A DNA stretch of 64,000 bases from an uncultured Oligoflexia bacterium (GTDB taxonomy: Bacteria; Bdellovibrionota; Bacteriovoracia; Bacteriovoracales; Bacteriovoracaceae). Position numbers and translations under genes: made by a program. The stretch lies in assembly GCA_913058265.1 (NCBI GenBank), contig CAJXPQ010000011.1:43900-107899 (forward strand). Reading direction: 5' to 3'. The notes under the pieces were generated by a model, which worked only from the letters and a program-made list of their open reading frames with translations, made no database searches and was not told the DNA's origin. Shown here in pieces: positions 1 through 64,000 of this stretch. The first letter of the stretch is position 1, and each line of letters opens with the position of its first letter.

Positions 1-3000
1 TCCCGAAATCATCATAAGAAATGAGAAAAGAATGCTTCAAGAAGCAGTCGACGCTCTTATGGATAATGGTAGACGTGGTAAAGTATTTACAGGGGCTAAC
101 AAGCGTCCACTAAGATCTTTATCTGATATGCTTAAAGGTAAACAAGGACGTTTCCGTCAAAACCTTCTTGGTAAACGTGTAGATTACTCTGGACGTTCGG
201 TTATCGTTGTTGGACCTAACTTAAGACTTCACCAATGTGGACTTCCAAAAGTTATGGGCCTTGAACTATTTAAGCCATTTATCTACAACAAATTAATTGA
301 AAAAGGTCACTGTACGACTATAAAAGTTGCAAAACGCATGGTTGAGCAACAAAAACAAGAAGTTTGGGATATTTTAGATGAAGTTGTTCAAGAGCATCCA
401 GTTCTTTTAAACAGAGCACCAACTCTTCACCGTCTTGGTATACAAGCATTTGAACCAGTATTAATCGAAGGTAAAGCAATTAGACTTCACCCTCTTGTTT
501 GTACTGCATTCAATGCCGATTTTGATGGTGACCAGATGGCGGTTCATGTACCTCTATCTTTAGAAGCACAAATAGAATGTAGAATTCTAGCAATGTCTAC
601 AAACAATATACTATCTCCAAAAGATGGAACGCCAATTATTGTTCCTTCTCAGGATATCGTTCTTGGTATGTATTATATGTCTAGAGTTAGACCATTTGCT
701 CGTGGATACGGACAAGTTTTCTCTTCAAAAGAAGAAGCACAATTTGCTTATCATACAGGAAAGCTTCACCTTCAATCACCTGTTAAGGTTAGAATTGATG
801 GTGTAATGATTGAAACGACTGTTGGTAGAACATTTGTTCACGATATTATTCCAGCTTGTCTTAACTATGAAGATATTAACAAGGTTCTTAATAAAAAAGA
901 GCTTGGTAAACTTCTAGATCTTGCTTACAGAAGAGGTACTGAAAAAGATACTGTTCTTCTAGCAGATGCAATTATGCAAACAGGTTATGAGTACGCAACA
1001 AAAGCCGGTATCTCTATTAATGTTAAAGATATGGTAATTCCAAAAGAGAAAAAAGGTATTATTGAAGCTTCACAAGGTGAAGTCGATAATATTACTGAAG
1101 AGTATAATGAAGGTTCGATCACTAACGGTGAGAGATATAATAAGATTGTAGATGTTTGGGCACAAACAAATGAAACACTTTCAAAAGTTATGATTGATGG
1201 TCTTTCGTTAGCAACTTTTAAATCTGAAGATAAATCTGAAGAGGATAAAGTAGCTCCTTCATTTAACTCGATCTATATGATGGCCGACTCTGGTGCAAGA
1301 GGTTCAGCTACTCAAATGAGACAGTTAGCAGGAATGAGGGGTCTAATGGCCAAACCATCTGGTGAGATCATTGAAACTCCGATTACATCGAACTTCCGTG
1401 AAGGTCTTTCTGTTCTTGAGTACTTCTCATCTTCTCATGGTGCACGTAAAGGTCTTGCCGATACAGCACTAAAGACAGCAAACTCTGGTTACTTAACAAG
1501 AAGACTTGTTGATGTTGCTCAGGATGCAATTATTAGAAATCACGACTGTGGTGCTGATGACGGAATCGTTTTAACTTCAAGAGTTGAAAACGGTGAAATT
1601 AGTCAACATGTTGGAAAAAGAGCTCTTGGACGTATTGCTTTAACACCAATTATGGCAAAAGACGGTTCTGAGTTATTCCCAAGAAACCATATGTTCGGAG
1701 AAGCAGATATTGCTACTATTGAAGCTGAAGATATCGATCAAATTTCAGTTAGATCAGTTCTAACTTGTAAGGAAAGGTACGGATTCTGTGCTCTTTGTTT
1801 TGGACGAGATCTAGCAAGAGGAACTTTAGTTTCTGTTGGTGAGGCCGTAGGTGTTATTGGTGCACAATCAATTGGTGAGCCAGGAACACAGCTTACAATG
1901 CGTACGTTCCATGTCGGTGGTACTGCAACTGGTGGTGCTCAAGTTAATAAACTAGAGTCTAAAACTGCCGGTGACGTGTCATATGATAATGTTAAAACTG
2001 TTACAAGAGATGATGGATCATGCATCATTATGAATAAAATTGGTGAGATTGTTATTAAGACTGATCAGGGTGTTGAAAAAGAGAGATACCCAGCTCAGTA
2101 CGGTGCAACTATCTTCTTTAAGAATGGGGATCAAATAAACGTAGGGGATAAAATCCTTGAGTGGGATCCGTTCACAATGCCAGTAATGTCAGAAGTTAAA
2201 GGTACAGTTAAATTTGAAGATATGGTTCTTGGATCTACAATTAGTGAAGAGACAGATGCTGTTACCGGACTTTCACATAAAGTTGTTACAGAATCAAAAA
2301 CAAAAGAGGATGCGTCAAAACAACCTCAAATTATACTCCTTGATGAAGCAGGAAACCCAATTGCTGTTGATGGGACGAAGAGACAAGCAATATACCGTTT
2401 ACCAGTTGGATCTCACATTACTGTTAATGAGGGTGATATAATCGACGCTGGTACTGTAGTGGCCAAAGTTCAACGTGAAACAACGAAGACTAAGGATATT
2501 ACAGGGGGTCTTCCAAGGGTTGCAGAATTGTTTGAAGCTCGTAAGCCAGCTAACTCAGCATTAATTGCTGACACAACTGGTACAATCGAGTTTGGACCGG
2601 AAGTGCGTGGTTCAAGAAGAGTACACATTAAGCCTGCTGAAGGTGGAGAGCCATCTATAGTTGCGATTCCTAAGGGACGTTATGTAATCGTAAGTGAAGG
2701 TGACTACGTGAGAGTTGGAGATCCTATTATGGATGGACCTACTAACCCCCACGAAATCCTTAGAGTCTTAGGTATTAAAGCGGTTGCAGCTTATATCGTA
2801 GACGAAATTCAAGAGGTGTATAGACTTCAAGGTGTTGATATCGATGATAAGCATATTGAGGTAATTGTAAGTCAAATGCTTAAGAAGGTTGAAGTTACAA
2901 ATCCTGGAGACTCTTTATTAGTTGAAGGTGATTCAGTGATGAAAACAGCATTTTTAGCAGAAAACGATAGGTTACTTGAGGAAGGCCTTGAAGCAGCGAC

Positions 3001-3253
3001 AGCGAGACCAATACTTCTTGGGATCACCAAAGCATCTTTAAGTACTGAATCTTTCCTATCAGCAGCCTCTTTCCAGGAAACAACGAAAGTATTAACTCAG
3101 GCGACTTTAGAAGGTAAGAAAGACCATTTAAGGGGACTTAAGGAAAATATTCTTATGGGAAGATTAATTCCAGCTGGTACTGGGGTTCCACGTTATGATG
3201 AGTACAAAGCTGAGGCTAAGTCAGACGAGGACCAAGTAAGTTTAACTTTTTAG
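1..3253 (+). CDS. rpoC: RNA polymerase subunit beta' (5' truncated)
   Basis: Catalytic beta' subunit of RNA polymerase. The reading frame is already open at base 2, where the residues before the first internal Met read as the conserved beta' segment, so the true start lies upstream of the window. The absolutely conserved catalytic loop NADFDGD, which carries the three Mg-binding aspartates, is encoded at 512-532. The second zinc-binding cluster follows, with Cys in HDCGADD and then [11 protein letters not shown] near 1766-1797. The bridge-helix/trigger-loop region and the C-terminal part ending DEDQVSLTF are complete. It is followed by the rpsL-rpsG genes, the usual order in bacteria. Shorter open frames inside it (for example 624-806 and 2214-2441) are shadows. 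Confidence 0.98.
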
Positions 3254-3269
3254 AAATAAAATACTTGTC

Positions 3270-3303
3270 ATTGGATGAGCTGGTTGATACAAGCTCATCC
3301 AAT
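3270..3303 (+). promoter_or_regulatory. Perfect 12-bp stem hairpin between rpoC and rpsL
   Basis: ATTGGATGAGCT (3270-3281) pairs perfectly with AGCTCATCCAAT (3292-3303) around a 10-nt loop. No T-run follows, so it does not look like an intrinsic terminator. It could be an RNase processing site that separates rpoC from the ribosomal messages, or a translational control element for rpsL (the SD AAGGAG lies downstream). The same stretch also contains TTGTCA (3265) 17 nt before TACAAG (3288), a weak promoter match. The function is not proven by sequence. Confidence 0.6.
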
Positions 3304-3329
3304 AGATATGATTTAAGGAGCAATTTAAA

Positions 3330-3704
3330 ATGCCTACTATTAACCAATTAGTGAGAAAGGGACGATCAGCGAAATATACGAAAACGAAGTCGCCTGCCCT
3401 TGTAGCGTGTCCACAGAGACGTGGAGTATGTACACGTGTTTACACAACAACACCAAAGAAACCAAACTCAGCAATGAGAAAAGTTTGTAAAGTTAAGCTT
3501 ACATCTGGATTTGAAGTAATTTCATATATCGGTGGTGAGGGTCATAACCTTCAAGAACATTCTATTGTATTGATTAGAGGTGGTAGAGTTAAAGATTTGC
3601 CAGGGGTTCGTTACCACACTGTAAGAGGTGCCTTAGATACATCTGGTGTTGATAAAAGAAGACAGCGTCGTTCTAAATACGGTGCTAAAAGACCTAAAGC
3701 GTAG
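3330..3704 (+). CDS. rpsL: 30S ribosomal protein S12
   Basis: Decoding-centre protein of the small subunit, 124 aa, the same length as E. coli S12. The streptomycin-contact loop TPKKPNSAM keeps Lys43 (first Lys of the pair), and the second loop [13 protein letters not shown] is also wild type, so the sequence predicts a streptomycin-sensitive ribosome. The start is set by AAGGAG 9 nt upstream of the ATG. rpsG follows after 9 nt, so the two genes are co-transcribed, as in the classic str operon. The gene is free of insertions or odd residues. Confidence 0.98.
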
Positions 3705-4184
<480 letters not shown>

Positions 4185-4211
4185 TAATTTTTTAAATAAA
4201 TTTTACGATAT

Positions 4212-4241
4212 AAAAAGGAGTTCTTAGGAGCTCCTTTTTTT
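4212..4241 (+). terminator. Intrinsic terminator after rpsG
   Basis: AAAAAGGAG (4212-4220) pairs with CTCCTTTTT (4231-4239) around a 10-nt loop, and the 3' arm runs into a T-tract. It is positioned 27 nt after the rpsG stop and before the decarboxylase gene, so it would end the rpoC/rpsL/rpsG transcript. Confidence 0.85.
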
Positions 4242-4397
4242 ATCTTATAAAGCATTTACGTCTTGGTGATTACCTGGCCAATATTCACACTAAAAAGTAC
4301 TTTTTCTCTCTTGGCCAATCAGCACATTTTCTTTTTCTTTAGTAGTTATAGTGTTAAATTATGCAAGAATAATATTGAAATAGAGCGAGAAAGCAGT

Positions 4398-5801
4398 ATG
4401 TTTTTTAATGAAAATTTAGAAACATGGAATGATCTAACTAAGATCATCCAAAACTATGTAAATGGTAACTATGATAAGCTAACTCCCGTTGTAAACTATG
4501 AGCCAGCCACTAAACTGAAAGAAATATTAGACCTTAAGTTGTCTGATGATGGTGTCGGTCATAAAAAAATTCTACAAGAAATAGAAAAATATCTTAAATA
4601 TAGTGTGAGGACTTCGCACCCACAATTTAATAATCAGCTTCATGCAGGGGCCAGTTTTGAATCATTAATGGGAGAACTCATCTCATTTGTAACTAATGCA
4701 ACGATGGCAACATTTGAAGTTGCACCTGCAGCTACGCTTATCGAGGCAAAGCTAATTGAGGAATTAAACGAAAAAATTGGATATCATGATGGTGGCGGTA
4801 TAATGCTCACTGGCGGAAGTAACGCAAATATGCTTGCTCTTCATTGTGCTAGAAATACCCACGCTTCAGACATAAAGTATAAGGGGAATAGAGGCCTAGA
4901 CTTATGTGTCTTTGTGTCAGAAGAGGCACATTATTCTTTTAAGAAGGCAGTTATTCTTATGGGGATTGGACTTGATAACCTCATTTTAGTTAAAGCTGAA
5001 AAAAATGGAAGGATGGTATCTGCAGACTTAGAGCATAAAATAATTGAATCTGGAGATGCAGGTAAAACTCCTATCATGATTGCATCAACTTGTGGAACAA
5101 CGGTCAAGGGGGCTTTTGATCCTATCGAAGAAAACCAGGCCATAGCTGATAAGTATAACCTTTGGCACCATGTAGACGGTGCATGGGGGGGAGCAGCACT
5201 TTTTTCTAAAAAGCTAGGCCATAAGCTGGCCGCTGCTTATAGAGCTGATTCATTCACTTTTGATGCTCATAAAGTCCTTGGAACAGGTATCATAACTTCC
5301 TTCTTGCTAACAAAGCGAGAGGGGATGATTGCAGCTGCAAATAGTGGCGGAGGAAGTGAGTACCTTTTTCATCAATATGAAAATGCCGATTATGATACCG
5401 GAAAAGCCTCACTTCAATGTGGCAGAAAAGTTGATGCTTTAAAGCTTTGGCTTTCTTGGAAGGCTTTGGGACATAGAGGAATGACGGAATATGTTGATAA
5501 GCAGGTGGAGAAAACTGAGTACTTAACAGCAAAAGTAGTTGAGAACCCTAGGCTTAGGCTTGTTAGTGAACCTGAGTATTTAAATGTATGCTTTCAGGTT
5601 ATTCCAAATAATAAATCTCTTGAAATTAACCAATACAATATAGATCTAAGGTTTAAACTTGTTAAAGCAGGTCGATTCTTAGTTAATTACTCATCGGATC
5701 CTGATGGAGAAATCTATTTCAGGTTTGTTTTTGTGAACTCAGCGACATCTAGAGAGCATATAGACTACTTTTTAGAGGAGCTTTTGAAGATTGCTGAATA
5801 A
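4398..5801 (+). CDS. PLP-dependent group II amino-acid decarboxylase
   Basis: About 467 aa, with the glutamate / cysteine-sulfinate / aspartate decarboxylase fold (fold-type I). The PLP Lys is K292 in FDAHKVLGTG. The cofactor Asp lies in HVDGAWGG, and a substrate-side TGGSNANM glycine loop is present. Overall style is closest to animal-type GAD/CSAD rather than GadB, but the substrate cannot be decided from sequence; glutamate, aspartate and cysteine sulfinate are all possible. The frame is open from 4263, but the extra 45 residues look like translated leader and the SD-like GAGCGAGAAAG precedes the ATG at 4398, so I use that start. It sits between rpsG and fusA, downstream of a terminator, with 68 nt to fusA. 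Its upstream gap has two TGGCCAAT copies (4275 and 4312) flanking the palindrome AAAAAGTACTTTTT. Confidence 0.88.
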   Translation: MFFNENLETWNDLTKIIQNYVNGNYDKLTPVVNYEPATKLKEILDLKLSDDGVGHKKILQEIEKYLKYSVRTSHPQFNNQLHAGASFESLMGELISFVTNATMATFEVAPAATLIEAKLIEELNEKIGYHDGGGIMLTGGSNANMLALHCARNTHASDIKYKGNRGLDLCVFVSEEAHYSFKKAVILMGIGLDNLILVKAEKNGRMVSADLEHKIIESGDAGKTPIMIASTCGTTVKGAFDPIEENQAIADKYNLWHHVDGAWGGAALFSKKLGHKLAAAYRADSFTFDAHKVLGTGIITSFLLTKREGMIAAANSGGGSEYLFHQYENADYDTGKASLQCGRKVDALKLWLSWKALGHRGMTEYVDKQVEKTEYLTAKVVENPRLRLVSEPEYLNVCFQVIPNNKSLEINQYNIDLRFKLVKAGRFLVNYSSDPDGEIYFRFVFVNSATSREHIDYFLEELLKIAE

Positions 5802-5869
5802 GAAATGACAAAAGTGGCAATCTTCGCTATCAATATTTAATTAAATTATATTAAAAAGAAAGAGCAACT

Positions 5870-7945
5870 ATGAAAGACTTAAATCAACTAAGAAATATTG
5901 GAATTATGGCGCATATTGATGCGGGTAAAACGACAACAACCGAAAGAATCTTGTACTATACAGGAGTAAATTACAAAATTGGTGAAGTCCATGATGGTAC
6001 GGCCACAATGGACTGGATGGTCCAAGAGCAAGAGCGCGGAATAACAATTACTTCTGCTGCGACTGCATGTAAATGGAATAAGCATGACATTAATATTATC
6101 GATACACCCGGGCATGTTGACTTCACAATAGAGGTTGAGAGATCACTAAGAGTCCTTGATGGGGCCGTGGGTGTTTTTTGTGCTGTTGGCGGGGTTGAAC
6201 CACAATCAGAAACCGTTTGGGGACAAGCTGATAAATATGATGTTCCAAGAATTGCATTTGTGAACAAGATGGACCGTGTAGGAGCAGACTTTCACAATGT
6301 TGTTTCTGAGATTAAAGAGAAATTAGGTAAGAATGCAACAGCAGCTCAACTACCAATTGGTGCTGAGGACGAGTTTCTTGGGTGCATTGACCTTGTTGAA
6401 ATGAAAAAAATTATTTGGGAAGACGAAGATCTTGGCGCAAAGTTTGAAGTATTGGACCTAACGGACTCTGAGACTGAAGAGGCCCAGATGTATCGAGAAG
6501 AGTTAATTGAAAGCATTGCAGACTTTGATGAAGAATTAGCTGAGTTATACCTTGGTGGCGAAGAAATCAATGCAGAGTCATTGAAAAAAGCCATTAGATC
6601 TGCAGTCATAAAAGAAGGATTTATCCCTGTTTTTTGTGGAACAGCTTTTAAGAATAAGGGAGTTCAACCACTTTTAGATGCTGTTGTAGATTACTTGCCG
6701 TCTCCCCTTGATATTGGCGCAGTCGCAGGATTTGAAGTTAAAAATAGGGATAAGAAAACATCAAGAGAACCTTCAAGTAGTGAAGCTTTTTCAGGTTTAG
6801 CGTTTAAGATTTCTACAGATCCATTTGTTGGGCAACTAACATTTTTTAGAGTCTATTCTGGCGAGATTACTGCAGGATCTCAAATTTACAATCCATTAGA
6901 GGATAAAAAAGAGCGTTTGGGTAAGATTTTAAAGATGCATGCAAATAAAAGAGAAGAGCTGCAGTCAGCACAAGCTGGTGACATAGTTGCTGTGACAGGC
7001 TTGAAATACACAACGACGGGGCAAACATTATGTGCCACCAATAAACCAATTATCTATGATTTAATGGAGTTTCCTGAGACAGTAATATCAATTGCAATTG
7101 AAGCAAAAACTACAGCTGATGAAGACAAGCTTGCTAAAACTCTAGAGCAATTAAAAATTGAAGATCCATCATTTAAATATATGAATAATAAAGAGACTGG
7201 GCAGCTTCTCATCTATGGAATGGGTGAATTACACCTTGAAATCATTGTAGATAGACTCCTTAGAGAATTTAAAGTTGGAGTTAATGTTGGTTCTCCTCAG
7301 GTGGCTTACAGAGAAAGCATTAGTGCATTAGCAAGCGCCTCAAAAGAGTATAAAAATGAAGTTAGCGGAAAAGCGCAATATGGTTATGTCGAATTGACAG
7401 TAGAACCAATTGAAGAGCAAGTTGTACTATTCGAAACAGACTTCCAAAGCCGCGAGATACCTAAGGAATACTTTACTGCAGTTGAACAGGGCGTTCTCGA
7501 TTCTGCACCAGGTGGTGCATTAGCAGGATACCCATTTATAGGTATTAAAGTGACTCTTAAAGAAATGAAATATAATGATGTTGAATCAAACGAGGTTGCT
7601 TATACAATTGCAGCCTCTATGGCCTTCAGAGAAGCCTGCATTAAGGCCGGGCTTACTTTAATGGAACCAGTGATGGATCTAGAGATAATAACGCCCCAGG
7701 AGAGTGCGGGTGATGTAATATCAGATCTAAATACAAGACGAGGAAAGATTTCATCGATGAACCCAAAAGCCGACAAGGAGCTCATAAAAGCTGAAGCCCC
7801 CTTGGCAGGCATGTTTGGCTATAGCACTGATTTAAGATCAAAAACACAAGGTCGAGCTAGTTTTAGCATGACCTTTAAAAACTACGAGAAAATGGATAAC
7901 CGACTCGCAAAGCAAGTACTAGAAAAAAGAGGAATATTTATATAA
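5870..7945 (+). CDS. fusA: Translation elongation factor G (divergent domain IV)
   Basis: GTPase that drives ribosomal translocation and, with RRF, recycling; 691 aa. G-domain motifs are intact: [14 protein letters not shown] (G1), [10 protein letters not shown] (G2), DTPGHVDF (G3), NKMD (G4). The switch regions are close to canonical EF-G. Domain IV is unusual: the tip loop that normally reads SYHDVDSS is KYNDVESN, so the conserved translocation His is Asn569, and the other tip loop reads [10 protein letters not shown] instead of SGGRGQYGHV. It may be a lineage-specific EF-G or belong to one of the non-EFG-I subfamilies. The start codon matches the family N-terminus. No tuf follows; rpsJ begins 81 nt later behind its own probable promoter. 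Confidence 0.95.
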
Positions 7946-7968
7946 ACAATAAATATCTCTGAAATACC

Positions 7969-7997
7969 TTGACACTTCTTGCTCATTAAATTATTCA
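7969..7997 (+). promoter_or_regulatory. Probable promoter of the S10 operon
   Basis: TTGACA (7969-7974) is a perfect sigma70 -35 box. At 17 nt spacing lies TATTCA (7992-7997), a moderate -10. It lies just after the fusA stop and 30 nt before the rpsJ ATG, exactly where the S10 operon should start. Confidence 0.5.
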
Positions 7998-8026
7998 ATA
8001 CATCATTTTTAAAATGTGGAGATAAA

Positions 8027-8335
8027 ATGGAAGCTAATAAACTAAGAATTAAGCTTAGAGCTTATGACTTTAATGTACTTGATGCATCAGTTCAGGAAAT
8101 AGTTCAGACTGCAAAAAATACAGGTGCAAGAGTAGCAGGGCCGATCCCTCTACCAACTGAAATAAACAAATATACAGTTTTGAGATCACCCCATGTAAAC
8201 AAGAAATCACGTGAGCAGTTCGAAATGAGAACTCACAAAAGACTTGTTGATATAATTGATCCGACAAAACAAACTGTTGATAGCCTAATGAAACTTGATC
8301 TTTCAGCTGGTGTTGACGTAGAGATTAAATACTAG
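8027..8335 (+). CDS. rpsJ: 30S ribosomal protein S10
   Basis: Head-domain protein of the 30S subunit, also NusE in antitermination complexes; 102 aa, like E. coli (103). The start is at 8027, where GGAG lies 8 nt upstream and the family N-terminus [11 protein letters not shown] begins. An upstream in-frame ATG at 7979 would add 16 residues unlike S10 and overlaps the promoter, so it is rejected. First gene of the S10 operon. It is separated from rplC by an 83-nt gap holding a GC-rich hairpin. Confidence 0.98.
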
Positions 8336-8384
8336 TATAAGTAGCGAACCAAAATTTGTTATAAAAATATAATTATTCATGAAC

Positions 8385-8406
8385 GCATCCCCTTGTGGGG
8401 TGATGC
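8385..8406 (+). promoter_or_regulatory. Hairpin immediately upstream of the rplC ribosome site
   Basis: GCATCCCC (8385-8392), loop TTGT, then GGGG and GATGC (8397-8406) with one bulged T give a stable stem in an otherwise AT-rich gap. It ends 3 nt before TGGAGG, the rplC ribosome-binding site. No T-run follows. It is a candidate ribosomal-protein binding site for feedback control or a processing site; this is inference. Confidence 0.55.
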
Positions 8407-8418
8407 TGTGGAGGAAAA

Positions 8419-9072
8419 ATGTCAGAAGAAAATAAGGTACGTCTACCTGCGATCTATGGTCAGAAAGCTGGTATGACAAGAATCTTTGATGAAGCAGGAA
8501 ATCATGTTCCTGTTACTGTCGTAAAGTTAATCCCAAATGTAATTTCACAAGTAAAAACAAAAGACACTGATGGCTATGAGGCCTACCAAGTTGCTTTTGG
8601 TGAAAAAAGAGAAAAGTTAGTTACTAAGGCTGTTAAAGGCCACTTAACTAAAGCGGGAACGGACAAGACGTTATCAAAGTTTCAAGAGATTAAATCAGGT
8701 GAAGTAAATCCAGAAAATTTAGGAAAAGAAGTATCATTAGAGAACTTTGCAGCTAAAGCAATGATCGATGTTACAGGGACTTCTAAAGGTAAGGGTTTTG
8801 CCGGTGTAATGAAAAGGTATAACTTTAAAGGTGGTCCAGGAGCTCATGGTTCAAAATTCCATAGAACAACTGGTTCAATTGGTAACCGAGCTACTCCAGG
8901 TAGAGTATTTGCACAGAAAAAAATGCCAGGGCATATGGGAGTTGATACTAAGACAGTTCAAAACCTACAGGTTGTGGAATTAAATGAAGAGCAAGGTTAT
9001 ATGTTAATTAAGGGCTCTGTCCCAGGCGCTAAGAATGGTTTTATTAGAATCACGACAGCGTTAAAGAAGTAG
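8419..9072 (+). CDS. rplC: 50S ribosomal protein L3
   Basis: 217 aa (E. coli 209). L3 is an early 23S-binding protein whose extension reaches the peptidyl-transferase centre. The hallmark segment GGPGAHGSKFHR followed by GSIGNRATPGRV is present. The Gln that PrmB methylates in E. coli is not at this place, as in many other bacteria. The start has the SD GGAGG 7 nt upstream. rplD follows after 9 nt. Confidence 0.98.
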   Translation: MSEENKVRLPAIYGQKAGMTRIFDEAGNHVPVTVVKLIPNVISQVKTKDTDGYEAYQVAFGEKREKLVTKAVKGHLTKAGTDKTLSKFQEIKSGEVNPENLGKEVSLENFAAKAMIDVTGTSKGKGFAGVMKRYNFKGGPGAHGSKFHRTTGSIGNRATPGRVFAQKKMPGHMGVDTKTVQNLQVVELNEEQGYMLIKGSVPGAKNGFIRITTALKK

Positions 9073-9081
9073 AGGTACAAA

Positions 9082-9699
9082 ATGACTGATATAACAGTTT
9101 TAAATTCAAAATTTGAAAAAGCTGGAAGTTTAAGTACTGAGATTTCTCTTAGTGCTGATACAGTAAGTGTTCCTGCCGTACATCAAATCGTTAAGGCGTT
9201 ATTAGCTAGCAGAAGACAAGGTAATGCTTGTACGAAAACTAGAGGAAACGTTCGCGGTGGTGGTGCAAAACCTTTTAAGCAAAAAGGTACTGGTAGAGCA
9301 AGACAAGGTTCAACAAGATCTCCTCTAATGGTTGGTGGTGGTACTGCTTTTGGACCACAGACTAGAGATTTTACTCAGAAAGTTAACAAGAAGATGATGC
9401 TTAAGGCACTTCAATCTGTTCTTGCTGACAAGCTTCAGTCTGGTAAGTTAACTGTTGTTGAGTCTTTAGAGTCAGACGGTAAAACAAAAAATATGTTTAA
9501 AACATTGAATGAAAGAAACTTACTTCCAGGGCTTGTAGTTACTGAGAGTAAAGATTCTAAAGCGGTTCTTGCTGCTAAAAATATTAAGACTGCCAAGGCC
9601 ATGGGTGTTGAAGGTTTTAGTGTTTACGAAGCTGTTAAGTTTGAAAACTTAGTAATTGAGAAAGCTGCTTTAGAGCAACTACTGAATAGGTTGGTGTAA
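9082..9699 (+). CDS. rplD: 50S ribosomal protein L4
   Basis: 205 aa (E. coli 201). L4 lines the nascent-chain exit tunnel through its extended loop, here visible as the Gly/Arg-rich GNVRGGGAKPFKQKGTGRARQG near residues 52-74. In gammaproteobacteria L4 also represses its own operon. The leader seen there is not recognisable here, although a hairpin precedes rplC. The gene is followed by rplW with only one base between stop and start. Confidence 0.97.
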   Translation: MTDITVLNSKFEKAGSLSTEISLSADTVSVPAVHQIVKALLASRRQGNACTKTRGNVRGGGAKPFKQKGTGRARQGSTRSPLMVGGGTAFGPQTRDFTQKVNKKMMLKALQSVLADKLQSGKLTVVESLESDGKTKNMFKTLNERNLLPGLVVTESKDSKAVLAAKNIKTAKAMGVEGFSVYEAVKFENLVIEKAALEQLLNRLV

Positions 9700-9700
9700 C

Positions 9701-9988
9701 ATGCATTTAGAACAAGTATTAATCAAACCATTGTTAACTGAAAAGTCTTCAATTGAAACTGAGAAAACAAACAGATATGTTTTCACTGTTTTGTTAAAGG
9801 CTAATAAGTATCAAATTAAGCAAGCTGTTGAGAGTTTATTTGATGTTAAAGTTGTAAACGTAAGAACTGCAATTTTACCAGGTAAAGTTAAAAGAGCTGG
9901 TAAAACAACTAAAAAGTCGTCTTCTTGGAAAAAAGCATATGTAAAAATCCAAGATGGACAGAAAATAGAACTTTTTAAAGGAATATAA
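9701..9988 (+). CDS. rplW: 50S ribosomal protein L23
   Basis: 95 aa (E. coli 100). L23 sits at the tunnel exit and is the docking point for trigger factor and SRP. The family motif is visible as IKPLLTEKSS near the N-terminus and NRYVFTV. The gap to rplD is one base, suggesting translational coupling. The antisense frame at 9811-10149 is a shadow. Confidence 0.96.
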   Translation: MHLEQVLIKPLLTEKSSIETEKTNRYVFTVLLKANKYQIKQAVESLFDVKVVNVRTAILPGKVKRAGKTTKKSSSWKKAYVKIQDGQKIELFKGI

Positions 9989-9997
9989 GAGGCGATT

Positions 9998-10822
9998 ATG
10001 GGTATTAAAAAATTTAAACCAACATCACCTTCGTTAAGAGAAATGCGCGTAATGAACAGCGACGCTCTTACTAAAGGCGCTACACCAGAAAAGTCATTGC
10101 TTGCAAGTAAGAGCAAAACTGCTGGTAGAAATGCACACGGGCGAATCACTTCGCGTAGACGTGGTGGCGGTACAAAACAAAAGTACAGAATTATTGATTT
10201 TAAAAGACAAAAAGCAGATATTCCTGCAACAGTTAAGTCGATTGAATATGATCCAAACAGAACATGTAATATTGCTTTAATTTGTTATGCTGATGGACTT
10301 AAGACATATATCTTAGCTCCAAACGGATTAAATGTTGGTGACACAATTATTTCATCTGACACTGCAGATATTAAAGTTGGTAACTCAAAACTATTAAAAG
10401 ACATTCCTGTTGGGACATTAGTCCACAATGTTGAGCTTCACCCAAGAAGTGGTGGTCAACTAGCTAGGTCTGCTGGTTCTTATGCTCAGTTAATGGCAAA
10501 GGAATCTAGCGAAGCTTTATTAAGACTTCCTTCTGGGGAACTTAGAAAAGTTAAGATCAACTGCCGTGCAACAATCGGTCAAGTTGGTAACTTAGAGCAT
10601 GAACAAATTAATATCGGTAAAGCTGGTAAAAATAGACTTAGAGGCCGTAGACCTAAGGTTAGAGGGGTTGTAATGAACCCAGTTGATCATCCACATGGTG
10701 GTGGTGAAGGTAGAACTTCAGGTGGTAGACATCCGGTTACTCCTTGGGGGAAACCAACTAAAGGTGCTAAGACTAGAAAGAACAAGAGAACTAATCAGTT
10801 CATTGTTAAGCGTAGAAAATAA
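9998..10822 (+). CDS. rplB: 50S ribosomal protein L2
   Basis: 274 aa, essentially the E. coli length (273). L2 is required for subunit association and peptidyl transfer. The catalytically implicated HPHGGGEGR motif is present near residue 230, followed by the basic tail [10 protein letters not shown]. The N-terminal RNA-binding segment [14 protein letters not shown] is present. Start and spacing are normal (9 nt after rplW). Confidence 0.98.
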
Positions 10823-10837
10823 TTTAGGAGAATATAA

Positions 10838-11116
10838 ATGGCTCGTTCAATAAAAAAAGGACCTTATATTGATTTCTCTCTTCTTAAAAAAGTTGAGGCT
10901 GCGCAGGCAGATGGGAAAGCAAATAAGGTAATTAAAACTTGGTCTAGAAGATCAACAATTATACCAGAGTTCATAGGACTTACATTTGCAGTACATAATG
11001 GAAAGAAATTCATTCCAGTATTTGTAACTGACAATATGGTAGGACATAAACTTGGTGAATTTTCACTAACGAGAACTTTTTATGGCCATGGCGCTGATAA
11101 AAAGTCTAAGAGATAG
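10838..11116 (+). CDS. rpsS: 30S ribosomal protein S19
   Basis: 92 aa, same as E. coli. S19 binds S13 at the 30S head and contacts the A-site tRNA region. Typical segments are [10 protein letters not shown] at the start, then [11 protein letters not shown] and the ending HGADKKSK. The SD TTTAGGAG lies 8 nt upstream of the ATG. rplV follows after 10 nt. Confidence 0.98.
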
Positions 11117-11126
11117 GTAGGACACT

Positions 11127-11459
11127 ATGATCGTTGTTAAAAATAATAATGTAGGAAAGTCTGCAAGAAAAGTAAGGCAAGTTTGTGATCTTATTAGAAA
11201 CAGAAAAGTAGAGGATGCTATTAAGATTCTACGTTTCAGTGACAAAAAAGAAATTGCAATCTTATTGACGAAGCTTGTGAACAGTGGACTTCAAATCGCT
11301 AGTGATAGTGAAAAGTATGATCTTGATAATTTAATTATTGGAGAGATTAAAGTTGATGAAGGCCCGACACTAAAAAGAATTCAGCCTAGAGCACAAGGTA
11401 GAGCTTTTAAGATTAGAAAGAGAAGTAGTTACGTAACAGTTGCTTTAAAAGAAGCATAA
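11127..11459 (+). CDS. rplV: 50S ribosomal protein L22
   Basis: 110 aa, same as E. coli. L22 spans all 23S domains and its beta-hairpin narrows the exit tunnel. The N-terminus lacks the usual acidic stretch and reads NNVGKSARKVRQVCDLIRN. The C-terminal hairpin DEGPTLKRIQPRAQGRA is typical and intact. It is less conserved than its neighbours over residues 35-75, but position and motifs leave no doubt. Confidence 0.96.
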   Translation: MIVVKNNNVGKSARKVRQVCDLIRNRKVEDAIKILRFSDKKEIAILLTKLVNSGLQIASDSEKYDLDNLIIGEIKVDEGPTLKRIQPRAQGRAFKIRKRSSYVTVALKEA

Positions 11460-11469
11460 GGAAGATAAG

Positions 11470-12096
11470 ATGGGACAAAAAGTACATCCATATGGGTTTA
11501 GATTAGGTTATATCAAGGGTTGGCACTCAAATTGGTATTCGAAAGATAACTTTGGAGAGACATTACAAGAAGATTTAAAAATCAGAAAGTATGTTGAAAA
11601 GAATCTTTCTAATGCCTCTATTGCAAAAACTGAGATCACTAGAACTTCTGATCAAGTTAAAGTTACTGTTTATTCAGCTAAACCTGGTGTAGCAATTGGT
11701 AAAAAAGGTGCTGGGATTGATAAGATCAGAGTTGATTTAAAGAAGATCACTAAAGGTGCTGTATTCTTTAATATTGCAGAAGTTAAGAGACCAGATGCTG
11801 AAGCGAAACTTATTGCAGAAAACATTGCTGCTCAACTTGAAAAAAGAGTTGCATTTAGAAGAGCAATGAAGAAAGTGATGACATCAGCTTTTAGATCAGG
11901 TGTTAAAGGTATTAAGGTTAAGTGTTCAGGTAGACTAGGTGGAGCTGAAATGGCTAGAACTGAAGGATACTCTGAGAAGAAAGTACCTCTTCATACTTTA
12001 AGAGCAGATATAGATTATGAAATGGCTCAGGCTAAGACACAATATGGAATTATTGGTGTTAAGGTTTGGGTATATAAAGGTGAAATTTACAAGTAA
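11470..12096 (+). CDS. rpsC: 30S ribosomal protein S3
   Basis: 208 aa, shorter than E. coli S3 (233) because the C-terminal tail is reduced. S3 forms part of the mRNA entry helicase site. The KH motif VAIGKKGAGIDKIR is clear, and the N-terminus MGQKVHPYGFRLG matches the family. Unlike its tightly packed neighbours it is followed by a 121-nt untranslated gap with two hairpins before rplP. Confidence 0.98.
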   Translation: MGQKVHPYGFRLGYIKGWHSNWYSKDNFGETLQEDLKIRKYVEKNLSNASIAKTEITRTSDQVKVTVYSAKPGVAIGKKGAGIDKIRVDLKKITKGAVFFNIAEVKRPDAEAKLIAENIAAQLEKRVAFRRAMKKVMTSAFRSGVKGIKVKCSGRLGGAEMARTEGYSEKKVPLHTLRADIDYEMAQAKTQYGIIGVKVWVYKGEIYK

Positions 12097-12122
12097 GACC
12101 ATTAGGCAAGGTTTTACAGTTA

Positions 12123-12185
12123 CCTCAAAATAGCCATTACTTATTTTGAGGAAGATACCGGTGAAGGCCATTACTAAGTAACCGG
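12123..12185 (+). promoter_or_regulatory. Two tandem hairpins with the same loop motif between rpsC and rplP
   Basis: Hairpin 1: CCTCAAAATA (12123-12132) pairs perfectly with TATTTTGAGG (12142-12151) around the 9-nt loop GCCATTACT. Hairpin 2: CCGGT (12158-12162) pairs with ACCGG (12181-12185), and its 18-nt loop contains the identical 9-mer GCCATTACT (12167-12175). A third CCATTA occurs at 12099. No T-tract follows either stem. The arrangement suggests a protein- or RNA-binding leader for rplP; this is inference. Confidence 0.6.
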
Positions 12186-12217
12186 AATTATATAGATTTA
12201 ATACATTGAGGTAAAAA

Positions 12218-12625
12218 ATGTTAAGTCCAAAAAAAGTAAAGTGGAGAAAGCAGCAGAAAGGAAGAATGAAAGGTGTTGCACACAGAGGTAATAAAATTGC
12301 TTATGGTGATATCGCTATTCAGACTCTTGAATGTGGATACCTTACTGCAAGACAAATTGAAGCTGCCAGAATTGCTATGACTCGTAAGACGAAAAGGCAA
12401 GGTAAAGTATGGATCAAGGTATTCCCTGATAAGTCACTTACTAAGAAGCCAGCTGAAGTTAGAATGGGTAAGGGTAAGGGATCTCCTGATAAGTGGGTAG
12501 CAGTAGTTAAGCCAGGAAGAATTTTATTTGAAATTGGTGGTGTAGATCACGAAATTGCAAAAGAAGCTCTTAGATTGGCACAACATAAGCTTCCTTTGAA
12601 GTGTAAAATAATTACAAAAGAGTAG
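12218..12625 (+). CDS. rplP: 50S ribosomal protein L16
   Basis: 135 aa (E. coli 136). L16 positions the A-site tRNA and completes 50S maturation. Typical segments are [19 protein letters not shown], then [20 protein letters not shown] and the ending KLPLKCKI. The Arg hydroxylated by RoxA in E. coli lies in this RMGKGKG loop and is present. The SD GAGGT lies 7 nt upstream within CATTGAGGTAAAA, a 13-mer repeated exactly before rpmC. Confidence 0.98.
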
Positions 12626-12683
12626 TGGAATTGTTGGGCCGAGTGTTATATAAGCGCCTAATAAAAATTCATTGAGGTAAAAG

Positions 12684-12878
12684 ATGTTAAAAATAAGTGA
12701 AATAAGCAAGCTAGATAGCAACGCTATTAACCAAAAAGTTGGGGAATTAAGACGAGAGTTATTTGAAGTTAGACTTCAAAAGAACACAACGAACGTTGAA
12801 AAGCCACACTTACTAACAGAACTAAAAAGAGATATCGCTAGGTTACTAACGGTTCTTAATAGTAAAGAGAGTAAATAG
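12684..12878 (+). CDS. rpmC: 50S ribosomal protein L29
   Basis: 64 aa (E. coli 63). L29 lies near the tunnel exit next to L23. Family core: [23 protein letters not shown]. The 58-nt gap from rplP is long for this cluster and holds a weak TTGGGC/GCCTAA stem (12634-12661). The ribosome site is the same CATTGAGGTAAAA (12670-12682) as before rplP. rpsQ starts 2 nt after the stop. Confidence 0.95.
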
Positions 12879-12880
12879 TT

Positions 12881-13132
12881 ATGAGTACAAAAGCAGGTTT
12901 TAAAAGAACTTTAAAAGGTATAGTTGTAAGCGACGCTGCAGAGAAGTCAATTGTTGTAAAAGTTGAAAGACGTTACAAGCATCCGATCTACAGTAAATTT
13001 GTTACTACAAGTAAGAAATACCATGCTCACGATGAGAATAATACGGCTACGAAAGGTGATACAGTAACTATTATTGAATCAAGACCTTATTCAAAGCTTA
13101 AAAAATGGGAGCTGACTCCTACTACTAAGTAG
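12881..13132 (+). CDS. rpsQ: 30S ribosomal protein S17
   Basis: 83 aa (E. coli 84). Primary 16S 5'-domain binder. OB-fold signature: [20 protein letters not shown], then KYHAHDENN and the ending [15 protein letters not shown]. Only two bases separate it from rpmC, so translation is probably coupled. Confidence 0.97.
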
Positions 13133-13149
13133 AGGACAGAGATTTAATT

Positions 13150-13521
13150 ATGATACAAATGCAATCAAAAATGGAAGTCGCAGATAACTCAGGAGCTAAG
13201 ATAGTTAAGTGTATCAAAGTTCTTGGTGGATCTAGAAGAATGTCTGCTGGTTTAGGAGACATTGTAGTTGTTGCAGTTCAACAAGCATTACCAGGTGGAA
13301 AAATTAAGAAAGGTGATGTTAAGAAGGCTGTAATTGTTAGAACGAAATACCCTGTTAGAAGAGAAGATGGATCATATATTCAATTTGATAAAAACAGTGT
13401 TGTAATATTAGGAACTGCAGGTCAAGATCCTGTTGGGACACGTATTTTTGGCCCAGTGGCAAGAGAATTAAGAGGCAAAAGCTTCACAAAAATTTGTTCT
13501 TTAGCTCCAGAAGTTCTTTAA
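13150..13521 (+). CDS. rplN: 50S ribosomal protein L14
   Basis: 123 aa, same as E. coli. L14 forms intersubunit bridges and is the target of the silencing factor RsfS. Begins [17 protein letters not shown] and carries [20 protein letters not shown] and the C-terminal FGPVARELR. First gene of the spc segment. It is separated by 17 nt from rpsQ, with no terminator or promoter visible, so S10 and spc appear to form one unit. Confidence 0.98.
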
Positions 13522-13536
13522 GGTATAGGAAATTTT

Positions 13537-13848
13537 ATGCAAAAACTTAAAATAAATGACGATGTAGTAATTCTAGCCGGAAAAGAAAACGGTAAGACAG
13601 GTAAAGTTAAGTCAATTAACTTTAAGCAGAAAAGAGTAATTGTTGGTGGAGTTAACTTAATTAAAAAAGCAGTTAAGCCAACTCAAGAAAATCCAAATGG
13701 TGGGTTTTCTGAAATAGAAAAGGGTCTTCATATTAGTAACGTTGCAGTTGTTTCTCCTAAAACAGGTAAAGCGACAAGAGTTAGAATTGAAGAGAAAGAT
13801 GGTAAAAAAGCCAGAGTCGCAGTTTCTTGCGGATCTGTACTAGCATAG
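13537..13848 (+). CDS. rplX: 50S ribosomal protein L24
   Basis: 103 aa (E. coli 104). Assembly-initiating 50S protein with a KOW motif, seen as [21 protein letters not shown] near the N-terminus. This is followed by [23 protein letters not shown]. 15 nt after rplN, 13 nt before rplE. Confidence 0.97.
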
Positions 13849-13861
13849 TTGGAGATATTCC

Positions 13862-14404
13862 ATGAGTAGAATGAAAGCTCTGTATCAATCAGAGGTAAAA
13901 GCACAAATGATGGAGAAATTTGGATACAAAAATGTAAACCAGATTCCTAAATTAGAGAAAATCGTAATTAACTGTGTAACAAAAGATGCAGTTACTAATG
14001 GTAAAGTTGTTGAAAGTATAGCTGCGGATTTAGCAACAATTTCAGGTCAAAAGCCTGTTATTGCAAGAGCAAAAAATTCAATTGCATCTTTCAAACTTAG
14101 AGAAGGTCAGGCACTTGGAGCTTCAGTTACTTTAAGAGGTAGCAGAATGTATGAATTCCTTGATAGACTAATCAGCTTTTCTCTTCCAAGAGTAAAAGAT
14201 TTCAGAGGCTTAAATCCAAAGGCTTTTGATGGAAGAGGTAATTATTCTTTAGGTATTAAAGAGCAAATTATGTTCCCAGAAATTGACTACGATAGAATCG
14301 ATAAAATTCGTGGAATGGGAATCTCTTTTGTAACGACTGCAAATACAAATGAAGAGGGGCGCGATCTTTTAAAAATGTTCGGTATGCCTTTCAAGGATAA
14401 ATAG
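13862..14404 (+). CDS. rplE: 50S ribosomal protein L5
   Basis: 180 aa (E. coli 179). 5S rRNA-binding protein of the central protuberance. Typical segments: [43 protein letters not shown] and the C-terminal [14 protein letters not shown]. The usual KIVIN motif is extended with a Cys ([11 protein letters not shown]). Confidence 0.98.
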
Positions 14405-14413
14405 GGAATAGTT

Positions 14414-14719
14414 ATGGCAAAGAATAGTTCAATAGCAAAAAATAATAGAAGAAAGAAAATGGCAGCTAAGGGTGAAGCTAAGAGAGCTGAGCTAAGAGCA
14501 AAGATTTCTGATGAAACACTTTCTGGTGAAGAAAGAGATACGGCAATGATGAAGCTTCAAAAAATGCCAAGAGATACAAGTAGAATTAGAATTAGAAATA
14601 GATGTGAAGTTACAGGAAGACCAAGAGGTGTTTACCGTGACTTCAGACTAAGTAGAATCACGTTTAGAGAATTGGCTCATCAAGGTATGATACCTGGTGT
14701 GACTAAAGCAAGCTGGTAG
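14414..14719 (+). CDS. rpsN: 30S ribosomal protein S14 (long, zinc-free type)
   Basis: 101 aa, the long C-minus form: it has no CxxC...CxxC zinc ribbon, only a single Cys in [13 protein letters not shown]14 joins the 30S head late in assembly. The C-terminal [18 protein letters not shown] is typical. This contrasts with L36 in the same cluster, which keeps its zinc ligands, so the organism is not globally zinc-independent in its ribosome. Confidence 0.97.
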
Positions 14720-14731
14720 GAGAAAAAGATT

Positions 14732-15112
14732 ATGATGACAGATCCTGTTGCAGATATGCTAACAAGAATAAGAAATGGAGCTAGAGCTGGACTTACAAAA
14801 GTTGATATGCCTGCTAGTAAAATTAAAGCTAATATCTGTAAAGTATTAAAAGAAGAAGGTTTTATTAAGAACTTTAAGTTAATTGCTAAAGATGATTTTT
14901 TAGTATTAAGAATAGGTCTAAAAGAAGAAGCTATTGTTGGTATAAAAAGAGTATCTATGCCAGGGCTAAGAGTTTATAAGAGCTATAGAGATATGCCTCG
15001 TGTCCTAAGTGGACTTGGAGTATCTGTAGTTTCAACATCATCAGGAATTATATCATCTAGAAAAGCGAAAGCTATGAAGTTAGGTGGTGAAGTTCTTTGT
15101 AACGTTTGGTAG
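14732..15112 (+). CDS. rpsH: 30S ribosomal protein S8
   Basis: 126 aa (E. coli 130). Central-domain assembly protein and, in E. coli, the spc-operon translational repressor. Begins with two ATG codons (14732 and 14735). The SD TAGGAG fits the first better, and both give the family start DPVADMLTRIRNG. Ends with the conserved SSGIISSRKAKAMKLGGEVLCNVW. Confidence 0.97.
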   Translation: MMTDPVADMLTRIRNGARAGLTKVDMPASKIKANICKVLKEEGFIKNFKLIAKDDFLVLRIGLKEEAIVGIKRVSMPGLRVYKSYRDMPRVLSGLGVSVVSTSSGIISSRKAKAMKLGGEVLCNVW

Positions 15113-15121
15113 GAGTAGGCC

Positions 15122-15661
15122 ATGTCAAGAATTGGTAAAAGACCTGTAGTTGTTCCTGAAAAAGTTTCGGTGACAATTGCGGATAGAAAAATAGAAGTAA
15201 AAGGACCTAATGGTCAGCTTGATTTTACACACCATCAGGGAGTGAATGTAGAGCAGAAAGATAAGGTTGTTCTTGTAACTCCTGTGGATAGTTCTAGTAA
15301 GAACAATGCACTGTGGGGATTAACTAGAACACTAGTTGATAACATGGTTATTGGTGTGACAACTGGTTTTACAAAAACATTACTTTTCACTGGTGTCGGT
15401 TACAAAGCCGCTGCAAGTGGAGATAAGCTAACATTAAATTTAGGATTCTCTCATCCAATTGATTATCAACTGCCTGAAGGAATTTCAGCGAAAGTTGGTA
15501 AGAATGAGATCGTTTTATCTGGGGCCAATAAAGAACTTGTAGGTTTTGCAGCGGCAAAGATTAGATCATTCAGACCACCTGAACCGTACAAAGGTAAAGG
15601 TGTTAGATACTCTGACGAAGTTATTATCAGGAAAGCTGGTAAGACTGGTGGAAAAAAATAA
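15122..15661 (+). CDS. rplF: 50S ribosomal protein L6
   Basis: 179 aa (E. coli 177). L6 lies near the sarcin-ricin loop and factor-binding site. Two tandem L6 folds are recognisable. The C-terminal signature PEPYKGKGVRYSDEVIIRKAGK is intact. The start MSRIGKRPVVVPEKV matches the family, with GGAG upstream at normal spacing. Confidence 0.98.
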   Translation: MSRIGKRPVVVPEKVSVTIADRKIEVKGPNGQLDFTHHQGVNVEQKDKVVLVTPVDSSSKNNALWGLTRTLVDNMVIGVTTGFTKTLLFTGVGYKAAASGDKLTLNLGFSHPIDYQLPEGISAKVGKNEIVLSGANKELVGFAAAKIRSFRPPEPYKGKGVRYSDEVIIRKAGKTGGKK

Positions 15662-15673
15662 TTAGGTGATATT

Positions 15674-16048
15674 ATGAGAAAAACGTTAAAGACAATAAAA
15701 AATGCATCAAAAGCAAAAGAAGCAAGAAGAAAACTTTCTATAAGAAAGAAGATCATTGGTTCTGGTGATAGACCAAGAATTTGTGCTACGAAAACTAACA
15801 CAAATTTATTTGTTCAAGTAATTGATGATGCTGACAACAAGACACTTTTTTCTGTTCAAACTTTTGGGAAAAATGCTGTTGGATCTACTGCAAATGCTGA
15901 AAGTGCAAAAGCTGTAGGTGTTGAAGTTGCTAAGAAGCTTCAAGCAAATAATATTAAACAAGCTGTCTTTGATAGAAACGGTAAGGTGTATACAGGTGTT
16001 ATAGCATCTCTAGCTGATTCTATTAGAGAAGGTGGAATTAAAATTTAA
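15674..16048 (+). CDS. rplR: 50S ribosomal protein L18
   Basis: 124 aa (E. coli 117). 5S rRNA-binding partner of L5 in the central protuberance. Conserved parts: RKLSIRKKIIGSGDRPRIC, the VFDRNGKVYTGVIASLAD block and the end REGGIKI. The N-terminus is slightly longer and Lys-rich. 12 nt after rplF. Confidence 0.97.
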   Translation: MRKTLKTIKNASKAKEARRKLSIRKKIIGSGDRPRICATKTNTNLFVQVIDDADNKTLFSVQTFGKNAVGSTANAESAKAVGVEVAKKLQANNIKQAVFDRNGKVYTGVIASLADSIREGGIKI

Positions 16049-16063
16049 TAAGGGAACTTGATA

Positions 16064-16657
16064 ATGACAACTGAAAATACAGCAGAAAAAAAATCAGAAG
16101 AAGCAAAAGAAAAGAAAGCTCCAAGAGGACCAAGACCTCCTCGTGGTAAGAAAGAATCTACAACAGCGCCAGACTTTGAAGAAAGAGTAGTTGCTGTAAA
16201 TAGAGTAGCTAAAGTTGTTAAGGGTGGTAGAAGGTTTTCTTTTTCTGCTCTTGTAATTGTTGGTGATCAAAAAGGTAAAGTTGGGTACGGATTAGGTAAA
16301 GCTAAAGAGGTTCCTGATGCTATAAGAAAAGCAAGTCAAGAAGCTGCTAAAACGATGATTCATGTTCCTATAGAGAAGGGTACAATACCTCACGAGGTAC
16401 TTGGAGAGTTCGACGCTGGAAAGATCCTTTTTAAGCCAGCTTCAGAAGGTACAGGGGTAAAGGCTGCAGGTGCATGTCGTACAATCCTTGAGCTTGCTGG
16501 TATAAAAAATGTTTTAACTAAGTCGTTAAGAGGTTCAAATCCACATAATGTTGTAAAAGCAACATTTGAAGCATTTAAGCAAATGAGATCAGTTGATCAA
16601 GTTGCTAAAGTTCGTGGCGTTGATGCTAAATCTTTAAGAGTTAGTAAAGCAAGATAA
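16064..16657 (+). CDS. rpsE: 30S ribosomal protein S5
   Basis: 197 aa, about 30 residues longer than E. coli S5 (167) through a Lys/Pro/Glu-rich N-terminal extension. S5 controls decoding accuracy at the mRNA entry site. The RNA-binding region [24 protein letters not shown] is intact. The start is the ATG at 16064, 8 nt after AAGGGA. A TTG at 16058 is in frame but overlaps the ribosome site. C-terminal part with [11 protein letters not shown] is typical. Confidence 0.97.
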
Positions 16658-16672
16658 TTTTGGAGAATTAAA

Positions 16673-16855
16673 ATGAGTACAATTACTGTAAGACTTAAGA
16701 AAAGTACTGTGGGAACATCAGAGAAAATGAAAGCAAACGTAAAAGGTTTAGGTTTGAGAAAAATGGGATCTGTTAGAACACTTGAGAACACACCTTGTGT
16801 TAGAGGAATGATTAAAAAAGTTATTCATTTAGTTGAGGTTGTTGAAGAAAAATAA
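16673..16855 (+). CDS. rpmD: 50S ribosomal protein L30
   Basis: 60 aa (E. coli 59). Small 50S protein absent from many bacterial lineages, here present. Core: VRLKKSTVGTSEKMKANVKGLGLRKMGS, followed by NTPCVRGMIKKVIHLVEV. Located in its usual place between rpsE and rplO. Confidence 0.96.
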   Translation: MSTITVRLKKSTVGTSEKMKANVKGLGLRKMGSVRTLENTPCVRGMIKKVIHLVEVVEEK

Positions 16856-16880
16856 TCTTTAATATTTTATAGAGGTAAAT

Positions 16881-17342
16881 ATGCTTACGTTAAATAATTT
16901 AAAAAGCCCAGGATCTACAAGAAACACAAAAAGAATTGGTAGAGGGCAAGGATCTGGTTGGGGTACTCAAGCAGGGAAAGGTCACAAAGGGCAAAAAGCA
17001 CGTGCTGGTGGTGGTGTTATGTTAGGTTTCGAAGGTGGGCAGATGCCTATTTATAGAAGACTACCAAAGAGAGGATTCTCAAATGCACCATTTAAGACGG
17101 AATATGCAATCGTTACACTTAATCAGTTAGCTGCTAAGTTTTCTGGAGAAGAAGTTACGAGAGAAGCTCTTGTTGCTAAAGGTTTATTGGCCGGTAGAAA
17201 CAAATCACTTCCAATTAAAATCCTAAGTAAGGGCGATTATAACGTTGCACTTACATTTGTTAACATTGCTAAATTTTCTAAGTCAGCTCAAGAAGCTATC
17301 GAGAAAGCTGGTGGGAAAATAGAAAAAAGAGAAGTTAAGTAA
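16881..17342 (+). CDS. rplO: 50S ribosomal protein L15
   Basis: 153 aa (E. coli 144). Late 50S assembly protein. The Gly-rich N-terminus RIGRGQGSGWGTQAGKGHKGQKARAG is typical, then GFEGGQMPIYRRLPKRGF. Its TAA overlaps the secY ATG by one base (TAATG), implying coupled translation of the translocase gene. Confidence 0.97.
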   Translation: MLTLNNLKSPGSTRNTKRIGRGQGSGWGTQAGKGHKGQKARAGGGVMLGFEGGQMPIYRRLPKRGFSNAPFKTEYAIVTLNQLAAKFSGEEVTREALVAKGLLAGRNKSLPIKILSKGDYNVALTFVNIAKFSKSAQEAIEKAGGKIEKREVK

Positions 17343-18664
17343 TGTCTGGCGCTCAGGGAAAATTAGAAGAGCTGCAAAAGCGGATGTTATTTACACTCCT
17401 AGTTTTAGGAGTTTTTAGAATTGCAACACAGGTTCCAACTCCTGGGATCGACGGTGCAGCACTATCATCTTTCTTTTCAAACATGCAAGGTTCAATGTTT
17501 GGTATCTTTAATAATTTTACCGGTGGAGCATTAGAGAGATTTTCTGTTCTGGCACTTGGAATTATGCCTTACATTACATCTTCAATTATATTTAGTCTTC
17601 TTTCTGTTTCTTTTCCAGTTTTGGAAGAAATAAGAAAAGAGCAAGATGGTCAAAAGAAAATTCAACAATGGACAAGATATGCAACAGTTATATTGTGTGC
17701 TGTTCAGGGATTTGGTTTAGCTGTCGGGTTAGAAAGTATCAAGAGTCCAAGTGGCCTTCCAATCGTTTTGGAGCCGGGGCTTAGTTTTAGAGCTTTAACA
17801 GTTATTACTCTAACAGCAGGAACAATGTTTGTTATGTGGTTGGGTGAGCAAATTACGGAGAGAGGTATTGGTAACGGTATCTCACTTATTATATTTGCAG
17901 GTATCGCTGCTGGAATACCTGGTGGAATTAAAGACACAATTAACCTTTTTAATAATGGTGAATTGTCAGGCCTTAAGCTGCTACTTGTTGGAGTGGTTAT
18001 GGTTGCTGCATTTTGGATCATTATATATACAGAAAAAGCATTTAGAAAAGTACCAGTTCAATACGCAAAAAGAGTTGTTAATAATCAAGTATATGGTGGT
18101 CAAGCATCACACTTGCCGATCAAGGTTAATATAGCGGGTGTTATGCCTCCTATCTTTGCATCAGCATTACTTGGATTTCCTACTACGATTTCAAGTTTCG
18201 TACCAGAGGGAAGCCCATTAAAGATTTACGTTGATACAATTCAGAATTCATTGTACCCAGGAAAAATGCTTTATAACGTAGTTTTCATAGGGTTTATTGT
18301 ATTCTTTTGTTACTTTTACGCACAAATACAATTTAAGACTGGAGATATCTCAGAGTCTTTAAAGAAGAATGGTGGGTTTATACCTGGAATTAGACCAGGC
18401 GAGAGAACAGCTGAATTTTTGGATATGATAGTGTCGCGTTTGACTCTTGTTGGTAGTGTTTATATGTCGATAATTTGTATCATGCCAGCGATTCTATTTG
18501 ATGTTGCAAAGGTGCCTTTTTACTTTGGTGGTACATCCCTCCTAATTTTAGTGGGTGTTGCAATTGATACAATGGCTCAAGCTGAGAGTTTTATGATTTC
18601 ACAGAAATATGATACTCAATACAAATCTCGCGGTAAGTATAATGGTTCTGGGAAGCGCTTCTAA
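17342..18664 (+). CDS. secY: Preprotein translocase subunit SecY
   Basis: 440 aa (E. coli 443), ten-helix inner-membrane channel of the Sec pathway. The N-terminal helix region RMLFTLLVLGVFRIATQVPTPGID, the plug segment GGALERFSVLALGIMPYI and the C-terminal cytosolic loop with GFIPGIRPGERTAEFLD are clear. Start and stop overlap rplO and adk by one base each (TAATG twice). Antisense frames inside it are shadows. Confidence 0.98.
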   Translation: MSGAQGKLEELQKRMLFTLLVLGVFRIATQVPTPGIDGAALSSFFSNMQGSMFGIFNNFTGGALERFSVLALGIMPYITSSIIFSLLSVSFPVLEEIRKEQDGQKKIQQWTRYATVILCAVQGFGLAVGLESIKSPSGLPIVLEPGLSFRALTVITLTAGTMFVMWLGEQITERGIGNGISLIIFAGIAAGIPGGIKDTINLFNNGELSGLKLLLVGVVMVAAFWIIIYTEKAFRKVPVQYAKRVVNNQVYGGQASHLPIKVNIAGVMPPIFASALLGFPTTISSFVPEGSPLKIYVDTIQNSLYPGKMLYNVVFIGFIVFFCYFYAQIQFKTGDISESLKKNGGFIPGIRPGERTAEFLDMIVSRLTLVGSVYMSIICIMPAILFDVAKVPFYFGGTSLLILVGVAIDTMAQAESFMISQKYDTQYKSRGKYNGSGKRF

Positions 18665-19293
18665 TGAAGAACGTAATCCTTTTGGGAGCTCCTGGGTCTG
18701 GAAAGGGTACTCAATCAGCAAAGCTAGTTGGGTCAAAGTCGCTTAATCATGTTTCGACGGGCAATTTATTGCGTGACGAAATTGCAAAAGAGTCAGTGCT
18801 TGGTTTGAAGGTTAAGCAAGTTATGGAGTCAGGACAACTTGTTTCAGATGAACTTGTTGCTGAACTACTTAAGGCAAATTTAAAGTTAGATAGTGAAGCA
18901 TACATATTTGATGGTTACCCAAGAAACCTGGAACAGGCTAAAACCCTTAGTACTATCCTTGGTAATCATAGCTGTGTAGCAGTTTACTTCAAACTTGATA
19001 CAGAAAAATTGGTAGAGCGTTTAGCTAATAGGCGAGTTACCAAGGATGGAAAAAATATTTACAACTTAATCACAAATCCACCAAAGAACAGTGGTGTATG
19101 CGATATAAGTGGTGAACCTCTTCTTCAGAGAGATGACGATAAAGAGGAAGTTGTAAGAAAGCGAATGGAAGTGTTTGAAAGTACAATCAATCCAGTCTTA
19201 AGTTATTATAAAGACAGTGGAAAGCTTGTTGAGGTTAATGCAAATCAATCCTTAGACGGTGTATTTGGTGAATTAATTTCAAAAATCGAGTAG
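18664..19293 (+). CDS. adk: Adenylate kinase
   Basis: 209 aa (E. coli 214). Catalyses ATP + AMP to 2 ADP. P-loop GAPGSGKGTQ at residues 8-17; AMP-binding FDGYPRN; LID region RRVTKDGKNIYN. The long LID is present but lacks the four-Cys zinc site found in Gram-positive enzymes (one Cys only). Start overlaps the secY stop. map, which often follows adk, is absent here. A 71-nt gap with a promoter separates it from infA. Confidence 0.97.
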   Translation: MKNVILLGAPGSGKGTQSAKLVGSKSLNHVSTGNLLRDEIAKESVLGLKVKQVMESGQLVSDELVAELLKANLKLDSEAYIFDGYPRNLEQAKTLSTILGNHSCVAVYFKLDTEKLVERLANRRVTKDGKNIYNLITNPPKNSGVCDISGEPLLQRDDDKEEVVRKRMEVFESTINPVLSYYKDSGKLVEVNANQSLDGVFGELISKIE

Positions 19294-19309
19294 ATTTTAT
19301 TTTTAAAAA

Positions 19310-19338
19310 TTGCCATAGCGTTACTATTTTTATATACA
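19310..19338 (+). promoter_or_regulatory. Probable internal promoter upstream of infA
   Basis: TTGCCA (19310-19315), 17-nt spacer, TATACA (19333-19338). It lies in one of the few long gaps of the cluster, 26 nt before the infA ATG. It would drive infA-rpmJ-rpsM-rpsK-rpoA-rplQ independently of the S10/spc message. Confidence 0.5.
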
Positions 19339-19364
19339 AACTTGTTCATGATAGGTGAATTTTA

Positions 19365-19592
19365 ATGGCAGATGCGAGTGCAGACATTCTAGAGGTTGAG
19401 GGCGAAGTATTAGAATTACTTCCTAACACAAAATTTAGGGTGAAGTTGCCAAATGACCATGTGGTCTTGGCTCATATTAGTGGAAAAATGAGGATGAACT
19501 TTATTAAAATTCTTCCTGGAGACAAAGTCTTAATAGAGATAAGTAAATATGATCTCTCTAAGGGACGGATTATTTATAGAAGTAAGGGGTAA
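19365..19592 (+). CDS. infA: Translation initiation factor IF-1
   Basis: 75 aa (E. coli 72). OB-fold protein that occupies the 30S A-site with IF-2 and IF-3. Motifs: [21 protein letters not shown] and [15 protein letters not shown]. Three or four extra N-terminal residues compared with E. coli. rpmJ starts 2 nt after its stop. Confidence 0.97.
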
Positions 19593-19594
19593 AT

Positions 19595-19711
19595 ATGAAG
19601 GTTAGATCAAGTGTAAAGCAGATCTGTAAGGACTGCCGAGTTATAAAAAGAAAAGGTGTTTTGAGAGTTATTTGTAAGAAGAATCCAAGACATAAGCAGA
19701 GACAGGGTTAG
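19595..19711 (+). CDS. rpmJ: 50S ribosomal protein L36 (zinc form)
   Basis: 38 aa, the exact family length. The protein starts [19 protein letters not shown] and continues to [10 protein letters not shown]. The zinc ligands Cys11, Cys14, Cys27 and His33 are all present, so it is the zinc-binding (C-plus) form. It lies 2 nt after infA and 12 nt before rpsM, the standard place. Confidence 0.96.
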
Positions 19712-19723
19712 TAGGAGTCATAG

Positions 19724-20104
19724 ATGGCAAGAATATTAGGTGTAGATTTACCAAGAAATAAGGCAATGAGAATTGCAATGAGATCTTTGTACGGTGTAGG
19801 TCCGAAGATAGCAATTGATGTTTTAAATAAAGCAGGTATCGATTTAAATAAAAACTCAACAGATGTTACTGAGGAAGAGTCGAATACGATTAGAGCTTGT
19901 TTAGATGAGTATAATGTAGAAGGTGATCTTCGAAGAGAAGTTGGTCTAAATATTAAAAGACTAAAAGATCTTGGTTGTTACCGTGGAATAAGACATAGAA
20001 GAAGCTTACCGTGTAGAGGACAGAGAACTCATACAAATGCACGTACTAGAAAAGGTAAAGCAGTTGCTATTGCTGGTAAGAAATCTATTAAATCAATGAA
20101 ATAA
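19724..20104 (+). CDS. rpsM: 30S ribosomal protein S13
   Basis: 126 aa (E. coli 118). Head protein contacting P-site tRNA and L5 bridge B1b. Typical segments: [13 protein letters not shown] at the start, then YGVGPKIA and the basic tail [27 protein letters not shown] precedes the ATG by a normal distance. Confidence 0.98.
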
Positions 20105-20124
20105 ATAATAAGACGAGAAAAATT

Positions 20125-20508
20125 ATGGCTAAACAAACAACAAAGAAAAAAGTTAAAAAGAATATTACACATGCCGTATGTCACATTCAGGCATCGTTTA
20201 ATAATACGATTGTTACCTTTGCAGACCCTCAAGGGAACGCTATCTCATGGGCATCTGCTGGTGGTTTAGGTTTTAGAGGATCAAAGAAATCAACTCCTTT
20301 TGCTGCTCAAGTTGCTTCTGTAGAAGCTGCTAAAAAAGCACAAGAGCACGGAGTTTCTTCTGTAGACGTAAAAGTTAAGGGACCTGGCGCTGGTAGAGAG
20401 AATGCAATTAGAGCATTACTTTCTGTTGGTATTAAGATCACGTCTGTTGCTGATAAGTCTCCTATGCCACATAATGGATGTAGAGCACCTAAGAGAAGAA
20501 GAGTATAA
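20125..20508 (+). CDS. rpsK: 30S ribosomal protein S11
   Basis: 127 aa (E. coli 129). Platform protein next to the mRNA exit. Segments: [34 protein letters not shown] and the end [15 protein letters not shown], which contains the Asn-Gly site that forms isoaspartate in E. coli S11. rpoA follows after 24 nt; the usual rpsD is missing between them. Confidence 0.98.
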
Positions 20509-20532
20509 TTTAAATTTAAGGAGATATAAGAT

Positions 20533-21564
20533 ATGTCTGTAAACAATACATTCGCTGCTAAAAACTGGATTGATATGATCCGCCCTAACGCTTTAGAGGT
20601 GGATAAAGATGCCTTAAAAGCAAACTACGGTAAATTTGTAGCAAAACCTTTGGAAAGAGGTTATGGGTTAACTTTAGGAAACTCATTAAGAAGAGTTCTT
20701 TTGTCTTCGCTTCAAGGGGCAGGGATTGTTGCTGTTAAGATTGATGGTGTAGATCATGAGTTTGGAACACTAAACAATGTAAAAGAAGAAGTTTCTGAGA
20801 TTATCCTTAACCTTAAAGAGGTTAGGTTTAAAATTTTAGATAAAGAAGATGTAAATCTTGTTTTAGAAAAAAATAGTGAAGGTGTCGTTATGGCTTCAGA
20901 TATTGCAGAAAATGCAAATGTTGAAGTTTTAAACCCTGAGCATACTATTTGTAATATTTCTTCTGGTGGATCAATTCGAATGGAATTGAAGATTGGAAGA
21001 GGTAAAGGTTATGTTTCAGCTTTAGATAATAAAGAGAAGTTTGATCTACCTATTGGTTGGGTTTATATCGATACTCTTTTTTCTCCTGTTTACAGAGTTA
21101 ACTATACTGTAACTAACGCAAGAGTTGGTAAGCGTACAGATTATGACAAGCTAACTTTAGAAGTATGGACTAACGCAGGTATTGATCCTGTTGAAGCTGT
21201 TGCTTTTTCAGCAAAAATCTTAAGAGATCAATTAGTTGTTTTCTTAAACTTTGAAGATGAAGATGCTCCAGTAGAAGTTGTTACGACAACTGCAGCTGCT
21301 CCAAAATCTAGCTCACCAGCTAATGATGCTTTATTAAAGCCAGTATCTGAGCTTGAGCTATCTGTAAGATCAGCAAACTGTTTACAAAATGCTAACATTA
21401 AATATATTTACGAATTAGTTTCTAAGACTGAGGGTGAAATGCTAAGAACTAAGAACTTTGGTAGAAAATCTTTAAATGAAATTAAAGAAATTCTTTCTCA
21501 AATGGGATTAGGCCTTGGTATGAAAGTTGACAGTATTATGAAACAAGTTAACGAAAACGAATAA
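20533..21564 (+). CDS. rpoA: RNA polymerase subunit alpha
   Basis: 343 aa (E. coli 329). N-terminal dimerisation and assembly domain with LERGYGLTLGNSLRRVLLSSL. C-terminal DNA/activator-binding domain with the helix-hairpin-helix LSVRSANCLQNANIKYIYELV and FGRKSLNEIKEIL. The interdomain linker (about residues 240-265) is slightly long and Ala/Ser/Thr-rich. SD AAGGAGA lies 8 nt upstream. Confidence 0.98.
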   Translation: MSVNNTFAAKNWIDMIRPNALEVDKDALKANYGKFVAKPLERGYGLTLGNSLRRVLLSSLQGAGIVAVKIDGVDHEFGTLNNVKEEVSEIILNLKEVRFKILDKEDVNLVLEKNSEGVVMASDIAENANVEVLNPEHTICNISSGGSIRMELKIGRGKGYVSALDNKEKFDLPIGWVYIDTLFSPVYRVNYTVTNARVGKRTDYDKLTLEVWTNAGIDPVEAVAFSAKILRDQLVVFLNFEDEDAPVEVVTTTAAAPKSSSPANDALLKPVSELELSVRSANCLQNANIKYIYELVSKTEGEMLRTKNFGRKSLNEIKEILSQMGLGLGMKVDSIMKQVNENE

Positions 21565-21580
21565 TAAGTAGGAGATAGCG

Positions 21581-21937
21581 ATGAGACACGCTAAACATAA
21601 GTACAAATTAGGGGTAGACCCATCTCACAGAAAATCAATGATTAGAAATCTAGCAATAGAAGTCATTGACCATGGTAAGATTAAGACAACTCAAACTAGA
21701 GCTAAGGCTATTAGGGGTGTTGTTGAGAAGCTAGTAACTCTTGCAAAAATAGATACTGTAGCAAATAGAAGGTTGGCTTATAAAAAGCTAAACAATAAAG
21801 ATGCTGTATCTAAGCTATTTGCTGAAATTGGACCAAAGTTCAAAGAAAGAAATGGTGGATATACTAGAATCGTTAAGCTTGCTGATAGACGCTTAGGTGA
21901 TTCAAGTAGAATGGGTTACATTTCATTTGTTGAGTAG
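21581..21937 (+). CDS. rplQ: 50S ribosomal protein L17
   Basis: 118 aa (E. coli 127). Begins MRHAKHKYKLGVDPSHRKSM, ends RLGDSSRMGYISFVE, both typical. Last gene of the translation cluster, followed 23 nt later by a strong terminator. Confidence 0.97.
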   Translation: MRHAKHKYKLGVDPSHRKSMIRNLAIEVIDHGKIKTTQTRAKAIRGVVEKLVTLAKIDTVANRRLAYKKLNNKDAVSKLFAEIGPKFKERNGGYTRIVKLADRRLGDSSRMGYISFVE

Positions 21938-21960
21938 AAAATAATTTAATATATCATTGG

Positions 21961-21990
21961 AAGCCTTCTATTAACTAGAAGGCTTTTTTA
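21961..21990 (+). terminator. Intrinsic terminator closing the ribosomal cluster
   Basis: AAGCCTTCTA (21961-21970) pairs perfectly with TAGAAGGCTT (21976-21985) around TTAAC, followed by a T-run. The next gene's ATG lies only 3 nt after the T-run. Confidence 0.92.
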
Positions 21991-21992
21991 TT

Positions 21993-22541
21993 ATGGGCAA
22001 TAGGCTAATACTTTTACTATTAATCATTACAGGGGCTCTCGCCTATGCTGTTTTTGAGGCTTCTAGACTCGATAAGAAGCTTTCACAGGCTTCTAACTCC
22101 GCAAACACTGTAACTATACGAAAAATTCCTGAAAGCCTTGTACTGGCTGATTATAAGTCCGGTGAGGCTTTTGACTTTAACGACTATCTTAACAAGGACT
22201 CGAAGATTTTTGTGCACTTCTGGGCAACTTGGTGTGGACCATGTGAAGTTGAGTTCCCTGAGTTGGCGGAGATGATTAATCACTTTTCTGGCAGTGACAG
22301 CACCTTATTTTTTCTTATTGCGGTTAATGATGATAAGAAGAAAATTGCAAAATTTTTAAACAAATTCTCACTAAAAAATAAAAATGTCTTTTTATTGGTC
22401 GACGACGACGATCAATATCAGCGATTTGGGACATACAAAATGCCTGAGTCGTATCTATTCGCACCTAGCGGTGACTTAATCAAGCGATACGAGGGTCAGC
22501 GGCCATGGACTCAAGAGTATCTTATTAACGATCTTAAGTAG
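21993..22541 (+). CDS. TlpA/ResA-like membrane-anchored thioredoxin
   Basis: 182 aa. One N-terminal hydrophobic helix (about residues 4-20) that would anchor the protein in the inner membrane with a periplasmic thioredoxin-like domain. Active site WCGPCE with Cys81 and Cys84; the preceding FVHFWATW and the later cis-Pro region KMPESYLFAPSG fit the TlpA/ResA family of thiol-disulfide oxidoreductases (cytochrome c maturation or general periplasmic reduction). The substrate is not deducible. The ATG lies 3 nt after the ribosomal terminator and there is no Shine-Dalgarno sequence, so initiation is either leaderless or dependent on readthrough. No alternative in-frame Met exists before the domain. 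Confidence 0.88.
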   Translation: MGNRLILLLLIITGALAYAVFEASRLDKKLSQASNSANTVTIRKIPESLVLADYKSGEAFDFNDYLNKDSKIFVHFWATWCGPCEVEFPELAEMINHFSGSDSTLFFLIAVNDDKKKIAKFLNKFSLKNKNVFLLVDDDDQYQRFGTYKMPESYLFAPSGDLIKRYEGQRPWTQEYLINDLK

Positions 22542-22661
22542 CTGTAAACACTTAAGTTTTTACTTCGAGTGTAAAAAAAATCATCAAATTGATGCCTAAC
22601 TGTCAAGATTCTGAGCATTCTTCCGATAATTATTGAGTAATTTGAAACTTAGGAGTATCAA

Positions 22662-24239
22662 ATGATTGATTGGAAAACTATTAAAGACCTTCATGCGAAC
22701 AAAAGGTTAGAAGAGATTATTGGAAAGTGGTTTGGTGTAGATATTTTTTACACAGACAAACACGGTAATATTCACTCAAATATTTTTGATAAAGACTATC
22801 AGTTTGTTAATCACTTTTTCAAAGTGCAGTCGCATCTTAAGCATGGACAAGAGTTTTTAAATCAAGATATTGAGAAGGGACTTGAACAGTTAAGCGCTTC
22901 TGAAGACCAATCATTTTATTTTGAATCATTTTTTCCGCATGTAAGAATGATTTCAGCAAAAATTGAAGCTGAAGGCGAGTTTCTCGGGGCAGTATTTGCT
23001 TATGCTTATGTTACGGATCAAGTTACAACTGCAGAAGTTGGTGAGATAAAAAATAAGCTTGTTGAATGTGGATCTTCTGAGGATGATGCAAGCTCAGCAT
23101 GTGATAATCTTAAAAAATTACAACAACACGAATATGACTATTTGAAGGAGCTTATTGGGCTTGTGGCACAAGAGGTTTCTACAGTTTATGAAGAAGTAAA
23201 TAAGAGAGAAGCAAGAATCTTGGATTTAAATGCCGAGCTTGGTAATAAATATCGTTACCACAATATAATTGGTAAATCGAAGAAGATGCAAGAGATCTAT
23301 CATCTACTAACAAAAGTATCTAACTCTGAAGCGACAATAATGATTCAAGGTGAAAACGGTACTGGTAAGGAGATGGTTGCGAAAGCAATACACTTTAATT
23401 CATCCAGAAAAGATGCCGTTTTTATGGCAGTAAACTGTTCTGCATTCAATGATAATCTCCTCGATTCAGAGCTATTTGGACACGTTAAAGGAGCCTTTAC
23501 AGGTGCCATTAAAGATAAGAAAGGTGTATTTGAGGTCGCAAACGGTGGGACACTATTTCTAGATGAAATAGGTGATATGACATTAAGTATGCAAGTAAAA
23601 CTACTGAGAGTATTACAAGAAAGTACATTTTTACCAGTCGGAGCGACAAGCCCGAGAAAGGTAAATGTAAGAGTTCTGGCAGCGACTAATAAGCCACTGA
23701 AAGAGATGATCGCTAAGGGTGAGTTTAGAGAAGATCTTTATTATAGAGTAAACGTCATCAATGTAACAATTCCACCATTACGCGAAAGAAGGGAAGATAT
23801 TCCTCTGCTTATGGATACATTCTTAGAGAAGAAATGTGCTGAAATGGGTTACCCATTAAAGCAGTGGGGAAAGAAAACTCTTGAAAAATTAATTGATCAT
23901 ACTTGGCCAGGTAATGTTAGAGAGCTACAGAATGAGGTTGAAAGACTTGTTGTACTTTCTGGAGATGATAAAATGATCTCTGTTGATTCTTTAAGCTCAA
24001 ATGTAACAGATACCACAGATAGTCCAGCACCAACTGGTAACCTGAAAGGGATTAATACCAGAGGAACTCTAAGGGCCGCATTAGAAGAATTAGAGGCTTT
24101 TATGATTAAAGAAGGACTGAAGAGATGTAATTATAATAAGTCTAGACTTTCAAAAGAACTCGGAGTGAGTCGTGCGAGTTTAATCATGAAAGTAGAAAAG
24201 TACGGACTAGATAAAAGAAAGAAAGCTGCTGGTGAGTAA
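22662..24239 (+). CDS. Sigma54-dependent transcriptional activator (AAA+, Fis HTH)
   Basis: 525 aa bacterial enhancer-binding protein. The central AAA+ domain has Walker A GENGTGKE from residue 230, the sigma54-contact loop GAFTGA at 277-282, Walker B GGTLFLDEIGDM and the RDLYYRVNV-like sensor segment (EDLYYRVNV). The C-terminal Fis-type helix-turn-helix is around CNYNKSRLSKELGVSRASLIMKV. The first ~195 residues are not a receiver domain (no phosphoacceptor Asp pattern). They may be a GAF-like sensor followed by a coiled signalling helix, so ligand and partner are unknown. SD AGGAG lies 6 nt before the ATG. It is immediately followed by two exported-protein genes, suggesting an operon. Confidence 0.93.
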   Translation: MIDWKTIKDLHANKRLEEIIGKWFGVDIFYTDKHGNIHSNIFDKDYQFVNHFFKVQSHLKHGQEFLNQDIEKGLEQLSASEDQSFYFESFFPHVRMISAKIEAEGEFLGAVFAYAYVTDQVTTAEVGEIKNKLVECGSSEDDASSACDNLKKLQQHEYDYLKELIGLVAQEVSTVYEEVNKREARILDLNAELGNKYRYHNIIGKSKKMQEIYHLLTKVSNSEATIMIQGENGTGKEMVAKAIHFNSSRKDAVFMAVNCSAFNDNLLDSELFGHVKGAFTGAIKDKKGVFEVANGGTLFLDEIGDMTLSMQVKLLRVLQESTFLPVGATSPRKVNVRVLAATNKPLKEMIAKGEFREDLYYRVNVINVTIPPLRERREDIPLLMDTFLEKKCAEMGYPLKQWGKKTLEKLIDHTWPGNVRELQNEVERLVVLSGDDKMISVDSLSSNVTDTTDSPAPTGNLKGINTRGTLRAALEELEAFMIKEGLKRCNYNKSRLSKELGVSRASLIMKVEKYGLDKRKKAAGE

Positions 24240-24240
24240 A

Positions 24241-24603
24241 ATGAAACTAATCATATTTGTAATGATATCACTGTTAATGTCAAGTGCAGTAATTGCAAAG
24301 TCGAAGAAGCTAACAAGACTAGATGCTTTGGAAGCTAAAGTTGCTGCATTGGAAGCTAAGATAGAGTCTCTTTCGAGATCAATGAAAAATTCACAAACGA
24401 GTGATACATCTGGAGCTTTAAAGGTTCAAGATATGAATGATCAAACAATGGATTCTCAGGCTAGAGCTGTTTCAGGTGATGTTTCACAACCAACCTTAAC
24501 TGAAGAGCAGAGAAAAGAAATTGAAAAAACTCTTGAAGGCTATAAGCAGTCACAGAAAGAACAGCAAAAAATCCTCGATGAAATTATGAATGAAGATACT
24601 TAG
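24241..24603 (+). CDS. Small exported coiled-coil protein
   Basis: 120 aa. N-terminal signal peptide (MKLIIFVMISLLMSSAVIA) with a likely cleavage after the Ala, then a heptad-like stretch LDALEAKVAALEAKIESLSR and a charged C-terminal helix rich in Glu/Lys/Gln. No enzyme motif. The ATG at 24241 follows the activator stop by one base and uses GGTGAG inside the upstream gene as ribosome site. A GTG at 24232 is in frame but less likely. Coiled coil suggests oligomerisation in the periplasm. Unrecognised family. Confidence 0.7.
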   Translation: MKLIIFVMISLLMSSAVIAKSKKLTRLDALEAKVAALEAKIESLSRSMKNSQTSDTSGALKVQDMNDQTMDSQARAVSGDVSQPTLTEEQRKEIEKTLEGYKQSQKEQQKILDEIMNEDT

Positions 24604-25243
24604 TACTCTTCTCTTACTTTTTTTCACAACATCAACATTTGGTTTTGTTTTTAAGAAGGGTGATGGCTCATCTTTCAAAATGAACACTAATGGCCAATCA
24701 GTTGAGTTAAATATCTATGTCTCAAGTGTAGCAACACATAATATGAATATTGAATTTCATTTCGGAAGTGGTGGCCTTTTAGCGAGCAATATGTGGCAAC
24801 AATTTGAATTCGAGCTTAAAGATAGGAATCCAATTTCTATAAAAGCAGGATATATTAAATTAGCACCTAATCGAGATACAGAAATCATGACAGAAGAAAT
24901 GTTTAAGTTGAATAAAGGGGTTCAGGTAGAAAATTTCTTATTCAATTCTGAGGCCCAAATAAGTCAGGACTATGTAGGTGATGAAAAAGTTGAGACACCT
25001 GCAGGTACAATAGTTGCTAAGCATTACAAGAAAACAGTTAAGGACCAAACTGTACACTACTGGATTGCAGATAGAGTTAAGCCTATTGGATTAGTGAAGC
25101 TAGTATCCAAGAGCGAGAAGATTAAAAGTAATAACTACACTATTGAGTTAAAGAACTTACTTACAAGTGTTAAGTCGAAAATAGATCCAAGTAAGGCCAA
25201 AGCAATCAGTAAAGAGACTCGAGAAACATTTCTTAAAAAGTAG
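24590..25243 (+). CDS. Exported protein of unknown function
   Basis: 217 aa with a Sec signal peptide (MKILSTLLLLFFTTSTFG). Beta-rich mature part. The segment VETPAGTIVAKHYKK followed by VHYWIADRVKPIGLVKL resembles the pattern of small delta-group lipoproteins or outer-membrane-associated proteins in which a marker is compared before and after modification, but no function can be assigned. It overlaps the previous gene by 14 nt, so translation is probably coupled. No Cys lipobox. Confidence 0.75.
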   Translation: MKILSTLLLLFFTTSTFGFVFKKGDGSSFKMNTNGQSVELNIYVSSVATHNMNIEFHFGSGGLLASNMWQQFEFELKDRNPISIKAGYIKLAPNRDTEIMTEEMFKLNKGVQVENFLFNSEAQISQDYVGDEKVETPAGTIVAKHYKKTVKDQTVHYWIADRVKPIGLVKLVSKSEKIKSNNYTIELKNLLTSVKSKIDPSKAKAISKETRETFLKK

Positions 25244-25331
25244 TCTCGCGCGCCTCGTCATTCATCTTCAATACATTGATAAGTTACTCCACTAGTTGTA
25301 TAAGATTAGAATAAATTTTATGGAGGCAGCA

Positions 25332-26894
25332 ATGGCATTTTCCAATGAGGAAAAGAGAAATTACTTAGCAGAATTGAACAAGCAATCTGAGCTCGGTGGT
25401 GGTGAGGCAAGAGTTAAGCGTCAGCATGACCAAGGTAAGTATACAGCGAGAGAGAGAATATCTCGTTTAGTCGATGCAGATTCCTTTCTTGAATTTGATA
25501 AATTTGTAAAACATAACTGTTCTTCATTTGGAATGGAGAAAACAAAATACCTTGGTGATGGAGTTGTTACAGGCGTAGCAAAAATAAATGGCCAAAAGGT
25601 AGCACTATTCTCACAAGACTTTACATGTTGGGGGGGAGCATTAGGAAAAGCCTATGCTCAAAAGATTTGTAAAATTATGGACTTTGCTATTGAGAATAAG
25701 ATTCCGGTTATTGGTATTAATGACTCTGGTGGAGCAAGGATTCAAGAAGGTGTAGAATCATTAGCGGGTTATGCTGATATTTTTCATCGAAATGTTCAGG
25801 CATCAGGAGTCATTCCACAAATTTCACTTGTAATGGGTCCTTGTGCTGGTGGAGCAGTTTATTCTCCGGCAATGACGGACTTTATTTTTATGGTTGATCA
25901 GTCATCGTATATGTTTGTAACTGGCCCTGAAGTTGTGAAGACAGTAACTCATGAAGAAGTAACGAAGGATGAGCTAGGTGGAGCGCACACACATAATGAA
26001 AAATCGGGTGTTGCACACTTCTTGTGTGAAGATGAGGATGATTGTCTTGAAAGAGTAAGAGAGTTGTTGAGTTTTCTTCCAAGTGCTAATTTCCAAAAAC
26101 ATAGTAAAACACCAACGAATGATTCAACAAAAAGGATAAATACATCACTAAAAGACTTCATTCCTACCAACTCTAAGAAACCATATGATATGAAAGAAGT
26201 CATAATGGAGATTGTAGATGACCAACACTTCTTAGAAGTTCAACAAGGCTTTGCTAAGAATATTCTGGTAGGTTTTTCTCAGGTCGGTGGACATAAGATT
26301 GGTATTATTGCTAATCAGCCTCAGATCTTGGCCGGCTGTTTAGATATTGATGCTTCGTCAAAAGCTGCACGATTTATTCGCTTTTGTGATGCCTTTGATA
26401 TTCCTTTGTTAACTCTCGTTGATGTTCCGGGGTTCTTGCCGGGGACAACTCAGGAGTATGGCGGAATAATTCGTCATGGAGCAAAACTCTTATATGCATA
26501 CTCTGAAGCTACGGTTCCAATGATCACTTTGATTACTAGAAAAGCATATGGTGGAGCTTATGATGTTATGGCATCTAAGCATATTGGAGCAGACATTAAT
26601 CTTGCCTATCCGACAGGAGAGATTGCTGTTATGGGAGCTGAAGGTGCTGTTAATATTATTTTTAGAAATGAGCTGAAAGGACTTGATGGTTCGGAATATG
26701 ATAAGAAAAAAGCTGAGCTTGTAGCAAACTATGAAACAGAGTTTGCTAATCCATATAAAGCTGCAGGTATGGGTTATATTGATGAAGTCATTAATCCAGA
26801 AGATACAAGAAGTAGGGTATATAATTATCTTGAATTTTTACAAAATAAATCGGTTCTAAGACCTAATAGAAAACATGGAAATATTCCGCTTTAG
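25332..26894 (+). CDS. Acyl-CoA carboxylase carboxyltransferase (propionyl-CoA type)
   Basis: 520 aa biotin-dependent carboxyltransferase with fused N- and C-terminal crotonase-like halves, as in PccB/MmdA. Conserved segments: N-terminal [17 protein letters not shown], the oxyanion-hole [29 protein letters not shown], and C-terminal [19 protein letters not shown] with [12 protein letters not shown]. Transfers CO2 from carboxybiotin to an acyl-CoA, most likely propionyl-CoA. The start at 25332 has TGGAGG 5 nt upstream; a start at 25296 would include the ribosome site. The next two genes supply the biotin carboxylase and carrier. Decarboxylase versions use a membrane pump that is not present here. 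Confidence 0.93.
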
Positions 26895-26912
26895 AATATA
26901 TTGAAGGTTATA

Positions 26913-28340
26913 ATGAGTAAGAGAATACTAATATGTAATAGAGGTGAAATTGCTATCAGAATTGCTAAGGCGGTTAGGGAGCTTGGACACACTGCTGTTG
27001 GTTTTTGGACTGACAATGAGCTTGAGCCACCTCATTTAGAGTACTGTGATATTTGGCTACACCTTAAAGGAAACAATAATACCGAAACATATTTAAATAT
27101 GGACCAAATACTTAAACTGGTTAGTGAGCATAAGATTGAAGCTGTTCACCCAGGCTATGGATTTCTATCGGAAAATACTATCTTTGCTAAAAAGCTCGAA
27201 GAAATGGCTGTTATCTTTATTGGACCTCACTCTTTTGCTATAGAAAAAATGGGAGATAAGGCGATCTCTAAGCAGATGGCCAAAGATTCCGGAGTTCCTG
27301 TAATTCCAGGCTCAACTGGTGAGATTGAAAGTGCTAAAGAAGCTGCAGAAATCTCTAAGGAAATCGGATACCCAGTTTTACTGAAAGCAGTTGCCGGTGG
27401 TGGTGGTAAAGGGATGAGGGTTTGTCTTTCAGAGGATGAGCTTGAAAAGAACTTTGCAGCGGTTAGACGTGAAGCTGAGTCAAGCTTTGGAAACCCTGGT
27501 GTGCTCGTCGAGAAGTATATTTTAAATCCACATCATATTGAAGTGCAAATTTTAGCAGATAAGAAAGGGAATATTTTTCATTGCTTTGAAAGAGAGTGTT
27601 CTGTTCAAAGAAGACATCAAAAAATTATCGAGGAAGCACCTTCCCCATTTATTGGAGATGATGAAAGCCTTCGTTTAAAAATTTCAGAAACAGCAGTTTT
27701 ACTAGCAAAGGCCGTTAACTATGATTCAGCTGGAACAGTTGAGTTTATAATGGCGGAAGATAAGTCATTCTACTTTTTGGAAATGAACACAAGAATTCAG
27801 GTTGAGCATCCTATAACAGAAGAAATTACAGGCGTAGATCTAGTTGCGAATATGATTAAGTCGGCGCTTGGAGAGGAACTAGATATAAAGTCTCAGGCAG
27901 AAATTAAAATCTTAGGCCATGCCATTGAGTGCCGAATTTGTGCTGAGGACCCTGTCACGATGTTGCCAGCTCCTGGTAAGGTCGTTGCATTTGATTATAG
28001 TTTTCCTCAGGGTGTGCGCTTTGATCACTGTATTTACAAAGGCTTTGAAGTAAAACCAGACTTTGACCCGATGATTGGGAAGCTAATTGTTAGGGGTTTA
28101 AATAGAAAAGTGGCCATAAGAAAAACTAAGGATGCATTGAGTCGGATGCATATTGATGGGGTTAAAACTAACCTTAAACTCCATGAAATTATTATAGACC
28201 AAGAGAATTTTGTGGCCGGAGACTACACAACGAACTATATATCAGAAGTTAAACCACAAGATCAGGTTGAAGCACTAGTTTCAGATGTCGCACTTTTTAA
28301 GAAGGCTCTGGCGATTGAGATAGAGAGTATGAGACAATAG
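26913..28340 (+). CDS. Biotin carboxylase subunit of acyl-CoA carboxylase
   Basis: 475 aa ATP-grasp enzyme that carboxylates biotin with bicarbonate and ATP. Typical motifs: KRILICNRGEIAIRI, the Gly-rich ATP loop AVAGGGGKGMRV, ERECSVQRRHQK, EMNTRIQVEHPITEEITG and GHAIECRICAEDP. Starts at ATG 26913 (GAAGG upstream); a TTG at 26901 is in frame but lacks support. It ends before a separate biotin carrier gene with one base between them, so this is a split subunit like bacterial AccC/PccA without the carrier domain. Distinction from acetyl-CoA carboxylase AccC rests on the neighbour carboxyltransferase. Confidence 0.93.
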   Translation: MSKRILICNRGEIAIRIAKAVRELGHTAVGFWTDNELEPPHLEYCDIWLHLKGNNNTETYLNMDQILKLVSEHKIEAVHPGYGFLSENTIFAKKLEEMAVIFIGPHSFAIEKMGDKAISKQMAKDSGVPVIPGSTGEIESAKEAAEISKEIGYPVLLKAVAGGGGKGMRVCLSEDELEKNFAAVRREAESSFGNPGVLVEKYILNPHHIEVQILADKKGNIFHCFERECSVQRRHQKIIEEAPSPFIGDDESLRLKISETAVLLAKAVNYDSAGTVEFIMAEDKSFYFLEMNTRIQVEHPITEEITGVDLVANMIKSALGEELDIKSQAEIKILGHAIECRICAEDPVTMLPAPGKVVAFDYSFPQGVRFDHCIYKGFEVKPDFDPMIGKLIVRGLNRKVAIRKTKDALSRMHIDGVKTNLKLHEIIIDQENFVAGDYTTNYISEVKPQDQVEALVSDVALFKKALAIEIESMRQ

Positions 28341-28341
28341 T

Positions 28342-28842
28342 ATGAAATATTATATTATAAATTCCGATGGCCGAGAGGTCTCATTTGATCTTTCATTTAT
28401 CCAGAAAGAAATGTCAGGCTTAAAAATGTTTAAAGTTTCTTCAAAGGAACATGCTGTTGATAAAACCTACTATGTGAGGTCATTAGCTGAAAAAACATAT
28501 ATTTCTGAAGATGAAGTGTCCTGGTCTAAGCTACCACGGCTGAAGTCTAAGAACGGTCTGGTAAATGTTAATGAAAGCGTTAATATCTATAAGGGCTTTA
28601 AACCCTCTGGACTTGGTAGCGCAAAAGCAGGAAACCTAGTTACTGAAATGCCAGGAAAGATTGTAAAAGTAATGACTACTGAAGGTGCCATGGTTAACGA
28701 AGGTAGTACTCTTCTGATTTTAGAGGCCATGAAGATGGAAAATGAAATCAAGGCAGGTATAAGTGGTATTGTTAAAGCGGTACACGTTATTGAGGGGCAA
28801 GTTGTCGATTCTGGCCATTTAATGATTGAAATTGAAGAGTAA
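28342..28842 (+). CDS. Biotin carboxyl carrier protein
   Basis: 166 aa. C-terminal biotinyl-lipoyl domain with the biotinylation motif EAMKMEN; the acceptor is Lys131. Flanking TEMPGKIVKVMTTEGAMV and the Gly-Val turn pattern are typical. The N-terminal ~90 residues are an unassigned domain that probably docks to the biotin carboxylase. The start is one base after the previous stop. It completes the three-gene carboxylase set. The only biotin ligase in the window (56991-57680) would load it. Confidence 0.92.
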   Translation: MKYYIINSDGREVSFDLSFIQKEMSGLKMFKVSSKEHAVDKTYYVRSLAEKTYISEDEVSWSKLPRLKSKNGLVNVNESVNIYKGFKPSGLGSAKAGNLVTEMPGKIVKVMTTEGAMVNEGSTLLILEAMKMENEIKAGISGIVKAVHVIEGQVVDSGHLMIEIEE

Positions 28843-28922
28843 ACATAATTCTAGATAGTTATAGAATATATAATATTTTTCCGACTATAATCAACGACTA
28901 AATTCATGATAAAATATATGAG

Positions 28923-29483
28923 ATGAAAGAGAATAAACAAATTATTCAATCAGCATCCCTAACTCAGTTTTTCTTTAAGACATTGACTGAAGTTAACCAC
29001 CGTTCAGTTTGTCCTGTGCCAGAGGAATTAATTCTATATTCAAGTCAAGTGCTTGACCAATATGCACTGTCTGAAAATTTTTATCAAATCAATGAAGGTA
29101 AAGTAAATGAGAAGGTTTTAGGTATATCTTACCTGGAGGCTCACACGATGTCCCCAATTGATAGAAAAAGAACTTACAAAGATATTGGTGATAGCGTTTT
29201 GGTACAACTTGGACTCTTTTCCGATAGGGTTAAGAGTAAAGCTGTAAACGAAAGCTACTATATAGATTTGGGGAGATCATCATACGAAAAAATGGGGCGC
29301 TTAAATTGTTCGTTTTATGATATTCCAAATTTTTATTTACAGTTATCGACTTCATTTGAATATTTGATTAAGCTTTTAATGATAATGAATGAAAAAAATA
29401 AATTTAATTCTTTCGAAGATTACTTAATCGAGCAAAATGAATGTTCACCTATAATCTCACCATCGAAATTTAAAGCGAGCTAA
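28923..29483 (+). CDS. Conserved delta-group protein of unknown function
   Basis: 186 aa, soluble, mostly helical. Layout (an N-terminal FFKTLTEVNHRSV segment, then SPIDRKRTYKDIGDSVLVQLGLFSDRV and SYYIDLGRSSYEKMG) resembles a hypothetical family I recall from myxobacterial and Bdellovibrio-type genomes in which an LGD...GFF helix precedes a YY..LG..AY helix. That family has no known function. The recognition is from memory and was not checked. Converges with the downstream M16 protease and overlaps it by 4 bases. Confidence 0.72.
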   Translation: MKENKQIIQSASLTQFFFKTLTEVNHRSVCPVPEELILYSSQVLDQYALSENFYQINEGKVNEKVLGISYLEAHTMSPIDRKRTYKDIGDSVLVQLGLFSDRVKSKAVNESYYIDLGRSSYEKMGRLNCSFYDIPNFYLQLSTSFEYLIKLLMIMNEKNKFNSFEDYLIEQNECSPIISPSKFKAS

Positions 29484-29492
29484 TTAGCTCGC
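29475..29492 (-). terminator. 18-bp perfect palindrome spanning both stop codons
   Basis: GCGAGCTAATTAGCTCGC contains the stop codons of the two converging genes. On the minus strand it is followed by TTTAAATTT, a fair U-tract, so it probably ends the M16 protease transcript. On the plus strand no T-run follows. Confidence 0.45.
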
Positions 29493-32035
29493 CCTACATC
29501 AATTGTAATCCAGTCATCTTTTAAGAATTTACTCAAAAAATTATTTACATCATCTCTTTTGAATTTATCAATATCTTCCATCGAGGAGTGTTGATAATCT
29601 ACGCCCAAACTGTGTAGAACTGGTACAGAGTAAAAATGAGCATAGTCGTCATTTGTTTGTAAGCTTAATTGATTCTGACCTTTAATCATTTTCTTGATTG
29701 TCATAAATTCTTTTTGAGAGAATCCTCTTTTTTGATACTTTTGAATGATATCCTTTATCGACTTTAAAGCGGCGTCCTTCTTATCATGTCCGGTTCCAAT
29801 ATAGATTCCCCAGTATCCACCCTCAAGAGAAGTATTTTGTATTGGCTGAACAGAATAACAAAGCCCTTTACGATCTCTTACTTCCACGAACAATTCTGAT
29901 GATTGACCGGAGAGATATGTTGTTAACATTTTTAAGTAGAAGTCCTCTTTAGATCCCGCCTTGTATGACGGTTTACCTATCATGATATGAGTCTGCTCTC
30001 TATCAAACTCAAAGGATTCGTGACAGTTTGTTATCGCTTTTATTTTTTTTACTTTTAATTTTTTTACACTACGAGGCTTTAAGTCTTTAACAATATTTTT
30101 GTAAATATCCAGAATATAATGCTCATCACCGTCACCACAGTAAGTGAGAACAATTTCATTTGAACTAAGATATTTTTGGTGCATATCAAGGACTAGTTTT
30201 CGGTTCAATTTTTTTATACTTGATTCAGAACCAACGATGTCCATATGGTAAGGGTGTTGATTAAAAACTCTATTACTAAACTCTCTGAAACATTTTTTAA
30301 CAGGCTCTTCTTTTTGGATGTGAAGAGTTCTTTTAATGAGTTCTTTTTCTAGCTTAAAGTATGTACTTGGCATTGTGGGCTCAGTAAGTATTTTTCCAAA
30401 GTGATTTAATAGGGAATCTGTAAACTCAGACAGACCTTGAAAGGTGAGGCCATAAGCATTCCTTCCAGAGAAACCGCTGAGATAAGATGACTTTAAATCG
30501 AGCTCATTTTTAAGATCTTCGTATTTACAGCCTTTATGTCCGTAAGTTAAATTTTTTCCAATAAGGTTAAAAACACCATTGTTTTCAGCAGTCTCATCTG
30601 TAAGTCCACCTTTAATATAAGCGTGAGAGACAAACGTTGGTGCTAAAGGATTATGTCTATAAATTAGTTTAATTCCTTTCTTTAATTCAAATACTTTTAC
30701 TTCGGGATCAAAAGTGGAAGAGATATATTTAAGCTGAGAGCTCGCTTTGGTACTACTTTTAGTAGCATTTTTAATATCAGCGATAAATGAGTCGAGAATG
30801 GTATTATCAACTTTTACATCTTTAGGCGTTTGCACTGAAATGTGCAAATTCCTGTTAAGAATTTTTGACAGTGAGTGTAGAATTTGTTCTTTTTTAACTT
30901 TTTTCATCTTGGCAATAAATTCATTCTCACAGTGAATATCTCCTGTTTGTGCAAAGCCGTGCCCTAAGGAGAATGCATATGATTCAATTGATTCTTTTTC
31001 GTAAATTTTAGAAGCCACATACTGATTTCTAATACGATCAATATCATTTTGAGTGAAGGATTCTATAAATACTTTCTGAAGAGTTTTGGTGAATTCCTTT
31101 AATACCAATTCTAGGTTTTCAGCTGGAGCAGACATTCTTATAAAGTGACAGCCCCCATTATTAAAAAACATTGAGGAGCAGCCTATGGCACTTGCTAGAG
31201 ATGTATCATGAACAAGTCCTTTGTGAAGGGGAGAGTTATCTCCAAAGCCAAGGCAGTTTAGTGCTAGGTCTTCAATTGCTCCTTCTTCAGATGAATAATT
31301 AGGTGCTTCAATAGTAATTGATATAGTTGTTTGGTTAACTTCTTTACTGTGAACTTGATGAGAGTCTTTGTTTTTTAGCTTAAAGGTAGGGAACTTGGCC
31401 CTGTCACCACTTGGAAGGTCAAAACTCTCGATTTGCTTAATGAGTTTATCTCGATCTTTAATCCCGCCAGCAACAACTAGCATGGCATTTTCTTGATTAT
31501 AGTATTTGTTACGAAACTCATGGAGTTGTTTTACAGTGAAATTCTTAATATTTTTTTCTGTTCCTAGAATTGGATGTTTGTATCCACTCGTAAAGGAATT
31601 ATTTTGAATTTTAAAGAAGTTATATTGAGAAGAGTTATCAATTGATCTGCGGTATTCCTCAAAAACAACTTCCCTTTCTGGTATTAAATCTTTTTCAAGG
31701 AACAGGGGATTCGAGACCATATCCATTAATACATCAACTGTTGTTTTAGTATTTTCAGCAGGACCATTAATGTAGTAGCATGTGTAGTCAAAAGAGGTGA
31801 ATGCATTTATCTCACCACCGTAAGACTCAACCGTCTTAGCTATTTTGGCTCCAGGATATTTTTTACTTCCTTTAAAGAACATATGCTCAAGAAAATGGGC
31901 AATACCTTGATTTTCTTTTTTCTCTAGCGAACTTCCGGCTTTAAACCAAATTTGTGCAGTTGTTACTGTAGAGAAAGGTGATGTAATCAAGAGCGTATTA
32001 AGGCCATTTGATAATGTTAATTGCTCAGTTTTCAT
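29480..32035 (-). CDS. M16 family zinc metalloprotease (two-module)
   Basis: 851 aa pitrilysin-type protease. The inverted zinc motif HFLEH is at residues 47-51 (His47, Glu50, His51), followed by GGEINAFTSFDYTCYYI and the third-ligand region VFEEYRRS. A second M16 module in the C-terminal half lacks HxxEH but keeps RDRKGLCYSV and the substrate-gripping part, so it is the inactive partner that closes the chamber. No signal peptide, so it is likely cytoplasmic, and larger than PqqL-type single units. Predicted to degrade small peptides. AGGA precedes the ATG. It is divergent from the glycosyltransferase gene. Confidence 0.9.
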   Translation of the reverse strand: MKTEQLTLSNGLNTLLITSPFSTVTTAQIWFKAGSSLEKKENQGIAHFLEHMFFKGSKKYPGAKIAKTVESYGGEINAFTSFDYTCYYINGPAENTKTTVDVLMDMVSNPLFLEKDLIPEREVVFEEYRRSIDNSSQYNFFKIQNNSFTSGYKHPILGTEKNIKNFTVKQLHEFRNKYYNQENAMLVVAGGIKDRDKLIKQIESFDLPSGDRAKFPTFKLKNKDSHQVHSKEVNQTTISITIEAPNYSSEEGAIEDLALNCLGFGDNSPLHKGLVHDTSLASAIGCSSMFFNNGGCHFIRMSAPAENLELVLKEFTKTLQKVFIESFTQNDIDRIRNQYVASKIYEKESIESYAFSLGHGFAQTGDIHCENEFIAKMKKVKKEQILHSLSKILNRNLHISVQTPKDVKVDNTILDSFIADIKNATKSSTKASSQLKYISSTFDPEVKVFELKKGIKLIYRHNPLAPTFVSHAYIKGGLTDETAENNGVFNLIGKNLTYGHKGCKYEDLKNELDLKSSYLSGFSGRNAYGLTFQGLSEFTDSLLNHFGKILTEPTMPSTYFKLEKELIKRTLHIQKEEPVKKCFREFSNRVFNQHPYHMDIVGSESSIKKLNRKLVLDMHQKYLSSNEIVLTYCGDGDEHYILDIYKNIVKDLKPRSVKKLKVKKIKAITNCHESFEFDREQTHIMIGKPSYKAGSKEDFYLKMLTTYLSGQSSELFVEVRDRKGLCYSVQPIQNTSLEGGYWGIYIGTGHDKKDAALKSIKDIIQKYQKRGFSQKEFMTIKKMIKGQNQLSLQTNDDYAHFYSVPVLHSLGVDYQHSSMEDIDKFKRDDVNNFLSKFLKDDWITIDVGRAN

Positions 32036-32114
32036 TAATATCCTGTTGTTTTTAGATTGATAGATAGATAGAATACTAGAACATTAGAATCTTATCAATT
32101 TATAGAAGTGATTT

Positions 32115-33392
32115 ATGAAAGTAGCATTAGTTTATTCATTTGAGGAGTCATCTTGGTTTAGCTGTACCATAATAGTCAAGAACCTATTAGCTTCCTATGA
32201 GAGAGTTTTTGGTAAAGAGAATATAACTCATATCAACTATTCTCATAATCGACATGTGGCATCTTCAGATATTGAGGTGCTTGCAAAGTCAGATATTTCT
32301 AAGGTCATATTTATAGACCATAAGCCTACACCGGTTAATTTCTTAATTAAGTTGGCTGCGGCCGAAAAAAATATCTCAACAGAACGAGAGTTTATCATTC
32401 ATGTATTTGGGGACTTTCCATTATATCTGGTGGAGTGGAGAACTGTATTTGAGAAGTTGAAGGGTAGATCAGCTAAATTTATATGTGCGTCACAGAAGCA
32501 ACGAAACTTTATTAGAAAATTTTTTAAGCAAGACGAGATTCAATTTGTTTCTCCTTTTCCTGTTCAATTAGATAGTTTTTATCATTCTGATAAGGCAAGG
32601 AAAAGTAAGAGAGAAGAGTTGGGTCTTAGCAAAGAAAAAGTATTTATCTATACGGGAAGACTATCCCTTCAAAAAAGAATTACTGAACTTATCGAACTCT
32701 TTGGTGAAGCTCTAAGGACGAAGAGAATTGAGAGTAATTCAAAGCTTCTGATAGTTGGAAAGACGGATGAATTAGGTGTTCCTTACCTAGACCATAACTT
32801 AATCTGTGGAGAGTATTTTCGATCCATCGATAAGGCGATTATTGAGTTAGGTGAATTTGCTGATAATATAATTTGTACTGGAGTTATAAATAATAAGGAA
32901 CTCGTAAACTATTACAATGCTGCTGATCATTATTTAAGCTTGAGCACATATCATGATGAAGATTATGGTATGTCAGTTGCGGAAGCACTATGCTGTGGAT
33001 TACCAGCAACCATTACCAATTGGGCAGGCTATAGATCATTCCAATTAGAGGGCCATGAACAGTTCTGTCAGCTCGTTCCCGTAGAGCTTTCAGAATATTT
33101 GCCAAAAATTGATAGTGATTGCTTTTTGAATCTTTTGAGTAAAACAAAAGATTTAAATATAGATCGTAGTGAAATGTCCAAGGTGTATACAGAACATTTC
33201 TCTGTAGCATCTTGTGCGGATAACTTAAGAAGCATCTCTGAAGCCAAGGTTGAATTCTTCTCTGAATCGAGCGAGGCAATGGTTTCATTAACAAATGAGC
33301 AATTTCTTAGAGGTAATTTAATATTTAAACAGCAAGACTCTAAAAAATACAATAAACGATATTTTGAGGTATACGATGTCTACTCTGAATAA
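32115..33392 (+). CDS. GT4-type glycosyltransferase
   Basis: 425 aa. The C-terminal half has the GT-B donor-site pattern: FIYTGRLSLQKRITELIELF (nucleotide-sugar site start) and the later E-x7-E-like block DEDYGMSVAEALCCGLPATITNWAGY. The N-terminal acceptor domain is divergent. Likely transfers a sugar to a surface polysaccharide. The acceptor and sugar are unknown. It overlaps the next gene by 17 nt and stands close to a polysaccharide ABC exporter on the opposite strand, so the block may make and export one glycan. Confidence 0.85.
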   Translation: MKVALVYSFEESSWFSCTIIVKNLLASYERVFGKENITHINYSHNRHVASSDIEVLAKSDISKVIFIDHKPTPVNFLIKLAAAEKNISTEREFIIHVFGDFPLYLVEWRTVFEKLKGRSAKFICASQKQRNFIRKFFKQDEIQFVSPFPVQLDSFYHSDKARKSKREELGLSKEKVFIYTGRLSLQKRITELIELFGEALRTKRIESNSKLLIVGKTDELGVPYLDHNLICGEYFRSIDKAIIELGEFADNIICTGVINNKELVNYYNAADHYLSLSTYHDEDYGMSVAEALCCGLPATITNWAGYRSFQLEGHEQFCQLVPVELSEYLPKIDSDCFLNLLSKTKDLNIDRSEMSKVYTEHFSVASCADNLRSISEAKVEFFSESSEAMVSLTNEQFLRGNLIFKQQDSKKYNKRYFEVYDVYSE

Positions 33393-34338
33393 GATAAAGA
33401 ATATTATTGATACCAATACAAATGAAGAAATTCTCTACAAGAAGTGGAATACTAATAACCGCGATGAACTCTTTACTCAAATATATTGGAACTATTCCCC
33501 AATAACATCAAAGTATTTTTTTGAAGGAAATCCAGCATTTTTTTATGAATATAAAGATTTGTTTGATATGGGACGCTATCCAATTACTATGATTCGGGAT
33601 GGATTTCTTGGAATATTAGACTTCTTTCTTGTTCATCCAAAGCCAATTAAAGATTATCAATCAATACTGTTATTACCACAAAAGTATGAAGCGCTAATAC
33701 CTACTAGCTGGAAAGACCAGGTGGCCCTATATACATTAGAGCTTAATGAAAAATTTGTGGAAAAAAATAAAGATCACTTAGTTATTTATGGATACTCTAC
33801 AGAAGAAATGTACTTAAAGAGTGACATCGAAGAGAGAGTTAAAGAGCTAAAGGTGGATGCAGAAAAATATAAAAAAATAGACTTTATATTTCCGCAAAGA
33901 GATTCATTGTTATCTTCTGAGAAAGTAAGGTCCACATCAAAATTTTCCCTGGATTTATACAAAAACATTTATAAATATTTTGGTTTTGAGACCGAAATTC
34001 ACCATGACGTTGATAAGTTTTTTGTGAAGAATAAGTTGGAGAACTTTACATATATTAACTTTAATAAAGATAAGGTTCTTATTAATGATGATTTTATGGA
34101 TTACTACCTTATAAGTGCCAATGCTTATCCGCTTAATATGAATCATTATAGCGACAATGAAAAAGCTCTCAGTTATAATTTATCATTAAATCACAAAGTG
34201 ATAATAAGAGAATTTGATTCATCTAAGTCTAAGTTTAATGAATTATATGTAAATCATAGAATGAAAAGAAAGACTTCGAGTATTTATGAGCTATTTAATT
34301 ATTCTGAAGTCAGAGAGAGTTTTCAAAAACTATACTAA
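33376..34338 (+). CDS. Uncharacterised protein linked to glycosyltransferase
   Basis: 320 aa, very rich in Lys, Asn, Tyr, Phe, no signal peptide or membrane helix, no motif I can name. The start at 33376 is set by GAGGT 5 nt upstream; a TTG at 33364 is in frame. The gene overlaps the glycosyltransferase gene by 17 nt, so the two are almost certainly translated together. Its job is presumably in the same glycan step or its regulation. The last four bases overlap the convergent signal-peptidase-like gene. Confidence 0.7.
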   Translation: MSTLNKIKNIIDTNTNEEILYKKWNTNNRDELFTQIYWNYSPITSKYFFEGNPAFFYEYKDLFDMGRYPITMIRDGFLGILDFFLVHPKPIKDYQSILLLPQKYEALIPTSWKDQVALYTLELNEKFVEKNKDHLVIYGYSTEEMYLKSDIEERVKELKVDAEKYKKIDFIFPQRDSLLSSEKVRSTSKFSLDLYKNIYKYFGFETEIHHDVDKFFVKNKLENFTYINFNKDKVLINDDFMDYYLISANAYPLNMNHYSDNEKALSYNLSLNHKVIIREFDSSKSKFNELYVNHRMKRKTSSIYELFNYSEVRESFQKLY

Positions 34339-34679
34339 GTTAGAAATCTAAGCATAACTTTTTGCCACCAACTAAATTTTGGAGAAATCACCTTGCCAAG
34401 AAGATATTTATTATCAATGGGATCATCAAACTTGTTGGTTGCTAAGGCTTTAGTTTGAAAGGAATTTTCCTTCTTTGAGACTAGGATATGACAGACAAAG
34501 ATATCATTTTCCCAGAATACAACAATATCATAGGGTGAAACTTCGTCAATACTTGCAATTTGAACAGTTATAACCTCATTTGTACCGATCCAGGGCTCCA
34601 TTGATCCGCTAACGATATGTACCTTATGAGTTCCACGATTAATTTTAAATTTTTTAAATTGAAGGAGACTATATTCCAT
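34335..34679 (-). CDS. Minimal S26B (SipW-like) signal-peptidase-fold protein
   Basis: 114 aa. Near the N-terminus SGSMEPWI supplies the nucleophile Ser26 of signal peptidase I enzymes. The following EVSPYDIVVFW corresponds to the second box. His64 in VCHIL and the later KALATNKFDDP correspond to the box in which the SipW/S26B subgroup uses His instead of Lys as general base and has a TKGDxN-like turn. There is no clear membrane anchor, unlike true signal peptidases, so it could be a soluble processing enzyme or degenerate. It starts on the overlap TAATG with the ABC ATPase gene, so it belongs to that operon. Confidence 0.68.
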   Translation of the reverse strand: MEYSLLQFKKFKINRGTHKVHIVSGSMEPWIGTNEVITVQIASIDEVSPYDIVVFWENDIFVCHILVSKKENSFQTKALATNKFDDPIDNKYLLGKVISPKFSWWQKVMLRFLT

Positions 34680-35452
34680 TACTCAGAAAACTTATCAACA
34701 TAGAAGTCAATACCTTCATTAACATCACCATCAAATAGAATTCGATGTTCACCTAATACAATAACTCTATTACATATACTTCTTACAGTTTCTTTGTCGT
34801 GACTAATGAAGAGTACTGCGCCAGAACCCTCAATAACTTTCTTGATTCTTGAGGATACTTTCTCATTAAAGAATTCGTCGCCGCCGTTAAAGACTTCGTC
34901 GAGTATAAGTAGGTCACAGGGTTTGGCCGAAACGATACTTAAGAATAGCCGTACCTTCATACCTTTACTGTAAATCTTGAAAGGAGAGTTGATGTATTGG
35001 TGGAGTTCAGAAAACTCTAATGACTCTTCAACAATTTCAGCTCTTTCAACTTTACTGAGGTGAGAATAGATAATATTGGTTATAATCCATGCATTTTCTT
35101 TACCAGAAAGCTCTGGCTGTATCACACTCTCTGTATCAAAAATTGCTCTAGTCGTGCCATTAACAATGATGCCATCCTTATCTCCGTACATCCCTGAAAT
35201 TGTGCGACAGAGAGTCGTCTTACCAACTCCATTTATACCGAGAAAACCAAGTCGCTCACCATTTCTGAGATCAAAGCTTATCTTCTTCAGTATTTCAACT
35301 TTTTTTGGTCTATTGAAAAAGAAGCGAACAGGAGACTTTATGAAGTCGAGAGACAAGTCCTTAAGGCTTTTACTTTGATAGCGAGAAAAGTTAAAACTAA
35401 TCGTAAGATCTTTAACTTCTAAAATTTTTTTAGATATTGATGTAGAGTTCAT
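34679..35452 (-). CDS. ABC-2 exporter ATPase (Wzt/TagH type)
   Basis: 257 aa nucleotide-binding subunit. Walker A GINGVGKTT, signature YSKGMKVRL (the variant typical of polysaccharide/teichoic-acid exporters), Walker B CDLLILDEVF, switch His in FISHDKE. No C-terminal carbohydrate-binding extension like that of Wzt. It overlaps the permease gene by 23 nt and the S26B-like gene by one base, forming a three-gene minus-strand operon. Confidence 0.92.
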   Translation of the reverse strand: MNSTSISKKILEVKDLTISFNFSRYQSKSLKDLSLDFIKSPVRFFFNRPKKVEILKKISFDLRNGERLGFLGINGVGKTTLCRTISGMYGDKDGIIVNGTTRAIFDTESVIQPELSGKENAWIITNIIYSHLSKVERAEIVEESLEFSELHQYINSPFKIYSKGMKVRLFLSIVSAKPCDLLILDEVFNGGDEFFNEKVSSRIKKVIEGSGAVLFISHDKETVRSICNRVIVLGEHRILFDGDVNEGIDFYVDKFSE

Positions 35453-36194
35453 TTCTCGTCTTTTTCCAAATGATAGTTGATAGAATTATAAATATAACAC
35501 AGGCTATAAGTCCGTGTATCAATGCCTGATACAAATCATAATAGGTAAATTGCCAGAGTGTAACTTTGAACATTCTAATCAGCGCAAAGAACGGATTAAA
35601 GTCAACCATGACCTGGTATTCACTTGGAATCATATGACGAGGATAGAATATGGGTGTTAAGAAAAGCATAACACTGATTATAAAGTTTGAAATATATTGA
35701 GTGTCTCTAAAAAAAACCTGCAAGGTTGCTAGTCCAATGCAGATTGCCGTTGTTCCTAAAATTAAGATGAAAAAGGCTATTGGTATCATTGCCAAACCTA
35801 TAGGATGTATTTGAACGTCTTCCCATAACAGAACAAGTAAGAATAAAAACGGAAGAAAGAAGTTTATAAAGCTATCTATGGTTTTAGATATAATGATAGA
35901 TATGGGATGTATCTGAAAAGAAAGAAGTGAGTCTCTCATTGTAATGAAGCTGCTAACAGTTGTTGTAATTGTAGAGCTTATAAAAATCCAAGGAAGCAAC
36001 CCACTTAAAAGAAAAATATAGTAACTGGTCACATTAATCTTTAGAACATGCTTGAATATTAAGCCGTGAACAGCAAAGACAGAAAGGGGACTAATCATAA
36101 CCCAAAAAATACCAGCGATTGTATTCCTGTAACGTGCTTTCATTTCAGCGATGGTTAATGTACTAATGATAAGTAATTGATTTTTATAATGCAT
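35430..36194 (-). CDS. ABC-2 exporter permease (polysaccharide type)
   Basis: 254 aa with six predicted hydrophobic segments and the family N-terminal motif IAEMKARYRNTIAGIFWVMISPL, as in Wzm/TagG. Exports a lipid-linked glycan across the inner membrane with the ATPase encoded next. The frame is open to a TTG at 36227; I use the ATG at 36194, which starts MHYKNQLL directly before the conserved region. Neither has a good ribosome site. Divergent from the HemW gene; the TTG start would leave only 8 bp between them. Confidence 0.87.
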   Translation of the reverse strand: MHYKNQLLIISTLTIAEMKARYRNTIAGIFWVMISPLSVFAVHGLIFKHVLKINVTSYYIFLLSGLLPWIFISSTITTTVSSFITMRDSLLSFQIHPISIIISKTIDSFINFFLPFLFLLVLLWEDVQIHPIGLAMIPIAFFILILGTTAICIGLATLQVFFRDTQYISNFIISVMLFLTPIFYPRHMIPSEYQVMVDFNPFFALIRMFKVTLWQFTYYDLYQALIHGLIACVIFIILSTIIWKKTRNELYINI

Positions 36195-36235
36195 AGGTAA
36201 TTTTAAATGACTCTTAGAATAATGCAAACGATTTA

Positions 36236-37357
36236 ATGAATAATATCCACTCTTTATACTTTCACTTTCCTTTTTGCAGACACCTTTGCAATTATTGCGA
36301 CTTCTATAAGCACAAGCTTGAGACTTACTCTCAAGTAAGAGAATTTGAGACCTTACTTCTAGAGCAGTGGGAGCAACATAAAATTTTTCTTGAAGATCAT
36401 AAGTTTAAACTTGGAAAAATTGATACTATCTATATTGGTGGAGGAACGCCTTCTCTTTGGGGAAAGGATGGGGCTGATTTTTTTAGCTCCTTTTTAAAGT
36501 CTGAGGGGATCGAGCTCTCTAAGAGTTGTGAATTTACAATTGAGGTTGATCCAGATGTTTTTTCTGAAGAGACGGTAAAGAGCTGGATAAAGATAGGAGC
36601 AAATCGTTTTTCAATAGGTGTTCAGTCTTATAGCAATAAATTACTTGAAATTATGGATCGTCAGCACTGTTTAAAAGACGTTGATAAGTGCTTAAAATAT
36701 TTTGATGAAAATAATATTAACTACTCTGTTGATCTAATGCTTGGCCTGCCTAACTCCTCTGATAGAGTGATCCAAGAAGAGTTGGAAGCGCTATTGGCTT
36801 ATTCTCCAAGTCACTTCAGCGTTTATATTCTCAAAACAAGAAAGAATTATCCTCATAGAGAAAAACTTCCATTAGATGATCAAATTCGTGATGAATATCT
36901 GTTTGTATCAAAATATCTTAGATCGAAAGGCTATGACCATTATGAAATTTCAAACTTCGCTAAGGAGGGAAAATTCTCAAAGCACAATATTAAGTATTGG
37001 GATTACACGAGTGTTGGCGCTGTTGGTCCAAACGCTACAGGTCTTTTAGTGGAGACTAACCACGCTTTAAGGTATCAATGGAAAAGTATATCTGCAGGGT
37101 TTCAAGTTGAAAAAATAGAGGGAGAGTCGCTTACAATAGAAAAGCTTTTTTTGGGCTTAAGGCATAGATTTGGCTTTGATATAAATAAGTTATTTCTAAT
37201 AAAAGATCACCAAGCCTTGGATAAGATCTATGATAATTGGGATAAAATGGACTATTTGGACGTTAACTCTTCCAGGGAAAGTATTGTCTTAAGTAGCCTG
37301 GGATTTCTTATGTGCGATAGTTTGATCGATGATATATTTAAAAAAATTGATTTCTAG
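36236..37357 (+). CDS. HemW-like radical SAM protein
   Basis: 373 aa. The radical SAM motif CRHLCNYC has Cys14, Cys18, Cys21; GGGTPS (SAM binding) and RFSIGVQSY follow. This pattern is shared by HemN (oxygen-independent coproporphyrinogen oxidase) and HemW (heme chaperone). The length and the lack of the long HemN N-terminus and second Cys point to HemW. No sign that heme synthesis genes are nearby. The ATG lies within AT-rich sequence with no clear ribosome site. Confidence 0.85.
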   Translation: MNNIHSLYFHFPFCRHLCNYCDFYKHKLETYSQVREFETLLLEQWEQHKIFLEDHKFKLGKIDTIYIGGGTPSLWGKDGADFFSSFLKSEGIELSKSCEFTIEVDPDVFSEETVKSWIKIGANRFSIGVQSYSNKLLEIMDRQHCLKDVDKCLKYFDENNINYSVDLMLGLPNSSDRVIQEELEALLAYSPSHFSVYILKTRKNYPHREKLPLDDQIRDEYLFVSKYLRSKGYDHYEISNFAKEGKFSKHNIKYWDYTSVGAVGPNATGLLVETNHALRYQWKSISAGFQVEKIEGESLTIEKLFLGLRHRFGFDINKLFLIKDHQALDKIYDNWDKMDYLDVNSSRESIVLSSLGFLMCDSLIDDIFKKIDF

Positions 37358-37453
37358 CCGAAAACAGTTATGCGCGCTGCACTGTTAACTGTAACTACTT
37401 GTAATTTTATTTAATCCTATCGAAGATAAAAAACTTTTTTTTACGTCAGAACA

Positions 37454-37486
37454 TTGACATGAATGGGATCGATACCATTTTATAAA
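37454..37486 (+). promoter_or_regulatory. Promoter with palindromic operator upstream of grpE
   Basis: TTGACA (37454-37459) is followed by a near-perfect palindrome AATGGGATCGATACCATT (37462-37479; one mismatched pair) and then TTTTATAA. Read as a heat-shock promoter, CCATTTTAT after ATTGACA recalls the sigma32 pattern (CTTGAA ... CCCCAT). Read as sigma70, the TATAAA at 37481 is 21 nt away, too far. The palindrome covers the spacer and -10, a place for a repressor. It is not a CIRCE element. Confidence 0.45.
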
Positions 37487-37514
37487 CAGAGTTAAATTAT
37501 TGGAGATCTGATAA

Positions 37515-38060
37515 ATGGAAAATACAGAACAAGAAGAAATCAATGTTAAAGGTGAGTCTGAGGCAAGCACAGAAGCAGAGGCTGAAGTAAAAGCAACTGA
37601 GCAAGAAGAAGCCGTAACTGAAAAAAAAGAAGAAGACTTTAAAGAGAAGTACTTTTACCTGGCAGCTCAAATGCAAAATATGGAAAAGCGTTTCGAAAGA
37701 GAAAAAGACAACTTATATAAATTCGGAAACGAAAAAGTTATGAAAGACTTAATTGATGTTTTAGATAACTTTGAGAGAACACTTGGATTTATTGAAAAAG
37801 ACGAAGATGAGAAAGTTAAAAACATTGTTGTCGGAATTGAAATGATTACAAAAATGTTTTTGGACTCATTAAGCAAGCACGGGCTCAAAAAGATTGAAGC
37901 GCTTGACCAAGAATTTGATCCAAATTTCCATGAAGCTCTATCGCAGAGAGCGGAAGAGGGAAAAGAGAATAATACAATTGTAGAAGTTTTTCAAAACGGA
38001 TACACGTTAAACGATAGAGTGCTGAGAGCAGCGAAAGTAATAATAGTAAAAAACGATTAA
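37515..38060 (+). CDS. grpE: Nucleotide exchange factor GrpE
   Basis: 181 aa. Acidic, Glu-rich unstructured N-terminus (residues 2-40), then the long coiled coil AAQMQNMEKRFEREKDNLYKFG and the beta-wing region FDPNFHEALSQRAEEG...YTLNDRVLRAAKVIIVK, which is the diagnostic GrpE C-terminal pattern. Exchanges ADP for ATP on DnaK. First gene of a grpE-dnaK-dnaJ set. GGAG precedes the start. No hrcA gene lies upstream. Confidence 0.95.
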   Translation: MENTEQEEINVKGESEASTEAEAEVKATEQEEAVTEKKEEDFKEKYFYLAAQMQNMEKRFEREKDNLYKFGNEKVMKDLIDVLDNFERTLGFIEKDEDEKVKNIVVGIEMITKMFLDSLSKHGLKKIEALDQEFDPNFHEALSQRAEEGKENNTIVEVFQNGYTLNDRVLRAAKVIIVKND

Positions 38061-38079
38061 TATATTTAAGGAGTAAGTA

Positions 38080-40005
38080 ATGGGAAGAATTATTGGAATT
38101 GACTTAGGAACAACAAATTCATGTGTTGCAGTTTTTGAAAATGGAAAATATAAAATTATTCCAAATGCAGAAGGGCAAAACACAACACCTTCAGTTGTGG
38201 CATATAGCGATAAGGGGGAGGTATTAGTAGGTAAGGTTGCAAAAAACCAAGCTGTTACAAACCCAGGTAAAACATTATATGGAATTAAAAGACTAATTGG
38301 TCGTAAGGCTAACGCTGACGAGGCAAAAGCATTTGCTAAAGTAGCTCCATTTGAAATTTTTGCAAATAAAAATGGTGATGCTTGGGTTAAAACTGATGGT
38401 AAAGAAATGTCTCCACAGGAAATATCTGCAAGAATTTTAGAAAAAATGAAAAAATCAGCTGAAGATTATTTAGGTGAAACAGTAACAGAAGCAGTTATTA
38501 CTGTTCCAGCATACTTTAACGATGCTCAAAGACAAGCAACGAAAGATGCGGGAAGAATTGCTGGATTAGAAGTTAAAAGAATTGTAAATGAGCCTACAGC
38601 AGCAGCACTTGCTTATGGTATGGATCAGAAAAAAGATATGAATATTGCAGTGTTTGACCTTGGTGGTGGAACATTTGATATCTCGATCTTAGAAATTACT
38701 GAAGATGGTGTTTTTGATGTAAAGGCTACAAACGGAGATACCTTTTTAGGTGGTGAAAACTTTGATGAAGAAATCATCAGTTGGATGGCAGATGAGTTCC
38801 TAAAAACAAATTCTGTTAATCTAAGAACAGACCCAATGGCACTTCAAAGGCTTAAGGAAGCATCAGAGAAAGCAAAGCATGAATTATCATCTGCGACGCA
38901 ATCTGAAATTAATCTTCCATTTATTACGGCAGATGCTTCAGGTCCAAAACATTTAATCCTAACTCTCACAAGAGCAAAATTTGAAGAATTAATTGCTAAG
39001 TATATCGATGGATTAACTGCACCATGTACAACTTGTTTAAAGGATTCTGGTCTGGACAGCAACGAAATTCATGAAGTGATTTTAGTTGGTGGTTCAACAA
39101 GAATTCCAGCGATTCAAGAAAAAGTTAAACAAATTTTTGGTAAAGAGCCTTCAAAAGGCGTTAACCCCGATGAGGTTGTTGCAGCTGGAGCCGCGGTTCA
39201 GGGTGGAGTACTTCAAGGTGACGTTAAAGATGTTCTTTTATTAGACGTAACACCTCTATCTCTTGGAATTGAAACGATGGGTGGAGTTATGACTAAAATC
39301 ATTGAGAAAAACACAACGATTCCAACAAAGGGATCACAAGTATTCTCAACAGCACAGGATAATCAGCCTGCAGTTTCAATTCACGTACTTCAAGGTGAAA
39401 GAGAATTTGCGAATGACAATAAGACTCTAGGGAAGTTTGACCTTACAGGTATTGCTCCAGCTCCAAGAGGAGTTCCTCAAATTGAAGTTGAATTTAATAT
39501 TGATGCCAATGGTATTATAAATGTTTCTTCAACTGATAAAGCGACTGGAAAGAAACAAGATATTGTCATTACATCTGGTTCAGGTTTATCTGAAGAAGAA
39601 ATTGATAAGATGGTAAAAGATGCTGAAGAAAACAGAGAGAGTGACTCTAAAAGAAGAGAACTTGTGGATGCTAGAAATAATTTAGATTCATTAGTTTTCT
39701 CTACAGAAAAAGCTATCACAGACGCTGGTGACAAAATAGCAGCAGAAAAGAAAACAGATGTTGACGCTGCTTTAACAGAAGCTAAAACAAAGCTGACTTC
39801 AGAGAATCTAGATGAAATTAAAGCAGCAACAGAAAGACTGCAAAATGCTGCTCATGCTATTGCTGGAGACCTCTACGGTCAGCCAGGTGCTGAGCAACCG
39901 GGTGCTGAAGCTGGAGAGGGACCAGGTCCTGAAGCTGCAGCTGCTGGAGCAGAAGCAAAAAAAGAAGATGACGATGTAGTAGACGCTGACTTCAAAGAAG
40001 TTTAG
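38080..40005 (+). CDS. dnaK: Hsp70 chaperone DnaK
   Basis: 641 aa. ATPase domain starts [15 protein letters not shown], contains [13 protein letters not shown] and [14 protein letters not shown]; substrate domain [32 protein letters not shown]-terminal tail with a Gly/Pro/Ala/Glu-rich linker ending [11 protein letters not shown]. Typical housekeeping DnaK. SD AAGGAG lies 8 nt upstream. Ends 17 nt before a terminator that separates it from dnaJ. Confidence 0.98.
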
Positions 40006-40022
40006 AATAAACCTCCCACAAC

Positions 40023-40050
40023 AGGCTCCATTTATATGGAGCCTTTTTTA
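40023..40050 (+). terminator. Intrinsic terminator between dnaK and dnaJ
   Basis: AGGCTCCA (40023-40030) pairs perfectly with TGGAGCCT (40037-40044) around TTTATA, followed by a T-run. It probably sets the lower expression of dnaJ by partial readthrough. The dnaJ ATG lies 18 nt after it. Confidence 0.9.
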
Positions 40051-40068
40051 TAATTAAAAAGAGTTGAG

Positions 40069-41151
40069 ATGAGTACTAAAAGAGATTATTACGAAGTATT
40101 AGGTGTCCAAAAATCTGCAACGAAAGATGAAGTGAAAAAAGCTTATCGAAAAATTGCAATGAAATTTCATCCCGATCGAAATCCAGATAACCCAGAGGCA
40201 GAAGCAAAGTTCAAGGAAGCATCAGAAGCAGCTGATTGCTTAATGAATGATGAAAAAAGGCAGAAGTATGACCAGTTTGGACATGCTGCTTTTAATGGTG
40301 CTGGTGGCATGGGAGGAGGATTCCAAGGTGGAGGTGATTTTGGAGATCTAGGAGATATTTTCGGAGATCTTTTTGGTGATGTTTTTGGTGGAGGAAGTCG
40401 ACGTAGAGGTGGCGGCGGTGGAAGAAGCCGGGCCAGAAGAGGTGAAGATCTACAGATGGGGGTTGAAGTTTCTTTTGAGGAAGCAGCTTTTGGTGTCGAG
40501 AAAGAAATATCTCTTGTTAGAAATATTGTTAAAGAAGGAACAACACCACAAACCTGTACGACTTGTAATGGTCACGGAGAAATAAGGCGACAGCAAGGAT
40601 TTTTTACTATTGCTCAACCATGTCCGTATTGTCAGGGAACTGGAGAAATAGCTGAAAGAATTAAAAAGAAAGTAAATCTTTCTGTTACAATTCCTGGCGG
40701 TATTGATCACGGGCAAAGATTAAAACTATCTCAAGAAGGTGATATTGGAGCACATGGTGGTCCGAATGGTGACCTTTATGTACAGGTCGTAATCTCTGAT
40801 CATGAATTTTTCGAAAGAGATGCTTTTGATGTTCATTGTGATGTGCCTATAACATTTTCTCAGGCAGCACTAGGGGCAGATGTAGAGGTTCCAACTTTGT
40901 CAGGAAAAGTTTCTATGAATATTCCCCAAGGAGTTCAGTCGGGTAAGAAAATGCGACTAAAAGGTAAGGGAATTCAAAGACTTGGTGGCTATGGTTCAGG
41001 AGATCAAATCATTAGAGTTGTGGTAGAGACTCCAACTAAGCTTTCTGAGCAAGAAAAAGAAATCTTTAAGCAACTAGCTGACTTTGAACAAACAAATACA
41101 AATCCTATGTCTCAAGGTTTTTTCGAGAAAGTTCGCGAATTTTTTCAATAA
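40069..41151 (+). CDS. dnaJ: Co-chaperone DnaJ lacking zinc centre I
   Basis: 360 aa (E. coli 376). J-domain with HPD in MKFHPDRNP, then the Gly/Phe-rich region (residues ~75-125). The cysteine-rich domain holds only two CxxCxGxG-type motifs instead of four: C163TTC166NGHG and C185PYC188QGTG. The flanking [19 protein letters not shown] matches motif 2 and [13 protein letters not shown] matches motif 3 of canonical DnaJ, so the inner zinc centre II is retained and the outer centre I (motifs 1 and 4) is deleted. The two C-terminal substrate domains starting [16 protein letters not shown] and the dimerisation region are intact. Confidence 0.95.
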
Positions 41152-41202
41152 AATCATGACAGCAGTCCTATAGACCGCTAATATTATCATAAGAAGGAAT
41201 TT

Positions 41203-43140
41203 ATGAAGCGTGTTGTTATATATTCAGTATCTCTCATTCTATTTTTTATATCGTGTTCAGGAATTACACCTATAAATGATGCCGATTTTTACTCAGAGGA
41301 TTTTTTAAAGCAACTTGAAAGTATTCAAGTTATTTACAAGGATGGCGATAAAAAACGAGCTTTGCAGAAACTTACTGCAATTCAGGATAATAAATTATCA
41401 AGGGCAGAGGTTGCTAAAAAGTATAACCTTGTTGGAGTTATCTATTATACCTCCCAGAGTTTGACTCAAGCTATTGAAAGTTTCCAGGTGGCAAGGCAAA
41501 ATGTAGATAAGGACTATGGTCTTGCTAATCGAATTCGCTTAAATCTTGCAAGCTCATACTTTAAAAGTGATCAAGTAAACTCCACAGCAAACATATTAAA
41601 GCTGATAGATACAAACTACCTAAATAAAGCAGAGAAAGTAAACTTCCATAAACTTAACTTTACAGTAGCAAATCAACTAAATGATTTTAAGAAGGTCATA
41701 AAATCGGTTTTATTTTTAAGCAAAGATACTAATTCATTTAGTGAGTTTGAGGACTTTAAATATAAAGAAGTCATTATGGATAACTTTAAAAAACTATCTG
41801 CAAGTGAACGTGTTTACCTTCTAGAAAGACATATGAAAGAGAATCCTATTGTTATAGCGTACCTCGGAAGAGCAGAAGCTATGAATAGGTTTTATATTGG
41901 TGATAGAGAAGGATCAAAAGATGTTGTTGATTGGCTTCGTAAAAGATTTGATTATTTAGAGGAGATTAAAATATTTGTTGATGATTATCAGTTTAGAGTT
42001 GATAATTACTCAAAAATTAATTCAGGAGCAATTGGTGTTCTTGTTCCTCTCAGTGGAAAAGTAGCGAAGTATGGTGAGAAAGTTATAAGTGGTGTGAATA
42101 CGGCCCTTATCAAACAAAAGAACACAGAGACATTCTTAAATATTCATATAAAAGATAACCAAAATAATACTTATTTAGCGAAAAAAATGGTTCAGGAGCT
42201 GGTAATAAAGCATCATGTTTCAGTTATTATTGGTGGGTTATTTCCTGCTCTAGCTAAGGAAGAGTATCTAGAAGCAAGAAAATATGGAGTTATGTATGTC
42301 TCGCTTTCTCCTGTGTATTTACCACGATCTGAAAAGAATCACCTACTTCTAGAGTTACCAGGCTCAATCGAATCACAATTAAACTCTCTCACAAAGCCGG
42401 AAGTACTAGAAAAATTAGGTCGAAGAGTTGGAGTTTTATATCCTTGGTCTATAGACGGTAAAAGTTATGTTAATGAGCTTTGGAATTTAAATAATCTGAA
42501 TAAGCTTGAACTAAAAAATGTCTATCATTATCAGAGAGGGATTAAAGATTACAGAAAACCAGTTGAAGAAATCTTAGGTCTTAAGTATCCAAGAGAAAGA
42601 GAGGAAGAACTCCAGGTTTGGAAAGAAATTAAAAATATTGATAAAAGAAATATGAGAATTATTAATACACTTCCTCCTGTGACTGACTTCGACTGGATGT
42701 TTATACCTTCACTTCCAAGTGAAGCATTACAAATATTACCGACCTTTAGTTATTATGATGCAAAAAATGTGAAATTTGTTGGTGGACCTTCTTGGATAAA
42801 TAATAAGCTGAAGGCCAACAGGAGAGATCTCGGGCAGATGTATGTTATAGGCACAGATCTGAGTAATATTAGTAAGGATTTTATCAAAATGTATCGAACA
42901 CTCAATGGTAGAGCTCCACATCTACTTGATACATTGTCTTATGAGGGAATGGAGATTGTTTTAGATATTGTAAAAGAGCAGAAATTTAGTGCGCGAGAAG
43001 ATCTAGAGAAAAGAGTTAGAGATTTAAAAAAACTTGAAGCCTTAACATCAAGCTGGACACTTGATGAAGGACTTTGGGTTAAAAATATGGATATATTGTC
43101 AATCAAGTCTAGCGGCTTTGAAAAAGTGAGTTTTGAATAA
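41203..43140 (+). CDS. LpoA/LppC-like lipoprotein (periplasmic-binding fold)
   Basis: 645 aa lipoprotein: signal peptide with lipobox FISC (Cys18). N-terminal TPR-like helical repeats (residues ~30-240), then a type I periplasmic-binding-protein-like domain beginning GAIGVLVPLSGKVAKYGEKVI, with internal SVIIGGLFPALAKEEYLEA. This two-part layout is that of the penicillin-binding-protein activator LpoA and related LppC-type proteins; an amino-acid ABC receptor is the alternative. It follows dnaJ after 51 nt and is followed within 2 nt by another lipoprotein gene. Confidence 0.78.
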   Translation: MKRVVIYSVSLILFFISCSGITPINDADFYSEDFLKQLESIQVIYKDGDKKRALQKLTAIQDNKLSRAEVAKKYNLVGVIYYTSQSLTQAIESFQVARQNVDKDYGLANRIRLNLASSYFKSDQVNSTANILKLIDTNYLNKAEKVNFHKLNFTVANQLNDFKKVIKSVLFLSKDTNSFSEFEDFKYKEVIMDNFKKLSASERVYLLERHMKENPIVIAYLGRAEAMNRFYIGDREGSKDVVDWLRKRFDYLEEIKIFVDDYQFRVDNYSKINSGAIGVLVPLSGKVAKYGEKVISGVNTALIKQKNTETFLNIHIKDNQNNTYLAKKMVQELVIKHHVSVIIGGLFPALAKEEYLEARKYGVMYVSLSPVYLPRSEKNHLLLELPGSIESQLNSLTKPEVLEKLGRRVGVLYPWSIDGKSYVNELWNLNNLNKLELKNVYHYQRGIKDYRKPVEEILGLKYPREREEELQVWKEIKNIDKRNMRIINTLPPVTDFDWMFIPSLPSEALQILPTFSYYDAKNVKFVGGPSWINNKLKANRRDLGQMYVIGTDLSNISKDFIKMYRTLNGRAPHLLDTLSYEGMEIVLDIVKEQKFSAREDLEKRVRDLKKLEALTSSWTLDEGLWVKNMDILSIKSSGFEKVSFE

Positions 43141-43142
43141 TT

Positions 43143-43673
43143 ATGGTAAGAGCACTACTTTTACTATTTCTACTTTCAAGCTGTGGCTTAAAAGTTACAA
43201 ATGAAATTGATGAAAATGTCCTTATCGGTACATGGGAGTTAGAAGGCCTTACCTGTTTTGACTCTGAAGATAAGAATGTTGAATTAGAGAGTTATGATGT
43301 CGATGCAGTCGCAGATGTCTCAATAATATTTGCGGGTAATAAAATAACGTATGAGGTTGTATCAACTTGTACCACAAGTGCTGTGGGTCAATACAGAACA
43401 GACTTCAACGGCGATAGCTTAGGTGAAGTGGACTTTTTTGATTTGATTACTGGAAGTACCTGTGACGTAGATATAGCTGATATTGGTCCTAACACTGTCG
43501 GTACAATTTCTGTGAATTTAGCACTTTTACAATCTAGATCAAACGATCTTGACTGGATAGTAGATGGAGACTCATTGGAGTTAGAGTTAGGAACTCTTTT
43601 CGTAGGGTCAACGGCCGTTACTGGATGTTTGAGTAATTGCTATTGTGTGGGCTCATATAGTAAGCCTAATTAG
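43143..43673 (+). CDS. Small lipoprotein, lipocalin-like
   Basis: 176 aa; lipobox LSSC with Cys14 after a short hydrophobic helix. The mature part begins with IGTWELEGLTC, the pattern of lipocalin-like or META-type barrels, and contains several more Cys (Cys38, two in the C-terminal CLSNCYC), which may form disulfides. No function can be given. It begins 2 nt after the previous lipoprotein gene and converges with hpt, overlapping it by 8 bases. Confidence 0.72.
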   Translation: MVRALLLLFLLSSCGLKVTNEIDENVLIGTWELEGLTCFDSEDKNVELESYDVDAVADVSIIFAGNKITYEVVSTCTTSAVGQYRTDFNGDSLGEVDFFDLITGSTCDVDIADIGPNTVGTISVNLALLQSRSNDLDWIVDGDSLELELGTLFVGSTAVTGCLSNCYCVGSYSKPN

Positions 43674-44229
43674 GGTATTTTAAATAGTAAAGGTCACTAA
43701 TATTTCGACCATAAGAATCAAGGTCAAGCCCATAACCAACAACAAATTGATCTTCAATTTTCTTGCCAATATACTCAGCTTTTACGGGTACGACTCTCTG
43801 ATAAGGCTTATCAAAGAGTGTGATAACTTCCAGAGATCGCGGATTTGAAAGAAGAAGACGCTCTTTTAAGAAGTGAAGAGCTCGTCCAGTATCAATGATT
43901 TCTTCTACAATAAGAACGTTCTTACCTGAAATATTAGACTTTATATCTTTCTTAATGAGAATTGTTCCAGCATTTTCCTTATCGCGTCCAATAGAGTTCA
44001 GCTGAACAAAGTCGATATAAACATTTATATTTCGAAGGTTCTTAGCTAAGTCTGAAAGAAAAAGCATGCTACCTTTAAGGACGCCAACAAGTATTAGGTC
44101 TTCACCTTGATATCTTTTGTTAATGGCTTCGGCAAGATTCTTAGTTATCTCGACAATTTCTTCTCTATCAATATATTTAACAAACTGTTCAGATGCAAAA
44201 CCTGAGGGAAACTTATAAAGCTCATTCAT
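43666..44229 (-). CDS. hpt: Hypoxanthine phosphoribosyltransferase
   Basis: 187 aa. Salvages hypoxanthine or guanine with PRPP to IMP/GMP. PRPP motif VLIVEEIIDTGRAL; N-terminal LVGVLKGSMLFLSDL loop and FVVGYGLDLD near the C-terminus are typical. The start at 44229 has AAAGGA 7 nt upstream; an upstream frame to 44319 is noncoding because it runs through a terminator-like hairpin. Purine salvage fits a predator living on prey nucleotides (inference). Convergent with the lipoprotein gene by 8 bp. Confidence 0.94.
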   Translation of the reverse strand: MNELYKFPSGFASEQFVKYIDREEIVEITKNLAEAINKRYQGEDLILVGVLKGSMLFLSDLAKNLRNINVYIDFVQLNSIGRDKENAGTILIKKDIKSNISGKNVLIVEEIIDTGRALHFLKERLLLSNPRSLEVITLFDKPYQRVVPVKAEYIGKKIEDQFVVGYGLDLDSYGRNISDLYYLKYPN

Positions 44230-44273
44230 ATTAAATCCTTTGGAATTTATACTAACGGCCAAAAGAGAAAAGT

Positions 44274-44310
44274 AAAAAAAAATATTCTCCGATTGAAATA
44301 GTCGGAGAAT
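44274..44310 (-). terminator. Attenuator-like terminator in the hpt leader
   Basis: On the minus strand the stem ATTCTCCGA/TCGGAGAAT (44302-44310 and 44284-44292, loop 44293-44301) is followed one base later by nine Ts, a strong intrinsic terminator. It points toward hpt and lies 45 nt upstream of its ATG. Nothing on the minus strand upstream is a gene, so it is not the end of one. Transcription from the mreB-hpt gap must pass it, as in attenuation. Confidence 0.7.
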
Positions 44311-44329
44311 GTGAGCCACTACTTCCTAC

Positions 44330-44358
44330 TTGTCCTATACATAGCTAAATGGTAAATT
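44330..44358 (+). promoter_or_regulatory. Possible mreB promoter
   Basis: TTGTCC (44330-44335), 17-nt spacer, TAAATT (44353-44358). The gap also carries TTGAAA on the minus strand (44385-44380), which with TAATAA or ATAAAA might serve hpt, so the two promoters would overlap. Weak evidence. Confidence 0.35.
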
Positions 44359-44395
44359 TTATTACAGAATAAAAATATTTTTCAAGGAAATAGAA

Positions 44396-45433
44396 ATGTT
44401 TAAAAGAGTCTTAGATTGGTTTTCTAATGATCTAGCAATTGATCTTGGTACAGCGAATACATTAGTTTATGCTCGAGATGGTGGAATTATTGTAAATGAG
44501 CCCTCAGTTGTTGCAGTACATGTGGGTTATAGAGGTGAACAAAAAATATTAGCTGTTGGTGATAAAGCCAAAGAAATGCTCGGAAGAACACCTGGATCTA
44601 TTAAAGCAATAAGACCAATGAAAGACGGTGTTATCGCTGATTTTGAAATCACTCAAGCTATGCTTAAGCATTTTATTCAAAAATCTATGAATGGTTCTAA
44701 GTTGGTTAAGCCTCGAATTATTATCTGTATTCCTTTTGGTATTACACAGGTTGAGAAAAGAGCTGTTAAGGAATCTGCTGAGCAGGCAGGTGCGAGAGAA
44801 GTCTATTTGATCGAAGAACCTATGGCCGCTGCTATTGGTGCGGGTTTACCAATTACAAACCCTTCTGGAAATATGATCGTAGACATTGGTGGCGGGACAA
44901 CAGAGGTTGCCGTTATCTCTCTAGGTGGAATTGTTTATTCTAAGTCTGTCCGAGTTGCAGGCGATAAATTTGATGAAGCAATTATAAACTATATTAAGAA
45001 AAAATATTCATTACTCATTGGTGAGAGAACTGCTGAGATGATTAAAATCTCAATTGGAAACGCATATCCGTTTGATGAAGAAGTGAAAACATATGAAGTG
45101 AAGGGTAGAGATCTTATTGCTGGAGCACCGAAAACAATAGAGGTGACTAGTGATGAAATAAGAGAAGCACTATCTGATCCTATCGCGGAAGTAATTGAAG
45201 CGATTAAAACTTCATTAGAAAAAACACCTCCAGAGCTAGCTGCTGATATAGTCGATAATGGCATAATATTGGCCGGTGGTGGGTCACTTTTAGCAAACCT
45301 TGATATTCTTATTAAAGAAAAAACAGGATTACCTGTCTCTCTTGCTGAAGACCCGTTAACCTGTGTTGTTAGGGGCTGTGGAACGGCATTAGAAAATATT
45401 ACATTGTTACGTCAGGTAACAACATTGTCATAG
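44396..45433 (+). CDS. mreB: Rod-shape determining protein MreB
   Basis: 345 aa actin-like protein that guides elongation of the cell wall. Motifs: [32 protein letters not shown] (phosphate 1), [15 protein letters not shown] (phosphate 2) and [15 protein letters not shown] (adenosine). The N-terminal amphipathic start MFKRVLDWF is present. The neighbours are unusual: mreC and mreD do not follow. Instead a PilZ protein begins 6 nt after the stop. Confidence 0.97.
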
Positions 45434-45439
45434 GGGCCT

Positions 45440-46279
45440 ATGAGTCAAGAGCAAAATGTTCACTTTAAAGAGTTAAATCTCAAAGAAGTAAAGAGCAAGC
45501 TTGCTTTGCTGGCAAAGCCTAAGAAAAATAAGATTATTATATGGAAGAAAGGTGGCGGGAATAAAGTTGAACTTCTTGCCATTGACTATGTGCGCTCAAA
45601 AAATGAGCTGCAAGTGAAAGAAGAAGTTGCAGATGAGCTTATAGGAGAGGAAGTATTATTTTCTTTTGAACTCAATGGACTGCATTTCTTTGGGAAATGT
45701 AAACCTGTCTCATTCGGAAAGACTAGGTTTTATCTGGATTGTAATTACCAAGTTTTCAAAAGCGAAAGAAGATTAAACTTTCGTTTACTGACATATCCTC
45801 ATCAAAAGGTTTATGCGAGCGTATATGTTGGTGATGATAAAATAAAAGCATCAAACTTATTCAGCTTGAAAACAGGTGTGAATGAAACCGGATTATTTAC
45901 TAGTTTCCTAGATATTGTCAATGATGAAGCCTCTGAAGAGAAATTGAAAATGGTCGAAGGACATTTACAGTTTAGGGTCATAGATATTTCAGTAACAGGA
46001 ATGGCAATACTTTTAGGTGAAATCGAAAGTAAATTATTTCTTGAGAATAATATAAATTTAGGAAAGGTCATAATTGATTTTAATGGAGATCATCTAGAAA
46101 TAGAGGATGTGAAATTATTATATAAGATGGATTTCTTAGCATCGAGGAAGGCTACAAAAATGTATAAAGCCGGACTACAGTTCCTAAATATCGATACCAA
46201 TTTAGATGAAAAACTTCAAAGTATTATTAATTCAACGCTAAGAGATCTTGAGTCAGAATTTGAGGACTTCATTAGGTGA
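45440..46279 (+). CDS. PilZ-domain protein (c-di-GMP receptor candidate)
   Basis: 279 aa. The PilZ RxxxR motif is at Arg111-Arg115 (RRLNFR) and the second motif DISVTG follows in VIDISVTGMAIL. Both c-di-GMP ligand sets are kept. The N-terminal ~95 residues form a beta-rich YcgR-N-like domain (KNKIIIWKKGGGNKVELLAID). No membrane helix, so it is cytosolic. 6 nt after mreB, and its end overlaps the next lipoprotein gene as GTGA, so the block is one operon. This would link c-di-GMP to wall growth or its partners. Confidence 0.82.
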   Translation: MSQEQNVHFKELNLKEVKSKLALLAKPKKNKIIIWKKGGGNKVELLAIDYVRSKNELQVKEEVADELIGEEVLFSFELNGLHFFGKCKPVSFGKTRFYLDCNYQVFKSERRLNFRLLTYPHQKVYASVYVGDDKIKASNLFSLKTGVNETGLFTSFLDIVNDEASEEKLKMVEGHLQFRVIDISVTGMAILLGEIESKLFLENNINLGKVIIDFNGDHLEIEDVKLLYKMDFLASRKATKMYKAGLQFLNIDTNLDEKLQSIINSTLRDLESEFEDFIR

Positions 46280-47022
46280 AGTTTTTATTCCTCATCTTTC
46301 TTATCTATTCCTGTGCCACAAGCCCATTGGGAAATGTGGAGTCAGACCAACAATATAATGGATCTAGATATTATGAACTATCTGATAAGACAGGTAACTT
46401 TTTAGTCAAGAGAGAAGTTAAGCTAGGTTCTAAAAAACTCCTAACTCGAACGACTGTTTTAACTCGAGATGGTATGCAAGAACTCGAAAAACAAGTTTCT
46501 GTTTCTAAAATTGGAAATGTGAAGGGAAGGCGAGGAGCCGTTAAAGCACTCTTGCCAGAAGCTGCTCAATTTGTCGTTTGGTATAATAAAAAGGCATATT
46601 CAGCACAACAAAAAGTAAATACAAAACAAAAGACTATAAAGATAAAAGTTAAGGACCCTGATGGTGAAAAAAAAGCATATCAAGAATTTAAAGTTCCAAA
46701 AGGAAGTTATTTTTGTTATTTTTCACAAATCCCAGAGTGCTTGAAAATTCAAAACTTACTATTAAAAGCAGCTAATAAAAGTATACAAATTTTTGTACTA
46801 TGGGATAACTTTCCATTTCATACAGAACAGTACGAAGGTGTCATTAATAGCCCAATGATCCTTGCAACATTGAAGTTAAATGACCATAGTAAAGATGAAT
46901 TGAAATATGCTTTAGATATCGGGAATCAAATGATTTTTTACCATTTTGATAAAAAGCTAAACTTTGATAAAATGTTTTGGATTTCCCAAGGTATAAGTAT
47001 GCTAGGAATCACTAAGGAGTAA
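46276..47022 (+). CDS. Lipoprotein of unknown function
   Basis: 248 aa, lipobox LIYSC with Cys13. Mature part starts ATSPLGNVE. Basic central region KGRRGAVKALLPEAAQFVVWYNKKAYSAQ. No known domain. GTG start overlapping the PilZ stop (GTGA). Located between PilZ and nagZ, so perhaps an outer-membrane partner of wall growth. Confidence 0.7.
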   Translation: MKFLFLIFLIYSCATSPLGNVESDQQYNGSRYYELSDKTGNFLVKREVKLGSKKLLTRTTVLTRDGMQELEKQVSVSKIGNVKGRRGAVKALLPEAAQFVVWYNKKAYSAQQKVNTKQKTIKIKVKDPDGEKKAYQEFKVPKGSYFCYFSQIPECLKIQNLLLKAANKSIQIFVLWDNFPFHTEQYEGVINSPMILATLKLNDHSKDELKYALDIGNQMIFYHFDKKLNFDKMFWISQGISMLGITKE

Positions 47023-47024
47023 GA

Positions 47025-48086
47025 GTGAACTTAAATGATGTTGGACAAATGTTTATGACAGGAATTTCTGGATTAAGCCTAACTGATGAAGAGAAGAAGT
47101 TTATTCAAGAGAGTAATATTGGCGGAATAATATTATTTAAACATAACTATGAAGCTCCTGGTCAGTTGGCAGAGTTAGTAAACGAGATACAAACTTTAAG
47201 AGATGAATATCCCCTGTATATATCAGTAGATCAAGAAGGTGGAAGAGTTCGAAGATTTCAAACTCACTTTAGTCAATTGCCATCTATGTTTAAAGTCGGT
47301 GAGTTGAATTCTCCAAAGACAACGTTTGAACTCCACAAACTAATGGGTGAAGAATTAAGTGCATGTGGAGTCAACTTAGACTACTCACCTTGCTGTGATA
47401 TATGGTCTAACCCAAATAATAAAGTGATCGGAGACAGATCATTTGGAAAGAACTTAGAAGATGTAGATAAGCATGTTAGTGCAGCTATTCGAGGTCTTCA
47501 TACGGCAAATGTATTGGCCTGTGCTAAACATTTTCCGGGGCATGGAGATACCACAAAGGATTCTCACTATGATCTTCCTTTTGTGAAAAAATCTATGAAG
47601 CAACTTAAGGAGAACGAATTAGTTCCTTTTCAGAAAGCGGCAAAATCCAGAATTGAATTCGTTATGATGGCCCACCTTGTGGTTGATGCAATTGATAAAG
47701 AGCTTCCATGTACACTAAGTAAAAAAGCCTATACTTTTCTTAGGTCAGAACTTAAATATAAAAGGATTATTATAACTGACGACATGGAAATGAAAGCAAT
47801 TACAGATCATTATAGCTACGGAGATGCTGCTATCATGGCAATTGAAGCGGGTGCAGATATTCTTATATATCGTAGCCTAGAGAAGGCAAAAGAAGCTTAC
47901 GATGGACTAATGTTAGGTATAAAAGAGAAGAAAGTGAATAAGTCTAATATAGAAGATAAGGTCAAAAGAATCTACGACTGCAAGAAAAGATTTTTATCCG
48001 AATATAATCCTATATACATTCCAAGTTTATCAAAAGTCTTTAAGGAAAGCCGAAACACTGACTTACTTGACCAATTTAGTGAGTAG
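47025..48086 (+). CDS. nagZ: Beta-N-acetylglucosaminidase NagZ (GH3)
   Basis: 353 aa GH3 enzyme that removes GlcNAc from muropeptides during cell-wall recycling. Motifs: ISVDQEGGRVRRF, CAKHFPGHGDTTKDSH (histidine general-base loop of NagZ type) and the nucleophile Asp in IITDDMEMKAI. GTG start with AAGGAG 7 nt upstream. It follows the mreB-PilZ-lipoprotein genes at 2 nt and probably ends that operon. Predators need rapid muropeptide handling; this is inference. Confidence 0.93.
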   Translation: MNLNDVGQMFMTGISGLSLTDEEKKFIQESNIGGIILFKHNYEAPGQLAELVNEIQTLRDEYPLYISVDQEGGRVRRFQTHFSQLPSMFKVGELNSPKTTFELHKLMGEELSACGVNLDYSPCCDIWSNPNNKVIGDRSFGKNLEDVDKHVSAAIRGLHTANVLACAKHFPGHGDTTKDSHYDLPFVKKSMKQLKENELVPFQKAAKSRIEFVMMAHLVVDAIDKELPCTLSKKAYTFLRSELKYKRIIITDDMEMKAITDHYSYGDAAIMAIEAGADILIYRSLEKAKEAYDGLMLGIKEKKVNKSNIEDKVKRIYDCKKRFLSEYNPIYIPSLSKVFKESRNTDLLDQFSE

Positions 48087-48182
48087 GAGTGTGATCAATT
48101 TTTCCGCATTTCAGCACATCTGAAGATCATCCAAATGTTTGATATTATATAGATAGTAACGAAAAAAATGTTTCGGAGCTGT

Positions 48183-49694
48183 ATGCTATATAAAATATGT
48201 ACAGTAGTGCTATTGGCGCTATTGATGTCATTCCAAACTTATGCTCAACGCAATAGTAATTGTGGGGATACATTTGAGTCAATAACTCTTGGCTGTATTA
48301 AAAGTCAGCAAAAGAAGCTAGATGCATACGAGGCTAGTCAGAAGAAAAAACAGGTATATTACGAAAAAGCAGTGAAAGGTCTAAAGGGCTTTGAAATAAA
48401 GAAAGCTGAGTTACAAAAAGATCTTGTTTTAATATTAAAAAATCTAGAAGAAGCAAGAAAAATAAAAAACAATATATATGTTTATCAATCGTCAGCAAAC
48501 ATATATGGAAAATTTCTTATAAAAGATGTTTTTCTTACAAATAACAGTTGTTCTCTGTTGGTAGAGTCACTCGCCTATAGATCAAAAGAAGTCATAAATA
48601 AAACCATGACGATCGCTATTGAGAATACAACCAGCTCGTGGAATACAGATAGAGTTTCATTTGATAATAATGGAACGAGTAACTTCATGCTAAAAAGAGA
48701 GCATGGTATATGTGTCTTAAAAAGAGTTACAGGTAAGGTGGCCTTACTCAAGAAGATGCCATTACCACCAGAGAATGAAGGGAATTTAATTATTCTCTAT
48801 GCTGGTTATTTTGCAATTGGACTATCTGCCTTCTTAATTGCAAGAACAGTATTTCAAGATGAAGATAAGTATAAGGCTCAAGAAAAATTAGAAATTGCAG
48901 ATGACTCTTCAGATGATAAGAAAAATACCCCAAATGACATAGTCCTGAAGTATTCAAGACCCTTCTTTAAGAGATATATCTCACCTGTCGTTCAAGGAAT
49001 GAAGAAAAAGCGTATTATTCGTGAGAAATATAAGCGTCCATTAGCATCCTCTGGCATGAATAAGTTTTTAACTCCAGAAGACTTCTATGCATTTAAATTA
49101 TTTCTAATTCTAGGTTTTCCACTTGTATTTCTTGGTTTAAGAGTCTTTTTAGAAGAGGATTGGCCACTAATTTATCTTCCTATCATTTCGATTGGAGGCT
49201 TTCTCTATCCAGACTTTTGGATCAAGGGAAAAACAGAACAGAGAAGGCAAGAAGTTCTTGAGAATATGCCATTCGTGGTTGATATGTTAGCCCTTTCTGT
49301 TGAGGCAGGTCTCGACTTTGTAGCAGCGATGCAGAAAGTTATTGAAAAGGCTCCTGATTCAGCTTTGGTTGAAGAGTTTGAAACAATGATTAAAGAGACG
49401 AAGATCGGAGCAAGTAGAGCGGAAGGTCTGAGACAAATGTCTTGGCGAATAGATGCTCTACCTATGTCCTCCTTTTGTGCCACATTGATTGCTGCTGATT
49501 CTGTGGGTGCCAATATTAGTCCAATATTAAAAACCTTAGCACAAGAATTGAGACAGAAAAGATCCTCTGTCATAGAGCAAAAAGGTGCACAAGCTGCTAC
49601 AAAAATATTAATTCCAATGATCTTCTTTGTACTACCTGCAACTCTCATTGTAATTATGGCCCCAATAGTCTTACAGCTGATGGGGGTGTCATGA
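48183..49694 (+). CDS. TadC-like membrane protein with N-terminal exported domain
   Basis: 503 aa. The C-terminal 250 residues carry the type II secretion system F domain: membrane helices around VLGLRVFLEEDWPLIYLPIISIGGF, the DMLALSVEAGLDFVAAMQKV box and the closing helix ILIPMIFFVLPATLIVIMAPIV, as in TadC of Tad/Flp pili. The first ~200 residues start with a signal-type helix (MLYKICTVVLLALLMSFQTYAQ) and form an extracytoplasmic domain, followed by the helix ILYAGYFAIGLSAFLIA. TadC normally lacks such a domain. TadB, TadA and Flp are not in the window. Start at 48183 has GGAG 4 nt upstream; an ATG at 48168 is in frame. Confidence 0.82.
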   Translation: MLYKICTVVLLALLMSFQTYAQRNSNCGDTFESITLGCIKSQQKKLDAYEASQKKKQVYYEKAVKGLKGFEIKKAELQKDLVLILKNLEEARKIKNNIYVYQSSANIYGKFLIKDVFLTNNSCSLLVESLAYRSKEVINKTMTIAIENTTSSWNTDRVSFDNNGTSNFMLKREHGICVLKRVTGKVALLKKMPLPPENEGNLIILYAGYFAIGLSAFLIARTVFQDEDKYKAQEKLEIADDSSDDKKNTPNDIVLKYSRPFFKRYISPVVQGMKKKRIIREKYKRPLASSGMNKFLTPEDFYAFKLFLILGFPLVFLGLRVFLEEDWPLIYLPIISIGGFLYPDFWIKGKTEQRRQEVLENMPFVVDMLALSVEAGLDFVAAMQKVIEKAPDSALVEEFETMIKETKIGASRAEGLRQMSWRIDALPMSSFCATLIAADSVGANISPILKTLAQELRQKRSSVIEQKGAQAATKILIPMIFFVLPATLIVIMAPIVLQLMGVS

Positions 49695-50035
49695 AAATTA
49701 TCCATAAGAGAACAGGCAAAATTATTGCGCACGATGCACGTATAGCAAATACAACTTTAAGTAGAATGAAAGGGCTAATGTTTATTGATAAGATGGACGG
49801 GTTTGATGCTCTTATACTTGACCCTGGAAATTCGATTCATAATTGCTTTGTGAGATTCTCTTTAGATGTAATCTTTGTAAATAACAAATATGAAGTAGTC
49901 AAAATTATTAGAGATTTCAAACCATGGAGATTTTCCTGGATATATTTTAGGGCAACAAAGGTAATTGAACTTCAAGCCGGAAGCTTAATAAAAGAAATCA
50001 AAGAGTCTGATGTTGTGGAGGTTCAAGGTGTTTAA
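49691..50035 (+). CDS. DUF192 family protein
   Basis: 114 aa. Typical DUF192 features: RMKGLMF, the NCFVRFSLDVIFVN core (usually a His/Trp-Met-x-Asp-Ile-Phe) and VIELQAGSL near the end. No signal peptide. DUF192 genes recur in Tad and secretion loci of delta-like bacteria; the molecular role is unknown. ATGA overlap with the TadC-like gene and 8-nt overlap with the FHA gene support one operon. Confidence 0.85.
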   Translation: MKIIHKRTGKIIAHDARIANTTLSRMKGLMFIDKMDGFDALILDPGNSIHNCFVRFSLDVIFVNNKYEVVKIIRDFKPWRFSWIYFRATKVIELQAGSLIKEIKESDVVEVQGV

Positions 50036-51602
50036 GTTAGTCGCTGTTGGTGGAAAGATCAGAGGTTTAGAAATTGAACTACATGATGGATCAAACGTTT
50101 TAGGAAGGTCTCATGACTGTGAACATGTTTTAGCTGTAGACGGAATATCAAAGAAGCATGTTGAAATCACTATTAATAATGAATCGTGCTTTTTACAAGA
50201 TTTAGGCTCTTCGAATGGAACTTTTGTAAACGGTAAATTAGTGAAGAAAAAGACAGTTGTCGATAAAGATAAGATCGCACTACCAAATGTCATATTTCAA
50301 CTAGTTCACGTTAAAGAAAAGAAAATTGTTGTAACAAAAAAAGTATTAAAAGGTAATGCAGAGGGGACAGATTTAGATTTTGGTGATGCTAAACCAAATG
50401 ATCTTCCAGGCAAAATAAAATATTGGTTTAAGAATACAGCGATGAAAGTTGTTTATAGTTTTAATGAGCAATATGAGTGGAATGTCATGTTGGCGATCTT
50501 CTTGTTTATGATGACATGTGGAAATATTTATCTAACAATCGGCCCTGTACTTACTAAAACCCAAATCTTAATTGAAACAGAAATTAATGAAAGAGGGAAG
50601 CATATTGCCGAAGAGATTGTCCGAACGAACTCTAGGTATTTAAATGAAGGAAATATGCAACGAATTAACACTAGCTTCTTGGAGAGATTAGTGGATTCCG
50701 GTGATGTTGTTTCTTATGAATTAACAGATATTCAAGGAAGAATAGTTAGGCCTGTTAGTAAAATCGATACACTTGATACAGATGTATTTACTGCAAAAGC
50801 AATGTCGAAATTCAAATCAATGGGGCAGAAAAGCTATTTCCAAACATTTTTTGATTCATCCATTTTTGATGGAGAAGTTGGAGTTGCAAAACTATTGGTT
50901 GTTAACGACCCTGAAAGTGGCCAAGACAAAGCAGTTGGTTTAATAGCTATTAGGTTTAAGCCAGACTCCCTAAGACAGTTTAGCTCAATGAGTGCTGAGG
51001 CTTATCTAACAGCATTGGTTATGACTACAATCCTTGGCAGTTTATTCTTTGCAATTATCTATTATCTTACAATTCGTCCCTTACTCGATATGCGAAGACA
51101 GACGGAAGATGTTTTGAGAGGTAAGAAAAAAGATGTCGATTTTAAATACTTGTTTGAAGAGTTAAATCCATTCAAAAATACAATAAATAGTATTCTCCAA
51201 AAAAATCGGGAACTTATGAACGATGATTCACAGGATTTTGCTGAAATTGAAGAAGAAGGACCCTATATCTCTATTATGTATGAAGTTATGAAGGGATCTC
51301 CTGGAGCCGCGATTGTTTTAAGCGCAGAAAAAAATGTCGAATATGTTAATGAGATGGCCGGTGACTTAACTGGAATGAGAGAAAATCTCGTGCAAGGTAG
51401 TAATATATTAGATGCAGCATCTAATGAAGGCTTTGCTGGGACACTTATTAAGTTATGTGATGATACTGCAAATAATGGTGGGGTAAATCAAAGTGACTTT
51501 TACGAGTTAGATGGTGATCCCTATATAATTAATGTTATGGCCTTAATGGGGAAAGATAGCTTCGCAAAAGCTTACCTCATATCTTTTGCTAGGGAAAAAT
51601 AA
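50028..51602 (+). CDS. FHA-domain membrane sensor with PAS-like C-terminus
   Basis: 524 aa. FHA domain at residues ~1-95: LGRSHDCEH, ISKKHVEI and LGSSNGTFVNG are all intact (phosphothreonine-binding Arg, Ser, Asn pattern). Linker, then a TM helix around MLAIFLFMMTCGNIYLTI, an extracytoplasmic sensor region of ~140 residues, a second TM helix LTALVMTTILGSLFFAIIYYL, then a HAMP-like segment and a C-terminal PAS-like domain (AIVLSAEKNVEYVNEMAGDLTG). No kinase, GGDEF or HTH output is visible. The GTG at 50028 with GGAGG 6 nt upstream is preferred over an ATG at 50010. Confidence 0.88.
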   Translation: MFKLVAVGGKIRGLEIELHDGSNVLGRSHDCEHVLAVDGISKKHVEITINNESCFLQDLGSSNGTFVNGKLVKKKTVVDKDKIALPNVIFQLVHVKEKKIVVTKKVLKGNAEGTDLDFGDAKPNDLPGKIKYWFKNTAMKVVYSFNEQYEWNVMLAIFLFMMTCGNIYLTIGPVLTKTQILIETEINERGKHIAEEIVRTNSRYLNEGNMQRINTSFLERLVDSGDVVSYELTDIQGRIVRPVSKIDTLDTDVFTAKAMSKFKSMGQKSYFQTFFDSSIFDGEVGVAKLLVVNDPESGQDKAVGLIAIRFKPDSLRQFSSMSAEAYLTALVMTTILGSLFFAIIYYLTIRPLLDMRRQTEDVLRGKKKDVDFKYLFEELNPFKNTINSILQKNRELMNDDSQDFAEIEEEGPYISIMYEVMKGSPGAAIVLSAEKNVEYVNEMAGDLTGMRENLVQGSNILDAASNEGFAGTLIKLCDDTANNGGVNQSDFYELDGDPYIINVMALMGKDSFAKAYLISFAREK

Positions 51603-52591
51603 TGTCAAATGCTGTTAAAATTTTTAATCATTTTGATACACCTAAGAAGGAAGGTGTTTATCATCGATTAATATGCTTAACAGGAGAAAATAAGGGAAAG
51701 GCTTATTTTATTGTTGGTAAAAGAATTGTTATCGGTAGATCTGAAACAGCAGATGTTACGATTCTTGACCTTAAGTCTTCAAGAGAACATGCTGAAATTA
51801 TACTTGTAGGTGACACATATATAATTACAGATCTTGGTTCACAAAATGGAATCATTGTTAATGATTTAAAAATTAAACAACATAGTCTCGGAAACGGAGA
51901 TAAAATTATTATAGGTAAGACTGTTTATAAGTTCTCTAAGGTAGTCGTTAAAAACCAATTAAAAAAAGTTAAAGAGAATTCTTCTATTGATTCGGACTCT
52001 GAAAGTTTAAGTGAAGAGAAGGAACCTGAAAGTAAACGACTTATGCTTATGCTTGTGGGGGTTTCAATAATCCTCGTACTCATTTTAGCTATTGATGATG
52101 AAGAACCAATAAATAAAAAATCTCTCGTGAAAACAAATATTTCTACAATTGTGCGTGATGAAAAATTTAAAAATGCCCTAACAACCAAAAGTATATTGTC
52201 AGAAAAAAGTAAAGAAAAGGTTGCACTATATATTCAGAGAGGTCTTCGAGAGCTTCGTGAAGATAATTACTTTCGTGCAATTGCTGAGCTTGAAAGTGCT
52301 AGGCAGTGGAGCCCAAATAATTCAAGAGTAAATGCTTATTTAAGAATTGCTAGAGAAAGACTAGATGAAAAAATTGAAGGATTTTTTAATAAGGCCCTTA
52401 GAGACAAAGAAGCCATAAATTATCAGAATTCTATTACTTCCTACTGTGCTGTTGTCAGGTTACTTGCTAATTTTCCTGATGACTCCAGATATCTTACGGC
52501 CATAGAGGGTGTTAAGGATCTTGAAGTAAGAATGGGACTAGCTGAAGGAACTACTAAATGTATTGATTTGAGGGGGCCAAATGTTAATTAA
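51602..52591 (+). CDS. FHA-domain membrane protein with TPR-like C-terminus
   Basis: 329 aa. FHA domain at residues ~20-115 with IGRSETADV, SSREHAEI and LGSQNGIIVN (complete). One TM helix around LMLMLVGVSIILVLILAI. The extracytoplasmic part carries TPR-like helices (GLRELREDNYFRAIAELESARQWSPNN). So a cytoplasmic phosphothreonine receptor is coupled to a periplasmic protein-binding scaffold. ATG overlaps the previous stop (TAATG). Confidence 0.88.
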   Translation: MSNAVKIFNHFDTPKKEGVYHRLICLTGENKGKAYFIVGKRIVIGRSETADVTILDLKSSREHAEIILVGDTYIITDLGSQNGIIVNDLKIKQHSLGNGDKIIIGKTVYKFSKVVVKNQLKKVKENSSIDSDSESLSEEKEPESKRLMLMLVGVSIILVLILAIDDEEPINKKSLVKTNISTIVRDEKFKNALTTKSILSEKSKEKVALYIQRGLRELREDNYFRAIAELESARQWSPNNSRVNAYLRIARERLDEKIEGFFNKALRDKEAINYQNSITSYCAVVRLLANFPDDSRYLTAIEGVKDLEVRMGLAEGTTKCIDLRGPNVN

Positions 52592-54920
52592 GGCTTTTAA
52601 CGGATCAATACAATTTGAAGAAATAAATATTTTGGAGGAAGATCTTCTCGGTGGAGGTGAGATATTTATTGGGAGAGAGGAGGATTGTCATATCATACTA
52701 GATTCTCATCAAGTTTCTCGTTATCATGCATCAATAACACTTGAAGAAAACGTGCTTCTATTTAAAGTCTTATCAGACTATGGAGGCGTAAGCTTTAACG
52801 GAACGAGTATAGAGAAAAAACAGATTAATAATCAAGATACCTTTAAGATCTTTGATTTTGAAATTAATATTTCTGACATCCACTCTAGCTATTCAACACC
52901 TGTGGATACTAGTACAAATAGTGTTAATGAAGAAAATGAAAATAGTGAAGATGACTTGCTTGAAGGTGTTAAAGGAGCAGAAGGTCTAGACGACTATCTT
53001 GAGGATGCCCCTGTTATGACAGATACTGACTCGTCGTCTAATGTCGAGTCGACCGATATCCTTACTCGTGTCACGAATGAATCGGATGATAATCCGGGAA
53101 TAACTGGGTCTGAAGTTACAGATGAAGAAAAAAATGAATTCAATGAATTTCGAAGTGAAAATTATGATGATGACTATCTTGAAGATAATTACTCCGAGAC
53201 GACTGATGATGAAGTCGAAAATGAACTCGAGGCAATAAATGATCAAGAAAATAGTGAACCAATTGTAAATGATGATTTTAATTTTGGTGATAACGATGAA
53301 GTTCAGGAATTTTCATCTGATGACGAAGGGTTTGACTCTGGATTTGGTGACGATGGCGGTGAGATGTCTGATGATGATGGAAGCGCGACTCAAGTCCTAA
53401 GTTCCTTTGCAAACTATTATTTAGAACTTGTTGGTGAGTACGCTCCATTTGATAAATATCAAATAACGGACTTAGAGACATTTATTGGTCGAGACTCTGA
53501 GAAATGTCAGATCGTTCTAGATGACCCTGAAGTTTCGAAGACACATGCAATGATAAGAAAGAGTCTAATTGGATGTGTCGTGGAAGATTTGAATTCATCA
53601 AATGGAATCCTTTTCAATGGTGAAAGAGTTAATAAAGCAGAGTTAACAAATGAGGACGAATTTCTTATCGGTGATACTGCCTTTATGGTGCGTATAACAT
53701 CGGATATAATTGAAGTTGAAAAAGGCCGTTTGATGCCTGTTGAGGAAAATCAAGAAGTCGAAATTGAAGAAATTATTGAAGAAGAAGTCGATTACGATCA
53801 ATTTGGTGCAGAAGAAGGTGAGTTTGGTGTAGAGGAAGAAAAAAGCTTTATAAAGCGAATCTGGAAAGATAAGAGAAAACGATTGTACTTGATCGTTGGT
53901 ATTGTTGTCTCACTAGTTTTTTTACTCGGAGATGAAGACACTAGTGAAGTTAAACCGGATGTGACAACTGAGCAGAAAGAAAAAGTTGAAGAAAAAGAAA
54001 CGTCAGAATTTAGCCCAGAGATTCTAGAGAAACTAGAACAAAACTATACTCTTGCATTGGCGAAAAGTGAAGCCGGTGAATATTATGAAGCCAAAGAGTA
54101 TATTGATATAGTTATGCAGATTGACCCGGAATATCGTGATGGAAACGCAAAGATTCTAGAAAAATTAATTCAAGAGGGCTACGATAAATTAATCAAAATG
54201 AAGGAAGAAGAGCAAGCTCGTAAAGAGAAGCTTGAGCGTCAGGCCAAAGTTAGAGAGCTTCTAAAAAAAGCAACTAAAGCTGTTGATGATCGAAACGCAG
54301 CAGCGGCGAGAAAGTTTTTCGGGATGATATTTGAGCTTGATCCGGAAAATCCAGACGTTACACCACTTAAGATTGATATTGATGCTTGGGAAGCCGAAGT
54401 TAAAAGAAAAGCTCAGGAAGAACAATTAGCAAAAGCAAGAAGAACAGCAATGGTAGGTAAGCTATCACCTGGTAAAACATTATACCTAAAGCAAGATTGG
54501 TATAAAGCAATTGATAAACTTGAAAAGTTTTTACAAGAAGAGGGCATGGACGAGGACCTGATTAAAGAGGCTACGGATATGTTAAAAGATTCTAAGCGTA
54601 AGCTTCTTCAACAAGTTAATCCTTTACTGAGTAAAGCAAGGTCATACCGAGACGGGCAAGACTTAAAGCAAGCTTATGAAACATATGATGAAGTTTTAAA
54701 CTTTGAGCCAAGTAATGAAGAGGCGCTAAATGAGAAAGGGGATATTTTTGATTTATTAATTAATAGATCAAAGAAAGTTTACCGTGAAGCTTTAGTCGCT
54801 GAATCCTTGAGCCTTTATCCTAAAGCCAAAGAGAAGTTTCAAGAAGTTCAGCAAATCTCCCCTATTAATAGTAAGTACTATATTAAGGCGACAAATAAAC
54901 TTAAAAACTATTTGGAGTAA
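52581..54920 (+). CDS. Double-FHA, acidic-linker, TM and TPR scaffold protein
   Basis: 779 aa. FHA-1 (residues ~15-95) has FIGREEDCH and VSRYHASI, but the usual SxNG turn reads SDYGGVSFNG, so its pThr site may be weakened. A ~165-residue stretch very rich in Asp/Glu/Ser/Asn follows. FHA-2 (residues ~285-370) is complete: FIGRDSEKC, VSKTHAMI, NSSNGILFNG. Then an acidic patch, a TM helix near residue 440 (LYLIVGIVVSLVFLL) and an extracytoplasmic region with TPR-like repeats (LAKSEAGEYYEAKEYIDIVMQIDP and similar). It overlaps the previous gene by 11 nt and has a strong GAGGGG ribosome site. Probable assembly platform for the complex. Confidence 0.87.
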   Translation: MLIKAFNGSIQFEEINILEEDLLGGGEIFIGREEDCHIILDSHQVSRYHASITLEENVLLFKVLSDYGGVSFNGTSIEKKQINNQDTFKIFDFEINISDIHSSYSTPVDTSTNSVNEENENSEDDLLEGVKGAEGLDDYLEDAPVMTDTDSSSNVESTDILTRVTNESDDNPGITGSEVTDEEKNEFNEFRSENYDDDYLEDNYSETTDDEVENELEAINDQENSEPIVNDDFNFGDNDEVQEFSSDDEGFDSGFGDDGGEMSDDDGSATQVLSSFANYYLELVGEYAPFDKYQITDLETFIGRDSEKCQIVLDDPEVSKTHAMIRKSLIGCVVEDLNSSNGILFNGERVNKAELTNEDEFLIGDTAFMVRITSDIIEVEKGRLMPVEENQEVEIEEIIEEEVDYDQFGAEEGEFGVEEEKSFIKRIWKDKRKRLYLIVGIVVSLVFLLGDEDTSEVKPDVTTEQKEKVEEKETSEFSPEILEKLEQNYTLALAKSEAGEYYEAKEYIDIVMQIDPEYRDGNAKILEKLIQEGYDKLIKMKEEEQARKEKLERQAKVRELLKKATKAVDDRNAAAARKFFGMIFELDPENPDVTPLKIDIDAWEAEVKRKAQEEQLAKARRTAMVGKLSPGKTLYLKQDWYKAIDKLEKFLQEEGMDEDLIKEATDMLKDSKRKLLQQVNPLLSKARSYRDGQDLKQAYETYDEVLNFEPSNEEALNEKGDIFDLLINRSKKVYREALVAESLSLYPKAKEKFQEVQQISPINSKYYIKATNKLKNYLE

Positions 54921-54925
54921 TTATA

Positions 54926-55663
54926 ATGGAATTAAAAAAATTCTCAGTTGAATCACATCAAGGGCCATTTCTTAATATTAATGAAGATGGCTACGACTTC
55001 AATCTAAGTGATGAGTTGTTTATGATTTTTGATGGCTTCGGAGGAAGTGGTATTGGTGATAAAAACCTAGTCACTCTAAAAGAAAATCTCAAAAAGTTTT
55101 TTCATAATTTTATCTCTGATCGTAATTCAACGATGCCTTTTTATTATAGTCCTAAATATTTACTCGAAGGTAATGCACTCATTAATTCAGCTCTGTTTTC
55201 ACATTTTGAGCTGTATAAAGAGAATTTGAAGAAGCCGTTCGGTGAACGTGCTGGAGCAAGTGGTATACTAGCTTTGAAGTTTGAATCTATTGTTTCTTTA
55301 TTGTCCGTTGGAAATTGTCGGGCATATATTCTTAGAAAAGGTAAAATAAAATCCGTATTTAGTGAGGATAGCTTTCAATTACTTTCTCATGATAAGTTCG
55401 ATGGGCCACACAAGAATATTCCTTTGTCAGGCTTTGGACTCTTTCCTGACCTGCACTATCAACTAAAAGAAATTCGTGTAACATCCGGGGATAAGTTACT
55501 TTTAATTACAGATGGCGTCTATGGAAGACTGGATGAGGACGAACTCCAATCAGGAATGAGTAAAGACACTATTAACATTAAGAATAAAATCCTTGAGCTA
55601 TTTGAACTTGCAAACTCTCGTGGAAATTTGGATAACCAAACTTGCATGATTCTTGAATTCTAG
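54926..55663 (+). CDS. PP2C-type protein phosphatase
   Basis: 245 aa PPM-family Ser/Thr phosphatase. Metal-binding motifs: NEDGYDF, DGFGGSG, DGVYGR and DNQT at the C-terminus; GASGILAL and SVGNCRAYILR are also present. It directly follows the FHA genes, so it most likely removes phosphates from the proteins the FHA domains recognise, as PppA opposes PpkA/Fha1 in P. aeruginosa type VI secretion. No Ser/Thr kinase gene is found in the window. Confidence 0.9.
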   Translation: MELKKFSVESHQGPFLNINEDGYDFNLSDELFMIFDGFGGSGIGDKNLVTLKENLKKFFHNFISDRNSTMPFYYSPKYLLEGNALINSALFSHFELYKENLKKPFGERAGASGILALKFESIVSLLSVGNCRAYILRKGKIKSVFSEDSFQLLSHDKFDGPHKNIPLSGFGLFPDLHYQLKEIRVTSGDKLLLITDGVYGRLDEDELQSGMSKDTINIKNKILELFELANSRGNLDNQTCMILEF

Positions 55664-55744
55664 GCTAAACACTTAAAATTAGACTTTTTACGCTTTGTTC
55701 TCTAACATATTAGGTACTAGAGTTTTATAGACAAGGAAGTTTTA

Positions 55745-57007
55745 ATGAAACCTAAAATTGTCATTGCTGACGATGGACCTACAATTCAAAAAGTTATTAA
55801 AATAACTTTGGCCAATGAAGATTTTGACCTTGTGGAATGTTTATCTGCAGATAATTTAATGGATATAGTAGAAAGTGAAAAACCAAGTTTAGTATTATTA
55901 GATTTTAATTTATCTGATAGTAAAACTGGTTATGATCTATCAAAAGAAATTAAATCAATATGTCATTCAAAAATCATGATGCTATATGGTACTTACGACA
56001 CTATCAATGAGTCTCTCTTTGATGAGGCAGGTGTTAATGGTCATATCGTAAAGCCGTTTGATGGATCTAAATTTATAAATCTTTGTAAACAACTTATTAA
56101 TGATAGTTCACTTGAAAGTGCCGATGATGTATCTAATTCTGTAGATATGACTACTGATGAACCAGATATAGACTCTGATGATGAATGGGTTGTTAATCAG
56201 CCAGAAGTTATCGACTTCTCTGACGAGTCTGAAATTTCATCTGCTGATATTGTAACAACAGAAGAAATGAGTCAACTCGCCCAGGGAATGGAAGAGTGGG
56301 GAATGGATGTCCCAGGTGTTATTGGAAGTACTTCTAGCGAAGTAGAGTTACCTCCTGTCATTATGGCAGCATCACCAGCAGATAAAGATAGTAATAGTAT
56401 TGTCGTTGAAGAGACGCTTCTCCCAGCTAATGATGAACTTGAATATCCAGATATGAGTTCTCATAATCCATCTACGTCACTTATTTCAATTGAAGAGCTT
56501 GATGTGGATGAGTCCGAATTAGACATTGAAGAACTCGATGTAGCTGCTGATATGCCGTCTGAGGGAATTGGCTTAGATGATACTATTGGCACTGTATCTG
56601 ATGTAGAAATAGCAAACCTTGAAGCAGAGATTGCAGATGAAGTAGAAACAGAGGACTTCTCTGTTGATGCGTCTGCTATCGAAGACTCTTTTAATGATAT
56701 TGAAAGCGATGATGAAGACCTTTGGGCAGCTGATGAAGTCATTGAAGACTCTAGTTCAAGTGAATCAATTATTGGTTTAACAGAAGAGATTGAATCAGAA
56801 CAACAGATTGATCAGCAATTTACTGCAGATAAAAATATTGAAGATAAAATTGAAAGCTTACTCGGCCCTATGATTGAAAAAATTGTTCAAGAAAAAGTTG
56901 ATCGTGCAATTGAAAAAATTGCATGGGAAGTCATTCCTGATCTTGCCGAAAACCTTATCAAGAAAGAATTAAAATCAATATCTGACGAAGTTATGAATTC
57001 TCTTTAA
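55745..57007 (+). CDS. Receiver-domain protein with acidic linker and C-terminal helical tag
   Basis: 420 aa. Receiver domain (residues 1-120): Asp9/Asp10, phosphoacceptor Asp53 in LLDFNLSD, Thr83, Lys103 in HIVKPFDG. The next 240 residues are Asp/Glu/Ser-rich and low complexity. The last ~60 residues form an amphipathic helix set (KVDRAIEKIAWEVIPDLAENLIKKEL), a tag I recall on many delta-group single-domain receivers. No DNA-binding domain. A possible promoter TTGTTC-17-TAGAGT (55695-55723) stands in the gap before it. It overlaps birA at the 3' ends by 17 nt, in opposite directions. Confidence 0.88.
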   Translation: MKPKIVIADDGPTIQKVIKITLANEDFDLVECLSADNLMDIVESEKPSLVLLDFNLSDSKTGYDLSKEIKSICHSKIMMLYGTYDTINESLFDEAGVNGHIVKPFDGSKFINLCKQLINDSSLESADDVSNSVDMTTDEPDIDSDDEWVVNQPEVIDFSDESEISSADIVTTEEMSQLAQGMEEWGMDVPGVIGSTSSEVELPPVIMAASPADKDSNSIVVEETLLPANDELEYPDMSSHNPSTSLISIEELDVDESELDIEELDVAADMPSEGIGLDDTIGTVSDVEIANLEAEIADEVETEDFSVDASAIEDSFNDIESDDEDLWAADEVIEDSSSSESIIGLTEEIESEQQIDQQFTADKNIEDKIESLLGPMIEKIVQEKVDRAIEKIAWEVIPDLAENLIKKELKSISDEVMNSL

Positions 57008-57680
57008 GAGTTAAGCTGCCTGTATAAAAACTTTCAACACTATTATTGATTAAAATCTGAGCTTCACCGACCTTTCCTACACCTTTAAATATTCCGCTAT
57101 GTGAATCTTCATCCTTTATTGTGAGAGGTTGGTTCATATGAACACAGAGCTTAGTCCAAATATGAGTTATCTGGTTTGATAATATTCTATTGTTTAAAAT
57201 ATAGTTATAAATATCAAGGGACAAGGTTTGGTTATTTAAGTTGGTAGAAGAACTTAATATATGACCTGCTGTCGTTTTATAGCTTTGATCAAAGTTCGAT
57301 GGAAGCAAGTTTAGACCAACTCCAACTATTATATTTTTTGAATTTATCGCATTATTAATAATAATGCCTCCGCACTTCTTGCCAGTCTCGGTCATAATAT
57401 CATTCGGCCATTTTAGTTTTAATTCTGTGTCGTATTTCGATTGAAAGTAGTGACAAATCAAAATACCTATCTCTAAAGAGCTTAAGGTTAAGATCTCACA
57501 AGGCATGAGAGTAAAAGAGAAGCACAGGCCTCCTTCATATTGATCCCAAGTTCTACTATACTGTCCGTGACCAGAGTTTTGTTTATCACAGCTGACTAAT
57601 AGGTCTTTATCGTCTAAGTCTTTGTATTCTCTGATAAAGCTTTGAGTTGAGCTAATTTCTTTAAAGTGTTTATGATTCAA
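56991..57680 (-). CDS. birA: Biotin-[acetyl-CoA-carboxylase] ligase
   Basis: 229 aa. Makes biotinyl-5'-AMP and attaches biotin to carrier proteins. Motifs: NSGHGQYSRTW (a variant of the GRGRxGRxW loop, with His-Gly-Gln-Tyr-Ser), LKLKWPNDI, GKKCGGIIIN and VGVGLNLLPS. No N-terminal helix-turn-helix, so it is monofunctional and not a repressor. The TTG at 57680 is used as start; no ATG lies near. Its target in this window is the carrier protein at 28342-28842. Confidence 0.9.
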   Translation of the reverse strand: MNHKHFKEISSTQSFIREYKDLDDKDLLVSCDKQNSGHGQYSRTWDQYEGGLCFSFTLMPCEILTLSSLEIGILICHYFQSKYDTELKLKWPNDIMTETGKKCGGIIINNAINSKNIIVGVGLNLLPSNFDQSYKTTAGHILSSSTNLNNQTLSLDIYNYILNNRILSNQITHIWTKLCVHMNQPLTIKDEDSHSGIFKGVGKVGEAQILINNSVESFYTGSLTLKENS

Positions 57681-57744
57681 TGCCTCTACCTATTTATCTG
57701 GAGTTGTTATATTCTTATCCAAAATATATTAAAAGGTGTCAATT

Positions 57745-58449
57745 ATGAGTCTAATTAAAAGAAGTGTTCCTAGAGAAATTAAATTTGAAATCTCTCCTAA
57801 TCCTTATGCTGAGGGTTCAGTTATAGCAAGCTTTGGAAATACTAAGCTGCATATTACTGCAACTATTGAGGAAAATGTTCCAGGTTGGATGAGAGGAACT
57901 AATAAGGGCTGGGTAACAGCTGAGTACAGCATGCTGCCAAGGTCTACCCATAGTAGAGTGAGACGTGAAAGAAAAGGTGCTAGTGGTAGAACACAAGAGA
58001 TCCAGAGGCTTATCGGTCGTTCACTTCGCGCTGTTGTAGATATGGAGAAGCTTGGTGAGAGACAGATAGTTCTAGACTGTGACGTTCTAGTTGCAGACGG
58101 TGGAACTAGAACGACGGCCATCTCAGGTGCTTATGTGGCACTGGAACTTGCAGTTAAGGGATTACTCGCTAAAGGTTTAATTACTGAAACTCCTATTAAA
58201 GAACAATTGGGAGCTTTAAGTGTGGGGATTGATACAGAAGGATCGATCATCGCAGATTTAAACTATGAGGAAGATTCAAGCTGTGAAGCTGATGTAAATA
58301 TTGTCATGACTCAATCTGGTAAATTTGTTGAAGTTCAGGGTACAGCAGAAGGTGATCCATTTTCTCGCGAGCAACTTGATGCGCTCTTAGAATGTTCTGC
58401 AAAGGCACTAACAAGTGTTTTTGAGGCACAAACTTTAGCGTTGAGCTAA
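57745..58449 (+). CDS. rph: Ribonuclease PH
   Basis: 234 aa phosphorolytic 3'-exonuclease that trims tRNA ends. Motifs: [66 protein letters not shown], and [15 protein letters not shown]. Full length, unlike the frame-shifted copy in E. coli K-12. ATG at 57745; a GTG at 57736 is in frame. rdgB starts 2 nt after the stop. The tRNA-Pro gene lies just downstream. Confidence 0.96.
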
Positions 58450-58451
58450 TT

Positions 58452-59033
58452 ATGGAATTTATTCTTGCGTCATCAAATGAGCACAAGGCGGAGGAGCTAA
58501 ACGAGCTCCTTAATATTTCAGGTACGACGATCCAACCCTCTAAGAGAAAGATTGATGTTGTAGAGGATGGAAGTACATTTCAAGAAAATGCCTTAAAGAA
58601 AGCTCAGGCCTATTATAATGAATTTAAAAATCCTACAGTAGCGGATGACTCGGGTTTAGTTATTCCTGCCAGAACGGATATTTTAGGTATCTATTCTGCT
58701 CGTTATGCTCCAGAGCATGAGTCCTATACTGATAAAAACCAAGCACTCATTAAAGATATTTCAGAGCTTTCTGGTGAAGAGCGAAATGCTTATTTCGCCT
58801 GTTATCTATGCTTTTACATATCTCCAGAGGAAATCTATTTCTTTGAAGGCCGTGTGCATGGCGTAATCGCAAGTGAACTGAAAGGGGATGGTGGCTTTGG
58901 TTATGATCCTATCTTCCTTCCTGAAGGGCAGAGCGGTAAGTCTCTTGCAGAACTTAGTGAGTGGAAAATGACTAACTCTCACCGTGCTAAGGCCTGTAAG
59001 GCAGCGGTAAAGTTTTTTCAGGGACAGAATTAG
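58452..59033 (+). CDS. rdgB: XTP/dITP pyrophosphatase (RdgB/HAM1 type)
   Basis: 193 aa. Hydrolyses non-canonical purine triphosphates. Motifs: FILASSNEHKAEEL, the FQENALKKAQAYYN helix, VADDSGLVIPA, GVIASELKGDGGFGYDPIF and SHRAKA. Typical partner of rph in bacterial genomes. Confidence 0.94.
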   Translation: MEFILASSNEHKAEELNELLNISGTTIQPSKRKIDVVEDGSTFQENALKKAQAYYNEFKNPTVADDSGLVIPARTDILGIYSARYAPEHESYTDKNQALIKDISELSGEERNAYFACYLCFYISPEEIYFFEGRVHGVIASELKGDGGFGYDPIFLPEGQSGKSLAELSEWKMTNSHRAKACKAAVKFFQGQN

Positions 59034-59080
59034 GCTAGACAAAAGCCCTAAAATCACTTAAAAAAGTAGAACACAAATTT

Positions 59081-59157
<77 letters not shown>

Positions 59158-59203
59158 CTTTTGTGTAACAAGCTGATGCAACCCAATAGGATCAGCAACT
59201 TAT

Positions 59204-59233
59204 AAAAGCCCTTTCGCAAGTTAGGGCTTTTTT
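59204..59233 (+). terminator. Terminator after tRNA-Pro
   Basis: AAAAGCCCT (59204-59212) pairs with AGGGCTTTT (59223-59231) around a 10-nt loop, followed by more Ts. It ends the tRNA transcript. Confidence 0.88.
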
Positions 59234-59376
59234 ATCTTAACAGAGCTGGCGTCAGTTTCAGCAAAATCGAATGGTAACAGTTTCTCAATTAGGGACTTAA
59301 GACCCTCAAGATACACCATAAAATTCTGTCAATTTTTTATAAATTGAATTCTTACTGAGAGCTAAGTTGTTGATTT

Positions 59377-59405
59377 TGCATCGGGCGGGAGACGGCATTA
59401 ATATA
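59377..59405 (+). promoter_or_regulatory. Probable promoter of the giant lipoprotein gene
   Basis: TTGCAT (59377-59382), 17-nt spacer, TAATAT (59400-59405). The spacer is unusually GC-rich (CGGGCGGGAGACGGC) for this genome, possibly a regulator site. It gives a start near 59412, about 46 nt before the chosen ATG. Otherwise the stretch 59234-59457 holds nothing I can name. Confidence 0.5.
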
Positions 59406-59457
59406 TATATACATGAAAATTATTAAGAAAAATCTAATATCACACCGAAAAGTAAGT

Positions 59458-62400
59458 ATGAGCAAAACCTTATTTGGCTTATTAATATTTATGCTTTTTA
59501 TCTCTTGTGGAGATGAGAATGGAGAGTTTAAACCTAATAATTTAATTAGTATCCCTCAGGATGATACTGCAAATGCAATAGTAAATGGTGATGCCAAAGT
59601 CATCAGTGTAAATATACCGGATGGATTCTATAGTTATCAAGAAGCAATGTTTATCACACTAACATTTAGTCAGCATATATTTATTCGCTCAGGAGCTCCT
59701 CAAGTAAAAGTTGATATCGGCGGAGTTATTGCAACTGCAAATTATGTAAGTGGATCTGGTACTGAAAATATAGTTTTTACTTACCTTCCAAATTTTGGTG
59801 AAAATGATTTAAGTGGGGTTGAGGTTATCTCTCCATGGATATTAAACGGTGCAGATGTTGAAGATAGAATTGGACAAGACCCTATTTTGACATTTACTCC
59901 CCAACAATTTCCAAACGCTCCAGTAGATACTCTTTTACCATCAGTAGCTTTAAATGCTCATACAAGTATAAATTTTCTAAATAATACTTCGTATACAGTT
60001 TCTGGAACATGTACTGAAAATGGATACAATGTCATTCCAAATGTTGGAGGAATAGCTAAGGTAACAACTTGTTCTAGTGGAACTTTTAGTACGAATATGG
60101 ACCTTAGTTCCCTTACAGATTCTAGCAACCATATGGTTGCAGATATTGCAATGTATGCAGATCATTATGATGCTGCTGGGAATGTTATAACTTCTGCATC
60201 AATTTTTGTGATTAAAGATGTCATTAGACCTTCAATTCAAACTAATACAATCGTTAGCAATGGAATGAAAATTGTTGGCGATAATTTAAACTTTAATGTT
60301 AATTTTAACGAAGAAGTTTATGGTTTAGGTTCAAGGCTCCAACTAAATTTTAGTGATTCAGAAAAAACGCCTGGAGCAACTTATGCCAACTATCAAGCTG
60401 GTGTTGGAACAACTACATTTAGCTTTCAGTATACTGTACCTGATGGATTTATTGGAAGCGGAGATGAAGATACAGATGGTATTGTATTAAGTCCGAACTT
60501 TGATACTAATGGGTCTAACATCATTGACTTTAATGGAAATTTTTTAATAACTCCTTTAGTCACTACTTCATTCCCATCAACATTTATTGATGGAATTAGG
60601 CCATTAATTACAAATGTAACAACTCCAGTTCCTAGTCTTAATACATATTATATCGGACAAACTATGGCCGTGACCGTTAACTACGATGATAATGTAACTG
60701 TAACAGGAGCTAATCCATATATTACATTTGATGTTTTCAATGTTAACTGGAACCCAACTCCACAACTAGACCTTGGCAGTGGTGATGGAACTTCAACTTT
60801 AATTTTTAATCATACTTTTAATAATGGTAACCAAGATAATAATGGCTTGACTGTTGGAGCAAATATTCAAAATAACTCACTTCAAGATGTGAATGGGAAC
60901 TCTGCATTTGGAGTTTTAAGCACGACAAGCTTCCCAACAATCATTGTTGATGCGTTAACACCAACCATTACCAATAGCGCATTACCAAGCATTGTTATTT
61001 CAAATGATAGTACATATACCATTTCAGGAACATGTTCTGAATTTTTGCATGGTGAAACTGTAGATGTTGTTGTTACAGATAGGAGTGCGGGAACAGAGAC
61101 ATTTAATATTCCATGTCTTGCAGGAACCTTTAGCTCAACAGAAGATCTTTCAACACGAGTTGATTCAGTAACACCAACAACTTCAGATTTTAATTTCACA
61201 TTTGATCATACTGATAGAGGTGGGAATTCTGCTTCTCAGATTAGTGTGAATATTAGGAAGGACACTGTTGCTCCAACGATCTCAAGTAATAATACGAGTA
61301 ATAATACAACTTTGATCTGTGGTGATACAGTTCAATACAATGTTAATTTTAGTGAAGTTGTTACAGGAGCAAATACATCAAGATTTCTATTAACATTTAG
61401 TGATTCAGAGCAAAACCCAGGTGCAACGTTTGCAAATTATAATGCTGGAGATAGTTCAACACAATATAATTACACTTATTTAATCCCAGATGGTGAAATA
61501 GGAAGTGGTGATGAAGACACTGATGGTGTCGATCATGCTGCAAGTATAGATCTACAAGGTGGAATAATTACTGATGTTAACGGTAATGTCTTAGTTAGTA
61601 CTGCACTTGCTACAACTAATTATCCTGCACAATTCATTGATGGGTTAAAACCTAGAATTCTAAGTGTTACAACACCTGCTCCTGCATTTAATACGTACTA
61701 TATAGGTCAAGAGATGGAAGTGACTGTTAATTTTGATGATAATGTTGTCATTAATGGAGCAAGTCCTTTCTTAGCATTTAATACTTTTAATATAATGAAT
61801 ACAGGGCCTCAGCTTGATTATAAATCTGGTGCCACTACAGCAACGATGATTTTTGCCCATACATTTGTTGATGGAAATCAAGACAATGATGGACTGGGAT
61901 TAGGTGCTAATACATTACCTAATACAATCGAAGATATAAATGGAAATACAATTTATAGAGGATTAACAACAACAAATTTTCCTGCTATTGAAGTTGATGC
62001 TCTCGTTCCAGTTGTAACTCCGAATGTAATGGCCGATGTTGTTATTTCTAATGTTGCAACATATACAATCTCTGGTGCATGTACAGAAGATGCAAATGGA
62101 GAAACAGTTGATGTTGTTGTTGAAGATAAAGATTCTAATCAATTACTATTTAATATCCCATGTACTACTGGAACATTTAGCCAGGTTGTAAACCTTTCAA
62201 CGCTCAATGACTCATTGACGACTACAACAAGTGATTTTTCTTTTACATTTGACCATGATGATATGGGAGGAAATGGTGCAATTACTCAAAGTCAAACTGT
62301 TCGTAAGGATACAGTTGCACCAAGCTTAGTTAGTAATACAATTCAGACTCTGGCAGATACATATATAATTGGTGAAACAATTACTGTAGTTGTGAATTAT

Positions 62401-64000
62401 AGTGAAATTGTTGATAGTACTAATGGTAATGTTGAACTTCAATTTGAGACTGAAACTGGTGCCACACCTATAGCAAATTTTGACATAGGAACTGATAATA
62501 CTGCTCAGCATACTTTTAGCTATACTGTTATTCAAAATGAAGAGGATACTAATGGAATTGATTTAGTCGCAACGATGAACTCAGTTACATTGACAGATGT
62601 TAATGGAAATACAAGTACAGGAATAAACTTAACAACAACAAACTTTCCAACGGTAAAAGTTGATGGAATCATCCCCGTTGTAGCAGTTGATCCAGTATCT
62701 ATTGTAAATAATGCAAATAAAAATACTTATACAGTTACTGGTACATGTACGATTGGTGATCTAAACGTAGATTATACAATTTCAAGTCCAAGCGGTGGCA
62801 CAGATGCTACAGGGTCTGTTGCGTGTTCAGGTGGAGGGACATGGACTACTGGAAGTATTAGTATTACGAGTGTAAATGATAATGCAGCAATTACTTTCGA
62901 TGCGCAGCAAGCTGATACTGCTGGAAATATAGGATTCGCAACACAATTAAATATATTAAAAGATACCGCAGATCCAGTCGTTGTTATAAATGCATTATCG
63001 CCTGTTAATAATGCAAATGAATCATCATATGCAGTATCTGGTACATGTACTAATGGGGATGGAGCTGTAAGTTATACAGTTTCAAGTCCTAGTGGTGGGA
63101 CTGATGTGACAGGAACTACTGCCTGTGGAGGTGGAACATTCAATACTGGTGGCCTTAATCTATCAGGGTTAAATGATGATGCGGCAGTTGAATTTGATGC
63201 TGAACAAACAGATGGTGGAGCCAATACTGGCAATGCTGCTCAACTAACAGCACTTAAAGATGTTGTTATACCTATTGTTGGTATTAATGCAATTGCTACT
63301 ATCAACAATGCAAATAGTACCTCATATACAGGTACTGGTACCTGTACCATAGCAGATGGCAACGTAAGTTATACAATTTCAAGCCCTAGTGGTGGAACTG
63401 ACGTAACAGGAAGTGTTTCTTGTTCTGGTGGTGGTACTTGGACTACAGGAAGTATAAATGTTACGAGCGCAAACGATGATAGCGCAGTTGAGTTTGATGC
63501 TGAACAAACAGATATGGCCGGAAATACTGGTGATGCGGCTCAGTTAACAGCTGTAAAAGATACTCAAGATCCTATTGTCGTTATTACTGCACCAGCAATT
63601 ATAAATAATGCAAATCAAGCAGCTTATACTTTAACAGGAACGTGTTCAAATGGAGACGGAAACGTAAGTTATACAATCTCAAGTCCAAGTGGCGGAACAG
63701 ATGCAACAGGTTCAGTTTCTTGTACGGGAACAACTTGGACCACAGGAGCAATTAATTTATCAGCAGTAAATGATAACGCAGCTGTTGAATTTGATGCAAG
63801 TCAGACCGATTCAAATTCAAATACAGGTGATGCAACTCAATTAACAATTCTTAAAGATGTCGTTCTACCAGTTGTAACTATCAATGCTGTTTCTACAATA
63901 AATACAGCTAATGTAGCTTCATATACCGTGACAGGAACTTGTTCAAATGGAGATGGAAACGTAAGTTATACCATCTCAAGTCCAAGTGGCGGAACAGATG
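59458..64000 (+). CDS. Giant Ig-like repeat lipoprotein (3' end outside window)
   Basis: Open without a stop for 1514 codons to the window end. MSKTLFGLLIFMLFISC is a lipoprotein signal with Cys17 as lipidation site. The ATG at 59413 is in frame but sits at the presumed transcription start, so 59458 is preferred. The rest is beta-rich, Thr/Asn/Ser/Asp-rich and made of repeats. First come three module types (A: TYTISGTC..., B: ...VNFSE...IGSGDEDTDG, C: YYIGQxMxVTVNxDDNV...DVNGN) in the order A-B-C-A-B-C-A-B, with a period of about 349 aa. From ~62674 come 99-100-aa copies of an A-like module with TGTC...GDGNVSYTISSPSGGTD and a second Cys. Style matches Big/Ig-like cell-surface adhesins. Likely exported and outer-membrane anchored, with a role in attachment (inference). 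Confidence 0.85.
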   Translation, partial: MSKTLFGLLIFMLFISCGDENGEFKPNNLISIPQDDTANAIVNGDAKVISVNIPDGFYSYQEAMFITLTFSQHIFIRSGAPQVKVDIGGVIATANYVSGSGTENIVFTYLPNFGENDLSGVEVISPWILNGADVEDRIGQDPILTFTPQQFPNAPVDTLLPSVALNAHTSINFLNNTSYTVSGTCTENGYNVIPNVGGIAKVTTCSSGTFSTNMDLSSLTDSSNHMVADIAMYADHYDAAGNVITSASIFVIKDVIRPSIQTNTIVSNGMKIVGDNLNFNVNFNEEVYGLGSRLQLNFSDSEKTPGATYANYQAGVGTTTFSFQYTVPDGFIGSGDEDTDGIVLSPNFDTNGSNIIDFNGNFLITPLVTTSFPSTFIDGIRPLITNVTTPVPSLNTYYIGQTMAVTVNYDDNVTVTGANPYITFDVFNVNWNPTPQLDLGSGDGTSTLIFNHTFNNGNQDNNGLTVGANIQNNSLQDVNGNSAFGVLSTTSFPTIIVDALTPTITNSALPSIVISNDSTYTISGTCSEFLHGETVDVVVTDRSAGTETFNIPCLAGTFSSTEDLSTRVDSVTPTTSDFNFTFDHTDRGGNSASQISVNIRKDTVAPTISSNNTSNNTTLICGDTVQYNVNFSEVVTGANTSRFLLTFSDSEQNPGATFANYNAGDSSTQYNYTYLIPDGEIGSGDEDTDGVDHAASIDLQGGIITDVNGNVLVSTALATTNYPAQFIDGLKPRILSVTTPAPAFNTYYIGQEMEVTVNFDDNVVINGASPFLAFNTFNIMNTGPQLDYKSGATTATMIFAHTFVDGNQDNDGLGLGANTLPNTIEDINGNTIYRGLTTTNFPAIEVDALVPVVTPNVMADVVISNVATYTISGACTEDANGETVDVVVEDKDSNQLLFNIPCTTGTFSQVVNLSTLNDSLTTTTSDFSFTFDHDDMGGNGAITQSQTVRKDTVAPSLVSNTIQTLADTYIIGETITVVVNYSEIVDSTNGNVELQFETETGATPIANFDIGTDNTAQHTFSYTVIQNEEDTNGIDLVATMNSVTLTDVNGNTSTGINLTTTNFPTVKVDGIIPVVAVDPVSIVNNANKNTYTVTGTCTIGDLNVDYTISSPSGGTDATGSVACSGGGTWTTGSISITSVNDNAAITFDAQQADTAGNIGFATQLNILKDTADPVVVINALSPVNNANESSYAVSGTCTNGDGAVSYTVSSPSGGTDVTGTTACGGGTFNTGGLNLSGLNDDAAVEFDAEQTDGGANTGNAAQLTALKDVVIPIVGINAIATINNANSTSYTGTGTCTIADGNVSYTISSPSGGTDVTGSVSCSGGGTWTTGSINVTSANDDSAVEFDAEQTDMAGNTGDAAQLTAVKDTQDPIVVITAPAIINNANQAAYTLTGTCSNGDGNVSYTISSPSGGTDATGSVSCTGTTWTTGAINLSAVNDNAAVEFDASQTDSNSNTGDATQLTILKDVVLPVVTINAVSTINTANVASYTVTGTCSNGDGNVSYTISSPSGGTD
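59935..62670 (+). repeat. Higher-order A-B-C repeats in the giant lipoprotein
   Basis: Motif pairs are spaced about 1047-1050 nt apart: the GSGDEDTDG codons at 60454 and 61501; YIGQ at ~60648 and ~61698; the ISGTC region at 61021 and 62068. Modules are roughly 290-385 nt each. An earlier A copy is at ~59998. Divergent at DNA level, so older than the short repeats that follow. Confidence 0.75.
62674..64000 (+). repeat. Tandem 297/300-nt repeats (5 copies, last cut)
   Basis: The GTAxGTTAT core (VSYT) recurs at 62767, 63067, 63364, 63664 and 63961, giving intervals of 300, 297, 300 and 297 nt. Each unit encodes about 99-100 aa with two Cys. Copies 3-5 are markedly more alike than copies 1-2. 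The array continues beyond the window. Confidence 0.9.

What the first reader, a model, noticed from the sequence alone, without database searches (positions are those of the whole stretch)
48183..55663. Candidate phosphothreonine-controlled Tad-like secretion/pilus module: TadC-like, DUF192, three FHA membrane proteins, PP2C
Six genes overlap or touch, so they act as one operon. They combine a T2SF/TadC membrane platform, four FHA domains in three membrane proteins (one PAS-sensor type, two with periplasmic TPR-like parts) and a PP2C phosphatase. FHA domains bind phosphothreonine and PP2C removes it. In P. aeruginosa the PpkA-Fha1-PppA set controls T6SS in this way. A similar switch on a Tad-type machine, with FHA scaffolds spanning the membrane, is not something I know as a described system. 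No kinase is in the block.
Basis: partly seen in the sequence, partly recalled or inferred. Interest (0 to 1): 0.7.

Follow-up and report, generated by a model that had tools for sequence, protein, structure and literature searches.

The report
Phospho-switched half of a predator's pilus
In a relative of the predator Bdellovibrio this gene block holds the only TadC gene, the part missing from the bacterium's Tad pilus operon, beside three proteins with phosphothreonine-reader (FHA) domains and one invariant threonine, so it likely works as the switch that arms a prey-attack pilus; nearly all relatives examined keep the block together, although Bdellovibrio's copy of its phosphatase has lost the catalytic residues.

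Summary
The block is TadC, DUF192, FHA-sensor-PAS, FHA-TPR, double-FHA-TPR and PP2C, plus a seventh (REC) gene conserved in the class. It is not an undescribed operon: it is the ortholog of B. bacteriovorus Bd0470-Bd0475, already tied to predation by transposon work. Its TadC is the genome's only one; the tad core operon elsewhere has TadB but no TadC. All seven genes stay in order in 52 of 54 untruncated class loci, and the first five together in 51 of 54 from 20 other families.

New here: (1) a threonine about 10 residues before the second FHA of the Bd0474-type protein is invariant (113 of 113 aligned) in an otherwise unconserved linker, in a context like the DgcB self-ligand tail. (2) The sixth protein is a PP2C with its metal ligands in the window's class, lost in one clade that includes Bd0475, which models as a PP2C-fold pseudophosphatase. 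(3) One conserved Ser/Thr kinase, linked to a DgcB ortholog, is the likely writer. FHA pocket residues are kept even where the phosphatase is dead.

Likely mechanism: kinase-written phosphothreonine is read by FHA scaffolds that gate or cluster the Tad platform. Phosphorylation is untested.

The parts
48168..49694 (+). TadC-like T2SF platform protein (508 aa; N-terminal extension of about 200 aa with four conserved Cys)
   Evidence: T2SSF 2.9e-15; homologs named tight adherence protein C; Cys 27, 38, 123, 177 conserved in A1; only TadC-like gene of the genome
49691..50035 (+). DUF192 protein, role unknown
   Evidence: PF02643 5.1e-14; sits between TadC and the first FHA gene in the conserved order
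50010..51602 (+). FHA - TM - periplasmic sensor-like domain - TM - PAS protein (FPAS)
   Evidence: FHA 3.7e-15; AlphaFold2 model pLDDT 85.4, first Foldseek row WalK 1.8e-12
50034..50312 (+). FHA domain of FPAS; pocket residues R33, S47, N69
   Evidence: R 70/74, S 74/74, N 74/74 in the class
51602..52591 (+). FHA - TM - TPR-like protein (FTPR; Bd0473 type)
   Evidence: FHA 1.8e-15; R46, S60, N82 each 68/68 in the class
52581..54920 (+). double-FHA - TM - periplasmic TPR protein (FFTPR; Bd0474 type)
   Evidence: two FHA stretches, TPR-like C-terminal part; the HD100 ortholog matches 12 of 12 published Bd0474 residues
53388..53390 (+). codon of the invariant Thr270, predicted phosphosite
   Evidence: T in 113 of 113 aligned proteins; shuffle control
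53418..53705 (+). FHA2 of FFTPR; pocket residues R304, S319, N341
   Evidence: 64/65, 64/65 and 63/65 in the class
54926..55663 (+). PP2C phosphatase with Asp21, 36, 196, 236 present; replaced by a pseudophosphatase in Bdellovibrio and its nearest relatives
55745..57007 (+). response-regulator receiver domain with long tail and conserved C-terminal helix; seventh gene of the block in the class
   Evidence: Response_reg 4.5e-13; present in 52 of 54 untruncated class loci

Best explanation
The block carries the genome's only TadC, the part missing from its tad core operon, together with three FHA-domain proteins, and it likely works as a phosphothreonine switch that would couple a prey-contact signal to assembly or clustering of the Tad pilus machine. 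Shown by sequence: TadC here and the rest of Tad elsewhere; four FHA domains, three with complete phosphothreonine pockets; an invariant Thr (Thr270) in an acidic-T-x-hydrophobic context about 10 residues before FHA2; a PP2C with its metal ligands; one conserved Ser/Thr kinase linked to a DgcB ortholog. Inferred: the kinase would phosphorylate Thr270 and the DgcB tail; FHA2 or a neighbour's FHA would bind phospho-Thr270 (the short spacer makes binding in trans, hence clustering, more likely than folding back in cis); the sensor-PAS protein and the periplasmic TPR parts would pass the envelope signal to TadC. In this class the PP2C would reset the switch; in Bdellovibrio its dead relative would keep only a binding role.
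For: Order kept in 52 of 54 untruncated class loci; first five genes together in 51 of 54 untruncated loci of 20 other families, 49 in strict order. TadC match in 114 of 116 class genomes, 110 of them below 1e-30, and in 143 of 144 of the phylum sample. Tad core operon without a TadC in 11 of 11 stretches examined. Thr270 in 113 of 113; T within 30-44 residues before the FHA2 Arg in 113 against 64.0 (sd 5.0) in shuffles, T-x-hydrophobic in 107 against 15.6 (sd 3.7); acidic at -4 to -2 in 107 of 113, hydrophobic at +2 or +3 in 111. FHA pocket residues kept, also in the 16 loci with a dead PP2C. PP2C Asp ligands all present in 63 of 65 class rows. Kinase match in 114 of 116 class genomes, 111 below 1e-90; only PF00069 match over the cut-off in the own genome; within 7 kb of a DgcB ortholog in 12 of 12 chosen loci and in the own genome. 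Published: Bd0470::tn fails to attach, kill and round, Bd0474::tn attaches but does not kill or round (PMC6561027, passages); DgcB FHA binds its own tail around Thr14, kinase unknown, Bd3148 suggested (PMC6733907, passages).
Against: No phosphorylation was shown here or found (titles of 10 of 11 listed papers, none a Bdellovibrio phosphoproteome). The kinase is not in the block; reader and writer are tied only by co-conservation and by a motif resemblance. The PP2C cannot be essential: no PP2C-like neighbour in 10 of 51 loci outside the class (one, L167, ends about 400 bases after the last FHA gene), and 33 of 40 complete ones lack at least one ligand Asp. The own genome has a second, intact PP2C. 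The window's PP2C has Leu16 where canonical PP2Cs have a phosphate-binding Arg (motif recalled). FHA1 of FFTPR lacks the pocket Asn. Three f8 loci and one class locus have TadC without the block. Rows dropped before the 113: two f9 proteins have a Thr without the strict motif, and L228 shows no clear FHA2.
Confidence: 0.55

Rival explanations
1. The FHA proteins are a phosphorylation-independent structural ring or scaffold of the Tad machine, as FHA-like domains are in SctD/YscD and perhaps GltG; the invariant Thr is structural and the PP2C a relic or binding subunit.
For: FHA stretches also match Yop-YscD_cpl and GltG; FHA + TM + TPR resembles GltG; FHA1 of FFTPR lacks the pocket Asn; the sixth protein is catalytically dead in 15 of 16 rows of one clade and incomplete in others.
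Against: Arg, Ser and Asn of three of four FHA pockets are kept in the class and outside it, which a phospho-independent scaffold would not need; the Thr lies in an otherwise unconserved acidic linker and is never Ser.
Confidence: 0.25
2. The block is a phosphothreonine module, but its output is not Tad: TadC is merely a co-transcribed neighbour and the FHA proteins signal to another system such as gliding or polar c-di-GMP signalling.
For: The kinase neighbourhood holds a DgcB ortholog and a GYF-PilZ protein, and Bd0474 binds the TPR protein Bd0075 (two-hybrid, PMC12034629, passages); in three f8 loci and one class locus TadC stands without the block.
Against: Across 20 other families the block sits next to TadC in 51 of 54 loci while TadC is separated from TadB; Bd0470 (TadC) and Bd0474 mutants both lose predation.
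Confidence: 0.12
3. The PP2C is the active controller and its main substrate is not Thr270; the FHA proteins bind other phosphoproteins such as the kinase itself.
For: The HD100 kinase linker has an E-D-K-T-I-V stretch of similar type; FHA domains often bind autophosphorylated kinases (general knowledge).
Against: The PP2C is lost or dead in many lineages that keep Thr270 and the FHA pockets; in the own kinase the motif is at another place and was not shown to be conserved.
Confidence: 0.08

Closest known systems
Bdellovibrio bacteriovorus Bd0470-Bd0475 operon
   Same: Same gene order TadC, DUF192, FHA, FHA, double-FHA-TPR, sixth gene; identified by 12 of 12 published Bd0474 residues, contig length 3,782,950 and the 228-aa Bd0475
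   Different: Bd0475 is a dead PP2C there, active-site residues present here; the seventh (REC) gene was not detected in the 15-kb HD100 stretch L158; the HD100 TadC lacks the long N-terminal extension
Myxococcus xanthus Kil (Tad-like) system
   Same: Tad genes split over two loci, several FHA proteins, role in contact-dependent prey killing (PMC8460266, passages)
   Different: KilF ATPase has an N-terminal FHA; here the ATPase is a TadZ-TadA fusion without FHA; in Kil the two platform proteins KilG and KilH are in one cluster, here TadB and TadC are apart
Pseudomonas T6SS threonine phosphorylation pathway (PpkA-PppA-Fha1)
   Same: Kinase, PP2C and FHA reader logic; PppA structure 6jkv is among the matches of the window PP2C (8.3e-6) and of the Bd0475 model (6.4e-11)
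DgcB / GarA / OdhI FHA proteins with a self-ligand phosphothreonine tail
   Same: A conserved Thr in a disordered acidic stretch N-terminal to a pocket-complete FHA
   Different: Here the pair sits inside a two-FHA transmembrane TPR protein and the spacer is about 10 residues instead of about 18 in DgcB (Thr14, FHA from residue 32; PMC6733907, passages)
PP2C / PPM phosphatases (Stp1, PstP, tPphA)
   Same: Fold and Asp ligands in the window protein
   Different: In six families of one clade the fold is predicted to remain without the ligands: a bacterial PP2C-fold pseudophosphatase

Membership tests
TadC (T2SF platform of Tad pili) | T2SSF domain with a Tad-type single domain | tested here: met
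   PF00482 2.9e-15, one stretch; homologs labelled tight adherence protein C
Tad system | TadA ATPase, TadB, RcpA secretin, RcpC, prepilin peptidase, TadE-like genes in the genome | tested here: met
   L031 by ORF reading and T2SSE/T2SSF matches; same operon recognised by phmmer with the own proteins in 10 other genomes; names RcpA, RcpC, TadV, TadE given from sequence and order, no Pfam scan run on them
Tad system | Flp major pilin | not tested
   no Flp search was run
Kil system of Myxococcus | FHA fused to the N-terminus of the Tad ATPase | tested here: not met
   14 PF00498 matches in the genome, none in the TadZ-TadA gene
Kil system of Myxococcus | Tad genes split over loci, with several FHA proteins | tested here: met
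T6SS-type threonine phosphorylation pathway | kinase encoded in the same cluster as FHA protein and PP2C | tested here: not met
   no kinase in the block; kinases on contigs C8 and C6
PP2C phosphatase | metal-binding Asp residues of the DGxGG, DG and DN motifs | tested here: met
   window Asp36, 196, 236; all four tested Asp in 63 of 65 class rows
PP2C phosphatase (Bd0475) | same residues | tested here: not met
FHA with phosphothreonine self-ligand (DgcB/GarA/OdhI type) | conserved Thr N-terminal to an FHA with Arg, Ser, Asn pocket | tested here: met
FHA with phosphothreonine self-ligand (DgcB/GarA/OdhI type) | the Thr is phosphorylated and bound by an FHA | not testable with these tools
   needs biochemistry or phosphoproteomics

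The most novel reading that the evidence does not exclude
One ancient kinase-FHA circuit controls prey attack across the phylum: the DgcB-linked kinase writes the same kind of mark on the DgcB tail and on the invariant Thr of the Bd0474-type scaffold, so that c-di-GMP production and the Tad platform fire together at prey contact; the eraser born in the Tad operon was later turned into a non-catalytic scaffold (pseudophosphatase) in the Bdellovibrio lineage, making the commitment to attack harder to reverse.
Probability: 0.3. Interest if true: 0.82.

Novelty: new variant of a known kind. Interest (0 to 1): 0.62.

Why it matters
How a predatory bacterium turns prey contact into machine assembly is open: the kinase that licenses DgcB is unknown (PMC6733907, passages) and the Kil authors only guess at an FHA cascade (PMC8460266, passages). 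This work offers one residue to mutate (Thr270 and its HD100 equivalent), one kinase to delete and one protein (Bd0475) whose annotation as hypothetical can be replaced by PP2C-fold pseudophosphatase, each testable in laboratory Bdellovibrio. It would also be a case of a bacterial signalling enzyme turned into a likely scaffold inside a conserved operon.

Tried and rejected
Undescribed system: rejected after the literature search showed Bd0470-Bd0475. PP2C as the constant eraser: rejected, it is dead or absent in many lineages. Conserved Thr in other cytoplasmic linkers: the class alignments of FPAS and FTPR show none of comparable conservation, and a motif scan of the own Tad proteins gave only the ATPase P-loop hit. 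PDB sequence search with the TadC profile A1: no match to E 0.01. Myxococcus kil clusters could not be compared directly because no named Myxococcus genome was reached. No FliA-type promoter scan was made. Structure of FFTPR, TadC or any complex was not predicted (both jobs went to Bd0475 and FPAS). VIA rows for FPAS cover only the FHA part (residues 4-105), so the periplasmic and PAS parts stay untested there. A first FastTree drawing with midpoint root showed a support label of 0.37 at the node of the 16 dead-PP2C rows (labels can shift on re-rooting); the IQ-TREE quick tree gives SH-aLRT 100 for that split. The minimum of 6 intact/broken changes counts the cut-short L212 as broken.
Full report
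What is there. The six genes are on the + strand, overlapping or 5 bases apart, and Pfam/NCBIfam confirm TadC-like T2SF, DUF192, four FHA domains in three proteins, weak PAS, TPR-like parts and a PP2C. The window lies at 43900-107899 of contig C11 of a 3.23-Mb draft genome. The nearest named relatives of its TadC are contigs titled Halobacteriovoraceae and Bacteriovoracaceae, so the organism is probably a marine or freshwater Bacteriovoracia-type predator; its own name was not given.

It is the missing part of Tad. The genome has six T2SSF matches: two pairs in frames of 408-409 aa next to other secretion or pilus ATPases, one TadB, and the window protein. The tad core operon on contig C6 reads prepilin peptidase, two TadE-like genes, RcpC, RcpA, a TadZ-TadA fusion and TadB, then a YD-repeat gene, with no TadC. 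The same operon, again with no TadC-profile match other than TadB itself, was seen in all 11 stretches examined (own plus 10 chosen from 116 genomes). A match to the window TadC occurs in 114 of 116 class genomes; 110 are below 1e-30, while G092, G103, G104 (TadB level) and G107 (fragments) are weaker. In the phylum sample 143 of 144 genomes match; 34 of those 144 are the window's own family.

The block is kept together. Of 80 class loci, 54 had at least 9.5 kb after TadC; 52 have all seven genes in order, L097 has TadC alone and L113 lacks the REC gene; 26 shorter loci were not counted. Upstream, MreB-PilZ-lipoprotein-NagZ is present in 56 of 59 loci with room. Of 60 loci from other families, six cut by contig ends were dropped; of the other 54 (20 families), 51 have TadC, DUF192 and three FHA genes, 49 in strict profile order, the two f9 loci having the FHA-TPR profiles swapped; L209, L210 and L215 (f8) have TadC without the block.

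Relation to Bdellovibrio. In stretch L158 (contig 3,782,950 bases) the long FHA protein has all 12 residues published for Bd0474, and the sixth gene has the published 228 aa of Bd0475. The block is thus the ortholog of Bd0470-Bd0475. Seen in passages only: Bd0470::tn (TadC) lacks attachment, killing and rounding, Bd0474::tn attaches but does not kill or round (PMC6561027); Bd0474 binds Bd0075 in a two-hybrid test, and a Bd0473-Bd0475 pair is predicted at ipTM 0.604 (PMC12034629); HD100's TAD operon bd0109-0119 is required for predation through its pilins, and the passages name TadA, TadB, RcpA and RcpC but no TadC (PMC5430801); bd0470 tadC is transcribed with other pilus genes in attack phase (PMC3818213).

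Reader domains. Pocket residues Arg/Ser/Asn are kept as follows (class, six dead-PP2C families, other): FPAS 70, 74, 74 of 74; 16, 16, 16 of 16; 35, 35, 35 of 35. FTPR 68, 68, 68 of 68; 16, 16, 13 of 16; 34, 34, 31 of 34. FFTPR FHA2 64, 64, 63 of 65; 15, 16, 15 of 16; 32, 32, 29 of 32. FFTPR FHA1 keeps Arg (65/65, 16/16, 31/32) and Ser (65/65, 16/16, 29/32), but Asn is absent in the window and not among the commonest letters at that column, so it may bind otherwise. The FPAS model (pLDDT 85.4, pTM 0.44) shows FHA, membrane helices, a periplasmic mixed domain and a C-terminal PAS-like domain; the first Foldseek row is WalK, the next ones FHA domains including DgcB.

The invariant threonine. Aligning 113 double-FHA proteins (65 class including the window, 48 others), Thr270 is Thr in all 113, while no other column of the linker (92-279) exceeds 59%. 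Without using the alignment column, a Thr falls 30-44 residues before the FHA2 Arg in 113 against 64.0 (sd 5.0, max 78) in 1000 shuffles; T-x-hydrophobic in 107 against 15.6 (sd 3.7, max 33). Acidic residues at -4 to -2: 107 of 113; hydrophobic at +2 or +3: 111 of 113. Dropped before this count: L045 and L090 (cut short), L162 and L219 (f9; a Thr without the strict motif), L193 (cut short, has D-E-T-M-V), L194, L198, L199 (cut short) and L228 (no clear FHA2). DgcB, whose FHA binds its own tail around Thr14 with Glu at -2 and hydrophobic +2/+3 (PMC6733907, passages), is the nearest precedent; HD100 Bd0474 has D-E-K-T-M-I. From Thr270 to the first FHA2 strand is about 10 residues, shorter than in DgcB, so I infer binding in trans.

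Writer. The own genome has one PF00069 match over the cut-off, a 650-aa kinase with a predicted TM. A match is found in 114 of 116 class genomes, 111 below 1e-90, and in 140 of 144 of the phylum sample, where the weaker ones may be paralogs. In 12 of 12 chosen class stretches and the own genome it lies within 7 kb of a DgcB ortholog (6hbz, 7.7e-61) whose tail reads D-D-x-x-T-x-V or close to it. HD100 has a single match to the kinase profile (G176; L241); that it is Bd3148, named as candidate in PMC6733907, rests on position only.

Verdict. Known operon, new reading: a Tad platform half with a conserved phosphothreonine reader and an eraser that is catalytically intact in this class and dead in Bdellovibrio. 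The switch itself is inferred.

Noticed in passing
L031 7658-9313 (-) and L231-L239, L242: A YD-repeat (RHS-like) gene of about 550 aa follows tadB in 11 of 11 stretches examined; a candidate surface, tip or delivered protein of the Tad system.
   Followed up: partly
L031 10337-12451 (-): TadZ-like and TadA ATPase are fused into one 704-aa protein; recognised in all 11 tad stretches.
   Followed up: partly
window 48168-48780: The window TadC has an N-terminal extension of about 200 aa with four conserved cysteines; many relatives match only from about residue 200 on, so it varies between lineages.
   Followed up: partly
L033 3749-12379 and L243-L254: Conserved neighbourhood of kinase, GYF-PilZ-type protein, VWA-like protein, MiaA, MutL and DgcB ortholog in 12 of 12 chosen class stretches (in L243 the cNMP-binding gene was not found).
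   Followed up: partly
window 44396-48086: MreB, PilZ, lipoprotein and NagZ genes precede the block in 56 of 59 class loci with room, though without overlap with TadC.
   Followed up: partly
L240 5192-5938 (+): A second PP2C of the own genome, with intact motifs, next to a peptidase-like gene and secA; a possible alternative eraser.
   Followed up: no
G009:C1:119174-120073 and G009:C7:51503-52402: Two equally scoring TadC copies in one genome; duplication or assembly artefact.
   Followed up: no
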